41,513 nt of DNA from Archaeoglobales archaeon. GTDB taxonomy: Archaea > Halobacteriota > Archaeoglobi > Archaeoglobales > Archaeoglobaceae. Both the position numbers and the translations under genes were made by a program. The notes beneath the pieces are model-generated. The model was not told where the DNA came from. It did not search any database and was given only the letters and a program-made list of their open reading frames with translations. The stretch lies in NCBI GenBank assembly GCA_029984855.1, contig JARQZL010000037.1, positions 1-41,513 of the forward strand, in the 5' to 3' direction. How positions within the stretch are numbered: position 1 is the stretch's first letter; each line of letters starts with the position of its first letter. Of the stretch, positions 1-41,513 are shown piece by piece.

Positions 1-1
1 C

Positions 2-76
2 TACAGGCTTACCGAGAGAGGCAAAAACCTTTTAGAAAAGTTAAGAGAGCTGAACTCAGAGTTCAAAAAGCTTTAG
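2..76 (+). CDS. C-terminal end of a winged-helix-like protein (partial)
   Basis: The window opens inside this gene; only the last 24 codons before a TAG stop are present. The visible peptide contains YRLTERGKNLLEKLRE, which matches the end of many archaeal winged-helix (MarR/PadR/ArsR-type) regulators: a wing strand followed by 'LTERG' and a C-terminal amphipathic helix. The DNA-binding helix is outside the window, so the exact family is unknown. The gene converges on the next, leftward gene and their 3' ends overlap by about 20 bp. A general helix-rich C-terminus is the alternative. Confidence 0.55.
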   Translation, partial: YRLTERGKNLLEKLRELNSEFKKL

Positions 77-271
77 CCCCAGACTGGTGATTCTTACCTC
101 TTCTCCCCTCACTTCTGCAAAGCTGAATTCGCTTAGGAACTGTATGGCCTTTTCAACCTTCTCCCCTGTCACGCCTGTCTTTTCCGCAACTTCCTCAATT
201 CTGTGCCATTGCATGCCGCTGAGCAACTTTAGAATTGCGTTAAGCGTTTCATTCAGCCTATGCATGCCCAC
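56..271 (-). CDS. Small winged-helix DNA-binding protein (71 aa)
   Basis: A 71-residue protein that is nearly all one winged helix-turn-helix domain. The N-terminal helix (LNETLNAILKLLSG) is followed by a helix-turn-helix around residues 23-46 (HRIEEVAEKTGV, then EKVEKAIQFL) and a two-strand wing near the C-terminus (AEVRGEEVRIT), ending LGLKLFEL. It is the right size for a stand-alone archaeal regulator. It has the same length and layout as the divergent gene starting at 418, so the two look like paralogues. They share the promoter region 272-417, which holds a duplicated 24-bp element. No ligand or sensor domain is present. The target is unknown; control of its own divergent promoter is a reasonable guess. 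Confidence 0.72.
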   Translation of the reverse strand: MGMHRLNETLNAILKLLSGMQWHRIEEVAEKTGVTGEKVEKAIQFLSEFSFAEVRGEEVRITSLGLKLFEL

Positions 272-315
272 ACGAATTTCTATATTCTATTTATTTTTTT
301 CGCTTAATTTTTTGG

Positions 316-375
316 TAGGTATTTTTAATACTATTCCGGATAAGACCTTTGATAGGTATTTTCAGTACTTACCGG
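316..375. promoter_or_regulatory. Duplicated 23-24 bp element between divergent regulators (candidate operator)
   Basis: Two copies of a motif that begins TAGGTATTTT, contains A-TACT and ends CCGG lie at 316-339 and 353-375, 37 bp apart in the same orientation. Each copy is also partly self-complementary (GGTA with TACC or TACT). The element sits between two divergent small winged-helix genes, as expected for an operator bound by one or both products. The spacing is near 3.5 helical turns. Binding is inference. Confidence 0.5.
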
Positions 376-417
376 CGATTCTTACATGCTTTTACGTACA
401 AAAATCATAAAAAAAGT

Positions 418-633
418 ATGCGGGCGCCCGCTGTCATGGGTGAAATACTAAATCTGCTGAGGGAAAAAGAGTATGAAATTGGAGAGATTTCAAATGTTTT
501 AGGGATTCCAGAGCCCAAGGTCAGGGAAATTCTGCAGGCATTGGCCGGAATCGGACTCGTTGATGTCAACGGAAGTTTTAGGGTCAGGCTGAGCTCCTTT
601 GGTAGGGCAATTGCAGAGATGGATGTGAAATAG
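418..633 (+). CDS. Small winged-helix DNA-binding protein, paralogue of the 56-271 gene
   Basis: I place the start at the ATG at 418 (or the in-frame ATG at 436). The longer reading frame from 349 runs through the duplicated operator-like element and adds residues unlike the domain. From 418 the protein is 71 residues: helix (MGEILNLLREKEYEIG), helix-turn-helix (EISNVLGIPEPKVREILQAL) and a short wing (GLVDVNGSFRVRLSSFG). Length and layout match the divergent leftward gene, which suggests an old duplication. The protein probably binds DNA as a homodimer. Target and signal are unknown. A 76-bp gap separates it from the next short ORF. Confidence 0.7.
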   Translation: MRAPAVMGEILNLLREKEYEIGEISNVLGIPEPKVREILQALAGIGLVDVNGSFRVRLSSFGRAIAEMDVK

Positions 634-709
634 GGAATGCAGAAGCGAGCCTCGTACCTGAGTTATAGCAACTCGAATTGGCTGGAGTTGAGTTAGGAAA
701 GGAGATAAG

Positions 710-805
710 ATGATAGTATCAGTACTAAAAAAGCTCGTAATAAGCTTGTTAAAAAAACTCTTCCGACGCATTCTTATTTCGAGAAAGGTAACTTCAATAC
801 CATGA
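710..805 (+). CDS. Possible 31-residue cationic amphipathic peptide
   Basis: A short ORF beginning MIVSVLKKLVISLLKKLF and ending RKVTSIP. A near-perfect Shine-Dalgarno sequence (GGAAAGGAGAT) lies 4-5 nt before the ATG. Its TGA stop overlaps the ATG of the next gene (ATGA, 802-805), while that gene has only a weak, badly spaced ribosome site of its own, so translational coupling is likely. The peptide has about nine Lys/Arg and is otherwise Leu/Ile/Val, with a periodicity that would form an amphipathic helix. It may be only a leader ORF that sets expression of the downstream Cys-rich protein, or a membrane-active peptide. No homologue is known to me. Confidence 0.45.
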   Translation: MIVSVLKKLVISLLKKLFRRILISRKVTSIP

Positions 806-1146
806 AGAGAGTTGAATTCTACACGATAGATGACCTAAGGGAGGAATTAGAAAGGGGTGCAAGCGAGACGGAAGTGGCCGTTAAAAAATGGGACTCTATT
901 GTTGAAGCTTTGAAGGTTGTTGAAGAGGTAAGTGTTCAGATGACCTCCTACTGTCTTAAATATCATAAATTTGGTTGTAGGGGCTGTCCCATCACAAAGT
1001 ACGACTACCCCTGCGGACATCCGTATGCGACTTTCACCATGTTTTATCAGGAGCTCAGGAAGCTGAGGATTATGGCTGAAAGCCTTTACGCCATTCTGCT
1101 TGCGATAGATAGGGAAGATAAAGAGAGTAAGAGTCACTACGTGTAA
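802..1146 (+). CDS. Cys-rich hypothetical protein (114 aa)
   Basis: I do not recognise the family. The 114-residue protein is mostly charged helices, with a compact Cys/His cluster in the middle: C51, C59, C62, C71 and H73 (pattern C-x8-C-x2-C-x8-C-G-H). Four cysteines with this spacing suggest a structural zinc site or an iron-sulfur cluster. There is no signal peptide or membrane segment, so it should be cytosolic. Its ATG overlaps the stop of the 31-residue ORF, which implies coupled translation. The flanking helices (residues 27-48 and 80-105) could form a coiled-coil dimer. Function unknown; a metal-dependent regulator or sensor is possible. Confidence 0.7.
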   Translation: MKRVEFYTIDDLREELERGASETEVAVKKWDSIVEALKVVEEVSVQMTSYCLKYHKFGCRGCPITKYDYPCGHPYATFTMFYQELRKLRIMAESLYAILLAIDREDKESKSHYV

Positions 1147-1210
1147 GATTTTAAGTATTTACTTTTGTTTTGCATTACCGCACCGCTACTTCTTCAAATA
1201 TAAAATAAAT

Positions 1211-1423
1211 TCAAATATTGAAGCTTACATTGTCGAGATCCTGTAGCTGGTTGAGCACATTTTCAATGTCGTTTATAGATTCTTCAATCTGTGTTACTTC
1301 CTTCACCTCTGTTGGCTGGGTTTTCGGTGTTGGAGTTGGTGCTGAAGTCTGAGCCTGTTTCTGAGCACAGCCCAGGAGGAGAAGAGCAGCTATGACCAGC
1401 AGGACAATTGCCAGTTTTCTCAT
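1211..1423 (-). CDS. Small lipoprotein
   Basis: About 70 residues. The N-terminus is a lipoprotein signal: a short basic start (MRKLA), a hydrophobic stretch and the lipobox LLLLGC, with the invariant Cys at about residue 19. A Pro/Thr-rich linker and a short acidic helix with heptad-like Leu/Ile (ESINDIENVLNQLQDL) follow. It should be lipid-anchored on the outer face of the membrane. The start is either the ATG at 1423 or the GTG at 1426; GGAGGTG upstream serves both. It directly follows the secreted coiled-coil gene (TGATG junction), so the pair is one transcript. The lipoprotein's helix may bind the coiled-coil partner; that is inference. Confidence 0.72.
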   Translation of the reverse strand: MRKLAIVLLVIAALLLLGCAQKQAQTSAPTPTPKTQPTEVKEVTQIEESINDIENVLNQLQDLDNVSFNI

Positions 1424-2742
1424 CACTGCTCACCTCCTATCTCAAGTTCGACGCTGCCCTCGTAAGTTTTTTCTTCGGTCATGTTGTATCTCGGGAGCTT
1501 CTTAACCCTATACGTTCCGCTTCCTTCGAGGTACGCAGTACCGTAACCCTTTATGAAGAGGCTGATGTTCTCTCCCTCAACTGTAACTTTAATATCCTTT
1601 CCTCTGATGACAGCCTTACCCTGTCCACTTACCTTTGCCACTCCATCCTCAACACTCTGGTTGCCGAAACCCACCAGCGTGACGATTGCAGTATTTGGCT
1701 CAACGGTTAGTTCTCCACTACTCCTGACAACAACTATACCTGTCCCTTCAAATTCAGCAGTTCCGTTTCCTCTGGCAAAAAGTTCACCTGTCTGGTTGCC
1801 GAAGAAGATCTTACCCTGTCTGACTCCTAATTCTTTTACGATTTCTCTAACATCCTTGAATGAGTCCTTCAGGAGATGGATGGCATCTACAATGAGTTCA
1901 CGTGCTTCGTTAATATCATTCTGCGTTTCCGCATTTGTCAGAGCATCCTTTGCCTCATCAAGCTTGTCCTTTGCCTCATCAAGCTTTGCTGCATAGTCTT
2001 CAAGTATAGCAGCAAGTTTTGTATCGTTTGTTTCACATATGCGCTCCTCAAGCCTGAGCTGAAGATCATCTGCCTTGTTTATCACATTCTCTATTTTTAC
2101 TATCACCACCTGCATTGCCGTAGCTTTTACAAGAATCCTTGTGCTCTTCCATTCCTCTTTAAGCTCTTTAACTGCATTTCTAAGTTCCTCAGGGGTCTGT
2201 GATTCATTTATTGCCTGCAGTTTCTCCTCAAATACTGCTCTCTCGTCTTCAATTCTTGCAAGCATTGCCTCTTTTGTCTCATTATCCATGTTAGAGTTTA
2301 AAACCATGTTTTCAATCCTGTCAAACCACTTCTCAATGTACGTGCCGCCGGCAAGGCAGTACCTCTTCGCATGTCCGAAGCTGAGTTTTCCATGCTGCCT
2401 GAGATTCGTGTATTCTTTTTTGATGGCTTTGTACTCATCCCTGGCTTTGATGTATTTCTCTCCAGCATTGTGCAGTCTCTCTCTAACCTTTTCCATTAGC
2501 TCGTGTTTTACCTCGTGTTTTTCTTCAACACTTTTGTTTTCTTCAACACCTAGTTGGTGATGTTGGCCAGCCGTCACCCCAGTTTCAGTTTCATTTACTT
2601 CCATGCTGGTGCTGACATTTGCGTGCTCTGTATTCGTTATCCACGTACCTGTCTCCACGTTCATTTTCATCTGCGCCAGTGCCGTTCCTGCCGTCACAAG
2701 GCACAGAAGTGCCACCGCAACAGCCAATACCACTCGCCTCAT
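1423..2742 (-). CDS. Secreted coiled-coil protein with C-terminal beta domain
   Basis: About 440 residues. A classical signal peptide (MRRVVLAVAVALLCLVTAGTA, cleavage after ALA) leads into a Thr/Asn-rich segment. A long Lys/Glu-rich helical region with coiled-coil character runs from about residue 75 to 300 (for example AKLDEAKDKLDEAKDAL). The last 130 residues are rich in Gly, Val and Thr and read as beta strands (GTGIVVVRSSGELTVEP). Several N-glycosylation sequons (NES, NGT, NQT, NIS) fit an exported surface protein. No C-terminal membrane anchor is visible. GTG and ATG codons at 2751 and 2748 are also possible starts; 2742 is best spaced from GAGGTG. I recognise no family; a cell-surface or periplasm-like structural role is likely. 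Confidence 0.72.
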   Translation of the reverse strand: MRRVVLAVAVALLCLVTAGTALAQMKMNVETGTWITNTEHANVSTSMEVNETETGVTAGQHHQLGVEENKSVEEKHEVKHELMEKVRERLHNAGEKYIKARDEYKAIKKEYTNLRQHGKLSFGHAKRYCLAGGTYIEKWFDRIENMVLNSNMDNETKEAMLARIEDERAVFEEKLQAINESQTPEELRNAVKELKEEWKSTRILVKATAMQVVIVKIENVINKADDLQLRLEERICETNDTKLAAILEDYAAKLDEAKDKLDEAKDALTNAETQNDINEARELIVDAIHLLKDSFKDVREIVKELGVRQGKIFFGNQTGELFARGNGTAEFEGTGIVVVRSSGELTVEPNTAIVTLVGFGNQSVEDGVAKVSGQGKAVIRGKDIKVTVEGENISLFIKGYGTAYLEGSGTYRVKKLPRYNMTEEKTYEGSVELEIGGEQ

Positions 2743-2774
2743 CCGCATCACCTCAAATTAAAGTTCGCACGTGA

Positions 2775-2784
2775 AAATATAAAC
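2775..2784 (-). promoter_or_regulatory. Likely TATA box for the secreted coiled-coil gene
   Basis: On the minus strand TTTATATTTT lies about 27-40 bp before the candidate starts at 2742-2751. That places initiation close to the start codon with a very short leader. Confidence 0.4.
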
Positions 2785-2876
2785 ATGTTTTTCTGCCCAA
2801 TCACTAAAAATTCGAGAAAAAGGCTTTAAAACTTTAAAAATCTTTATAACCCTTTAAACAGGTTTAAGGAAATCTG

Positions 2877-3647
2877 TCAGAGCTCGGATCCCTCAAAGTA
2901 ATCGGTTTTGTACTCCTCCACTATTCCTGCATCACAGTAGCGAGCAAGATCCTCCTCAAGCGGTATGCTTGCAATTACTTTCAATCCGTACTTCCTCGCA
3001 AGCAGACTCGTACTGCTACCAAAACGGGCAATTCTCCCACACTCCGGACAGCGATAGTAGCTCATGTTCTCAACAATACCGAGAACCTCAGTATCCATGG
3101 TTCTTGCCATGTTTATTGCTCTCTCCACTATGCTCGCTGTGAGGTCATGAGGTGTGGCAACCATAATCGTACCGTCAAGCGGTATATCCTGCAAAACTGT
3201 AATGGGAACGTCACCTGTGCCGGGAGGCATATCGACTATGAGGTAATCCAGATTGCCCCACGAGGTGTGCGCTACAAAGTCTTCAAGAACCTTTGTTATC
3301 ATCGGGCCGCGCCAGACCACGGCAATGCCTTCAGGAGTCATAAACTGCAGAGACATTACCCTGATTGCATACTTGGACGTTAAAACAGGCTCAAGCCCGT
3401 CTATACTTGAGAGAGGTTTCTTCCTCTCCAAGCCGAAGAGTTTAGGGATACTCGGCCCAAGAAAATCGGCATCAAGTATCCCTACAAGCCTTCCCTGTCT
3501 TGCGAAGTGGACTGCAAGCAATGCCGTGACTGTTGACTTTCCAACACCGCCCTTTCCACTCATGACAGCTATCCTGTGCTTTATGTGCGTCATTTTCCTC
3601 TTGATCTGCTCCTCAAGCTCTATTTTCTCCTGCTTTTTCTCCTGCAT
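2877..3647 (-). CDS. Mrp/NBP35-family iron-sulfur cluster carrier ATPase
   Basis: A 256-residue SIMIBI P-loop ATPase. After a charged N-terminal helix comes the deviant Walker A motif GKGGVGKST (about residues 32-40), then LDADFLGPSIP (switch region typical of Mrp/ApbC) and DMPPGTGD (Walker B side). A CPEC motif near residue 200 (YYRCPECG) would bridge an Fe-S cluster across the dimer. The family receives and passes on [4Fe-4S] clusters in the cytosol. It is the last gene of the operon that begins at 5685; GAGGTGATGAG just before the ATG overlaps the stop of the upstream MinD gene. The C-terminus is short, as in other archaeal members. Confidence 0.9.
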   Translation of the reverse strand: MQEKKQEKIELEEQIKRKMTHIKHRIAVMSGKGGVGKSTVTALLAVHFARQGRLVGILDADFLGPSIPKLFGLERKKPLSSIDGLEPVLTSKYAIRVMSLQFMTPEGIAVVWRGPMITKVLEDFVAHTSWGNLDYLIVDMPPGTGDVPITVLQDIPLDGTIMVATPHDLTASIVERAINMARTMDTEVLGIVENMSYYRCPECGRIARFGSSTSLLARKYGLKVIASIPLEEDLARYCDAGIVEEYKTDYFEGSEL

Positions 3648-3651
3648 CTCA

Positions 3652-4494
3652 TCACCTCAGCGAATTCCAGATTTCGGTAATTGCCTTTGCAGCCTCCCCT
3701 TTAAACGGAAAGCTGAGCCTTGATAGCTGCTCTGGAATGGCCGAATCATAAACTATTCTACCAACAACCTCAACACCCATATCTCTGCATACCTCTTCTA
3801 TTTTTGAGGTCATCTCCGGGTTGAGGTCGTACTTGTTGATTGCGGCTACACAGTCAACTCTGAAGTGCTTTGCAAGCTTTATCACACGTTCCATATCTGA
3901 TATCCCCGAAAGCGTCGGTTCAGCTATCACTACAGCCACGTCCGTGTTTGCGAGAGAGGCAATCACCGGGCAGCCTATGCCAGGGGCACCATCTACCAGC
4001 AACAGCTTTGCTCTTTTCTCTCCAGCTATAAGCTTTGCCCTTTCTCTAACCTCTGAAACCAGCATACCACTGTTCTCCTCGCCGGGATAGAGCATTGCAT
4101 GGACCATAGGGCCATAATAAGTCTCAGAGATGAATATTTTTCCGGACTCTGCAATTCGCATCTCCACTGCCTTCTGCGGGCATGCGTTGAAGCAGAGGGC
4201 ACAGCCCTCACACCTTGTTTCGTCAACGGAATACACATCATCCGGTACTATTGCATCGAACCTGCAGAGGTCATAGCACAGCCCGCAGGCCGAGCATTCA
4301 TCTGTTATAAAGGCTTTTCTGCTGCCCTTAAACGGTTCCTCCTTCACAACTTTCGGTCTCAGCAGTATGTGAAGATTTGGAGCGTCAACATCACAGTCAG
4401 CAGTGACCGCATTACCAGCAAGGCTTGTAAACATTGCAGTGACCGTTGTCTTACCTGTACCCCCCTTGCCGCTTATTACTGTTATCTGCCTCAC
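3652..4494 (-). CDS. MinD-type ATPase with inserted two-cluster ferredoxin domain
   Basis: A 280-residue MinD/ParA superfamily ATPase split by a ferredoxin module. The Walker A motif GKGGTGKTT lies at residues 9-17. A 2x[4Fe-4S] ferredoxin insert follows at about residues 65-110 (CSACGLCYDLC and CEGCALCFNAC), and then the switch II/Walker B region (LLVDGAPGIGCPV). It overlaps the sister gene upstream by 4 nt (ATGA), so the two are translated together. Paired chimeric ATPases of this kind sit next to NifX-like and Mrp genes in many anaerobic archaea and deltaproteobacteria, and are thought to act in Fe-S cluster assembly or transfer. The conserved Cys in GIGCP may also bind metal. The exact substrate is unknown. 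Confidence 0.88.
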   Translation of the reverse strand: MRQITVISGKGGTGKTTVTAMFTSLAGNAVTADCDVDAPNLHILLRPKVVKEEPFKGSRKAFITDECSACGLCYDLCRFDAIVPDDVYSVDETRCEGCALCFNACPQKAVEMRIAESGKIFISETYYGPMVHAMLYPGEENSGMLVSEVRERAKLIAGEKRAKLLLVDGAPGIGCPVIASLANTDVAVVIAEPTLSGISDMERVIKLAKHFRVDCVAAINKYDLNPEMTSKIEEVCRDMGVEVVGRIVYDSAIPEQLSRLSFPFKGEAAKAITEIWNSLR

Positions 4495-5288
4495 AGCCCC
4501 CTCACCCCGTCGTATATTTCTTCAAAAATGCCTTCAAGGCTGGAGAGTAACTCTCCCCTTGAGTATGCTGAGGCTATTTCAGGACTGAAGGGGATTCTTG
4601 AGAGAACAGGTATATCTTCCTTCCTGCAGTAGCTTTCAATATCAAATGGGAGACCATGCTTGTTTATCACGACTCCAAATGGCTTCTCAAGTTTTCTTAC
4701 GACCTCAACTGCAAGCTTCAAATCGTGGAGACTCAAAGGAGAGGGCTCTGCCACAAGAACGATAGTATCTGCATCCCTCACACTCTCCACCATCGGACAC
4801 GAGACGCCAGGAGGGCAATCCAAGACTGCTTTCTTTCCCGCTCTCTTCTTGACCTCTTTTATGATTGGGATTGGTGAAGCTTCACCTATTTCAAGCTGTC
4901 CATACGTGAGCTTTATCCTGCCATCAACTTCCACTATTTTTCCCATCTGCCTGTTGAGCTCTGTTATTGCTCCTTCCGGGCAGAAGTAACTGCAGGCTCC
5001 ACAGCTATGGCATATCTCGGGAAAAACAAAAGCAGAATCCTTCAGAATGACTATTGCATTATACTGGCAGACCTCTCTGCATTTGCCGCAGGCGTTGCAC
5101 TTCTCTGTATCAATCGAGGGGACAGGTCTGAAGACGGGAGTCTCCTTACTTCTGCCCCTTATGAAAACATGGTCGTTTGGTTCCTCCACATCGAGATCAA
5201 AGATTGGAAGAGAATTAAAACAGGCAAGATTTACTGCAATCGTCGTTTTGCCCGTACCACCTTTACCAGATGCTACCGCTATCTGCAT
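4491..5288 (-). CDS. MinD-type ATPase with inserted ferredoxin domain (paralogue)
   Basis: A 265-residue sister of the downstream gene with the same layout: Walker A GKGGTGKTT at residues 8-16, ferredoxin insert with CNACGKCREVC and CHSCGACSYFC, and switch region DCPPGVSCP. Residues after the second cluster resemble the MinD C-terminal half (VVINKHGLP). The two ATPases could form a heterodimer that couples ATP hydrolysis to handling of iron-sulfur clusters. The start is one base from the stop of the NifX-like gene, within the same operon. Redox partner and client proteins are not indicated by the sequence. Confidence 0.88.
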   Translation of the reverse strand: MQIAVASGKGGTGKTTIAVNLACFNSLPIFDLDVEEPNDHVFIRGRSKETPVFRPVPSIDTEKCNACGKCREVCQYNAIVILKDSAFVFPEICHSCGACSYFCPEGAITELNRQMGKIVEVDGRIKLTYGQLEIGEASPIPIIKEVKKRAGKKAVLDCPPGVSCPMVESVRDADTIVLVAEPSPLSLHDLKLAVEVVRKLEKPFGVVINKHGLPFDIESYCRKEDIPVLSRIPFSPEIASAYSRGELLSSLEGIFEEIYDGVRGL

Positions 5289-5289
5289 A

Positions 5290-5685
5290 CTATAATCTCC
5301 GGCCCATTCCTCTTCCCATTCCTCTTCCTTTTCCTCCAGAGGGGGATGTTATTTCCTCAAGTTCTCCTCTGAGCATTCTTTCTATTGCCTCACTAACTTT
5401 CATTCCAGATGCCCTGTAAGCCTTTATGCCTGCCGCAGTTAAAACGTTGTAGGCATTTGGTCCAAGCATGCCAGTCAGGACAGCATCAACGTCTCTGTCA
5501 GCCATAAGCTGCGACGTTGCTATACCGGCCCCTCCACTTGCCGCAGCGTTCTCGTTTCTTATAATTTCATAATTTCCTATCCTTCCGTTCTCCACATCTA
5601 CGACAGTAAACGTTGGAGCTCTTCCAAACATGTCCGTAATAACGTCGTCTATTCCGCCTCTTGTAGTTGAAGCTGCAATTCTCAT
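5290..5685 (-). CDS. NifX/NifB-C-like dinitrogenase Fe-Mo cofactor domain protein with cationic tail
   Basis: A 131-residue protein of the NifX/NafY/NifB C-terminal superfamily. It begins MRIAASTTRGGIDDVI with strand-loop signatures FGRAPTFTVVDVENG and GGAGIATSQLM. The family binds iron-sulfur or FeMo-type clusters. No nitrogenase genes lie nearby. The last 16 residues (GGKGRGMGRGMGRRL) form a flexible, strongly basic Gly/Arg/Met tail. A cationic C-terminal tail on a domain of this family is known from IssA, which scaffolds iron-sulfur storage granules in Pyrococcus. A similar role here is inference. First gene of the operon that continues with two MinD-ferredoxin ATPases and Mrp. Confidence 0.85.
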   Translation of the reverse strand: MRIAASTTRGGIDDVITDMFGRAPTFTVVDVENGRIGNYEIIRNENAAASGGAGIATSQLMADRDVDAVLTGMLGPNAYNVLTAAGIKAYRASGMKVSEAIERMLRGELEEITSPSGGKGRGMGRGMGRRL

Positions 5686-5708
5686 ACAGTCAATTGCTTG
5701 TGAGCGTT

Positions 5709-5717
5709 ATTTAAAAT
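5709..5717 (-). promoter_or_regulatory. TATA box for the NifX-MinD-Mrp operon
   Basis: Minus-strand TTTTAAATA is centred about 28 bp before the ATG at 5685. No Shine-Dalgarno sequence precedes that ATG, so the operon message may be leaderless. Confidence 0.5.
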
Positions 5718-5753
5718 TTTAGGCTATCCGAAAATTTAGCGTAAACTATTTAT

Positions 5754-7095
<1,342 letters not shown>

Positions 7096-7115
7096 TCACC
7101 ATCGAGAACGGTAAG

Positions 7116-7388
7116 CTAAAATTTGAGGAGTTTCTTCCTCTCAAGCCACTCAACCTGCGGATTCGTGTATCTCCACCTGACATCAGCCCTGTCATCCTGA
7201 AAATCCCAGGGGACGACTATGACTATATCACCCTCTCTGATCCATATTCTCTTTCTCATTTTACCCGGGATGCGTGCCAGCCTCTCCTTCCCATCTTCAC
7301 ATTTGACTTTTACGTGCCCGGCTCCCATCATGGACTCTACAATGGCGAACATCTCCTTTTTCTTCCTGTTTGGAAGTCTAACCCTCAC
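7116..7388 (-). CDS. Translation initiation factor aIF1A
   Basis: Archaeal IF1A, an OB-fold protein that binds the A site of the small subunit. Visible family signatures are [36 protein letters not shown] and VVPWDFQDD, ending in a basic tail. The 90-residue frame listed begins at GTG 7388, but that codon sits directly on its purine-rich upstream sequence. In-frame codons further upstream encode TEEVV, like the usual N-terminus. They are preceded by CTG at 7401-7403, 3-5 nt after a strong GAGGTGAT. The true start may therefore be the CTG at 7403. Only 14 bp separate that point from the TyrRS stop, so the genes are probably co-transcribed. Confidence 0.93.
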
Positions 7389-7417
7389 TACCTCTTCTGT
7401 CAGATAATCACCTCGTT

Positions 7418-8395
7418 TTAAGGTGAGATTCTCTTACTCATCAAAGTAAGTCTCTCTCTTGGCTCTTTGAGGAGTTTATTTAAATATTTTGCTGCCGCTT
7501 TTTTCAGGTCTGCCGGATGTAAAGCTCCGGAGGCAAAATCAGAGGCCAGCTCTTCAAAACTCCTGTATTCAACGTCTCCACCATACTTCTGGTCTCTCTC
7601 CACATCAACCACCTCAAACCGTGGAAAGATCTGGTACTGCATTATTTGAATTACCGGGTTCTCCTCAACCTTGCCTGCAGGACAGTATGCCTTTTTAAGT
7701 TTCCTTTCCACCTCTTCTTCGCTATCTCTAACAGAGATGTAATTGCCCTTTGATGAACTCATCTTCTGCCCGTCTAAGCCGAGAAGAATTGGTGTGTGAA
7801 GGCAGACGGGTGATTTATACCCGAGGCGAGGTAAGTTCTCTCTTGCAATCATGTGGATCTTTCGCTGATCTATGCCACCTACTGCAAGGTCTATTTCAAG
7901 ATGGGCAATATCTAAAGCCTGCATGAGCGGATAGATCATCTGAGAAACCATTGGATCTGCCTTTCTTCTGCTAACTTCATCCATGCTTCTCCTTGCCCTG
8001 TTAACGGTGGTAATTCTGGCCATCTTAAGAACATCGAGCATGTAATCTTTTCCAAGCTGATAAGAGCTGCCAAGAACGAATTCGACCCTGTTTTTCAGGC
8101 CAAGAGCGATAAATGCCTGTCTGTTGTATTCAGCAATTCCGGCTATCTCATCAAAATCTCCTTTCTCGTTCAGGTAGGCATGGACATCAGCAAGCAAAAC
8201 AACCACGTTAAAACCGGCATTCTGCAAGTCTATAAGCTTGTTTACGGTCATCAGATGCCCGAGGTGTATTTCTCCGCTTGGCTCGTATCCCACATACGCT
8301 CTCGGCTTCTTCTCTGACTCCAGCAATTTTCTGAGTTCTTCCTCCGTAACAACTTCAACGGCATTTCTTGCAACCAGCGATACTCTTGAATCCAT
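7418..8395 (-). CDS. tyrS: Tyrosyl-tRNA synthetase
   Basis: A 325-residue class I aminoacyl-tRNA synthetase of the compact archaeal TyrRS type. The HIGH motif appears as HLGH (residues 44-47, in [10 protein letters not shown]) and the KMSKS loop as KMSSS (about residue 212). YVGYEPSG opens the Rossmann fold. The region [11 protein letters not shown] (about 150-160) forms the tyrosine pocket, and [10 protein letters not shown] matches the archaeal Tyr/Trp subfamily. The protein charges tRNA-Tyr with tyrosine. A TrpRS reading is less likely because of size and the YxxQ/D pocket pattern. Upstream neighbour is a zinc-ribbon gene after a 60-bp gap. Confidence 0.92.
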
Positions 8396-8454
8396 GCGGA
8401 TTTCTAATCCGGTCGCTTATTAAGTTTTGCTGGAATCAAAGTTCTGTTAAACTT

Positions 8455-8637
8455 TCAATCTCTAAATTTCTCCGAGTATATCTTCATCCTGTAGACTGTG
8501 CGGCATTCAGGGCATTCAAATACCAGCTCTTCCACTCTGGAGTTGGGTCTGATGAGTTTTACAGCAAGAAACGGATTCCTGCACCGTGGACAGACGACTG
8601 GCTCTGCCCTCTCTACAGCTTTCATTTCGCCAATCAT
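8455..8637 (-). CDS. Small zinc-ribbon protein (60 aa)
   Basis: A 60-residue protein with one zinc ribbon: CPRC at residues 16-19 and CPEC at about 41-44, separated by beta strands (LAVKLIRPNSRVEELVFE). This is a complete four-Cys knuckle pair. The N-terminus is short and charged. I cannot assign it to a named family; archaeal zinc ribbons of this size act in transcription or translation complexes. It sits between TyrRS and ribosomal protein S2 but has its own TATA box about 27 bp upstream, so it is probably transcribed separately and leaderless. Confidence 0.75.
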   Translation of the reverse strand: MIGEMKAVERAEPVVCPRCRNPFLAVKLIRPNSRVEELVFECPECRTVYRMKIYSEKFRD

Positions 8638-8668
8638 TAATGATTAATAAAAAGAGAGCGTATTTAAG
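8633..8668 (-). promoter_or_regulatory. Promoter of the zinc-ribbon gene with 12-bp palindrome at the start codon
   Basis: Minus-strand CTTAAATAC (8660-8668) is a good archaeal TATA box centred 27 bp before the ATG, which predicts a leaderless message. The perfect palindrome ATCATTAATGAT (8633-8644) covers the start codon and could be an operator; a chance AT-rich palindrome is possible. Confidence 0.45.
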
Positions 8669-8722
8669 AGTTGCTAAATTATGGTTATAATTATGACAAG
8701 AAAGGGACAGGTTTAGAATAAT

Positions 8723-8745
8723 GTTAAAAATTTAAAAGTAAAAAA
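8723..8745 (-). terminator. T-rich archaeal terminator after rpsB
   Basis: Directly after the rpsB TAG the minus strand reads three runs of four to six T (TTTTTACTTTTAAATTTTT), the usual archaeal intrinsic termination signal. No hairpin is needed or seen. Confidence 0.55.
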
Positions 8746-9366
8746 CTAAAGCTCCGCTTCAAAGTCCTCAACTGTATACGGGAATTCGCTTATTCCTCTA
8801 TTTCTCAGGACTTCTCTGGCAAGCAACCAGTAAACAATGGCCAGAGCTTTTCTACCTTTATTGTTTGTCGGAATAATAAAATCAACATTCGCCGCAGAGT
8901 TATTGGAATCGCAGAGAGCAATAACAGGGATTCCCACATCGGTAGCTTCCTGAACAGCCTGACCATCTATTGCCGGATCCGTTACGATGATAATCTCAGG
9001 TTCTCTGTATTCTCTTATCATCGGGTTCGTCAGGGTTCCCGGAACGAGCCTTCCAACTATATATTCTGCTCCAACAATTTTTGCAAACATCTTTGCCGGT
9101 TTTTGTCCGTACTGCCTTGCCGCAACAACGAGAATTTTTGAGGGTTCATACCTTGCAAGAAGTTTTCCTACAATCCGTATGCGCTCATCAAGTTGCCTTA
9201 TGTCGAGCACATAGAGACCATCCGGCCTAACTTTATAGATGAACTTTCTCATATCTCCCGTTTTCACCTGCGTCCCTATATGAACTCCAGCAGCGAGATA
9301 CTCATCCGGCGAAATTAAATACTCGTAAACCTCTTCCTGCTGCACCTTACCTTCCTCTTCAATCAT
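8746..9366 (-). CDS. rpsB: 30S ribosomal protein S2 (uS2)
   Basis: A 206-residue archaeal uS2. Recognisable segments are [69 protein letters not shown] and [20 protein letters not shown]. The protein docks on the solvent side of the 30S head. The ATG at 9366 follows GGAGGAGGTCATCAGG. It is the last gene of the L18e-L13-S9-RpoN-tRNA-RpoK-S2 cluster and is separated from rpoK by a 190-bp leader with its own probable TATA box. In several other euryarchaea an enolase gene lies at this position; none is present here. Confidence 0.95.
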
Positions 9367-9558
9367 CCTGATGACCTCCTCCCACTTTTATCCCGCCTGA
9401 ACATGGTTCTCAATTCTCACGAGTTGAGCAACGAGCTTGCCCAACAACCCCTGTCTTTATTAATGTTGCGTTGCGTTCTTGTGTTCAACACAACAATCAG
9501 GTGTGCAATTGTATCTGCAATTCTATAAATTAAATTCTCGATTACCATGCTATCTCCC
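9367..9558 (-). promoter_or_regulatory. rpsB leader: TATA box plus stable hairpin
   Basis: No gene is visible in this gap. The minus strand has TTTAATTTATAG (9523-9534), a plausible TATA box that would start a message near 9500 and give a leader of about 130 nt. That is long for an archaeon. Inside it, 9424-9444 folds into an 8-bp stem (TTGGGCAA with TTGCTCAA, one G-U pair) with a 5-nt loop. A second small hairpin (CTCAA with TTGAG) partly competes with it. This could be an autoregulatory site for S2; that is inference. Confidence 0.4.
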
Positions 9559-9801
9559 CTAAAAAAGGTCACTGTGCTCAAGCCACACAAAACTATCTCT
9601 CTTTCTCTTCACAGTAATGGGAATCAGGCCTCTCTCAAGCTCTTCTCTTGCAATCTCGAGGGGGTCTTTTTTATCCGTTTCAATTAGAACAGGAGCGCCC
9701 ATCGCTATCTGCAAGGCTCTTGCTCCAATAATGCGTGCCCTCTCAAAGCGAGTATATTTAAAAGGAAATGCTTTCTTAGCCTTTGAGACCGTAACAATCA
9801 C
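9559..9801 (-). CDS. rpoK: RNA polymerase subunit K (Rpo6)
   Basis: The archaeal homologue of eukaryotic Rpb6 and bacterial omega, which holds the polymerase clamp and assembly together. The core signature [20 protein letters not shown], then [26 protein letters not shown], is unmistakable. The frame gives 80 residues, about 20 more at the N-terminus than the shortest archaeal RpoK. The start is uncertain: the GTG at 9801 sits directly on its GGAG sequence, and no ATG occurs before the core. The start lies 12 bp after the 3' end of tRNA-Pro, so expression depends on tRNA excision from the same precursor or on a nearby promoter. Confidence 0.93.
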
Positions 9802-9813
9802 CTCCGTAATGAG

Positions 9814-9887
9814 TGGGGCCGCCGAGATTTGAACTCGGGTAACGGCGTCCCGAACGCCGCAGGATTACCAGGCTACCCCACGGCCCC
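9814..9887 (-). tRNA. tRNA-Pro (CGG)
   Basis: A complete cloverleaf without intron on the minus strand: 7-bp acceptor stem GGGGCCG/CGGCCCC, D arm with GGTA, anticodon stem CGGCG/CGCCG around the loop TTCGGGA (anticodon CGG, reading CCG), and a T arm with GTTCAAATC. The discriminator is A and CCA is not encoded. The first 15 nt overlap the end of rpoN, including its stop codon. Confidence 0.95.
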
Positions 9888-10073
9888 GTGGAAGCGGGCG
9901 AACTCCTCTACCACAGACTTGTATGTGAGAAACATTCTTCTGCAGCAGTGTCTTGTTATCCCAAGTTCATCAAGGGCTTCTTTAGGGGTCTTTCCTTCTT
10001 CGAGTTTCTTACTGTATTCTTCCCATTTGTGGGCTATAACTGCCCCACAGGTAAAGCATCGAACAGGAAACAT
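9873..10073 (-). CDS. rpoN: RNA polymerase subunit N (Rpo10)
   Basis: About 66 residues from the ATG at 10073, which follows AGGTGAACTTT; a GTG at 10082 overlapping the rpsI stop is the longer option. The zinc-binding bundle is complete: PVRCFTCG near the N-terminus and the tandem CCRR (TRHCCRRMF) near residue 45. The subunit links the two large polymerase subunits with the D/L platform. Its last four codons and TAG stop lie within the 5' end of tRNA-Pro. RNase P cleavage of the tRNA would therefore remove the stop codon from the message. The protein ends FHGAVG, encoded partly by acceptor-stem sequence. Confidence 0.95.
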   Translation of the reverse strand: MFPVRCFTCGAVIAHKWEEYSKKLEEGKTPKEALDELGITRHCCRRMFLTYKSVVEEFARFHGAVG

Positions 10074-10078
10074 AAAGT

Positions 10079-10477
10079 TCACCTGTAAGAGGTCTGCCTT
10101 CTCTTCCTAGCCCCTCTTCCACCCTGCTTCTTTGGCTCCTTGTGCCTTGTGTCGTTTACAAGCAAAGAACGATCGTAATCAAGATACACTCTTTTGAGTT
10201 CTTCGTCACCAATCCATTCCACAAGCCCTCTTGCGATTGCAGTTCTTGCAGCCTCAGCCTGAGCCATAACCCCCCCTCCACTCACAACCACATCTATATC
10301 AACCTTGTTTGCCAGATCTTTTGCCATTATCAGAGGCTCCATTATCATCATCCTGGCCATTTCAGGCTGTGTAATCTCAACAGGAATTTTATTTATCCTT
10401 ATTCTCCCTTTTCCGCCTCTTACTGTTGCTCTCGCAATTGCTGTTTTCCTCTTACCGCTGGTAAGAACTATCTTCAT
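10079..10477 (-). CDS. rpsI: 30S ribosomal protein S9 (uS9)
   Basis: 132 residues, archaeal uS9. Signatures are [19 protein letters not shown], the middle segment [21 protein letters not shown] and the basic C-terminal tail [19 protein letters not shown], which reaches into the P site next to tRNA. The ATG overlaps the L13 stop by 4 bp, and the stop overlaps a possible GTG start of rpoN, which shows tight translational coupling. Confidence 0.96.
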
Positions 10478-10947
10478 GTTTCCACCTCTGCCCCGATATA
10501 AGTGCTCACCTCAGCAAGAGTAACGTATTTACCTGTTTTTGAAACTTTCTCTAACAGCGCTTGTTCTACGACTTCGAACTCTCTGCCTTCAAGCTCCTTT
10601 GGAACATCCATAAAGACCCTGAGCCTTCTAAATGCCTCTCTTCCCCTCCTGCTCTTCCACGGAAGCATGCCTCTGACAGTTCTCTTAAATATTCTTTCGG
10701 GATGGCGTGGGAAGTACGGACCTTTCTCCTTGCTTCCTCTGTCGTACTTCTCTTTGTATCTGGATAAAATCATACGCCTGCTACCGGTGATAACAGCTTT
10801 TTCCGCATTGACGACAACTATTCTTTCTCCGTTGAGCAATCTCTTGGCCACAACACCTGAGAGCCTGCCAAGAACGTGACGATTCGCATCTATTACAACA
10901 TAGTCCTCTCCGAGAGTTTTGAGCGCACGGAGCACGCTTACAGACAT
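10474..10947 (-). CDS. rplM: 50S ribosomal protein L13 (uL13)
   Basis: About 157 residues. Recognisable uL13 segments are [54 protein letters not shown] and [10 protein letters not shown]. An early assembly protein of the large subunit. I start at the ATG at 10947, spaced after AGGGTGATTGAC; a GTG at 10956 overlapping the L18e stop adds three residues. Downstream overlap with rpsI is ATGA. Confidence 0.95.
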
Positions 10948-10952
10948 GTCAA

Positions 10953-11309
10953 TCACCCTATTATCCTGAACTTGCCGTCAAGCTGCATGGCCTCTTTCAG
11001 GCCTATACATTCGCCACCTGCAGCCTCAATCTTTCTTTTCGCAGATTCAGAGAATGCGAGAGCTGCAACTTTAATTGGCTTCGTCAGCTCCCCTCCTCCA
11101 AGAACCTTTCCCGGGACTACCGCTATCTCATCATTTGAGACGTGTCTCTCGAGCTTAGAGAGGTTAACCTCAGCATGCGTTCTGGTGGGTCTTGCAACCC
11201 TTTTTGCAACGTCTTTCCAAACTCGCTTATCCATTGCAAGCATTTCATCAATTAACCTTACGAGATTCGGGTTCGATTTTCTCCTCTGAAGCTTTCTTAT
11301 TCTGCTCAT
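10953..11309 (-). CDS. rpl18e: 50S ribosomal protein L18e
   Basis: 118 residues from the ATG at 11309, six bases after GGAGGG; the longer frame from 11333 runs back over that ribosome site. Signatures are SRIRKLQRRKSNPNLVRLI, WKDVAKRVARPTR and VVPGKVLGGGELTKPIKVAAL. L18e occurs only in archaea and eukaryotes and binds 23S rRNA. First gene of the ribosomal/RNA polymerase operon, with a TATA box about 35 bp upstream. Confidence 0.95.
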   Translation of the reverse strand: MSRIRKLQRRKSNPNLVRLIDEMLAMDKRVWKDVAKRVARPTRTHAEVNLSKLERHVSNDEIAVVPGKVLGGGELTKPIKVAALAFSESAKRKIEAAGGECIGLKEAMQLDGKFRIIG

Positions 11310-11340
11310 AAACATCCCTCCTATGGGAGACATGGGTATG

Positions 11341-11350
11341 TATTTAAAGG
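11341..11350 (-). promoter_or_regulatory. TATA box of the L18e-L13-S9-RpoN operon
   Basis: Minus-strand CCTTTAAATA lies about 36 bp before the L18e ATG. Initiation near 11320 would leave a short leader that still contains the GGAGGG ribosome site. Confidence 0.55.
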
Positions 11351-11410
11351 TAACTGCCCCAGAGATGCTGTAGTACTGACCAGAGAATACTGTAATAAAA
11401 ATTTTTGCGT

Positions 11411-12121
11411 CTATGACTGGGCGATAGATAAAAACCAGATTAGCAAATCACCAGCAAGAATTGCGATAACAAAACCCACTGTTATGAAGCACAGGAATGG
11501 CAGACCTGGAGTTACCCATACATTCTCCACTATTCCTTTGTCTGCTGCTTTTCTCAGTTCTTCCAGCATTTTATCAGTCGGTTCGACACTTTTGAGTTTT
11601 CTCACAACTTTATTTCCTTCAACGTATTCCAGCAGGTTGTGAAATCTCGGAATTGCTCTTGCACTGACTCTATAACCCACGAAGCAGTATGGAAATTTCA
11701 GGTCTCCCGATAAAGCGTTTCTCAGTAGGAGAATCAGTATAAGAACGGGAGCTGCAAGCACTGAATTTGAAAGTGTCGTGAATGCGAGCATCCCTAACCC
11801 TTTGTTCAGAAGTGGAAAGGCGAGAAAGGCTGGATATACAGGAAAAGCAACTGCGAGAACCATTATGGCCTTCGCATCCGCCCCGCCATACAGCCCTATA
11901 TAGTAGAGGGCGTAGCAGAAAGTAAATACAAATGCAAGCTGAAAAACTGAGAAAAGAATATTGAAAGGTTCAACAAAGTATTCTATAATGTCAAGAGGTA
12001 CAAGAACGAGCAACATAAGCTTCCACAATTTGTTTGGCACCCTCCTTTCCTTCAAGTCCATTTCACAGGCCTTGAGGAGAAAGAGGAGAGTAACTGGGAT
12101 TTTAATAAGTTCTATCACCAT
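11411..12121 (-). CDS. A24-family prepilin/preflagellin peptidase
   Basis: A 236-residue polytopic membrane aspartyl protease. The two catalytic aspartates are D22 (CEMDLKERRVPN, just after the first membrane segment) and D82 (YGGADAKAIM, the GxGD-type motif). Hydrophobic segments lie at about residues 5-18, 35-48, 55-78, 85-105, 115-135 and 210-232. A cytoplasmic insert (about 140-200) is longer than in minimal FlaK/PibD enzymes. The family cleaves class III signal peptides of archaellins and type IV pilins at the inner membrane face. No pilin genes lie nearby. The gene begins inside the last 20 bp of homoserine dehydrogenase. Confidence 0.85.
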   Translation of the reverse strand: MVIELIKIPVTLLFLLKACEMDLKERRVPNKLWKLMLLVLVPLDIIEYFVEPFNILFSVFQLAFVFTFCYALYYIGLYGGADAKAIMVLAVAFPVYPAFLAFPLLNKGLGMLAFTTLSNSVLAAPVLILILLLRNALSGDLKFPYCFVGYRVSARAIPRFHNLLEYVEGNKVVRKLKSVEPTDKMLEELRKAADKGIVENVWVTPGLPFLCFITVGFVIAILAGDLLIWFLSIAQS

Positions 12122-13091
12122 AAATATCTATCAGGTCAGATATTATTGCACTTGCAGTCTCTATCTTCCCTGCCCCCCTGCCTATGACGAATACCTCTTT
12201 CGCAAGATCAGTTTGGATCAGTACAGCGTTAAAAGTACCCCTGACCGCAAGTGGATGGTGAAGAGGTACAAGCCTCGGTGATACTCTCAATCCTTCTCTG
12301 CTTGCTTCTGCAATCAATCGAATTGTATACCCTTTCTCCATGGCTATTTCAAACGCTTCTGGAGTTATACTTGTTATTCCCACAATCTCCACATCGCTGA
12401 ACGTTGCATTCATCCCCATAACAGCGTTGGCAAGTATTACGAGCTTTGCTGCTGAATCTATACCCTCGACATCGTAGCTCACATTTGCCTCTGCAATCCT
12501 CAACTCCTTTGCCTCGCCAAGAATCTGGTTGTAGCTGAGCCTCTCCTGCTCCATTCTCGAAAGTATATAGTTGCATGTACCGTTCAGAATGCCTTTGATG
12601 GATGTTATTTCATTTCCTGCAAGGTCTCGCTTTGCAAGCTTTATCAGGGGCATCGCTCCGCCAATGGTGGCCTCAAAGGCAAGCCTTACTTTTTTTCGCT
12701 CTGCAATTTCGGCAAGCTCTCTGTATGCAACCACCAGCGGACCCTTGTTTGACGTTATCACATGACTGCCTTTATTAAGACATGCCTTAATGTGTGTAAG
12801 ACCCGGCTCACCGGTGTCTATGTTCGTCGGAGTGGCCTCAATGGCAACATCGAAGTCCATCTCCTCTATGATCTCCATCGTACTCTTTCCTTCCGGTAGA
12901 TTACCCATCTTTTTGGCTTCTATGGCATTTTTCAGACTGATTCCGTCCTCACTGTAGATTGAACCCTTTGAGTCTGCAACTGCAACAACCTCGTATCTGC
13001 CAATCCACCTCTCGATTCTCTCCCTGTCAGCGAGAATTTCTGCAACTCCCTGTCCAACAGCTCCAAAACCCAGAATCGCAATTTTTATCAT
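12102..13091 (-). CDS. hom: Homoserine dehydrogenase
   Basis: 329 residues. The N-terminal Rossmann fold has GFGAVGQGV (residues 8-16), and the catalytic and substrate region includes ITSNKGPLVVAYRELAE, FEATIGGAMPLIKL, KGILNGTCNYILSRM and YDVEGIDSAAKLVILAN. The last covers the substrate-binding motif with D and K residues. It reduces aspartate semialdehyde to homoserine for threonine and methionine synthesis. The enzyme has no C-terminal ACT domain. Instead a separate ACT protein is encoded directly upstream with a 4-bp overlap, as in several archaea, and probably gives feedback control. Confidence 0.93.
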   Translation of the reverse strand: MIKIAILGFGAVGQGVAEILADRERIERWIGRYEVVAVADSKGSIYSEDGISLKNAIEAKKMGNLPEGKSTMEIIEEMDFDVAIEATPTNIDTGEPGLTHIKACLNKGSHVITSNKGPLVVAYRELAEIAERKKVRLAFEATIGGAMPLIKLAKRDLAGNEITSIKGILNGTCNYILSRMEQERLSYNQILGEAKELRIAEANVSYDVEGIDSAAKLVILANAVMGMNATFSDVEIVGITSITPEAFEIAMEKGYTIRLIAEASREGLRVSPRLVPLHHPLAVRGTFNAVLIQTDLAKEVFVIGRGAGKIETASAIISDLIDIYGDRTY

Positions 13092-13597
13092 ATCTGTTCC
13101 TCATTTAATGGTTCTATCATCAGAATACTTTTTCTCCTGCAGACTTCTCTCATCAGTTCTATTGCCTCCCTCAGCTTTTCCTTACCTGTCGCTGAGACTG
13201 TTACCATCGCCGTTGACGGTTCGTTGAGGTGCGGCATTGATATGTGCATGTCCACAACCTCCGCAAAACCTGTTTTGTCTATACTGTTAATTGTGTCACT
13301 TAAATCTGTATGCACTATATGTCCAATCAGCATTATTGACGTAGTTGCCAGAAGTCTGATCTTGTTGTAGCTTCTCACAATTATTTCAACGCCTTTTATT
13401 GCTTCTATCAGCTCCTCAACTTTTTTTTCATCTATCTGAAGTGAGACCTCCACAGGAATTCTGCCAAGGGGAGTTTTCTTATCTCTCTGGTGAACTACAC
13501 TGAGAATATTGCCCCCCAGCCTTGAGATTGGCTCAACAACCCTGAGTAGCTGTCCGGGCTGATCCTTGAGCTCAACCACAATCGATACTACGGCCAT
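13088..13597 (-). CDS. ACT-domain amino-acid-binding regulator
   Basis: A 169-residue stand-alone regulatory protein. The N-terminal ACT domain is clear (VSIVVELKDQPGQLLRVVEP, then ISRLGGNILSVVHQR). The second half (about 85-160) has a weaker repeat of the same fold (DINTISMPHLNEPSTAMVTVS-like region around residue 130). ACT domains bind amino acids at dimer interfaces. Its stop overlaps the start of homoserine dehydrogenase, so the pair is made together and probably forms a split, Thr-sensitive enzyme complex. The aminotransferase gene is two bases upstream. Confidence 0.85.
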   Translation of the reverse strand: MAVVSIVVELKDQPGQLLRVVEPISRLGGNILSVVHQRDKKTPLGRIPVEVSLQIDEKKVEELIEAIKGVEIIVRSYNKIRLLATTSIMLIGHIVHTDLSDTINSIDKTGFAEVVDMHISMPHLNEPSTAMVTVSATGKEKLREAIELMREVCRRKSILMIEPLNEEQI

Positions 13598-13599
13598 AG

Positions 13600-14481
13600 T
13601 TACTCATATACAGGTGTTCCTTCAGACTCTGTCAGCTTCCTGAATTCTTCCATCAGCTTTTTCGTGAGCTTCCCAGGCTTTCCATCACCAACGGTTCTAC
13701 CGTCTATAACCGTGATCGGTGCTATCTCAGCAGCAGTTCCGGTTACGAAGATCTCATCCGCCGAATACAGGTCAAAGAGACCTATATTTGTTTCTCTGAA
13801 CTCAATTCCGAGCTGCTGAATTAGCTCTATTGTTGCAGCTCTCGTTATCCCTCTGAGGTTGTTTAGGGTTGGTGGAGTACAAACAGTACCATTTTTAACC
13901 ACAAACACATTATCACCGCTTCCTTCAGAAACGTATCCGTTGTGATCCAAGAATATTGCTTCATCTCCGCCCTTGGCATTTGCCTCTATCTTGGCAAAGA
14001 TGTTATTCAGGTAGTTGAGTGATTTTACGTTTGGTGGAAGCGAGTCAATGGCGTTTCTTCTTACTGTAACTGTCACAGCCCTGAGTCCTTTCTCGTACAA
14101 GTCCCCGTACAGCTTGCCCCAGGGTTTGGTTATGATGATCACCGTCGGCTTTCTGCACTTCCTCGGATCCAAGCCAAGGTCGCCAACACCCCTTGAGACG
14201 ATGGGTCTTATATACGCATCCCTCAGTCTGTTTCTTCGCAAGGTTTCGAGGATTGCCTCCATGAACTCTTCTCTGGATATCGGTACCTGCAAATCTATGA
14301 CCTTTGCACAGTCATAAAGCCTATCGACATGCTCCTTTAACCTGAAAACTCTCCCATTGTACGCTCTTATTCCCTCAAAAACACCATCGCCATAGAGAAA
14401 TCCATGGTCGAATACGCTGACCTTTGCTTCTCTCTCAGGCACAAATTCGCCATTGATATAAACAAGCAAATCGTCTGACAT
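13600..14481 (-). CDS. ilvE: Branched-chain amino acid aminotransferase
   Basis: A 293-residue PLP fold-type IV aminotransferase. Family marks are [33 protein letters not shown], the PLP lysine K153 ([10 protein letters not shown], with AKIEAN following) and E186 in [12 protein letters not shown], which binds the pyridine nitrogen. GTAAEIAPI near residue 250 closes the phosphate cup. The enzyme interconverts Leu, Ile and Val with their 2-oxo acids using glutamate. D-amino acid aminotransferase and aminodeoxychorismate lyase share the fold, but the motifs fit IlvE best. It leads the operon with ACT and hom. Confidence 0.93.
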
Positions 14482-14528
14482 TGTTTTTTATGCCGAAATC
14501 TGTCTATAAAAACGTATCGGTTAAAGTC

Positions 14529-15038
14529 TCATCGCTCCTCTACCTTTTTCCCTTTTTCTGAGGGGATCACTCTCAGCTTTGCGTCATCAAATGCAATGCT
14601 GAAAACTGCACCATCCAGAGTGCGATCCAGAAAAACTGCAAGTGCGGCAACCTCACTGTGGGGTTGTGTGCCAATCGAGACATTGACGTCTGCAAGCTCG
14701 TAGACTTCCGGAGGTACTTTTTCTGCTCCCACAACAACGAGGACTTTTTCGGCTTTTTTTATATTGTCAATTTTTTCCAATAATGGCATTCCATACATTG
14801 TAAGGTGAACTTTCAGGCCATCAAATTCTTCAAGCATCTTCTTCCAGCCACAATGCTCTATGAAGAAGTTACCTCCCCATCTCTCAACTACATCTTTAAC
14901 GCTCTCGAATACATTCTTGTCGTATCTGTCGAAGTAAATGCCTCTTGCCCCAAAAGCCCTTGCAGTTAAAGCTACATGGGTGGATATTCTTTTATCCCTC
15001 TCACCCCTATGTCCGAGCCTGAGAACGTAAACTTCCAT
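14529..15038 (-). CDS. tRNA (cytidine(56)-2'-O)-methyltransferase (Trm56)
   Basis: 169 residues, an archaeal SPOUT-class (trefoil-knot) methyltransferase. The start [20 protein letters not shown], then [24 protein letters not shown] and the knot sequences [17 protein letters not shown] and [19 protein letters not shown] are diagnostic. It 2'-O-methylates C56 in the T loop of archaeal tRNAs with S-adenosylmethionine. No Shine-Dalgarno is seen. Minus-strand CTATATATCC at about 15057-15066 is a TATA box at the right distance for a leaderless message. Confidence 0.92.
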
Positions 15039-15054
15039 AACGTGGAAGCGGGTG

Positions 15055-15088
15055 CTGGATATATAGGCTTACTGGATATATGGGCTTA
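15055..15088. repeat. 17-bp tandem repeat carrying TATA elements between divergent genes
   Basis: Two adjacent 17-bp copies (CTGGATATATAGGCTTA, then the same with one A-to-G change) lie in the 79 bp between Trm56 and the CLC gene. The left copy is placed as TATA box for the leftward gene, and the right copy about 25-30 bp before the rightward transcript, so the duplication may have created the divergent promoter pair. Confidence 0.55.
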
Positions 15089-15117
15089 AGTGAAAAGAAA
15101 TTTAAAGGTGAGGGGTA

Positions 15118-16884
15118 TTGTGGCTCCTGATGCGCATCTATGTAAGAGCGAGGTATCTGGTTCTCACCGTACTTGCATCACTTGTTGGTGTTTTTACGGG
15201 TATAATGTCATTTATTCTGAGTCTTCTTATAGAATTAAACACGAAATTTTTTCTGTCCGGAATGGACAATTACAAACCCCCTCTGTCCATGGGAGAAGTT
15301 GAAATACTCAGAACAGGATTTCACTTTGGAGAGGTTCCGATATTTCTCATACCTGCACTGGGCGGATTGCTGTGCGGGATAACGGGTTACTTCCTATCCC
15401 CGGAAACCCTCGGAGGTGGGACCTCTGAGGCTATAGAGGCATTTCACTTTCTTGGTAAGATTTCAAAAAGGGTGCCCTTCATAAAGATAGTTGTAACCGG
15501 ATTTACAATAGGAAGTGGGGGGAGCGGGGGCCGAGAAGGGCCAATAATGCAGATCGGTGCTGGAATGGGTTCTTTAATCGGAAATTTCTTCAGAATAAGC
15601 GAAAAAGATAGAAGAATGTTGCTTGCATGCGGAATGGGTGCTGGAATGGGAAGTATCTTTCTTTCGCCCATCGGCGGGGCCATCTTTGGGATAGAAGTGC
15701 TTTACAGAAGGGACTATGAGGTTGAGGCATTTGTACCTGCAGTGGTATCCTCAATAACCGCATACGCTGTCTTTCACTCAATTCTCGGATACTTCACGGG
15801 CATACCCTTTGGTAGCCTGCGAATATTTGAGGCCCCGGACATGCGAATTCGCTCACCGCTCGAACTTCTGAGTTTTCTCATACTTGGTATTGTTGGTGGG
15901 GCGGTGAGTCTGCTCTACATAGAATGCTATAAAAAAATAAAGATTATGTTCAGGAAAATACCTGTTCATACAGCATTGAAACCAGCGATAGGTGGACTTA
16001 TTGTTGGTATTATCGGATGGAGGTTTAACTATATTCTCGGTACAGGATATGGCTATGCGCAAATGGCAATCAACGGCGCAATCCCTGCAGACCTGCTATG
16101 GATGATTACGTTTGCAAAGATACTGTCAACAACTATCTCCATAGGTTCTGGAGGCAGTGGAGGACTCTTTGCTCCGGCTGTTGTTATAGGAGGTATGCTT
16201 GGAGGAGGGATGGGCTCTTTCCTCCACAACGTGTTTCCGGGAATTGCAGGTAACCCCCCGAGCTATATTCTTGTAGGAATGGCAACGCTTATTGCCGGAG
16301 CATTTAAAACCCCTCTTGCAGCAGTCATAATGGTTTTTGAGATGACGGGCAGTTACAATCTTCTGCCAGCTCTCGCAGCAGCCTCGATTGCATCATACGC
16401 TGTAAGCGGTAATCGTACTATCTGTGAGATCCAGCCTGCAAGCAGAGTGGAAAGCCCGATTCACAGAGGGGAGCTTTCTGTTGATGTTCTCGAGAGCATA
16501 CGTGTCAGTGAGGCAATGACTCCGGCAGATGAGGTCTTTGTGGTATCACCCAATGCCACAATTCTTGATGTACTTGCGCTCATCGAAAAAACGGGACACA
16601 TAGGATTTCCCGTTGTAGAGGACGGCAGACTTGTCGGGATGATTACCTTTGAAGATGTGGAAAGAGTCCCGATCGATGAGAGAGCCCGGAAGAAGATATC
16701 GGCTGTAATGTCAAAGAACCTGATAGTCACTTACCCGGATGAGACACTCGAGGATGCGTTGCTGAAACTCGCAAATTACGATATTGGCCGGCTACCCGTT
16801 GTGAGCAGGGAAGACAAAAGCAGACTCTTAGGCCTCATAACAAGGTCTGCGATAATAAGGGCACATGCAAAGGCAACAAGGTAG
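15118..16884 (+). CDS. CLC-family chloride channel/transporter with CBS pair
   Basis: 588 residues. The membrane domain has the CLC selectivity segments GSGGSGGREGP (132-142, gating Glu at E140) and GSGGSGGLFAP (about 344-354). The usual 10-12 hydrophobic segments span residues 12-410. Two CBS domains follow (about 465-520 and 530-585), which may sense adenine nucleotides. In ClC-ec1 the 'internal' proton Glu follows another Glu; here the aligned pair is E193-V194 (FGIEVLYRR), so that Glu is replaced by Val. This suggests channel-like or uncoupled transport. The start is TTG 15118 close to GGTGAGGGG, or ATG 15130. Its stop abuts that of the convergent GNAT gene. Confidence 0.92.
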   Translation: MWLLMRIYVRARYLVLTVLASLVGVFTGIMSFILSLLIELNTKFFLSGMDNYKPPLSMGEVEILRTGFHFGEVPIFLIPALGGLLCGITGYFLSPETLGGGTSEAIEAFHFLGKISKRVPFIKIVVTGFTIGSGGSGGREGPIMQIGAGMGSLIGNFFRISEKDRRMLLACGMGAGMGSIFLSPIGGAIFGIEVLYRRDYEVEAFVPAVVSSITAYAVFHSILGYFTGIPFGSLRIFEAPDMRIRSPLELLSFLILGIVGGAVSLLYIECYKKIKIMFRKIPVHTALKPAIGGLIVGIIGWRFNYILGTGYGYAQMAINGAIPADLLWMITFAKILSTTISIGSGGSGGLFAPAVVIGGMLGGGMGSFLHNVFPGIAGNPPSYILVGMATLIAGAFKTPLAAVIMVFEMTGSYNLLPALAAASIASYAVSGNRTICEIQPASRVESPIHRGELSVDVLESIRVSEAMTPADEVFVVSPNATILDVLALIEKTGHIGFPVVEDGRLVGMITFEDVERVPIDERARKKISAVMSKNLIVTYPDETLEDALLKLANYDIGRLPVVSREDKSRLLGLITRSAIIRAHAKATR

Positions 16885-17370
16885 TTACCTTAATGGCAGG
16901 TACATATCGCAATCGCAAACGCTGCTCACAAACCTGAAACCCAGCTTCCTGTAAACGTGTATGGCCCTCACATTTCTCTTCTCGGTTACAAGTGTTACTC
17001 CTTTAAAGCCAGCAGATCTGCAAAACCTGATGACTTGCTCAAGCATAAACTGGCCAATCCCCCTGTTCTGGTAATCCTGATGGACAAATATCGTCAGATC
17101 TGCATTGCCGTTTGATGGCAGTACTGCAACATGCCCGACAATTCTATTCCCGCACTCGGCAATCAGAGAAAAACCATTACTGACAAGATACTCTATCCAG
17201 TTCTCAAGTGCTTCTCTTGACTGGGGAGGCAGTCCAAGACATCTGTTCTCCGGGCTCAGAGTTCTGTACATCTCAATCAGTTTATCCCTGTCTGCAGGAA
17301 GAAGGGGTCTGACTACAATCTCCTCACCAAGCTTGTCCCTAAATACCCCGGACAGGATGTTGACCTGCAT
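16885..17370 (-). CDS. GNAT-family N-acetyltransferase
   Basis: About 161 residues. The acetyl-CoA-binding motif A is QDYQNRGIGQFMLEQVIRFC (R/Q-x2-G-x-G/A type), followed by GVTLVTEKRNVRAIHVYRKL and GFRFV, the standard GNAT C-terminal half. The N-terminal part (VVRPLLPADRDKLIEMYRTL) matches acceptor-binding helices of Pat/RimI-like enzymes. The substrate cannot be told. I prefer the ATG at 17370: a TATA box (ATTTTATAT, 17395-17403) lies 25-30 bp before it and would overlap initiation from the ATG at 17394. Confidence 0.82.
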   Translation of the reverse strand: MQVNILSGVFRDKLGEEIVVRPLLPADRDKLIEMYRTLSPENRCLGLPPQSREALENWIEYLVSNGFSLIAECGNRIVGHVAVLPSNGNADLTIFVHQDYQNRGIGQFMLEQVIRFCRSAGFKGVTLVTEKRNVRAIHVYRKLGFRFVSSVCDCDMYLPLR

Positions 17371-17410
17371 TTGACTTATTTTGATGCCAAGCATATAAAA
17401 TATTTTCTAT

Positions 17411-17446
17411 TGATTATTAATCGTTTAGTATTATGATTAATAATTA
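17411..17446. promoter_or_regulatory. Long inverted repeat between GNAT and tldD (candidate operator)
   Basis: Arms TGATTATTAATC (17411-17422) and GATTAATAATTA (17435-17446) match at 11 of 12 positions with a 12-nt spacer, so equivalent bases lie 24 bp apart, about two helical turns. The element sits just upstream of the TATA box of the leftward gene and 80 bp before tldD. Confidence 0.45.
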
Positions 17447-17526
17447 AAATGATAAAACATTAGAGTTGGCTTTATCACACTCTGCAGCTTGAGAAGCTTT
17501 TTATTATCTGATGTGATATCCGCTCC

Positions 17527-18813
17527 ATGGAGTTCTATGATGTGAGAAAAGTTGAGTCATCAAGCCTTTTACTCAATCTTGAAAATGGAAAGATTGAGAA
17601 GCCCCGGTACGAGCATTCCTATGAGAAAGGCTTTAGAGTTTTGAAAAATGGATTCTGGGGGGTTTTTTCAGGCAATGTCTCCGATGATGAAGGTATAGAA
17701 AGAGCAAAAGCAAATGCCGTGGGAAAAGGAGAAGCTGAGATCGTTGAGGCTGGTGAAGGTGGCAGGTACATTATGAAGGTAAAAAAGAGTCCCGCAGACG
17801 TCGCTGTAGATGAAAAAGTCGAATTGATGAGAGAAATAGAGAAGGAGCTGAAAGCAAGTTACGTTGTGAGCACAAGGATTGTTTACATGGAGAACGTCAG
17901 AAGGCTCAGCTATGCAGATTGTTTTGGAACAGAAGCATACTACGAAGTTACAAGAAGTGGTATGATCGTTCAGGCAGTCGGGAAGGATGAAGTGATGCAG
18001 TTCTACTCGAGACGCATGCTAAAGCCAGCAGGCTACGAAATTTTTGATGATGGAGCCTTTGAAATGGCATCTGATGTAAGAGTTAGGCTTGGCGAACTGC
18101 TTAAAGCAAGATTGCCACCCTCGGGAGAGATGAACGTAGTTGTGAATCCAAGCCTCTGCGGGGTGTTTGTTCATGAGGCTTTCGGACATGCAGTTGAGGC
18201 TGACCATGTCTTGCAGGGTGCAACAATTCTCGCCGGCAGAATAGGGGAGAAAGTTGCATCCAGTGATGTTTGCATATACGATGATCCCACTCTCATGGAG
18301 TTTGGCTTCTATCCATTTGATGATGAGGGTGTAAAAGCTGAGAGGAAAAAGATAGTTGAGGAAGGTATTCTCAAAAGCTATCTTCATTCAAGAGAGACTG
18401 CAGCAAAGCTTGGCGGTTTGCCAGGAAATGCAAGAGCTCAAGGTGTTGCCGAACCGATCGTGAGAATGAGCAATACGTATATGGGTGAGGGAGATTATAC
18501 ACTCGATGAGCTCATAGAAGAGGCAGAGAATGGAATTTTCCTCGCAGGTTCAAGGGGTGGTGAAACAAATCCTGCAAGTGGTTACTTCCAGTTCAATGCT
18601 CAGTATGGCTATATAATACGGGATGGGGAGCTTGCTGAACCGGTAAGAGATGTCTCCCTTTCAGGGCATACTCTGAGTATACTCCAGAACATAAAACTCG
18701 GGAACGTAATTGAATTTGACCCTGGCTTCTGCGGAAAAGCGGGACAGCTTGTTCCTGTGGCAGACGGGGGGCCTTATGCACTTGTAAGTGCGAAGGTCGG
18801 TGGTGCAACATGA
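17527..18813 (+). CDS. tldD: TldD-family zinc metalloprotease
   Basis: 428 residues, TldD/PmbA superfamily. The metal site is HEAFGH (H216, E217, H221) in VFVHEAFGHAVEADH, with the third ligand Cys expected in the C-terminal region (FCGKAGQ). TldD forms a heterodimer with TldE; TldD carries the active site and digests unfolded or small peptides. The adjacent tldE overlaps by 4 bp (ATGA). The ATG is leaderless-type: TTTTTATTATC lies about 20-30 bp upstream and no ribosome site is seen. Confidence 0.92.
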   Translation: MEFYDVRKVESSSLLLNLENGKIEKPRYEHSYEKGFRVLKNGFWGVFSGNVSDDEGIERAKANAVGKGEAEIVEAGEGGRYIMKVKKSPADVAVDEKVELMREIEKELKASYVVSTRIVYMENVRRLSYADCFGTEAYYEVTRSGMIVQAVGKDEVMQFYSRRMLKPAGYEIFDDGAFEMASDVRVRLGELLKARLPPSGEMNVVVNPSLCGVFVHEAFGHAVEADHVLQGATILAGRIGEKVASSDVCIYDDPTLMEFGFYPFDDEGVKAERKKIVEEGILKSYLHSRETAAKLGGLPGNARAQGVAEPIVRMSNTYMGEGDYTLDELIEEAENGIFLAGSRGGETNPASGYFQFNAQYGYIIRDGELAEPVRDVSLSGHTLSILQNIKLGNVIEFDPGFCGKAGQLVPVADGGPYALVSAKVGGAT

Positions 18814-20030
18814 TTGACGGTAAGATTGACAGTAAATGTGATGCCTGGGAGGTGTTCCACAGAAGAAGCGAGAAGAAGTCGGTTCTTGTGGAGAGGGGCA
18901 GAATCAAGAGTGTGGCTGGCGAGATAGAGCAAGGCTATGCCGTGAGAGTTATAGTCAAAGGCAGGATCGGGTTTGCATTCTCACAGAATCTTGAAGAAGC
19001 GTTTGAGAGAGCGATCAAGATTGCAAGGATTTCGGGAGAAGAACTGAGTGATTTTCCTGAGGGGGGCTGGACGGACGTGAAGGGGATATACAACAGAGGG
19101 TTTGAGGATATAACGGGAGAGTGGTTGAAGGAGAGTGCCAGCAGACTCATTCTCCCGTGCACAGATATGAACGTCAACGCTGCATCTGGCAGTGTGGAGG
19201 TTGAAAGGAGCACAACTTCAATAAAGAATTCTTCCGGATTCGAGATGGAAAAAAAGGAGACATCCTGTGTTGCATTTCTCGAAGCTGTCTGCGATGGGAG
19301 CAGTGCCTACGAGTACGTGCAGAGCAGGAATTTCAATGTCGATTTTGATTCTGTCGGAGCAAAAGCAGCTCAGCTCGCACTTCAAAGCAGGAATCCGTTA
19401 AAGCTTGAAAAAACATGCAGTGTCGTACTCAGTCCTCTTGCACTCAACCAGCTTCTCAGTTATACACTGTACCAAGCATTATCCGCCGAGAGTCTTCTGA
19501 AGGGGAGGAGTCCGCTTAAACCCGGAGATTTTCTTGGAGAAATAACGATTTTTGATGATGCAACGCTTGACAGTGGTTTGAACAGCATGCCCTTTGACGA
19601 TGAAGGATGTAAATCAACCAGAAAGGAAGTGATCCATAAAGGGGAGCTTAAAACATTTATAAGCGACTACAGAAGTTCTCTGCTTCTTAAAATTGAGGCA
19701 GGGAACAGCCATAGAGATGAACTCACATCCTATCCTTCAATTACACCCACAAACATGGTGATCGAATACGAGCGTTCTTCAGATATAGAAAATAACTCCC
19801 TTGTCGTGCACTCTGTAATAGGAGCACACACTGCAAATCCGGTAAGCGGTGACTTCAGCGTTGAATGTATGAATGCTTTCTACAATGGCATGCCTGCAAA
19901 AGCCATGCTCTACGGAAATATTTACAGTGCACTCAAAAAAATAGAGTGCCTCGGAAAGAAGACAAAACAGGTAGATTTTACAGTTTCTCCACCGGTGAGA
20001 TTCGGTGAAGGAGCCATGCACATAGTTTGA
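18810..20030 (+). CDS. tldE: TldE/PmbA-family protease subunit
   Basis: 406 residues. It shares the TldD/E fold (GYAVRVIVKGRIGFAFSQN near residue 45, FDDEGCKSTRKEVIHKGELK, HTANPVSGDFSVE) but lacks the HExxxH motif, so it is the non-catalytic partner that shapes the cavity. Translation is coupled to tldD by ATGA overlap. In bacteria TldD/E matures microcins and degrades CcdA; archaeal substrates are unknown. The gene converges on the DUF2589-like operon. Confidence 0.9.
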   Translation: MIDGKIDSKCDAWEVFHRRSEKKSVLVERGRIKSVAGEIEQGYAVRVIVKGRIGFAFSQNLEEAFERAIKIARISGEELSDFPEGGWTDVKGIYNRGFEDITGEWLKESASRLILPCTDMNVNAASGSVEVERSTTSIKNSSGFEMEKKETSCVAFLEAVCDGSSAYEYVQSRNFNVDFDSVGAKAAQLALQSRNPLKLEKTCSVVLSPLALNQLLSYTLYQALSAESLLKGRSPLKPGDFLGEITIFDDATLDSGLNSMPFDDEGCKSTRKEVIHKGELKTFISDYRSSLLLKIEAGNSHRDELTSYPSITPTNMVIEYERSSDIENNSLVVHSVIGAHTANPVSGDFSVECMNAFYNGMPAKAMLYGNIYSALKKIECLGKKTKQVDFTVSPPVRFGEGAMHIV

Positions 20031-20061
20031 TTGTTTCAATTTTTCTAAAAAAGAAAAAATT
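20031..20061. terminator. Bidirectional A/T-run terminator between convergent genes
   Basis: The 31 bp between the two stops consist of T runs on one strand and A runs on the other (CAATTTTTCT, then AAAAAAGAAAAAATTTT). This gives oligo-T for both transcripts, which fits archaeal intrinsic termination. Confidence 0.5.
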
Positions 20062-20532
20062 TTATTCTTTTAGCACCTTTTCTCCACTCACAAGGGTGTA
20101 TTCCAGTAAAGGCTTGCTTGTGAGCTTCAGCTTTACCGTGGACAGCGAGTTCTGAAGTGCGGATATCTTCTCAGGGTCTGTAGTTATCAGGACGTCATCT
20201 TCTTCAACGTCTTCTACAAGAAACCTGAGTTCTACCTCTATCTCAGAGAGATCAAATGTCGTAACCGGAAGAGTACGCATGATTTCATCTTTCTCGTAAA
20301 TGCTTCTTTTCGCCTTAATTGCCTCTGTATCGGTTATTGTCTTGGCTTTCAGTGCTGCGAGAGCAATGTTCGCCGTAAAGGTTTTCAGGGATAGCTTTGG
20401 TTTTGCGATTTTATCACCATGTCTCTCTCCAGGTTTGTCAATATTTTTGCTGCCCACTTCAGGTAAGTGGATTCCTACCTTTCTGACTTCTCTCTTCTTT
20501 ACTTCCCTTTCACTGTCTTTTTTGCGAGGCAC
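20062..20532 (-). CDS. Third protein of the DUF2589-like operon
   Basis: 156 residues, GTG start sharing one base with the stop of the upstream gene. The first 50 residues are Lys/Arg/Glu-rich and probably disordered (KKDSEREVKKREVRK). The rest repeats, in weaker form, the layout of the two upstream proteins: an Ala-rich helix (TANIALAALKAKTITDTEA), then strands TTFDLSEIEVELRFLV and STVKLKLTS. I infer a divergent third paralogue. No enzyme motif, signal peptide or TM segment is visible. It may be an adaptor whose basic tail contacts nucleic acid or membrane; that is speculation. Confidence 0.62.
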   Translation of the reverse strand: MPRKKDSEREVKKREVRKVGIHLPEVGSKNIDKPGERHGDKIAKPKLSLKTFTANIALAALKAKTITDTEAIKAKRSIYEKDEIMRTLPVTTFDLSEIEVELRFLVEDVEEDDVLITTDPEKISALQNSLSTVKLKLTSKPLLEYTLVSGEKVLKE

Positions 20533-21029
20533 TATCTCCCTCCTGCTGTCAGCGAGCTGCTCAATGCCGTGATCATTCTCGCAATGCCTTCGGGCACATC
20601 AACTCTCCTGGCTTTTATTTTTATGTGTATCTCTCCACTGAGGCCCATTCTCGCAGCTTTGCTTGCGTAAGCCGCATAAAGCGGAACTGCCTTTACACCC
20701 TCATTCTTTGGCTTTGCCGCTACAATCTTTGCATCGAACTCAATCTCTGCCTCGTCAACGCTGATATATGGTATCGGAACAAGTGTGACAAGAGGAATGT
20801 CCAGGCCCTGTTCTTCAGGTTTGAACTCTCCTGTTTCCGCATCCTGAATAATCCGGACGTATTTCAGTCCAACGCTCTCAGGAACTAACTTTTCCCCCTC
20901 TTCTTTCATCAGACCCATTATGAACTCCACTGTCGCTTTTGCAGATTCACTCTGTGCATCTACGATAGCTCTGAGTGGTGAGGCGATAATCTGCTCCAGC
21001 AGAAGGGCAACGTTGCTTTCACCGACCAT
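20532..21029 (-). CDS. DUF2589-like protein (second of three)
   Basis: 165 residues. The arrangement matches DUF2589: an N-terminal helix pair ([29 protein letters not shown]), a beta domain with the family-like segment [24 protein letters not shown], and a C-terminal MPEGL-like helix ([16 protein letters not shown]). It shares this layout with the upstream 196-residue protein. Function unknown. The ATG follows GAGGTGCCTG, nine bases after the stop of the upstream gene. No export signal. Confidence 0.7.
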
Positions 21030-21038
21030 TCAGGCACC

Positions 21039-21629
21039 TCAGCTTGAAGAGCTTGCAGATGATGGTGGTGCTATGCTCTCCTTGAGAACGCTCAGTAGTG
21101 TTCTCAGACCTTCAGGCATCTCGTCCTGTACAGCATTGACTGTAATGTCAAGTTCAGAGCTTCTGTCAACCTGAGACCTTGTCTCCTTCTTGAAGCCGTA
21201 TGATGCAGTCAACTTAACGCTGCCCCATCCCCAACCTGCTTTGGCTGAGAGTTTCGTCGAAAAATCGTGCTGGGTCTTGTCGTAGGCAGTCGTTTTGATT
21301 GTAAAGTTAAAGTGCACAGTCATGTCCTTAATTCGTATGAACGGGACGGGCAGTATCGTCAGAAGTGGTGCCTCTATTGTTGTGTCCACATCATTCACAT
21401 CCCCGGTTTCGGGATCGACAACTTTTCTCTTGAACCGGAACGTCACGGACTTAACATTTCCATCATCGTCAAGTCCCACCTCTTCCACAAACCTTGCCGT
21501 TGTCATCGCTGCATAAGCCTGCGCTCTTACAGCGGCCTCCAGTGGTTTTCCTATAAGGCTTTCTATTGGCAGAGCAGCAAGTTCTGCCGGTATATTTGCT
21601 TCGACCAAAATTAACACCTCCTTTGACAT
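21039..21629 (-). CDS. DUF2589-like protein (first of three)
   Basis: Up to 196 residues. Segments typical of DUF2589 are LPIESLIGKPLEAAVRAQAY, the strand IEAPLLTILPVPFIRIKDMT followed by VHFNFTIK, and a C-terminal MPEGLRTLLSVL helix before a Ser-rich tail. The start is ambiguous. An ATG at 21629 lies about 25 bp after a TATA-like AATTTATAC and would be leaderless. A perfect GGAGGTG inside the frame is spaced 6 nt from a TTG at 21608, which would give MVEANIPAEL. First gene of a three-gene operon whose members look homologous. The role is unknown; tandem DUF2589 genes also occur in bacteria. Confidence 0.75.
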   Translation of the reverse strand: MSKEVLILVEANIPAELAALPIESLIGKPLEAAVRAQAYAAMTTARFVEEVGLDDDGNVKSVTFRFKRKVVDPETGDVNDVDTTIEAPLLTILPVPFIRIKDMTVHFNFTIKTTAYDKTQHDFSTKLSAKAGWGWGSVKLTASYGFKKETRSQVDRSSELDITVNAVQDEMPEGLRTLLSVLKESIAPPSSASSSS

Positions 21630-21758
21630 AATTAGTACCCAATTGTATAAATTCTTTGCTATTAGTATCAGATCGAATATAGAGATGCTCTCGCTTTCGC
21701 AGCAGTAAGACAGAAAATAAAGCGAAAAGATATTATCTTCCCCGGATTTACTTACTGT

Positions 21759-22328
21759 ATGCTCATAGCCATCGAGGGGATCGATGGAACTGGAAAGACG
21801 ACGGTTGCGAAATTTCTGAGAGACGAACTCGAGAAAATGGGATACCGTGCTGTCCTGCTGAGAGAGCCAACGAACAGTGAGTGGGGAATAAAAATAAAGA
21901 AATCTATGAATGCCCGCCTCTCTGCTGATGAAGAACTGAAACTGTTTATCCTCGACAGGAAGTACAACGTGGAGAAGAATATACTTCCTGCATTGAGGAG
22001 CGGTAAGATTGTGATCATGGATCGCTACTACTATTCCACCATAGCCTACCAGGGGGCAAGAGGAATAGACATTGAGGAAATAAAAAGAATGAACGATTTT
22101 GCTCCAGAGCCAGACGTTGTAATCCTGCTTGACGCTCCTCCAGATCTCTGCATTGAGAGAATAAAGAAGAGAGGAGAGCGAAATAGCTTTGAAAGGTTAT
22201 CATATCTCAAAAAGGTCAGAGAGATTTTTAAGAGCTTAAATGACAAACTTGTGATTGTTAACGCCAGTAAAAGCGTTGGAGAGGTTAAAAAGGAGGTCTT
22301 GGACATTGTGCTCAAGCATATGCGGTAG
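21759..22328 (+). CDS. tmk: Thymidylate kinase
   Basis: 189 residues. P-loop EGIDGTGKTTVAKFL (Walker A at about residues 7-14), the DR(Y/F) motif MDRYYYSTIAYQGARG (about 87-102) that contacts dTMP, and the LID region IERIKKRGERNSFE. It phosphorylates dTMP to dTDP. The ATG has no ribosome site and probably serves a short-leader message. The gene ends exactly where the convergent CBS gene ends. Confidence 0.93.
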   Translation: MLIAIEGIDGTGKTTVAKFLRDELEKMGYRAVLLREPTNSEWGIKIKKSMNARLSADEELKLFILDRKYNVEKNILPALRSGKIVIMDRYYYSTIAYQGARGIDIEEIKRMNDFAPEPDVVILLDAPPDLCIERIKKRGERNSFERLSYLKKVREIFKSLNDKLVIVNASKSVGEVKKEVLDIVLKHMR

Positions 22329-23171
22329 TTACTCGAGCAGAACCTTTATCAGATCTTTATCGTGCACCATCCCCATTAACCTGTTTTCAATGTCAAGTAC
22401 AGGCATATGATCTATATCGTGTCTTACCATCTCTCTTGCACACTTTGAGGCAGGAGTTTGGGGATAAACGTATGCTGCTTTACGTATGTAGTTCTTAACC
22501 GGCTCTTTTGGAAGCTTTACGACACTGACTTCAAAGTACTTAACCGCAAGGTCTCTCATGCTATCCCAGCTCCATGCGTCGTCAGTATCGCTCGAAGAAG
22601 AATAGTGTGTCTGTTCTATAAACTCCTCAATAAGCGCTTCGGTCAGCATTATCTTCTCGTCAATTAAACCAACAATATTGGCGTTGCCATCAAGAACCGG
22701 ACAGAGTTCTGCATTACTGAGTCTCATAATCTCCCCGACTATACTCAGCGGTGTTTCCTCCCACACGCATACAGCCTGAGGCGTTACAAAGTCTTTTATC
22801 GGTTTTTCTATATTCATTTCAGATATCTTCTTTATCAGATCCCTGACAGTTATAATTCCGACAAGTTTCTTTCCTTCAAGAACCGGAAGCCTGCGGAATG
22901 GTGTTGCTGACAGAATTTCAGCAACCCTTGATATCTTATCTGAAGCATTAACAGTAGTGGGATTTGGCGTCATTAGCAGGGCAAGCTGATCCTCGTCTAT
23001 TTTCCTCAGAATGTCTTTCCTCGTAACTATTCCAACGAGTTTTCCGTTCTTCATTATGGGAACTGCAGATATCCCGTACTTCTTGAAAAGTTCCAGCACG
23101 TTCTCCCTCGTGTCCGGGAGGGTGGCATATACAACATTTTTATTCATCACATCCTTCGCTTTCACTTTCAT
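22329..23171 (-). CDS. Protein with four CBS domains
   Basis: 280 residues made of two Bateman modules: CBS repeats at about residues 5-58 (VMNKNVVYATLPDTREN), 65-118, 125-180 and 222-278. Each shows the pattern (S/A)VP(I/V)(M/L)-x-(N/G)-x-(L/G)-x-G(I/M)(V/I)-x-x-(K/R)D. Between repeats 3 and 4 lies a Ser/Asp-rich linker (HYSSSSDTDDAWSWDSM). CBS pairs bind AMP, ATP or S-adenosylmethionine and usually regulate a partner enzyme. No catalytic domain is attached. The partner is unknown. Confidence 0.85.
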   Translation of the reverse strand: MKVKAKDVMNKNVVYATLPDTRENVLELFKKYGISAVPIMKNGKLVGIVTRKDILRKIDEDQLALLMTPNPTTVNASDKISRVAEILSATPFRRLPVLEGKKLVGIITVRDLIKKISEMNIEKPIKDFVTPQAVCVWEETPLSIVGEIMRLSNAELCPVLDGNANIVGLIDEKIMLTEALIEEFIEQTHYSSSSDTDDAWSWDSMRDLAVKYFEVSVVKLPKEPVKNYIRKAAYVYPQTPASKCAREMVRHDIDHMPVLDIENRLMGMVHDKDLIKVLLE

Positions 23172-23282
23172 CCCCGTGACGACGAATCTTCGATTTACGC
23201 TCCATCGCAGAGCGTGAATTAGATAAATACTTTTCTATTGGTTTTGCGAGTCCTGTCCACATTAGCTTATTAAAAGGGGGCA

Positions 23283-25580
23283 TCATGGAAAATATCTGAA
23301 GTCAGCAGGTTCCTCATACTTCCCGGCCTGAATTTTCCTTCTCACTCTCTCCAGAAATATCTTTGCTGCTTTCATCGCCCCAATCCTGTTCAAAGGCTGG
23401 TTGTTGTTGCCGCACTGGTAGCTGTAAGTGCAGCGGGGACATCCATCAACACGCTGGCACTCGCACTTCTTGAGTACCTCGTAGGCAATTTCAAAAGCTC
23501 TGTCGAGTCTTTTGAAGAGCAATTTGCTCAAACCAGAGCCACCAAGCGTGGCATCGTAAACGAATATGTCTCCTTCTGGGGTTGAAATACCTCCCATCTG
23601 CTGACTGCCTCCGCCTGTCAATGCATTGCTTGCCTCTATCAAAACATGTTCTAAAGCATGGAACGTGCCGGCATAGAAGTCCTCATAATCCATCGGCTGC
23701 GGGAGTGGGGCTGCGAGCAGAAACCCCTTAGTAGGGAACGTGTAGCTCACCTCCTCGATATACTGTATCTTCTTTTTCTCCCTGGAGAACATGTCCCTCT
23801 CTATGTACCCGAAGACTGTCATGGTTATTTCCAAAGAGCAGTAAGCAGCCGAGTTATCTGGTTTCACCTCTTCAACTTTTGTTATCCTTGGCAATGAGAC
23901 ATAGAGCGGGTCTGTTATCTCGTTTCCGTGCCTGTATTCTTCGAGTACAGCTTCTCTCTTCCTCATGTCAAGAGCTACACATTTCAGTCTCTCCCCGTTG
24001 TGTATAATTATGCTGCCGGGAAAGAGCTCCTTTATCGCAACTGGCAGAACTCTTTCGCCTATAATGCGTCCGTCTTTTATCATCTTCACATTCTCACCAA
24101 TCCCACGCATGTTGAAGTGTTTCATGAACTCCTTTGCCATTTCCGAGGCAACATAAACTCCATCAAGTTCAACAAGCAGCCCTTTTTCGAGAAGGGACTC
24201 TATGACGTCTCTCCACTCTTCTTTAACTTCCTCAGCCCTCAGAGGCTCCTCCATGCACATTGAAATGAGCTGGTAGCGCATTACCTCCTCGTTCAGCTTT
24301 TCCGCATATCCAAATGCTTCATCTCTGAAGTAGTCCTCCGGTTTATTCTTGTAGTAAGTGCTTATGGAGTCCTCTTCCCTCAGCAACAGGACTCCAACAC
24401 TTTCCTGTCCTTTTCTTCCAGCCCTTCCAACTCGCTGCAGGAAGGTTGAATAGTTCACAAGTTCTGAAACGACTGCATCAACATCGCCTATGTCTATCCC
24501 AAGTTCAAGAGTTGGTGTTGCAACAACAACCTTCAGCTTTCCCTCTCTGAATTTTCTCTCAGCTTCCAGCCTGATGTTCTTCGGCAGCCCGCTTTTGTGG
24601 ACTGCAGTTCTAATACCTTCCCTGTTCAGAATCCATGCTGAAGTTTCGACGCTCTTGTAGCTGTTTCCGAATACGAGTAACTTTTTATCTGGCAGGGACA
24701 TGGCTATCTCTTTTATAGATGAGTATATGCTTGGAGTGTAACGCATTATGAAATGAAGCAGGGCTTTGCGATGCTCTCCATGGATGTGAATGAACGGTTT
24801 TTCAAACAACTCCTCGGCGAAATCTTTCGGGTTTGCTATCGTTGCCGAAGCACATGCTATCTGAAATTCAGAGAAGCGTGAAAGCCTCTTTACGAGATAG
24901 TACATGTTCAAGCCGAGCAAGCCAGTATAGCTGTGCAGTTCATCTACAACAAGAAAGGTCAAGTCTTTCACCACCCTTTTGAAGGCTGGAGTGTTTCTCA
25001 GATGATAATCAATCATGTCAGGGTTCGAAAGTATTACGTCTGCTTTACCACCAAATACCGCTTTTCTCTCCTCGTATCCCGAATCTCCATCAAATCTGAC
25101 TGCATTCAGACCAACAGAGGAAGAGTAGTATTTCAGCTTCACCTCCTGGTCTCTCGCAAGGGCTTTTGTGGGATACAGGATTATCGCCTTCCCCTCTCTG
25201 CTCACTCTCTCAAGCACAGGAATGGAGAAAGCCTCTGTTTTGCCAAATCCTGTTGGAGCTGTAATTACTGCATTCTTTCCCTTTCTCAGCTCTTCAATTG
25301 CTTCAGCCTGAAAGGGATAGAATCTCTCGATTCCTTTCCTCTTCAAAGCTTTTTCAAGAAGTACTGGAAGCCCAAGCTCCTCTACGGGTATCACAGGTTC
25401 GGCGTTGAATGGTTCGAAGGTTCTGTAGAGAACTATCTCGTCCTCTGTGTCAAATAATGGCTTTAACTCATCACTGGGACATAGCTTAAGATTTCTCTGC
25501 CTGATGGTCTCCTTTCTGCATACACACCTTCTTCTGAGCATCCCGCACTTCGGGCAGAAGAGGTCGTCTATCTCCGACAT
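23283..25580 (-). CDS. MrfA/YprA-type superfamily 2 helicase with DUF1998 zinc domain
   Basis: 765 residues. An N-terminal zinc knuckle (CPKC at 9-12, CVC at 19-21) precedes the helicase core: Q-region FYPFQAEAI, Walker A APTGFGKT (108-115), motif II DELH (213-216), motif VI QRVGRAGRKG (about 380). The C-terminal DUF1998/MZB region has four clustered cysteines (CECQRVDGCPRC and YQCGNNNQ). MrfA of Bacillus is a 3'-5' DNA helicase that repairs mitomycin crosslinks, and Hrq1 is the fungal relative. A DNA-repair role is therefore likely. The divergent gene at 25664 shares an 83-bp promoter region. Confidence 0.9.
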   Translation of the reverse strand: MSEIDDLFCPKCGMLRRRCVCRKETIRQRNLKLCPSDELKPLFDTEDEIVLYRTFEPFNAEPVIPVEELGLPVLLEKALKRKGIERFYPFQAEAIEELRKGKNAVITAPTGFGKTEAFSIPVLERVSREGKAIILYPTKALARDQEVKLKYYSSSVGLNAVRFDGDSGYEERKAVFGGKADVILSNPDMIDYHLRNTPAFKRVVKDLTFLVVDELHSYTGLLGLNMYYLVKRLSRFSEFQIACASATIANPKDFAEELFEKPFIHIHGEHRKALLHFIMRYTPSIYSSIKEIAMSLPDKKLLVFGNSYKSVETSAWILNREGIRTAVHKSGLPKNIRLEAERKFREGKLKVVVATPTLELGIDIGDVDAVVSELVNYSTFLQRVGRAGRKGQESVGVLLLREEDSISTYYKNKPEDYFRDEAFGYAEKLNEEVMRYQLISMCMEEPLRAEEVKEEWRDVIESLLEKGLLVELDGVYVASEMAKEFMKHFNMRGIGENVKMIKDGRIIGERVLPVAIKELFPGSIIIHNGERLKCVALDMRKREAVLEEYRHGNEITDPLYVSLPRITKVEEVKPDNSAAYCSLEITMTVFGYIERDMFSREKKKIQYIEEVSYTFPTKGFLLAAPLPQPMDYEDFYAGTFHALEHVLIEASNALTGGGSQQMGGISTPEGDIFVYDATLGGSGLSKLLFKRLDRAFEIAYEVLKKCECQRVDGCPRCTYSYQCGNNNQPLNRIGAMKAAKIFLERVRRKIQAGKYEEPADFRYFP

Positions 25581-25663
25581 CTGATTATGCTAACCTCTTC
25601 TGCATATAGCTTTGCTCACCCCTACCACAATAGATTTTTAACCTCCCTTTCCTGAAATATCCA

Positions 25664-26821
25664 GTGTCAATATACGCATTTGCAGATGTGGAAAATGGAA
25701 AAGTGAAGAGAGTGCATGCCAGTGCAAAGTTTCCCTCAAAACAGGATGGAAATGTTTTTTACAGTGCAGATGAGGTTATCTGTTCGGATGATGCTCCTCT
25801 CAGAATAAGGGGCTTTCATGTCATAGTTGCGTTCAAAGCGAGGCACGTCTTTCTTTCGAAGGATGTGTTAGGTGGTAAGCCCCTTTACTACAACCCCGAT
25901 GAGTTCACATTCTCATCTTTCAAAAGTTATTTTGATACCAAGGCTATAGAGTTACTCCCAGGCGAGGTTTTAAAGCTGAACTACGATGGTAGCATTGAGA
26001 AGAGGCATCGTTACAGCTTCAACGATGTATTTAAAAAGAAGGAGGCAAGCATTGATGAGCTCGTTGAGATAATCGAGAAATCGCTGAAGTCATTCAAACC
26101 GGGCAACTCCTGCATAGCATTCTCAGGAGGTGTTGACTCATCGCTACTTGCATCCATTTACGATGTCCCGCTCGTAAGCGTTACGGCAAATAGAAATGAG
26201 GAGGAACACTTCAAACAGGCAGCAAAGCTCCTCGGCAGAGAGATAGAAGTGTTCAGGTTCGGTGAAGGAGAGATTAGGGAGGTATTGCCTGAGGTTGTTA
26301 AAGCAATTGAAACGACAAATTCATTACAGGTGGCAATAGGAATTCCTGTCTATCTTGTGATGAGATTTGCAAAGTCCATCGGATACAGCCAGACAGTCTT
26401 CGGTCAGGGAGCTGATGAGCTGTTTGGGGGTTACAAGCGCTACGAGTATTTAAGCTACAAAGAACTCGAGGATGCATTGTTCAGCGATGTGAAAAACATA
26501 GGCAAGAACAACCTCGTAAGGGATGTGAAGCTGTCCTACAGGGCTGAAGTAAATCTGCTAACACCCTACCTTCAGTGGGACATTATATCTGCAGCAATAA
26601 ACATCCCGGCTGAGATGAAGGTCAGGAGAAATGGCGAAGTTATCAGGAAGTACATTCTCAGGAAAATTGCTGAAAAGTATATCCCGAAAGAACTTGCATA
26701 CAGAGACAAGAAAGCAATTCAGTATTCCACAAAGACCGCAGTCCTGCTCGAAAGAATTGCAAAGCAGGCTGGGTCAAGTCTGAGCAATTACCTTGTCAGA
26801 TACCAAGAACGTCGAGAATAA
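25664..26821 (+). CDS. Asparagine synthetase-like PP-loop protein with degenerate glutaminase domain
   Basis: 385 residues, GTG start about 27 bp after the TATA-like GATTTTTAACC, without ribosome site (leaderless). The C-terminal two thirds form an asparagine synthetase/beta-lactam synthetase PP-loop domain: [15 protein letters not shown] (about 155-169), [19 protein letters not shown] and [11 protein letters not shown]. The N-terminal half has the shape of a class II glutaminase ([21 protein letters not shown]) but begins Ser-Ile after the start, so the nucleophile Cys2 is missing. It should use free ammonia or another amine. Substrate unknown; true asparagine synthesis is only one option. 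Its 3' end overlaps the convergent cofD by 26 bp. Confidence 0.82.
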
Positions 26822-27686
26822 AACTGGCCAGCCTTCTTTCATCTTCTCTGTTCTTCATCAGAATGTCTGTTCTGAAGACGTCCACACCCCCTGCATTATC
26901 GCCCTCGTGAACTACAATTGCATCGAGGAGGCCAGAATAACAGTCTACAACCCCTGAAGGTGAAATATCGTACCCCTTGGCCCTCATCAGCTTTCCTGCT
27001 GGCCCACTCACGGGCTTGCTGCCGATGACCGGTGAAACTGCAATAACCGTTTTCTTTCTCAGGAGATTTTTCACATTCTTAACAGACAGAATTGGCATTA
27101 TGCTCGTCACAGGGTTGCTCGGGCCGATAACGACAGCTGTGCTATTTTTTATCACTCTCTCCACATCCTCTGTAATTTCAGCCTTTTCTATCCCCCTGAA
27201 AACAACATCCATAACCTCAGGCTCCCCTCTTCGCCTTACCCAGAACTCCTGAAAGTGCATTTCCCCTTCTGGCGTTATTACCTTTGTTGCAACATCCTCC
27301 TCGCACATCGGCAGTATTTCCTGCTGCACTCCAAAACACTTTCTGAGTTCTCTTGTTGCTGAAGTCAGTGAATGGCCTGTCTTCAAAAGCTCAGTCCTGA
27401 AGATGTGAGTTGCCCTGTCTTTATCACCTATTCTCAGTGCCTCGCTAAATCCAAGCATATTCAGCATATCATGGGTCATGAACGTATCATTTTTAATTCC
27501 CCACCATTTTTCATCGTCTATAATATCCGCAAGAGCATAAATAACAGAATCTATATCCGGACATACCTTGTTTCCAGAAATCCAGATATCTTCAGCCGTA
27601 TTGACGACTACAGCAAAATCGTGCAGTCCCTTCATTCCTCTCAACAGTTTTGGTGTACCTGTTCCTCCTGAGAGGAAGCATATCAC
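26796..27686 (-). CDS. cofD: 2-phospho-L-lactate transferase (CofD)
   Basis: About 296 residues. The N-terminal [15 protein letters not shown], then [37 protein letters not shown] and [13 protein letters not shown] are CofD/UPF0052 signatures for GTP/F0 and metal binding. It joins the lactyl phosphate moiety to 7,8-didemethyl-8-hydroxy-5-deazariboflavin, making coenzyme F420-0. I start at the GTG at 27686, eight bases after GGAGG and overlapping the upstream stop (GTGA); a GTG at 27695 sits on the ribosome site. F420 production fits a methanogen-related or Archaeoglobus-like host. Confidence 0.93.
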
Positions 27687-28618
27687 ATTTTCCACCTCCT
27701 GAATTCGTTAAGGAGACCACAGCATTCAAGAAAGTCAAGGGAGACAATATACTCATTTTTTGCTTCCCTCTTAGTTCCTACAATGAGATACTTCTCATCG
27801 CCTATTTTCTCAACTACGCCTCTCGCCTCGAACGTCTCTCCTTTAACTACCTGTCCAGTGTAGGTATGGGTAAACGAGAGAACTGCTTTAATCTCCCCAC
27901 CGACAGGATAGTATGCAGGATAATCAAAGGTAAACCTGTCATCGAGGAGTTTGGCGATAACTACCGCTCTTTCAATCTTTTCTCCCTTTTCTTCTGGAAA
28001 AACACCATTTAATTCGTTGTACCCTCTCACATAGAGGAGATCAAAGTATGTAGAAGATACTATACCCCTGTGATATTTTCTTCTCTCATGCGAAATAAAA
28101 ACATCGAAAGGTAGTGGAACTTTCCTTTTTCGGTATATGAAATCCCACATGCTGTAGTCAGGTTCCTCCAGTTTTCCACTTTCAATTCCCTTTTTCAGCA
28201 TTTCTCTACCCTTAAACCAAGATTTTCCGTATATTACAAAATCCACATCAGATTCATCATTCTGCAATCCTATGAGTCTTGAGCCCGTTACCCCCATCTC
28301 GCCCAGTGGAATTGATTTAAAGAACTCGACTACCTTTTTTACATCTTCATCTTCCTTCACTATCTCGCTAATTCTTTCCTCAGGCTTGTACACTTCATCT
28401 ATATCGTGGTGGGGAATGTAAAAAATCCCGTCCTGCAGGTATTTCTCTGCTATTGGTTGTGTTATAGCCTCATCATACGAGAGCTTCCTGTATCCTGCTC
28501 TGCTTCCGCCAGGAACGTATCGGAGAAAACACTTAACCTTTCTCTGATTTTCATATCCCACAACCGAAAAGTAACAGTTTTCGGCTCTTACAAAATCCCG
28601 GAGTCTTATGGGCTTCAT
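27683..28618 (-). CDS. Archaeal nucleotidyltransferase (Pol beta superfamily)
   Basis: 311 residues. The minimal nucleotidyltransferase motif is [21 protein letters not shown] followed by D-x-D, placing two metal-binding aspartates at about residues 123 and 125, with a third expected near FDVFIS (about 168). An N-terminal region of about 100 residues ([29 protein letters not shown]) and a C-terminal beta-rich part ([18 protein letters not shown]) complete a fold found in archaea. The acceptor substrate is not known. It is coupled to the zinc-finger gene upstream (ATGA) and to cofD downstream. Confidence 0.78.
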
Positions 28619-29184
28619 CTTCCCCTTTCATACATGGCATACACTCTTTTTATTTCCTTTGCTTTTGCCTTGTCTCCATGCCTCTTTAAAAGTCTTCCAT
28701 TAAGAAGCTTCATCTTTGTAATCCTGAACTTCCTGCCATTGATGTTAAGCACCTCTCCTATCTCAAACTCCGTCTCACCCGGAGTGGAGAGACGATAAGG
28801 GGTTGTAACTGCCCTCCTATGAAGGCTGAGCCTTACAATAACCTCTCCAATATCTCTAAGCCAGATTGCCCGTAAATCTCTTACCCTGCCCTTTACACCT
28901 CTTTTCCCGCTCGAGAGTTCAAGTGAAGTTACCTCTCCAATTTTAAATCCTTCTTCGACCTCTACAACAAGCTCGTTACCCTCTTCTACAAAATCACTTT
29001 TCCTGAGAAGAACTGTACCGACTTCCGATTCTGCGCCACTGCTGATAATTGCCTTTACCTTCACGCTCTCTTCGGGAATGTACTGTAAAACTGTTCCACA
29101 CTCTCTACACCGATATAGGTTCTTTTCTGCTCTGATTAGTTCGTGTTCAGTCTCGTCTTTGCAGGTCTCACAGTATAGGTGCAT
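28615..29184 (-). CDS. HVO_0476-family C4 zinc-finger protein
   Basis: 189 residues, an archaeal COG1326-type protein. The zinc finger is at the N-terminus (CETC residues 5-8 and CREC about 26-29). A beta-rich domain follows with LRKSDFVEEGNELVVE, LELSSGKRGVKGRVRDLRAIW and a basic segment (LNGRLLKRHGDKAKAKEIKR). The family is conserved in euryarchaea but has no assigned function; RNA binding is plausible given the basic tail and neighbours in translation and tRNA modification. Second member of the transcript that begins near Pcc1. Confidence 0.8.
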   Translation of the reverse strand: MHLYCETCKDETEHELIRAEKNLYRCRECGTVLQYIPEESVKVKAIISSGAESEVGTVLLRKSDFVEEGNELVVEVEEGFKIGEVTSLELSSGKRGVKGRVRDLRAIWLRDIGEVIVRLSLHRRAVTTPYRLSTPGETEFEIGEVLNINGRKFRITKMKLLNGRLLKRHGDKAKAKEIKRVYAMYERGR

Positions 29185-29208
29185 ACTGACCCGTTTTCTG
29201 TGAGCTAA

Positions 29209-29418
29209 TTAAACCTTTGCTGCCATCGCAGCTTTTATCGTCATGAAATAGTCGTTACATGTGTTTATCAAAGTCTCAACCTTCTGCGTGGTTATCTCGA
29301 GAATCAGCAGGTTTTTTTCAGCATAGCTCCTACACCATTCAGGGTCGTCGGCACTCAGAGCTCTGGCTATGATAGTTGCCCCTTCTGTCTCAATTATGAG
29401 CCGTGCACGGCACAGCAA
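29209..29418 (-). CDS. KEOPS complex subunit Pcc1
   Basis: 69 residues with the Pcc1 alpha-beta layout: strand RARLIIETEG, helix ATIIARALSADDPEW, strand LLILEITTQ and helix ETLINTCNDYFMTIKAAM. Pcc1 is the dimerising subunit of KEOPS, which makes the universal t6A modification of ANN-decoding tRNAs. The frame starts with TTG at 29418 inside the end of the RecJ-like gene, a 25-bp overlap. No ATG or GTG occurs early enough, so TTG is probably used. Confidence 0.82.
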   Translation of the reverse strand: MLCRARLIIETEGATIIARALSADDPEWCRSYAEKNLLILEITTQKVETLINTCNDYFMTIKAAMAAKV

Positions 29419-30689
29419 AGCCTGTCAACCTCCTTTACAAATTCATCTGCTCTCTCCGCAGGTATGGTTGCTCCTGCAGCCACTTTATGTCCACCACCCC
29501 TCCCGCCGACTTTCATAGATGCTTTTCTCATTATCTCACCCATATCAACTGGTATTTTGGGATTGCTCCTTGCTGAGACTTTTGATATGGAGTTTTTCAG
29601 ATTTAGCGCAATAAATGGTCTATCTGAAAACAGATATCTGGAAATTATGCTTGCCAGCGGAGACGTGGTTGGGGCGTTGTCCATAATCAGATAGCGGATG
29701 CATTCTCCCTCACTTATCTCGTCTTTTCTTCTATTCAGTTCTTTAAGGATTTCTTCCTGAAACTCCCGCCATATGTTTACTGCTCTGTCAAGATAGTTCT
29801 TATCTCTCATGCAGATGGCAAAGCCAATGCTGCAGGCAGATGCCCTGCCACATGCGTTTACAACATCGGTGAACATTACAGCATTTGTGATTAGTTCATT
29901 TTTCAGAATGAATTTTTTACCTGTAAACTCTTCAACAACACCTTCATACGCTCCCTGCCTGAGCAACCTGAGAAGTATACCATCTGCCAGCCTTCTAAGC
30001 TCGTCTTCAGTGAGATCGTCAATTTCTCTGTCTCCATCTACACCCGTCTTCTTCAGAAATTCTTCGAGTTCGTCCTCCTTATTGTACAGATCCAAGTATG
30101 GCTCTGTAGAGATCATCAGCACTTCTCTAACACTACCGGAGTACAGGTTCAGCCCTCTTTTTACCTCTATACTCCCAGTTTCTATCCCCTGCCTTACGAC
30201 CTCTGCATTTCCCCCAACAATTTTCTGCTTATCTCCAAGAATTCCCACAAGGGCTACTGCGGCAAGATCAGAGTTTTCACCGAGAGTATTTGCAACAACA
30301 TATGCTGTTGCACTGGCAGAGAGTTCAAAGGTACCATCCAACCCTGCAAGATGCGGGTTTACATGAGCGAGCTTTTTTTTACCTTCTATTTTCCCAGCCG
30401 GAAAGTGATGATCGATTATCACAACGTTTGCATCTATTTGGGACACGATGTCCGGGTACCCGCTGCCCATATCCGAGAGAATTATCAAATCTGCATCGCT
30501 CTCCACTCCCTCGCTCAGCCCTTTCAGAAAAGTTACCTGAAACGGCTTTTCAATTCTGTGAAGAGCTGATGCAATAACTGCTGCAGAGGATATACCATCC
30601 GCATCGTAGTGAGTATATATATGCACAAAGTCTGATTCTTTCATCAAACTTCCTGCATTCAGCGCCTCTACCCTCAGAATGTCAAGCAT
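29394..30689 (-). CDS. RecJ/GAN-like DHH-DHHA1 phosphoesterase
   Basis: 431 residues. The DHH domain carries THYDADGISSAAV (metal site), ILSDMGSG, the namesake DHHFPAG (about residues 93-99) and GILGDKQK. The C-terminal DHHA1 domain has GGRGGGHKVAAGATIP. This is the archaeal RecJ-like type that includes the GINS-associated nuclease. It should act on single-stranded DNA or RNA at replication forks. Catalytic residues look intact. The ATG follows a TATA-like region; the gene is first in the transcript with Pcc1. Confidence 0.87.
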   Translation of the reverse strand: MLDILRVEALNAGSLMKESDFVHIYTHYDADGISSAAVIASALHRIEKPFQVTFLKGLSEGVESDADLIILSDMGSGYPDIVSQIDANVVIIDHHFPAGKIEGKKKLAHVNPHLAGLDGTFELSASATAYVVANTLGENSDLAAVALVGILGDKQKIVGGNAEVVRQGIETGSIEVKRGLNLYSGSVREVLMISTEPYLDLYNKEDELEEFLKKTGVDGDREIDDLTEDELRRLADGILLRLLRQGAYEGVVEEFTGKKFILKNELITNAVMFTDVVNACGRASACSIGFAICMRDKNYLDRAVNIWREFQEEILKELNRRKDEISEGECIRYLIMDNAPTTSPLASIISRYLFSDRPFIALNLKNSISKVSARSNPKIPVDMGEIMRKASMKVGGRGGGHKVAAGATIPAERADEFVKEVDRLCCAVHGS

Positions 30690-30718
30690 TGTACCACTAC
30701 CTGCTTTGAATTTAACCC

Positions 30719-31381
30719 TTAGCTTGGTTGAAGCTGCAGTATTTCTATGATTCTATCAACGTTTACATAGTTCTTAATGAGTTCTTTTATCCTCTCTATT
30801 TTCACCTCTCCCTTTATTCTCGCCTTGCCCATGACTTCTTCGAGCTTTGCAACTGCTTTGAGTGTATCCTCCTTAACAAGCAGCACCGGAATGCCGTTTT
30901 CTTTGGCCCTCTTAACAACCATCTCCGCCGGTTCTATGTTACCCTTGAAATGCTCTACAGCGGCGTTCGCTGACATCGCACCTATCAGAACCTCCTCCAC
31001 CATGATGTCCCTCTCCGGCCTGACAATGAATTCAGCGTTGAGTGATTCCTCTATTTCACTAACAAACAGACTTCCGAGCACTGAGTCCTGGGGACTTGTT
31101 CCGATTAACTCAACACCGTTCTCCTTCAAAGTCTTCCCTGCAACGCTCTGTATGTACGATCTCTTGTATCCTCCAAGCTGATTGAATACTGCCAGCTTCA
31201 TTCTCTCACCAAACAGCTCTTTGGCAGCTATGATCCTGTCGTTTAGGAAGGCTGTTCTTGCTCCAAACGGCTTGAAATAGCCTACCTTGTAACCCATTTT
31301 CCTTAAAATCAGACCGATGGCCATTATTATTCTGCTTTTCCCAGAATAACCGGCTATTGAAGAGACCAGCAGGAATATCAT
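30719..31381 (-). CDS. Shortened BioD-like/DRTGG-family P-loop protein
   Basis: 220 residues. It opens as a dethiobiotin synthetase/CobB-type P-loop protein (SSIAGYSGKSRIIMAIGLIL, Walker A; then GYKVGYFKPFG). It continues with LIGTSPQDSVLGSLFVSEI, VEEVLIGAMSANAAVEHF and GIPVLLVKEDTLKAV, which match the second half of the 'phosphotransacetylase N-terminal/DRTGG' family. Family members I remember are about 350 residues. Here two stretches seem to be absent: roughly 100 residues after FKPFG, which normally carry the second half of the nucleotide site, and roughly 35 residues after VEHFKG, which normally carry the DRTGG motif. The frame is otherwise intact. Function unknown. Confidence 0.72.
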   Translation of the reverse strand: MIFLLVSSIAGYSGKSRIIMAIGLILRKMGYKVGYFKPFGARTAFLNDRIIAAKELFGERMKLAVFNQLGGYKRSYIQSVAGKTLKENGVELIGTSPQDSVLGSLFVSEIEESLNAEFIVRPERDIMVEEVLIGAMSANAAVEHFKGNIEPAEMVVKRAKENGIPVLLVKEDTLKAVAKLEEVMGKARIKGEVKIERIKELIKNYVNVDRIIEILQLQPS

Positions 31382-31493
31382 GTGCTGAAAGATGTCTGGA
31401 AATAGTTAAGTTTTACGATGGGTGTGTTGCAGAGGTAAAAAAAGGTTGTGGAGGTTAGCAAAAACTTCATCTGACAGATCAGCAGGTCCATCG

Positions 31494-31512
31494 TGGTTCC
31501 TGATTGGAACCA
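31494..31512 (-). terminator. Hairpin 50 bp downstream of the VapBC-EVE genes
   Basis: TGGTTCC and GGAACCA form a perfect 7-bp stem with a 5-nt loop in the gap after the EVE gene. No clear T run follows, so it may be a processing or stability element. The rest of 31382-31561 holds no gene I can support. Confidence 0.3.
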
Positions 31513-31561
31513 TCTCTCTTCAGTTAGCCCATGGATGTCCATTTTCGGACGGATTATTCCA

Positions 31562-32005
31562 TCATTCTGCCACGCTCATGATCAAGTTGTAGTCCTCCCC
31601 GGGAATCTCTCTCATCGCTTTACCCATCAGATGTCCTGTCCACTTCTGCTTGTTTGTTATGAACTTCAGCTTTGGGATAAGGGATTTAAAATCCACTGGC
31701 GTTGAGAAGATCTTTACAGGTTTCAGCTTTATGCGGAGCGGGAAGACTTCATTGCCCATTCCTGGTGGGGATTTGAATACCCTCTTGCTGTCTTTGAAGA
31801 CTTCTGATACTGCTTCATAAACAGCTACAATTCGGGGTTCTATGATTTTGCCCTTGTCTCTTTCCTGCTTGAGGTAAATTAGTAGGTTGTTTCCGGGTTT
31901 AACTTTTGCTATGGTGTTCTTATGTCTCTCTGGTACACCCCACACGTTTTTTTCTTTGATTACCTTCCAGTTCTCTTCGGTTGTTATGCAGAGCCAGTAA
32001 GCCAT
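31562..32005 (-). CDS. EVE-domain protein (PUA-like)
   Basis: 147 residues from the ATG at 32005; a TTG at 32023 is a longer option. The whole protein is one EVE domain: [56 protein letters not shown], then [11 protein letters not shown] and a C-terminal [14 protein letters not shown] folds are PUA-like pockets that read modified bases, and in prokaryotes they are often found with restriction or toxin genes. It follows VapC after 14 bp, so a toxin-antitoxin and EVE operon is likely. A role in sensing modified nucleic acid is inference. Confidence 0.87.
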
Positions 32006-32019
32006 GGGATCACCCAATC

Positions 32020-32400
32020 TCAAATATCAAACAGCTTCAAACCGTATTTACAGAACTTTTCGAAATGTTTTTTATTAAATGTTGCTATTACTGCATTTCT
32101 GTTTATGCAGATGGCAGCGATTATTGTATCAAACCTTCCAGCTGCATTACCAGCTTTTTCAAGTTCGCTTTCAAGTTTTGCAGATAGCAGACTGTCTTTT
32201 GACGTAAACTCGAAAACTCTCAGAAATCTTATTTCTGCTGGTAATTCTTTTCCGATTCTGTTAAAGCCATAGGCGATTTCATGCAAATTTATTGAGGTTG
32301 TTGCCACATCGTGCCCTTCAAGCTTTTTCAAAACCTCTTCTCCTTTCCCGGACTTTTTGTCAAAAACCTCTATCAGGACATCGGTGTCAAGGACTATCAG
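32020..32400 (-). CDS. vapC: VapC-type PIN-domain toxin RNase
   Basis: About 126 residues. The PIN fold is complete only when the frame is taken upstream to codon 32400: [15 protein letters not shown] (first metal Asp), [12 protein letters not shown] (Glu), [12 protein letters not shown] (Asp) and [12 protein letters not shown]. The first codon there is CTG, placed 7-8 nt after GAAAGGAGGG. No ATG or GTG exists upstream of the catalytic Asp, so CTG initiation is probable. The next TTG, at 32331, would remove the active site. The gene overlaps vapB by about 14 bp, as usual for VapBC. VapC toxins cleave tRNA or rRNA. Confidence 0.82.
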
Positions 32401-32614
32401 GAAAAACCCTCCTTTCCCCCCTCTTTGCGTAGATTTCCCTTAACATTATTTTTTTCTCCTCTTCTGAGAATTCCGTCTTGTTTCTAATCTTCCTGAGAAC
32501 TTCAACGCCTTTGCCTTCAATGAGCCTCTCGATTAGCTCGCTGAAGGATTCATCTCCCTTTATGGCAAGCAGCTTTCTGTAAACATCATCTCTTATCGTT
32601 ATTGTCTTGACCAT
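32387..32614 (-). CDS. vapB: VapB-type antitoxin
   Basis: 75 residues of the archaeal DUF217/VapB family. The N-terminus (VKTITIRDDVYRKLLAIKG) is a ribbon-helix-helix-type DNA-binding segment, then SFSELIERLIEG, and a C-terminal arm (KTEFSEEEKKIMLREIY) that wraps the toxin. An inverted repeat covers the start codon and fits autoregulation. It overlaps vapC. The pair stands at the border to the virus-like element and could belong to host or element; transcription direction is the same. Confidence 0.85.
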   Translation of the reverse strand: MVKTITIRDDVYRKLLAIKGDESFSELIERLIEGKGVEVLRKIRNKTEFSEEEKKIMLREIYAKRGERRVFPDSP

Positions 32615-32636
32615 GTTTAAATTTAAAGTTAAACAT
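32613..32636. promoter_or_regulatory. Inverted repeat at the vapB start (candidate VapB operator)
   Basis: ATGTTTAA (32613-32620) and TTAAACAT (32629-32636) are perfect 8-bp arms with an 8-nt AT-rich spacer, beginning at the vapB ATG. Minus-strand CTTTAAGTTA next to it (about 32637-32646) would be the TATA box, so VapB bound here would block initiation. Confidence 0.5.
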
Positions 32637-33089
32637 AACTTAAAGCTTACGTTTGAGAGAATATCAATATTTGCCCATCAATTTGTAAACAGCCTACTGC
32701 TTTTTCTGTAAGCAGATTCACTTTTCTGTCTCGCTCAGGGGCATGTCAACATAACCACCTCCAATAATTATAAAATGCTGCAAAGCTCTCCAACCAGATT
32801 CCTACAATAATTATTTAAAAATAAAACTATAGTACTACTCCTAACTTAGCTATACTTTGCAAGAGATTGTAAGAGCGTTAAACAAAAAGGAATTACGCCG
32901 GGTCGGACTACCTAAAACCTATTTCGAGTCCCTTTACAACTTCCAACTCAGTAGATTGCTACAGAACTTTATTAATTAGTTACATAATGTAATGTTAAGG
33001 GAACTTCTCAGGAGATGGAAAGTTTTCCAAAAGTTTCACAATTTGCCCTTCAAAATGTCGAAGAAATAATAAGAGAAATAATATAAAAG
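32637..33089. other. Junction region between host genes and virus-like element
   Basis: About 450 bp without a supported gene. It holds a 6-bp hairpin (CTGCTT/AAGCAG, 32697-32715). On the minus strand near 32760 a good GGAGGTGGTT is followed by an 8-codon dead frame (PLSETEK), which looks like the start of a lost gene. On the plus strand a 40-codon frame from a TTG at about 32860 (ELRRVGLPKTYFESLYNFQL) ends at about 32979. A 13-bp palindrome TTACATAATGTAA lies at 32980-32992, and a 23-codon frame starts at an ATG near 33013. They read like gene remnants, but I cannot name them. The left attachment site of the element should lie here; no tRNA is present. Confidence 0.4.
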
Positions 33090-33127
33090 AAAGATTTGTC
33101 TGGTAGGATATTACCCGACAAATCTTT
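33090..33127 (-). terminator. Strong hairpin after the viral operon
   Basis: A perfect 11-bp inverted repeat (AAAGATTTGTC and GACAAATCTTT) encloses a second nested stem (GGTA/TACC). It lies 5 bp beyond the stop of the ATPase gene. In the leftward transcript it is followed by A/T-rich sequence. It is the best candidate for the 3' end of the whole viral transcript. Confidence 0.6.
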
Positions 33128-33132
33128 AAAGA

Positions 33133-34140
33133 TTAGTCCTTCAGATAGCTCATTAACTGGGAGATATAACCCTGTGTACAGCCTAACCTTCTTGCAACTT
33201 CTGCCTGCCTTAAACCCTTATCTACCAACAGTTTAACGGCTCTTGCAAGCATCTCAAATTTCTTAGTTCCTGTATCCATAAAATATGCTGCAACATCTGA
33301 GTTGATTTTGCCAGTAAAATATAACCTCCCCCGTGGTCTCAAAAAACTCAAATCCTCCTCTACTATGTAGCTGTACTCTCTCAATGGATTGACTACCATA
33401 AACTGTCTCTCTGTAAGTCTTTTAACAGTCGAATCAATGGCTCTAAGTGTTTCAAACTCTAATTTTTTGCTTGGGCTCTCTGAAACTTTTTTAAAGATGG
33501 GCCACGCAAACTGCTTTCTTACATTAGGGTTTAACTCTGTTATACCCTGTGAAGACCCAACTATCCTTATCTGGTTACCTCTTAGCTCCTGTACTGCTAT
33601 AATAAGCTCATGTAGTAACATTCTCAATGGCTTGGGCAAATCTCTGCTACTTGGTGCTATCGTGTTTAGTTCGTCAATGCCTAACACCGCTGGTGTTTGT
33701 ATTCTATATTCAAACGCTCTGTCTATCACTGCGGTAAAAAATTCCTTCCAGATATTCAGAAAAACACCATAACGGTCTACATTTGCGGGCAGAACATGAT
33801 AAGGTATTGAAATAACGTTTATTTTGTCCCTATTGCAGCTATCCAGCATCTCATCAAAATCCGAACAACTAACAACTTCAACGTCTTCCATCTCTATCTC
33901 TTCCCTAATTTCAACCCCATCAAAAACAAATATTCTCAAAGGAGCTCTACCTACAAGCATTGAAAGTTCTGAGCCTTTGCCTACATCCCTAATTATGCAA
34001 TTAAAACCCTTTTCATAAAACCTGAGTAACAAATAATAGAGTAATGTAGTTTTACCACTTCCGGAAACTCCAAAAATGCAAGTATGCTGGTTTTCTGCAG
34101 TTGGTTCAAAGTATTTCTTAAACCAACCTTTACCTATCAT
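33133..34140 (-). CDS. Viral P-loop ATPase with C-terminal helix-turn-helix (VP8/Zot/HerA-like)
   Basis: 335 residues. Walker A GVSGSGKTT (24-32), Walker B AVLGIDELN (151-159, D156/E157) and a sensor-like Gln/Asn segment IRIVGSSQGITELNP (about 203-217) fit the FtsK/HerA/Zot branch, which pumps DNA or drives virion assembly. Pleolipovirus VP8 and inovirus Zot are possible counterparts. The last 35 residues form a clear helix-turn-helix (LRQAEVARRLGCTQGYISQL), which is unusual for these ATPases and suggests DNA binding or self-regulation. No TM segment. The ATG follows AGGGTGAAACA. Last gene of the operon. Confidence 0.85.
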   Translation of the reverse strand: MIGKGWFKKYFEPTAENQHTCIFGVSGSGKTTLLYYLLLRFYEKGFNCIIRDVGKGSELSMLVGRAPLRIFVFDGVEIREEIEMEDVEVVSCSDFDEMLDSCNRDKINVISIPYHVLPANVDRYGVFLNIWKEFFTAVIDRAFEYRIQTPAVLGIDELNTIAPSSRDLPKPLRMLLHELIIAVQELRGNQIRIVGSSQGITELNPNVRKQFAWPIFKKVSESPSKKLEFETLRAIDSTVKRLTERQFMVVNPLREYSYIVEEDLSFLRPRGRLYFTGKINSDVAAYFMDTGTKKFEMLARAVKLLVDKGLRQAEVARRLGCTQGYISQLMSYLKD

Positions 34141-34144
34141 TGTT

Positions 34145-34213
34145 TCACCCTGTGGGTTTCCCTCTGATGACTCTAACCTGCCTCGGTCTTAAGCCACTTA
34201 TGACATATCCCAT
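34145..34213 (-). CDS. 22-residue basic ORF in the viral operon
   Basis: A short frame (MGYVISGLRPRQVRVIRGKP, then TG) that starts inside the end of the preceding gene, 6 nt after GGGGG, and stops four bases before the ATPase ATG. It fills the only gap at this point in an operon where genes abut or overlap. Five Arg/Lys residues make it basic. Real translation is likely from spacing alone; the role is unknown. A translational relay for the ATPase is an alternative. Confidence 0.45.
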   Translation of the reverse strand: MGYVISGLRPRQVRVIRGKPTG

Positions 34214-34581
34214 GCTTTTCCCCCAAATACCTCATCTTTCTCATTTTTTTCATCAAATAAATCGTCTAAACTCAATTTAGTAAAATCAAAACTCAGAATA
34301 TCGTAATCCATACACAACTGAATCAGTTCATCCAGTATGTTAAATACTTCAGCGTCGTAATCTCCACAATATTGTTCCCTCCTTGGTGTATAATTTACTA
34401 AAAGCCCATCTACTCGTTCAATTAACTGATTTAAGGTTTCGCTCTCTTCTCCATTAAGCAATGATTTCACCATTCCCAACGTTACTCTCAATGTCCTAAT
34501 TCTTTTGCCCAAGCTATTTAAAAGATTTATAACGTAGATGTTCCGTCCTATCGCCATTATTAACTGCTTTTTACTCCTCAA
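34198..34581 (-). CDS. Viral hypothetical protein (127 aa)
   Basis: I recognise no family. Helical: a hydrophobic/basic N-terminal half (IMAIGRNIYVINLLNSLGKR) and a strongly acidic C-terminal half (DILSFDFTKLSLDDLFDEK). No signal peptide or long TM segment. The TTG at 34581 overlaps the upstream stop (TTGA); an ATG at 34557 is the alternative. Its acidic tail and position before the ATPase suggest an assembly or scaffolding partner, which is inference. Confidence 0.65.
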   Translation of the reverse strand: MRSKKQLIMAIGRNIYVINLLNSLGKRIRTLRVTLGMVKSLLNGEESETLNQLIERVDGLLVNYTPRREQYCGDYDAEVFNILDELIQLCMDYDILSFDFTKLSLDDLFDEKNEKDEVFGGKAWDMS

Positions 34582-34967
34582 TGCCCAGCCCCCATTAACA
34601 AATACAGCGCTATAATCGCTATAATCCCAAATATGACGTTTTTGTATCTCAAAATAAAACTCTCCTGTTCTCTCTTTTGCACCTCCTCAACCATAAACGG
34701 CTGATTTTTCTCAACCTTTGCATATTGTATGGTTCTCTTCAGAGTAGCTACTAATTCCTGCCTGCCCAACCTGTCCCTACTTGGAGACAGTTTAACGAAG
34801 TTATCTACAAACGCAACAATCAATGGTATTGGGAATTTGGAATTTATGGCTCTGATTATTGAAACAAACATTATCTGTTCTGGTGTCAAATCGTATAAAG
34901 CCTCATCCTGTGCAAGCTTTTCTTGAATGAGTCTAAGTTCTGCAAGCTCCGGGTCGCTGATGTTCAC
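34578..34967 (-). CDS. Viral protein with C-terminal membrane anchor (129 aa)
   Basis: The GTG at 34967 overlaps the stop of the upstream gene (GTGA) and follows GGGGGGCTGAT; the longer frame from 34997 lacks a ribosome site. The protein is mostly soluble helices (ISDPELAELRLIQEKLAQDE, IPLIVAFVDNFVKL), with one C-terminal TM segment (VIFGIIAIIALYLLMGAG). The topology is that of a tail-anchored protein facing the cytosol or virion interior. No homologue recognised. Confidence 0.7.
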   Translation of the reverse strand: MNISDPELAELRLIQEKLAQDEALYDLTPEQIMFVSIIRAINSKFPIPLIVAFVDNFVKLSPSRDRLGRQELVATLKRTIQYAKVEKNQPFMVEEVQKREQESFILRYKNVIFGIIAIIALYLLMGAGH

Positions 34968-35356
34968 AATATCAGCCCCCCAAATAAACCAACACAAAGA
35001 CCGATAACAAATGCTGCCACTGCCGTCTTTTTGCTAATCTCAAGCTTAAATACCGTTCTTATAAATCTGTCGTCAAACAGAGCCCCTACGGTATCCGGTG
35101 AAAGTCCACCTTCTGGTTTCCTTGGATCAAACGTTACGCCTGTATCTGTATCAACATAAAACACCATCTTCCAGCGCCTACTTCTCTCCGGTATGGGATC
35201 CGTAGCTATGACGTATTTTCTATCTCCAAAACTTTCATGTAAGAACCCATCCCTTGCCCTAAGCTTTTTTCTCTTCTGCGTACTTCCTTCAAAAATTATG
35301 CAGTCAAACTTTCCCGAGTAGTTTCTAAATCTTTCTAACTTTTCCTTTTCTTCCAT
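34964..35356 (-). CDS. Viral tail-anchored membrane protein (130 aa)
   Basis: A soluble beta-rich N-terminal part (residues 15-85, with IIFEGSTQKRKKLRARDGFL and MVFYVDTDTGVTFDP) and a C-terminal Gly-containing TM segment (AVAAFVIGLCVGLFGGLIL). No signal peptide, so the soluble part should stay inside. ATG after GAGGTGGAAAA. It lies between the large membrane protein and another tail-anchored protein; a position comparable to ORF7 of pleolipoviruses is possible. Function unknown. A 76-bp gap upstream holds two short open frames that I do not support. Confidence 0.7.
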   Translation of the reverse strand: MEEKEKLERFRNYSGKFDCIIFEGSTQKRKKLRARDGFLHESFGDRKYVIATDPIPERSRRWKMVFYVDTDTGVTFDPRKPEGGLSPDTVGALFDDRFIRTVFKLEISKKTAVAAFVIGLCVGLFGGLIL

Positions 35357-35432
35357 TTTTCCACCTCTTTGCTTTTTGAATCCCCGTTCCCATATCTATA
35401 GCCCAATATCTCCAGTTCAGCATACGAAACAC

Positions 35433-36386
35433 CTATAACGGTTTCAAAGCACTCACAACTGCAGCAAACATTTCAATAAGCTTGCTGATGAAATCGAGCA
35501 GGAATTCAAAGAGAGAGCGATGAGCATGGATGTACCTTCTCAGAAATGTGTAGAAATTTCTTGAAGTCCCGGCTGAATATGCAAGTACGAAGCTCTCAAA
35601 CAGCGTGAACGTAAGCAAACCGTTCTGGATAAATACCAAGTCGAAATAGTATAGCAAACCACTCACAGTTGTATAAAACATGCTGAATGCATCTATTAGC
35701 GTTGAAGCGTATGGCACATTCTGCCTTGCCCAGCCTATGGCTTCATTGATTGCGTTGCCTGTTTGATTTAAAATAGCTCCAAAGCCCAAGCCTCCACTTT
35801 CAACTATTTCATTCCACTCCTCATAGCTGCAATAATAAACCTCCAAGTGAGCTTCTTCCGTTGAAGCAAAGCTGACATGGCTAAAAACAATGTACTGATC
35901 TAAAGGAAAGTCTACGCATTTGCCAAATGAGGTTACCTCAGCCTGAAGGGGATTAAGGTAGACGTACACATCGAGTTCCAAGGGGGCATCGGGCTCTTCG
36001 GCATAATACTGTACCTTTATATCATAATCGTTGAATCCTACTTGCAGTGTTTTTAACTCTTCTGAAACTGTCGTTCCGTTGGGATAGGTCAAGTTGATGT
36101 AGAAATGCTTCCATGCCCCCCATACTCCTTCTTCTCTTGCCTTCACTTCAAGTAAGTAGTGTTCTCCAAAAGCATTCAGATCAAAGGTCTGCGTACTCCA
36201 GTTCTCATGATAGATTATGTCGTTGGCGTATACGCTAAATATAACATAACCTTCTTGGACTGCATAGTTACCCGCTGTAACTCTGCCCAAATCCACCTGA
36301 TCGTATGCACTGGCAGCTCCGGTTAAGCCAATCGTTATGGATAAAAGAATTATGCATCTGATTAGCCTGCCTATCCCCCTGTTCAT
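35433..36386 (-). CDS. Viral secreted/membrane protein (317 aa)
   Basis: A signal peptide (LIRCIILLSITIGLTGAASA, cleavage near residue 27) is followed by a beta-rich ectodomain with Tyr/Trp and sequons (HENWSTQTFDLNAFGEHYLL, FYINLTYPNGT). A Cys pair (C at FGKCVDF and YYCSYE) may form a disulfide. The last 110 residues hold two hydrophobic segments (FSMFYTTVSGLLYYFDLVFI and FTLFESFVLAYSAG) and an amphipathic C-terminal helix. Its ribosome site GGAGGAG lies in the poly-Arg end of the spike gene, six bases away. Placed like ORF6 of pleolipoviruses, downstream of the spike. Role unknown. Confidence 0.75.
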   Translation of the reverse strand: MNRGIGRLIRCIILLSITIGLTGAASAYDQVDLGRVTAGNYAVQEGYVIFSVYANDIIYHENWSTQTFDLNAFGEHYLLEVKAREEGVWGAWKHFYINLTYPNGTTVSEELKTLQVGFNDYDIKVQYYAEEPDAPLELDVYVYLNPLQAEVTSFGKCVDFPLDQYIVFSHVSFASTEEAHLEVYYCSYEEWNEIVESGGLGFGAILNQTGNAINEAIGWARQNVPYASTLIDAFSMFYTTVSGLLYYFDLVFIQNGLLTFTLFESFVLAYSAGTSRNFYTFLRRYIHAHRSLFEFLLDFISKLIEMFAAVVSALKPL

Positions 36387-36391
36387 CTTGT

Positions 36392-38209
36392 TTATCTCCT
36401 CCTTCTACCCAGTGTTCTGGTTATCATGCTAAGAAAGCTCATTACCGCAACGAGAACCGCAAGGTTGACGAGGGTTGGAGCATTTGAGTAGAGGGTATCA
36501 ATAGCCCTGTTCAGTGATTCCTGTTGCGAAGTTGTTGGCTGATATGTGTTTCCCGCTCCTCCTGTCTCTATCCCCCCTGATTCTCCTGCCGTTCCTGTTG
36601 GTGTTGGAGTTATGTAGATCTCAGTAAGCGTTACTTCAACGAGCACAGGATCAATCCCAACTTCCACAGTTCCACTTACACTCGCATAACCTGAAGCCTG
36701 AACAATGTATGCATAGCTGCCATTTTTAGCAACTTCAAAGTATGCATAGCCTTGCTGGTTTGTAAGCCTTGTAGTACCGTAAAGTGTCACAGCAGCCCCG
36801 CTCACAGGATAGCCGAGCGAGTTCTTAACCAAAAAGCTGGCAATCGTATTATTTACCTCATCCGAGGGAGTTACAACCGGTGCAAGCTCAACATAGATGG
36901 TGTATATATCCTGATCAGACCCGACGTATATCTCTCCACTCGCATCGATGTAACCAGTCTTTGACGCCTGCCAGACATAGGTTTTCCATCTGTCTACCTG
37001 GTAGACTTTCTCGTAATCATAAGTTCCAGAATCAATGGTTGTTCCGTTACAGCTGAGCGTAAAGTTAACTCCTGGAATCAAAGCGTTCTGTTTTGCATCA
37101 AAGAAGTAGAAATGCAGCTCAGCCTGCGTTATCTGTGGATAAAAACGTATGTAAATGTCCTGATCGCTTGCAACATCAAATATTGTTCCGCTAACACCCT
37201 CTATCTCCAGTTCAGACTGAAATCCCTCTTTAGATGCTGTGTATACAACCGTCGAGTTTACCGGGACAGCTAAGATGAAGCCTGAATCAACGGTTTGATT
37301 GACATGATTAACGAGCACGCCACCGCTGTAAACGTAAGCGTCCAGCAGTACATCATTCAATGCAAATCCAGTTTCGTTGTTTATGAAGTAGAAACACAGC
37401 CTCCTCGTTTCCTGCTCCAGAGGATAAAAGTAGATTGTAACGGATTTGTCGGTATCAGCATAGATATATAGACTATATCCCTGCTTCTCCAAATCTGACT
37501 CATAACCTGCCTTGCTCGCTTCGTAAACGAGAATTGTTGAGTTAGGATAAACTGTCACAACATCCCCACTGTTGAACGTGTTTACGTAATCTACACCGTC
37601 TACAGAATAGTTGAGTGTTACGTTGTTGAGCGGTTGCTCAGTTGTTGCATCAACGAAATTAAACTGGATATCATAGGCCGCTGCAAGAGCTGAAACATCA
37701 TCAACATATAGACTATCTGACACCCCGCTGGTTGCAGTTAGGCTTCCCGCATACTGAAAAGTTACTGTGCTCTGGCCTGTCCATCCAGACACATTCAGAT
37801 CTATTAAAGTCCAAGCTGTATATGCTGCTGTTGTGCTAAATACAGACGTTCCATTTATCAAAACCTTAAATGTGAAAGTTCCTCCCGCAACATCTGAGGT
37901 ATCACTTGGTTTGTAGAGGTAAAAAGTCAGGTTTGACACTCCTGAAAGATCTATACTCTGGCTGATGGATGTTGACACTCCTTCATTATTGTCTCCTCCA
38001 GCCTGCAAACAAGCGCTGTAATTCCCATCATATTTATATGCCGTAGTGACAGACGGATTTACGACAGAGGCTGAATCTGTATAAGTCGACCATCCCGTAA
38101 AATTTCCAGTTTCAAAACCTCCATTCGTTACCTGCTCTATTGCTCCCGCTGATGCTGTCTGAATGGCAAGCATCAAACATACCATTACAAAAATCAGCCT
38201 TAATTTCAT
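36392..38209 (-). CDS. Spike-like membrane-anchored surface protein (605 aa)
   Basis: Signal peptide at residues 1-21 (VMVCLMLAIQTASAGA). Residues 25-175 resemble a carbohydrate-binding jelly roll (VTNGGFETGNFTGWSTY, LYVDDVSALAA). Four tandem beta-sandwich repeats of PEGA/Ig type follow, each ending in a similar turn: YEASKAGYES, YTASKEGFQS, WQASKTGYID and VQASGYASVS. A Pro/Thr/Gly stalk (about 540-575) leads to one TM segment (NLAVLVAVMSFLSMI) and a tail ending RTLGRRRR. Many N-glycosylation sequons. The topology equals that of viral spike proteins such as pleolipovirus VP4. It overlaps the upstream gene by ATGA. A receptor-binding role is inference. Confidence 0.82.
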   Translation of the reverse strand: MKLRLIFVMVCLMLAIQTASAGAIEQVTNGGFETGNFTGWSTYTDSASVVNPSVTTAYKYDGNYSACLQAGGDNNEGVSTSISQSIDLSGVSNLTFYLYKPSDTSDVAGGTFTFKVLINGTSVFSTTAAYTAWTLIDLNVSGWTGQSTVTFQYAGSLTATSGVSDSLYVDDVSALAAAYDIQFNFVDATTEQPLNNVTLNYSVDGVDYVNTFNSGDVVTVYPNSTILVYEASKAGYESDLEKQGYSLYIYADTDKSVTIYFYPLEQETRRLCFYFINNETGFALNDVLLDAYVYSGGVLVNHVNQTVDSGFILAVPVNSTVVYTASKEGFQSELEIEGVSGTIFDVASDQDIYIRFYPQITQAELHFYFFDAKQNALIPGVNFTLSCNGTTIDSGTYDYEKVYQVDRWKTYVWQASKTGYIDASGEIYVGSDQDIYTIYVELAPVVTPSDEVNNTIASFLVKNSLGYPVSGAAVTLYGTTRLTNQQGYAYFEVAKNGSYAYIVQASGYASVSGTVEVGIDPVLVEVTLTEIYITPTPTGTAGESGGIETGGAGNTYQPTTSQQESLNRAIDTLYSNAPTLVNLAVLVAVMSFLSMITRTLGRRRR

Positions 38210-38517
38210 GAGTATCCCCCCAGAATGTTTAAAACATTGTTTAGAACTATTCCAGCACTAAAGCCCGTGAAAAATAACATAGTTTTCAATGCAAACTCCT
38301 TGTTTTTGCCATAAACCCATACTGCCGTTAAACACACAAATAAAGCACCAAGCAATTTAGCCTGCAGTACATCGATATTCAAACAGTCGAGAACAAAATT
38401 GCTCTCATAACAACCTTTGTCTAAAGCCACATAGGTTGTTAAGTTGTCTAAATACACAAAATTTAGAACGAAAATAAGCAACAGTAATGCAAAAACAATC
38501 CTATCTTCTTCGATCAT
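38206..38517 (-). CDS. Four-TM viral membrane protein (VP3-like / DUF5658-like)
   Basis: About 103 residues from the ATG at 38517, which is spaced from AAGGAGAG; the ATG at 38532 lies before that site. Four hydrophobic segments are visible: IVFALLLLIFVLNFVYL, LLGALFVCLTAVWVY, TMLFFTGFSAGIVL and a shorter one. The motif YLDNLTTYVALDKGCYESN resembles archaeal DUF5658 proteins. It sits directly before the spike gene, the place of the internal membrane protein VP3 in pleolipoviruses, and is similar in topology. Sequence-level homology to VP3 is not something I can show. Confidence 0.68.
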   Translation of the reverse strand: MIEEDRIVFALLLLIFVLNFVYLDNLTTYVALDKGCYESNFVLDCLNIDVLQAKLLGALFVCLTAVWVYGKNKEFALKTMLFFTGFSAGIVLNNVLNILGGYS

Positions 38518-38536
38518 AAACTCTCCTTCCATCAGA

Positions 38537-38701
38537 TTAGTCCCTCCTTTTTGAATGTTTAACCCTGTGCAGTCTGCCTCTAATGCTAACCTTCACGTGG
38601 CCAGATGTTCTTTCAAAAACGCCGTGAATGTGTCCATAAGCCAGCCATTTTCTGTATGCCTTCTTACTCCTGAAATTCATCTTTTTTATTTTTCTTCCCA
38701 T
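38537..38701 (-). CDS. Small basic protein (54 aa)
   Basis: ATG at 38701 with GAGGTGATAA just upstream; stop at 38537. The peptide starts MGRKIKKMNFRSKKAYRKWL, continues AYGHIHGVFERTSGHVKVSI and ends HRVKHSKRRD. About one third of residues are Lys or Arg, with four His. The layout is that of a short nucleic-acid-binding protein, a kind often seen in archaeal viruses and plasmids. Spacing (5 bp to the upstream stop) supports it as a gene. Role unknown; genome condensation is possible. Confidence 0.75.
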   Translation of the reverse strand: MGRKIKKMNFRSKKAYRKWLAYGHIHGVFERTSGHVKVSIRGRLHRVKHSKRRD

Positions 38702-38706
38702 ATTTA

Positions 38707-39057
38707 TCACCTCAACACTCTTGTAATTAAATAACCAGTTCCAATAATAACCATGGCAAAAAGCAAATACGACAACACAGCAGGAGTTAAGGTTTTAAAG
38801 AGCTCAAGAGCATTTAACGGGTTTGTGAACCATACCTGCTCAGACGGCTTTAAAATGAAAATATAACTGCCAGAAGAGTTAAGAGATACTGTGTCCGTCG
38901 TGTTGTATTCTCCTATCAGACCTCCTGTGCTATTGTAGATCAGAATTTTAACACCTTTCTGAATGTTCAGATCGCCGAAGGTTATGGTTACAGCGTTAGC
39001 GGGTACTGTTGAAATCAAAATTAAAACTAATAAAAATAAAAAGTAAATCTTTCGCAA
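38707..39057 (-). CDS. Viral signal-peptide/TM protein (116 aa)
   Basis: Signal peptide IYFLFLLVLILISTVPANA (cleavage after ANA), a beta-rich ectodomain of about 60 residues with three sequons (YNSTGG, YNTTDT, LNSSGS), one TM segment (LSYLLFAMVIIGTGYLI) and a basic end TRVLR. The same type I topology as its two upstream neighbours, but without their shared C-terminal motif. Probably a minor virion surface protein. Start ATG; 4-bp gap to the upstream gene. Confidence 0.72.
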   Translation of the reverse strand: MRKIYFLFLLVLILISTVPANAVTITFGDLNIQKGVKILIYNSTGGLIGEYNTTDTVSLNSSGSYIFILKPSEQVWFTNPLNALELFKTLTPAVLSYLLFAMVIIGTGYLITRVLR

Positions 39058-39061
39058 ACTC

Positions 39062-39571
39062 TTACCTCCTCAGAAACTTGAATGTGTCCCCTATTGCACC
39101 AAGCAAGCTATCAAAGAGGCCAACTAAGAAACCAACTGTAATAAGCAGCAGAACTACTGGCACTATTGCAATTACAAGGTTTCCAATGCCTGGCATTAGA
39201 TTTGTTATTCCACCAATCACTTCAACTCCGAGGAACTGCCAGATGGTGTAGGTTGTTGCAGTATTGTTTACCCACGTTGAATAAACTCCTTCAACATCAC
39301 TCCATACTCTCAAGCTTATCGTATGTGTAGTTCCTGGTTCCAAACCCGTTGCTGTATATGACTCTCCCGTTGTATTGGCTACATGAACGCCATCTATCCA
39401 TACCTCTGTCAGCGTGTAGTTTACTGCTGGATTAGTCCATGTCCACGTTATGTAATTCAGTCCTTTTTCCGAAACCTGCAGGTTGCTGACCGGATCCACT
39501 GCCAATGCTGGAACTGTAATTAGACTCAATAAAATAAACAGACAGAGAGCTCTTGAAATTCTATGTTTCAC
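39062..39571 (-). CDS. Coat-like membrane protein with fibronectin-III ectodomain (169 aa)
   Basis: Signal peptide (LCLFILLSLITVPALA), then a fibronectin type III domain at about 28-108: VSNLQVSEKGLNYITWTWTN, LEPGTTHTISLRVWSD, VYSTWVNNTATT. The last 50 residues (LMPGIGNLVIAIVPVVLLL, then GLFDSLLGAIGDTFKFLRR) are a close copy of the end of the next upstream gene. This looks like a display version of a coat protein: the same membrane module with an adhesive head. Its role as a minor structural or receptor-binding protein is inference. Confidence 0.8.
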   Translation of the reverse strand: MKHRISRALCLFILLSLITVPALAVDPVSNLQVSEKGLNYITWTWTNPAVNYTLTEVWIDGVHVANTTGESYTATGLEPGTTHTISLRVWSDVEGVYSTWVNNTATTYTIWQFLGVEVIGGITNLMPGIGNLVIAIVPVVLLLITVGFLVGLFDSLLGAIGDTFKFLRR

Positions 39572-39576
39572 TCACC

Positions 39577-39942
39577 TCACCTTCCAAACATCCTGAATGC
39601 ATCCCTTATAGCCCCTATGATCGAATCGAAGAGTCCAACAACAAAACCAACCACGATCAACAGCAGAATTATTGGCACCACTGCAATTACGAGATTTCCG
39701 ACGCTCGGCATCAGATCTCCAACGCCACCAATCATGTCTCCAAGCGCCGTCCAGTTCACTGAATAATTCAAATCCGCTGCAGCAGCAGGAGTCACTGAAC
39801 CCACATAGGTACCAATGGCAGTCCATATACCAAACAAGACCATTGCTGCCCTCTGTAGTTCCTTTTTATTCTTCTTAATCCACCTACTCAACCGCCTTGC
39901 GTACATTGAAAACAGAGAATAGTCTTCAAGTATATAAACCAT
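39577..39942 (-). CDS. Coat-like small membrane protein (121 aa precursor)
   Basis: The ATG at 39942 shares a base with the Rep stop (TAATG); an ATG at 39906 would shorten the leader. A basic N-region (RRLSRWIKKNKKEL) precedes a signal segment (VLFGIWTAIGTYVGSVTP) with cleavage near AAAA-D. The mature protein would be about 65 residues: a short polar part, LMPSVGNLVIAVVPIILLL membrane core, and a basic end IGAIRDAFRMFGR. Size and layout are those of a major coat or matrix protein (compare inovirus pVIII or small fusellovirus capsid proteins). The C-terminal 50 residues are repeated in the next gene. Probably the most abundant virion protein. Confidence 0.75.
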   Translation of the reverse strand: MVYILEDYSLFSMYARRLSRWIKKNKKELQRAAMVLFGIWTAIGTYVGSVTPAAAADLNYSVNWTALGDMIGGVGDLMPSVGNLVIAVVPIILLLIVVGFVVGLFDSIIGAIRDAFRMFGR

Positions 39943-41306
39943 TAAACGATAACTTCTCCCGAAAATGATTCCTGATGCGAGACGAGCGTTTTTGATCCCC
40001 AAATCTCTATATTCATCTGCCTGTCAAAGTACCACAACACAAGCAAGCGACGACGCTTCAAAACCTCATCAAGCGTTACAGTCCTAACGTACTCCAGCCT
40101 GTTCTTACAAATCGGACAGTACTCATACCTTTCACGCTCAAGCTTTTCCAGAAACTCCTCTACTCTCTCCCTCTTAACATTAAACGATTGTCTCCAGTTG
40201 TTCATAAAGCCAAAGTTGCTTGTTCTATTTGAATAACTAACAAGAAGCTCTACCCATTTCCTCTCAAACCATTTAAGTTCGTCTGCTTTAACTCCAGAAT
40301 AGAAAAACTCATTAAGATCTATAATCGCCTTTCGAGCGTTATAGCGAAGATGGTGGACTATTCTTCCAGAACTCCTTATCTGTCCGTCCTCGTCTTTATC
40401 AAACCATGTGTATGACGTGTAAATGTTAAAGAAACCATAGTCTTCATCAACATAAGGATCGACCCAAACACTTATGTTGGTGAACTTCTTAAGCCACTTG
40501 CAAAACTCTTTTTTCCACAACTCTCGAAGCTTGTTAAGCCACTCTTTTGAGAAATAAGGACTAAATCGTACTATTTTCCCATTCCATAAAATAATATTCC
40601 AAAGGCAAACGTGAACATGTATGTGTGGTTTTGTCGGCTCGCTACTACTCCAAAGATGGACATTCATTAAGCCTCCTTCCTTAAAATCACCTGCTAATGG
40701 CACATTCTCATGCTTAACCAAATACTTCCTTAAAAACCGCTTTAGTGTCGATCTAACAGCTTTTCTCATGAGCTTTTCAACGTCCTTAATATGAGAGTAC
40801 GATCGGATGTACTCACTAAACCCCCTACTTACTCTGTCTGGAACTGTGAATACCATCCAGATGAGAGCCAAATCTGAATCATAATGCTTTACCTCCCTCA
40901 ATTCCCCGCCAAATTCCCTGTAACTTACTAATCCAATTTCCCTTGCAGAATCAGCAATTGCACTAAACTGCTCAAGCTTTAAGGCAGAATAGCGCTTTGT
41001 ATCGGAGTACTTCTTCAATGGATGTAACCTACCAGCATGAATCTTCAATCTCCTTTTCTTCTCGCCCTCATGCTCGTAGAGGTGTACTTCAAAGTCTATT
41101 GCTGGCTTGTAAACAAATCCATGCTTTTTGCAACGATACTCTTCAAATAATAGCGAGATATAACAATCTTCTAAGACATTATAACCAAACTCTTCCAACA
41201 GCTTTGCAAATTCCTCATGGAGCTCAACTCTTGTGTATCCATAATCCAAAATCGAATACCCACTCAAATCGATCTCATTCAAACCCCTAATCCTGAATGC
41301 CTGCAA
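39942..41306 (-). CDS. rep: HUH-superfamily rolling-circle replication initiator (Rep)
   Basis: 454 residues in the listed frame. Motif 1-like strand LIWMVFTVPD (148-157); HUH motif KPHIHVHVCLWN (226-237; His 228/230/232 bind the metal); likely motif 3 LRYNARKAIIDLNEF (320-334), with the nicking Tyr at 322 and Lys 326. A C-terminal Cys pair (CPIC, 397-400) may be half of a zinc site. The protein should nick the double-strand origin and join the ends. The start given is TTG at 41306, but the frame stays open and protein-like for 40 more codons to 41426 (KLKRAFETFGFRCIATLQ) without ATG, GTG or TTG. The real start may be upstream of, or disrupted by, the tandem repeat. Confidence 0.85.
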   Translation of the reverse strand: MQAFRIRGLNEIDLSGYSILDYGYTRVELHEEFAKLLEEFGYNVLEDCYISLLFEEYRCKKHGFVYKPAIDFEVHLYEHEGEKKRRLKIHAGRLHPLKKYSDTKRYSALKLEQFSAIADSAREIGLVSYREFGGELREVKHYDSDLALIWMVFTVPDRVSRGFSEYIRSYSHIKDVEKLMRKAVRSTLKRFLRKYLVKHENVPLAGDFKEGGLMNVHLWSSSEPTKPHIHVHVCLWNIILWNGKIVRFSPYFSKEWLNKLRELWKKEFCKWLKKFTNISVWVDPYVDEDYGFFNIYTSYTWFDKDEDGQIRSSGRIVHHLRYNARKAIIDLNEFFYSGVKADELKWFERKWVELLVSYSNRTSNFGFMNNWRQSFNVKRERVEEFLEKLERERYEYCPICKNRLEYVRTVTLDEVLKRRRLLVLWYFDRQMNIEIWGSKTLVSHQESFSGEVIV

Positions 41307-41390
41307 TGTTGCAATGCACCTAAATCCAAAAGTCTCAAATGCTCTTTTAAGCTTTTGACCTTCATATTTTAATCCATCCCCTTCGATAAT

Positions 41391-41513
41391 AACATCTGAA
41401 TTTTTGGCCTGTACCGTATTAAAAGGTTAACATCTGAATTTTTGGCCTGTACCGTATTAAAAGGTTAACATCTGAATTTTTGGCCTGTACCGTATTAAAA
41501 GGTTAACATCTGA
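41391..41513. repeat. 38-bp perfect tandem repeat at the window end
   Basis: Three full copies starting at 41391, 41429 and 41467 and a 9-bp fourth copy at 41505. The unit starts AACATCTGAATTTTTGGCCT and ends TATTAAAAGGTT. The copies are identical and have no spacers, so this is not a CRISPR array. They lie upstream of rep and could be iterons of a replication origin. Because the window stops inside them and they interrupt a protein-like frame, an assembly artefact at a contig end is an equal possibility. Confidence 0.8.

Follow-up and report, generated by a model that had tools for sequence, protein, structure and literature searches.

The window analysed here, a stretch of 41,513 nucleotides from the 2.13-Mb genome of a hyperthermophilic member of the Archaeoglobaceae (G000; one genome of the same genus is a single contig of 1,901,943 bases), carries on its minus strand, between positions 20062 and 21629, the three open reading frames that an earlier sequence-only reading had reported there, and all three are present as it described them. 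Gene A (21039..21608, its ORF being listed to 21629) encodes the putative core DUF2589 subunit, gene B (20532..21029) a second DUF2589 paralogue and gene C (20062..20532) a divergent relative. A and B are separated by 9 bases, B and C overlap by one base (spacing -1), and a Shine-Dalgarno site is found at each of the three starts. Because the site of A, AAAGGAGGTG, falls inside the listed ORF, in its first codons, and the homology of A to L018, L019 and L022 begins at 21607, the true start is probably the TTG at 21608 rather than the ATG at 21629. Comparison of the sequences directly upstream of A points to a likely archaeal promoter, TAATAGCAAAGAATTTATACA (21630..21671, minus strand); the upstream sequence TAATAGCAAAGAATTTATAC is nearly identical in L015 and L016, so that the promoter is kept in three genomes despite differing flanking genes, the homology ending upstream at 21667 with L015 and at 21671 with L016. 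Directly after the stop codon of C, the sequence reads as a T-rich run, ATTTTTTCTTTTTTAG (20045..20061, minus strand), a likely terminator; similar T-runs occur in L015 and L140, yet not in every relative. Among relatives, the homology of the operon is limited by the promoter and by the end of C. The tight spacing, the Shine-Dalgarno sites, the upstream promoter and the T-run give the operon the look of a self-contained unit, whose three genes would be co-transcribed.

The products of A and B match the Pfam model PF11655 (DUF2589) with E-values of 9.8e-43 (146.6 bits) and 1.8e-21 (77.5 bits), respectively, well over the curated cut-off of 23 bits and over nearly the full profile, which bears out their description as DUF2589-like; they are the sole DUF2589 matches in G000. 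C, in contrast, lies outside the model: it has no Pfam match, and none to PF11655 even at E<=1. Moreover, the Pfam entry covers single proteins and not the A-B-C or A-C-D gene sets described below. A combines an N-terminal helix, the strand motif LLTILPVPFIRI, a GWGWGS strand region and a C-terminal MPEGL helix, B is shorter and lacks the GWGWGS insert, and C has a basic disordered N-terminus, a helix at residues 49-79 and the strand motif TTFDLSEIEVELRFL. The strand motifs quoted in the earlier reading and the C-terminal MPEGL and VPEGI are indeed found in the proteins. With a hydropathy maximum of 1.4 (19-residue window), the products are cytosolic-looking and lack strong hydrophobic stretches. 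The AlphaFold single-chain models are of low confidence, that of A (pLDDT 55, pTM 0.35) presenting a helix at 22-52, six strands and a helix at 173-186, and that of C (pLDDT 62, pTM 0.43) a long helix at 49-79 followed by short strands. Searches of solved structures gave nothing usable by sequence and no match by fold for the A and C models, PHROGs and NCBIfam returned only noise, and the PADLOC anti-phage defence models matched neither A, B and C nor six bacterial counterparts.

Judging from profile comparisons, C corresponds in archaea to a bacterial protein not described so far, hereafter C-type, that comes after DUF2589 genes: a profile seeded on the bacterial protein reaches C of the window at 4e-26. 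The link of C with A and B is weak when single pairs are compared (hhalign E=3.5e-4, probability 37%, 36 columns) and is confined to about 33-36 residues around LPxPxIR. E-values near 1e-4 are no proof here, since a profile built on A only scored E=2e-4 on one reversed family protein, and those of iterated C-seeded searches were distrusted because later rounds can take in A; a C-only profile with controls was used instead. This profile, built on 37 C-type proteins and searched against all the ORFs of 57 loci, places DUF2589 proteins in the top 32 ranks outside its own class (2,178 listed ORFs), with an AUC of 0.94 computed on family members that are not independent, and gave zero matches to reversed and shuffled controls. 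In the reverse direction, the A-only profile separates C-type proteins with an AUC of 0.96, C of the window itself scoring poorly (E=67). The third product had been described as a weaker version of the pattern of the other two; the rank test indicates that such a distant relationship through the strand motif, weak as it is in any single-pair comparison, does not arise by chance. The graded similarity proposed for these tandem homologues is thus found, A and B belonging to PF11655 and C being the more distant through its strand motif.

The three genes evolve at different rates. Compared with L015, A is 97% identical in amino acids and 85% in nucleotides (coding alignment), with dN 0.011 and dS 1.12, that is, a dN/dS of about 0.01; B is 76% identical (dN 0.144, dS 1.43) and C 63%, both evolving faster than A, and many of the remaining dS values are saturated. 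Since the DNA identity to L015 is 75% for the whole operon and similar for the flanking genes FEN1 (73%) and DHH (67%), the identity of A reflects constraint and not transfer, and these substitution rates indicate that A is under very strong protein constraint. The same comparison rules out a recent horizontal transfer between the window genome and L015.

A quick tree of 85 DUF2589 proteins, with long branches among the bacterial second copies, sets archaeal A (14 rows, support 99) next to bacterial A in one clade spanning archaea and bacteria, and leaves archaeal B (11 rows, support 95) outside the A group; it places the A/B split before the archaeal/bacterial split of A. At least two members stand together on one strand, mostly less than 150 bases apart, in 52 of 57 archaeal and bacterial loci. 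Of the five exceptions, three lie at contig ends (one such locus occurs in two copies) and two are short ORFs of 95 residues. Because the split is so old and the members are joint in 52/57 loci, the heteromeric assembly suggested by the sequence-only reading is likely, and we consider it reasonably probable that A, B and C themselves co-assemble. The ring or filament that the same reading put forward, with C as adaptor, would be a hypothetical form of such a complex. Some DUF2589 ORFs of about 95 residues keep the N-terminal helix part followed by an unrelated end (L100:6062-6349, L101:3786-4073 and L099:6337-6632, the last cut by a contig end).

PF11655 was found in 7 of the 24 Archaeoglobaceae genomes searched (a count that includes G000) and also in Nitrosothermus (L023), and is absent from all other archaeal genomes sampled among the relatives searched. 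In the bacteria sampled it is rare, a few percent or less of genomes (15/247, 3/284, 9/349 and 5/247, each tally counting its seed genome). In Nitrosothermus (L023:7824-9394), the frame of A is broken after about 99 profile positions and a C gene lies downstream; this A is possibly a decaying copy within a ribosomal-protein region. At the edges of the operon, no recombinase gene and no direct repeats were found as signs of a mobile element, the inverted repeats being weak and chance-like. The sole tRNA of the window is a tRNA-Pro (CGG) at 9813-9887, minus strand. No relative was confirmed in the IMG/VR viral contigs, a phage collection holds one unverified 4-kb record with a relative, and the single viral match in BFVD, the 178-residue protein A0A516MP19, is a relative by sequence, sharing 32% identity with A over the full length.

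The genes that flank the operon, named from Pfam (FEN1 from its XPG domains), differ from one archaeal genome to another. The window has thymidylate kinase on one side and a TldD/PmbA-family gene (tldE) on the other; in L015 the operon lies between FEN1 and a DHH protein, and L016 has tldD and, on the opposite side, a DUF5612/ACT protein. Neighbours elsewhere are an Lrp/AsnC regulator (L018), ribosomal protein L16/L10e (L019), DUF1786 (L140) and aldehyde ferredoxin oxidoreductase (L145). A tldD-family gene thus stands beside the operon in two genomes, in differing orientation (window 17527-20030, L016:680-2044). G001, of the same genus, lacks the operon, and an empty site cannot be read in it, a distance of about 1.29 Mb separating tldDE from thymidylate kinase. 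No effector-type enzyme was found beside the archaeal operon, the neighbours in the window being tldE and thymidylate kinase; since housekeeping genes surround the archaeal loci, these tell nothing about a cargo role.

Such neighbours would suit another reading, in which the operon encodes a metabolic or stress scaffold of Archaeoglobus tied to heterotrophic growth, with no effector link, the bacterial neighbourhood signal being incidental. The literature search for DUF2589 gave a passing mention and no functional description, which agrees with the earlier statement that the family has no assigned function: the A. fulgidus genes AF0414-AF0417, called DUF2589-related, are up-regulated on lactate (PMC3949148). 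Like the present operon, they form a series of short genes related to DUF2589 and belong to the same archaeal family; they differ from it by their number, four instead of three, orthology being assumed. This lactate response favours the scaffold; it comes, however, from one microarray study only, the archaeal loci have no fixed metabolic neighbour, and the presence of PF11655 in just 7/24 Archaeoglobaceae indicates that it is not needed for core metabolism. We therefore hold the scaffold to be a doubtful explanation. The operon is a stable, uncharacterised multi-paralogue module with a still putative function.

In bacteria, most loci have the order A, C-type and D, the latter being a helical protein of about 190 residues encoded after the C-type gene in 25 loci (for instance L024:9415-9996 and L032:2076-2648), with no Pfam match among the members scanned. 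In L032 (2685-3401) and L135 (2636-3358), D is followed by a fourth gene with a helix-then-strand pattern (SVAVRSIRLHLGQ), which may be another divergent relative. The second type of module, which includes Vibrio plasmids, comprises A', A and a protein of about 90 residues of the DLSDVRHVERIVIGRYNPNNP type (L038:8938-9213, L040:8833-9108, L123, L124, L125, L126 and L131), for which one member tested had no Pfam match.

Close to these modules and on the same strand are genes for muramidases (L042, L039), a GH24 lysozyme (L125), an amidase_3 together with a Tle1-like lipase (L126), a CHAP protein (L089), a GH46 enzyme with a PG-binding domain (L097), GH19 enzymes (L128 and, by sequence, L124), a PG-binding protein (L138), a patatin (L088), subtilases (L092 and L085, the latter assigned from its likeness to L092 and a count of two), a trypsin-like protein (L086), an eCIS_core protein (L096) and an SpvB/TcB-like protein (L094). 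Among the families listed, strong enzyme families account for 8 of 101 near genes versus 0 of 104 distant genes (Fisher p=0.003), or for 7/100 without one muramidase at 2,043 bases, just over the limit of 2,000, in a count that relies on simple longest-ORF gene calls, omits four very long near ORFs, includes two subtilase loci that are alike and thus not independent, and takes as distant-gene control the best 25 of 56 and 25 of 62 families, beyond which weaker matches are possible. No such enzyme was recognised nearby in about two thirds of the bacterial loci. The link of the bacterial modules to envelope-attacking enzymes may nevertheless be a first hint at the role of the family.

The same vicinity of hydrolases to small, cytosolic-looking proteins without strong hydrophobic stretches could mean that A, B and C are separate binding proteins (hydrolase inhibitors, immunity proteins or chaperones) that have only their regulation in common, the enzyme link being one of protection and not of delivery. 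Rapid change is usual in immunity proteins; A stays 97% identical where the DNA of FEN1 and DHH matches at 73% and 67%, one A family adjoins unrelated enzyme folds, and the archaeal loci carry no such enzyme, all of which makes separate binders an unlikely solution.

Lysozymes, muramidases, amidases, lipases and proteases are frequent neighbours of the bacterial modules, which resemble in this respect the effector operons of T6SS and eCIS and the phage lysis cassettes; they differ from them in that neither a sheath nor a tube nor a holin was identified alongside a DUF2589 module, and the archaeal operon differs further by having no adjacent hydrolase. Could the module assist a contractile injection system (eCIS or T6SS) as an accessory that loads or seals its effectors? 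The eCIS_core protein near one bacterial locus and the Tle1-like lipase near one would be in line with it, as would the sheath genes present in 12/33 DUF2589-bearing bacteria versus 4/28 controls (Fisher p=0.08), or in 15 versus 4 when sub-threshold matches are counted (p=0.01), figures that come from a search for the PF04984 sheath and are uncorrected for genome size. DUF2589 is thereby weakly associated with sheaths in bacteria. However, most DUF2589-bearing bacteria have no sheath above the cut-off, the sheath genes are not close to the module, and such a role in Archaeoglobus is refuted within the reach of the Pfam sheath model, PF04984 being found in 0/13 Archaeoglobaceae genomes (G000 and 12 others), seven of them with the operon. 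The injection-system role is accordingly very improbable.

The explanation we favour is that of an assembly, in which all three products of the operon would be subunits of a single heteromeric protein complex of the cytosol. A would be its slowly evolving core subunit, B an ancient paralogue co-assembling with A, and C a more distant third relative keeping the helix-plus-strand interface, whose basic disordered tail would probably hold a partner or a cargo. The bacterial sets (A, C-type and D; A, A' and the protein of about 90 residues) would probably be accessory or carrier modules for hydrolases directed at cell walls, membranes or proteins, and the archaeal operon would stand alone, the gene for its partner lying elsewhere. 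Taken as a whole, this explanation is put forward tentatively, its probability falling a little short of even, and its carrier component, considered separately, is rather unlikely. In its boldest form, DUF2589, C-type and D would make up a multi-paralogue assembly, as yet undescribed, that carries or delivers envelope-degrading enzymes in both bacteria and archaea, with the Archaeoglobus operon as a reduced three-subunit form, a proposal that we regard as improbable at present.

In conclusion, our observations give an anatomy to a family without an assigned function, with a core subunit almost always found together with a paralogue, and add to it a third member class and a helical partner, both without Pfam models. 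The bacterial C-type counterpart, the helical D and the envelope-enzyme link in bacteria had not been foreseen by the sequence-only reading. The link of the bacterial modules to cell-envelope hydrolases is testable. If it is true, it would point to a carrier or release system that escapes standard searches, and the archaeal trio, being small and thermostable, would lend itself well to structure work.
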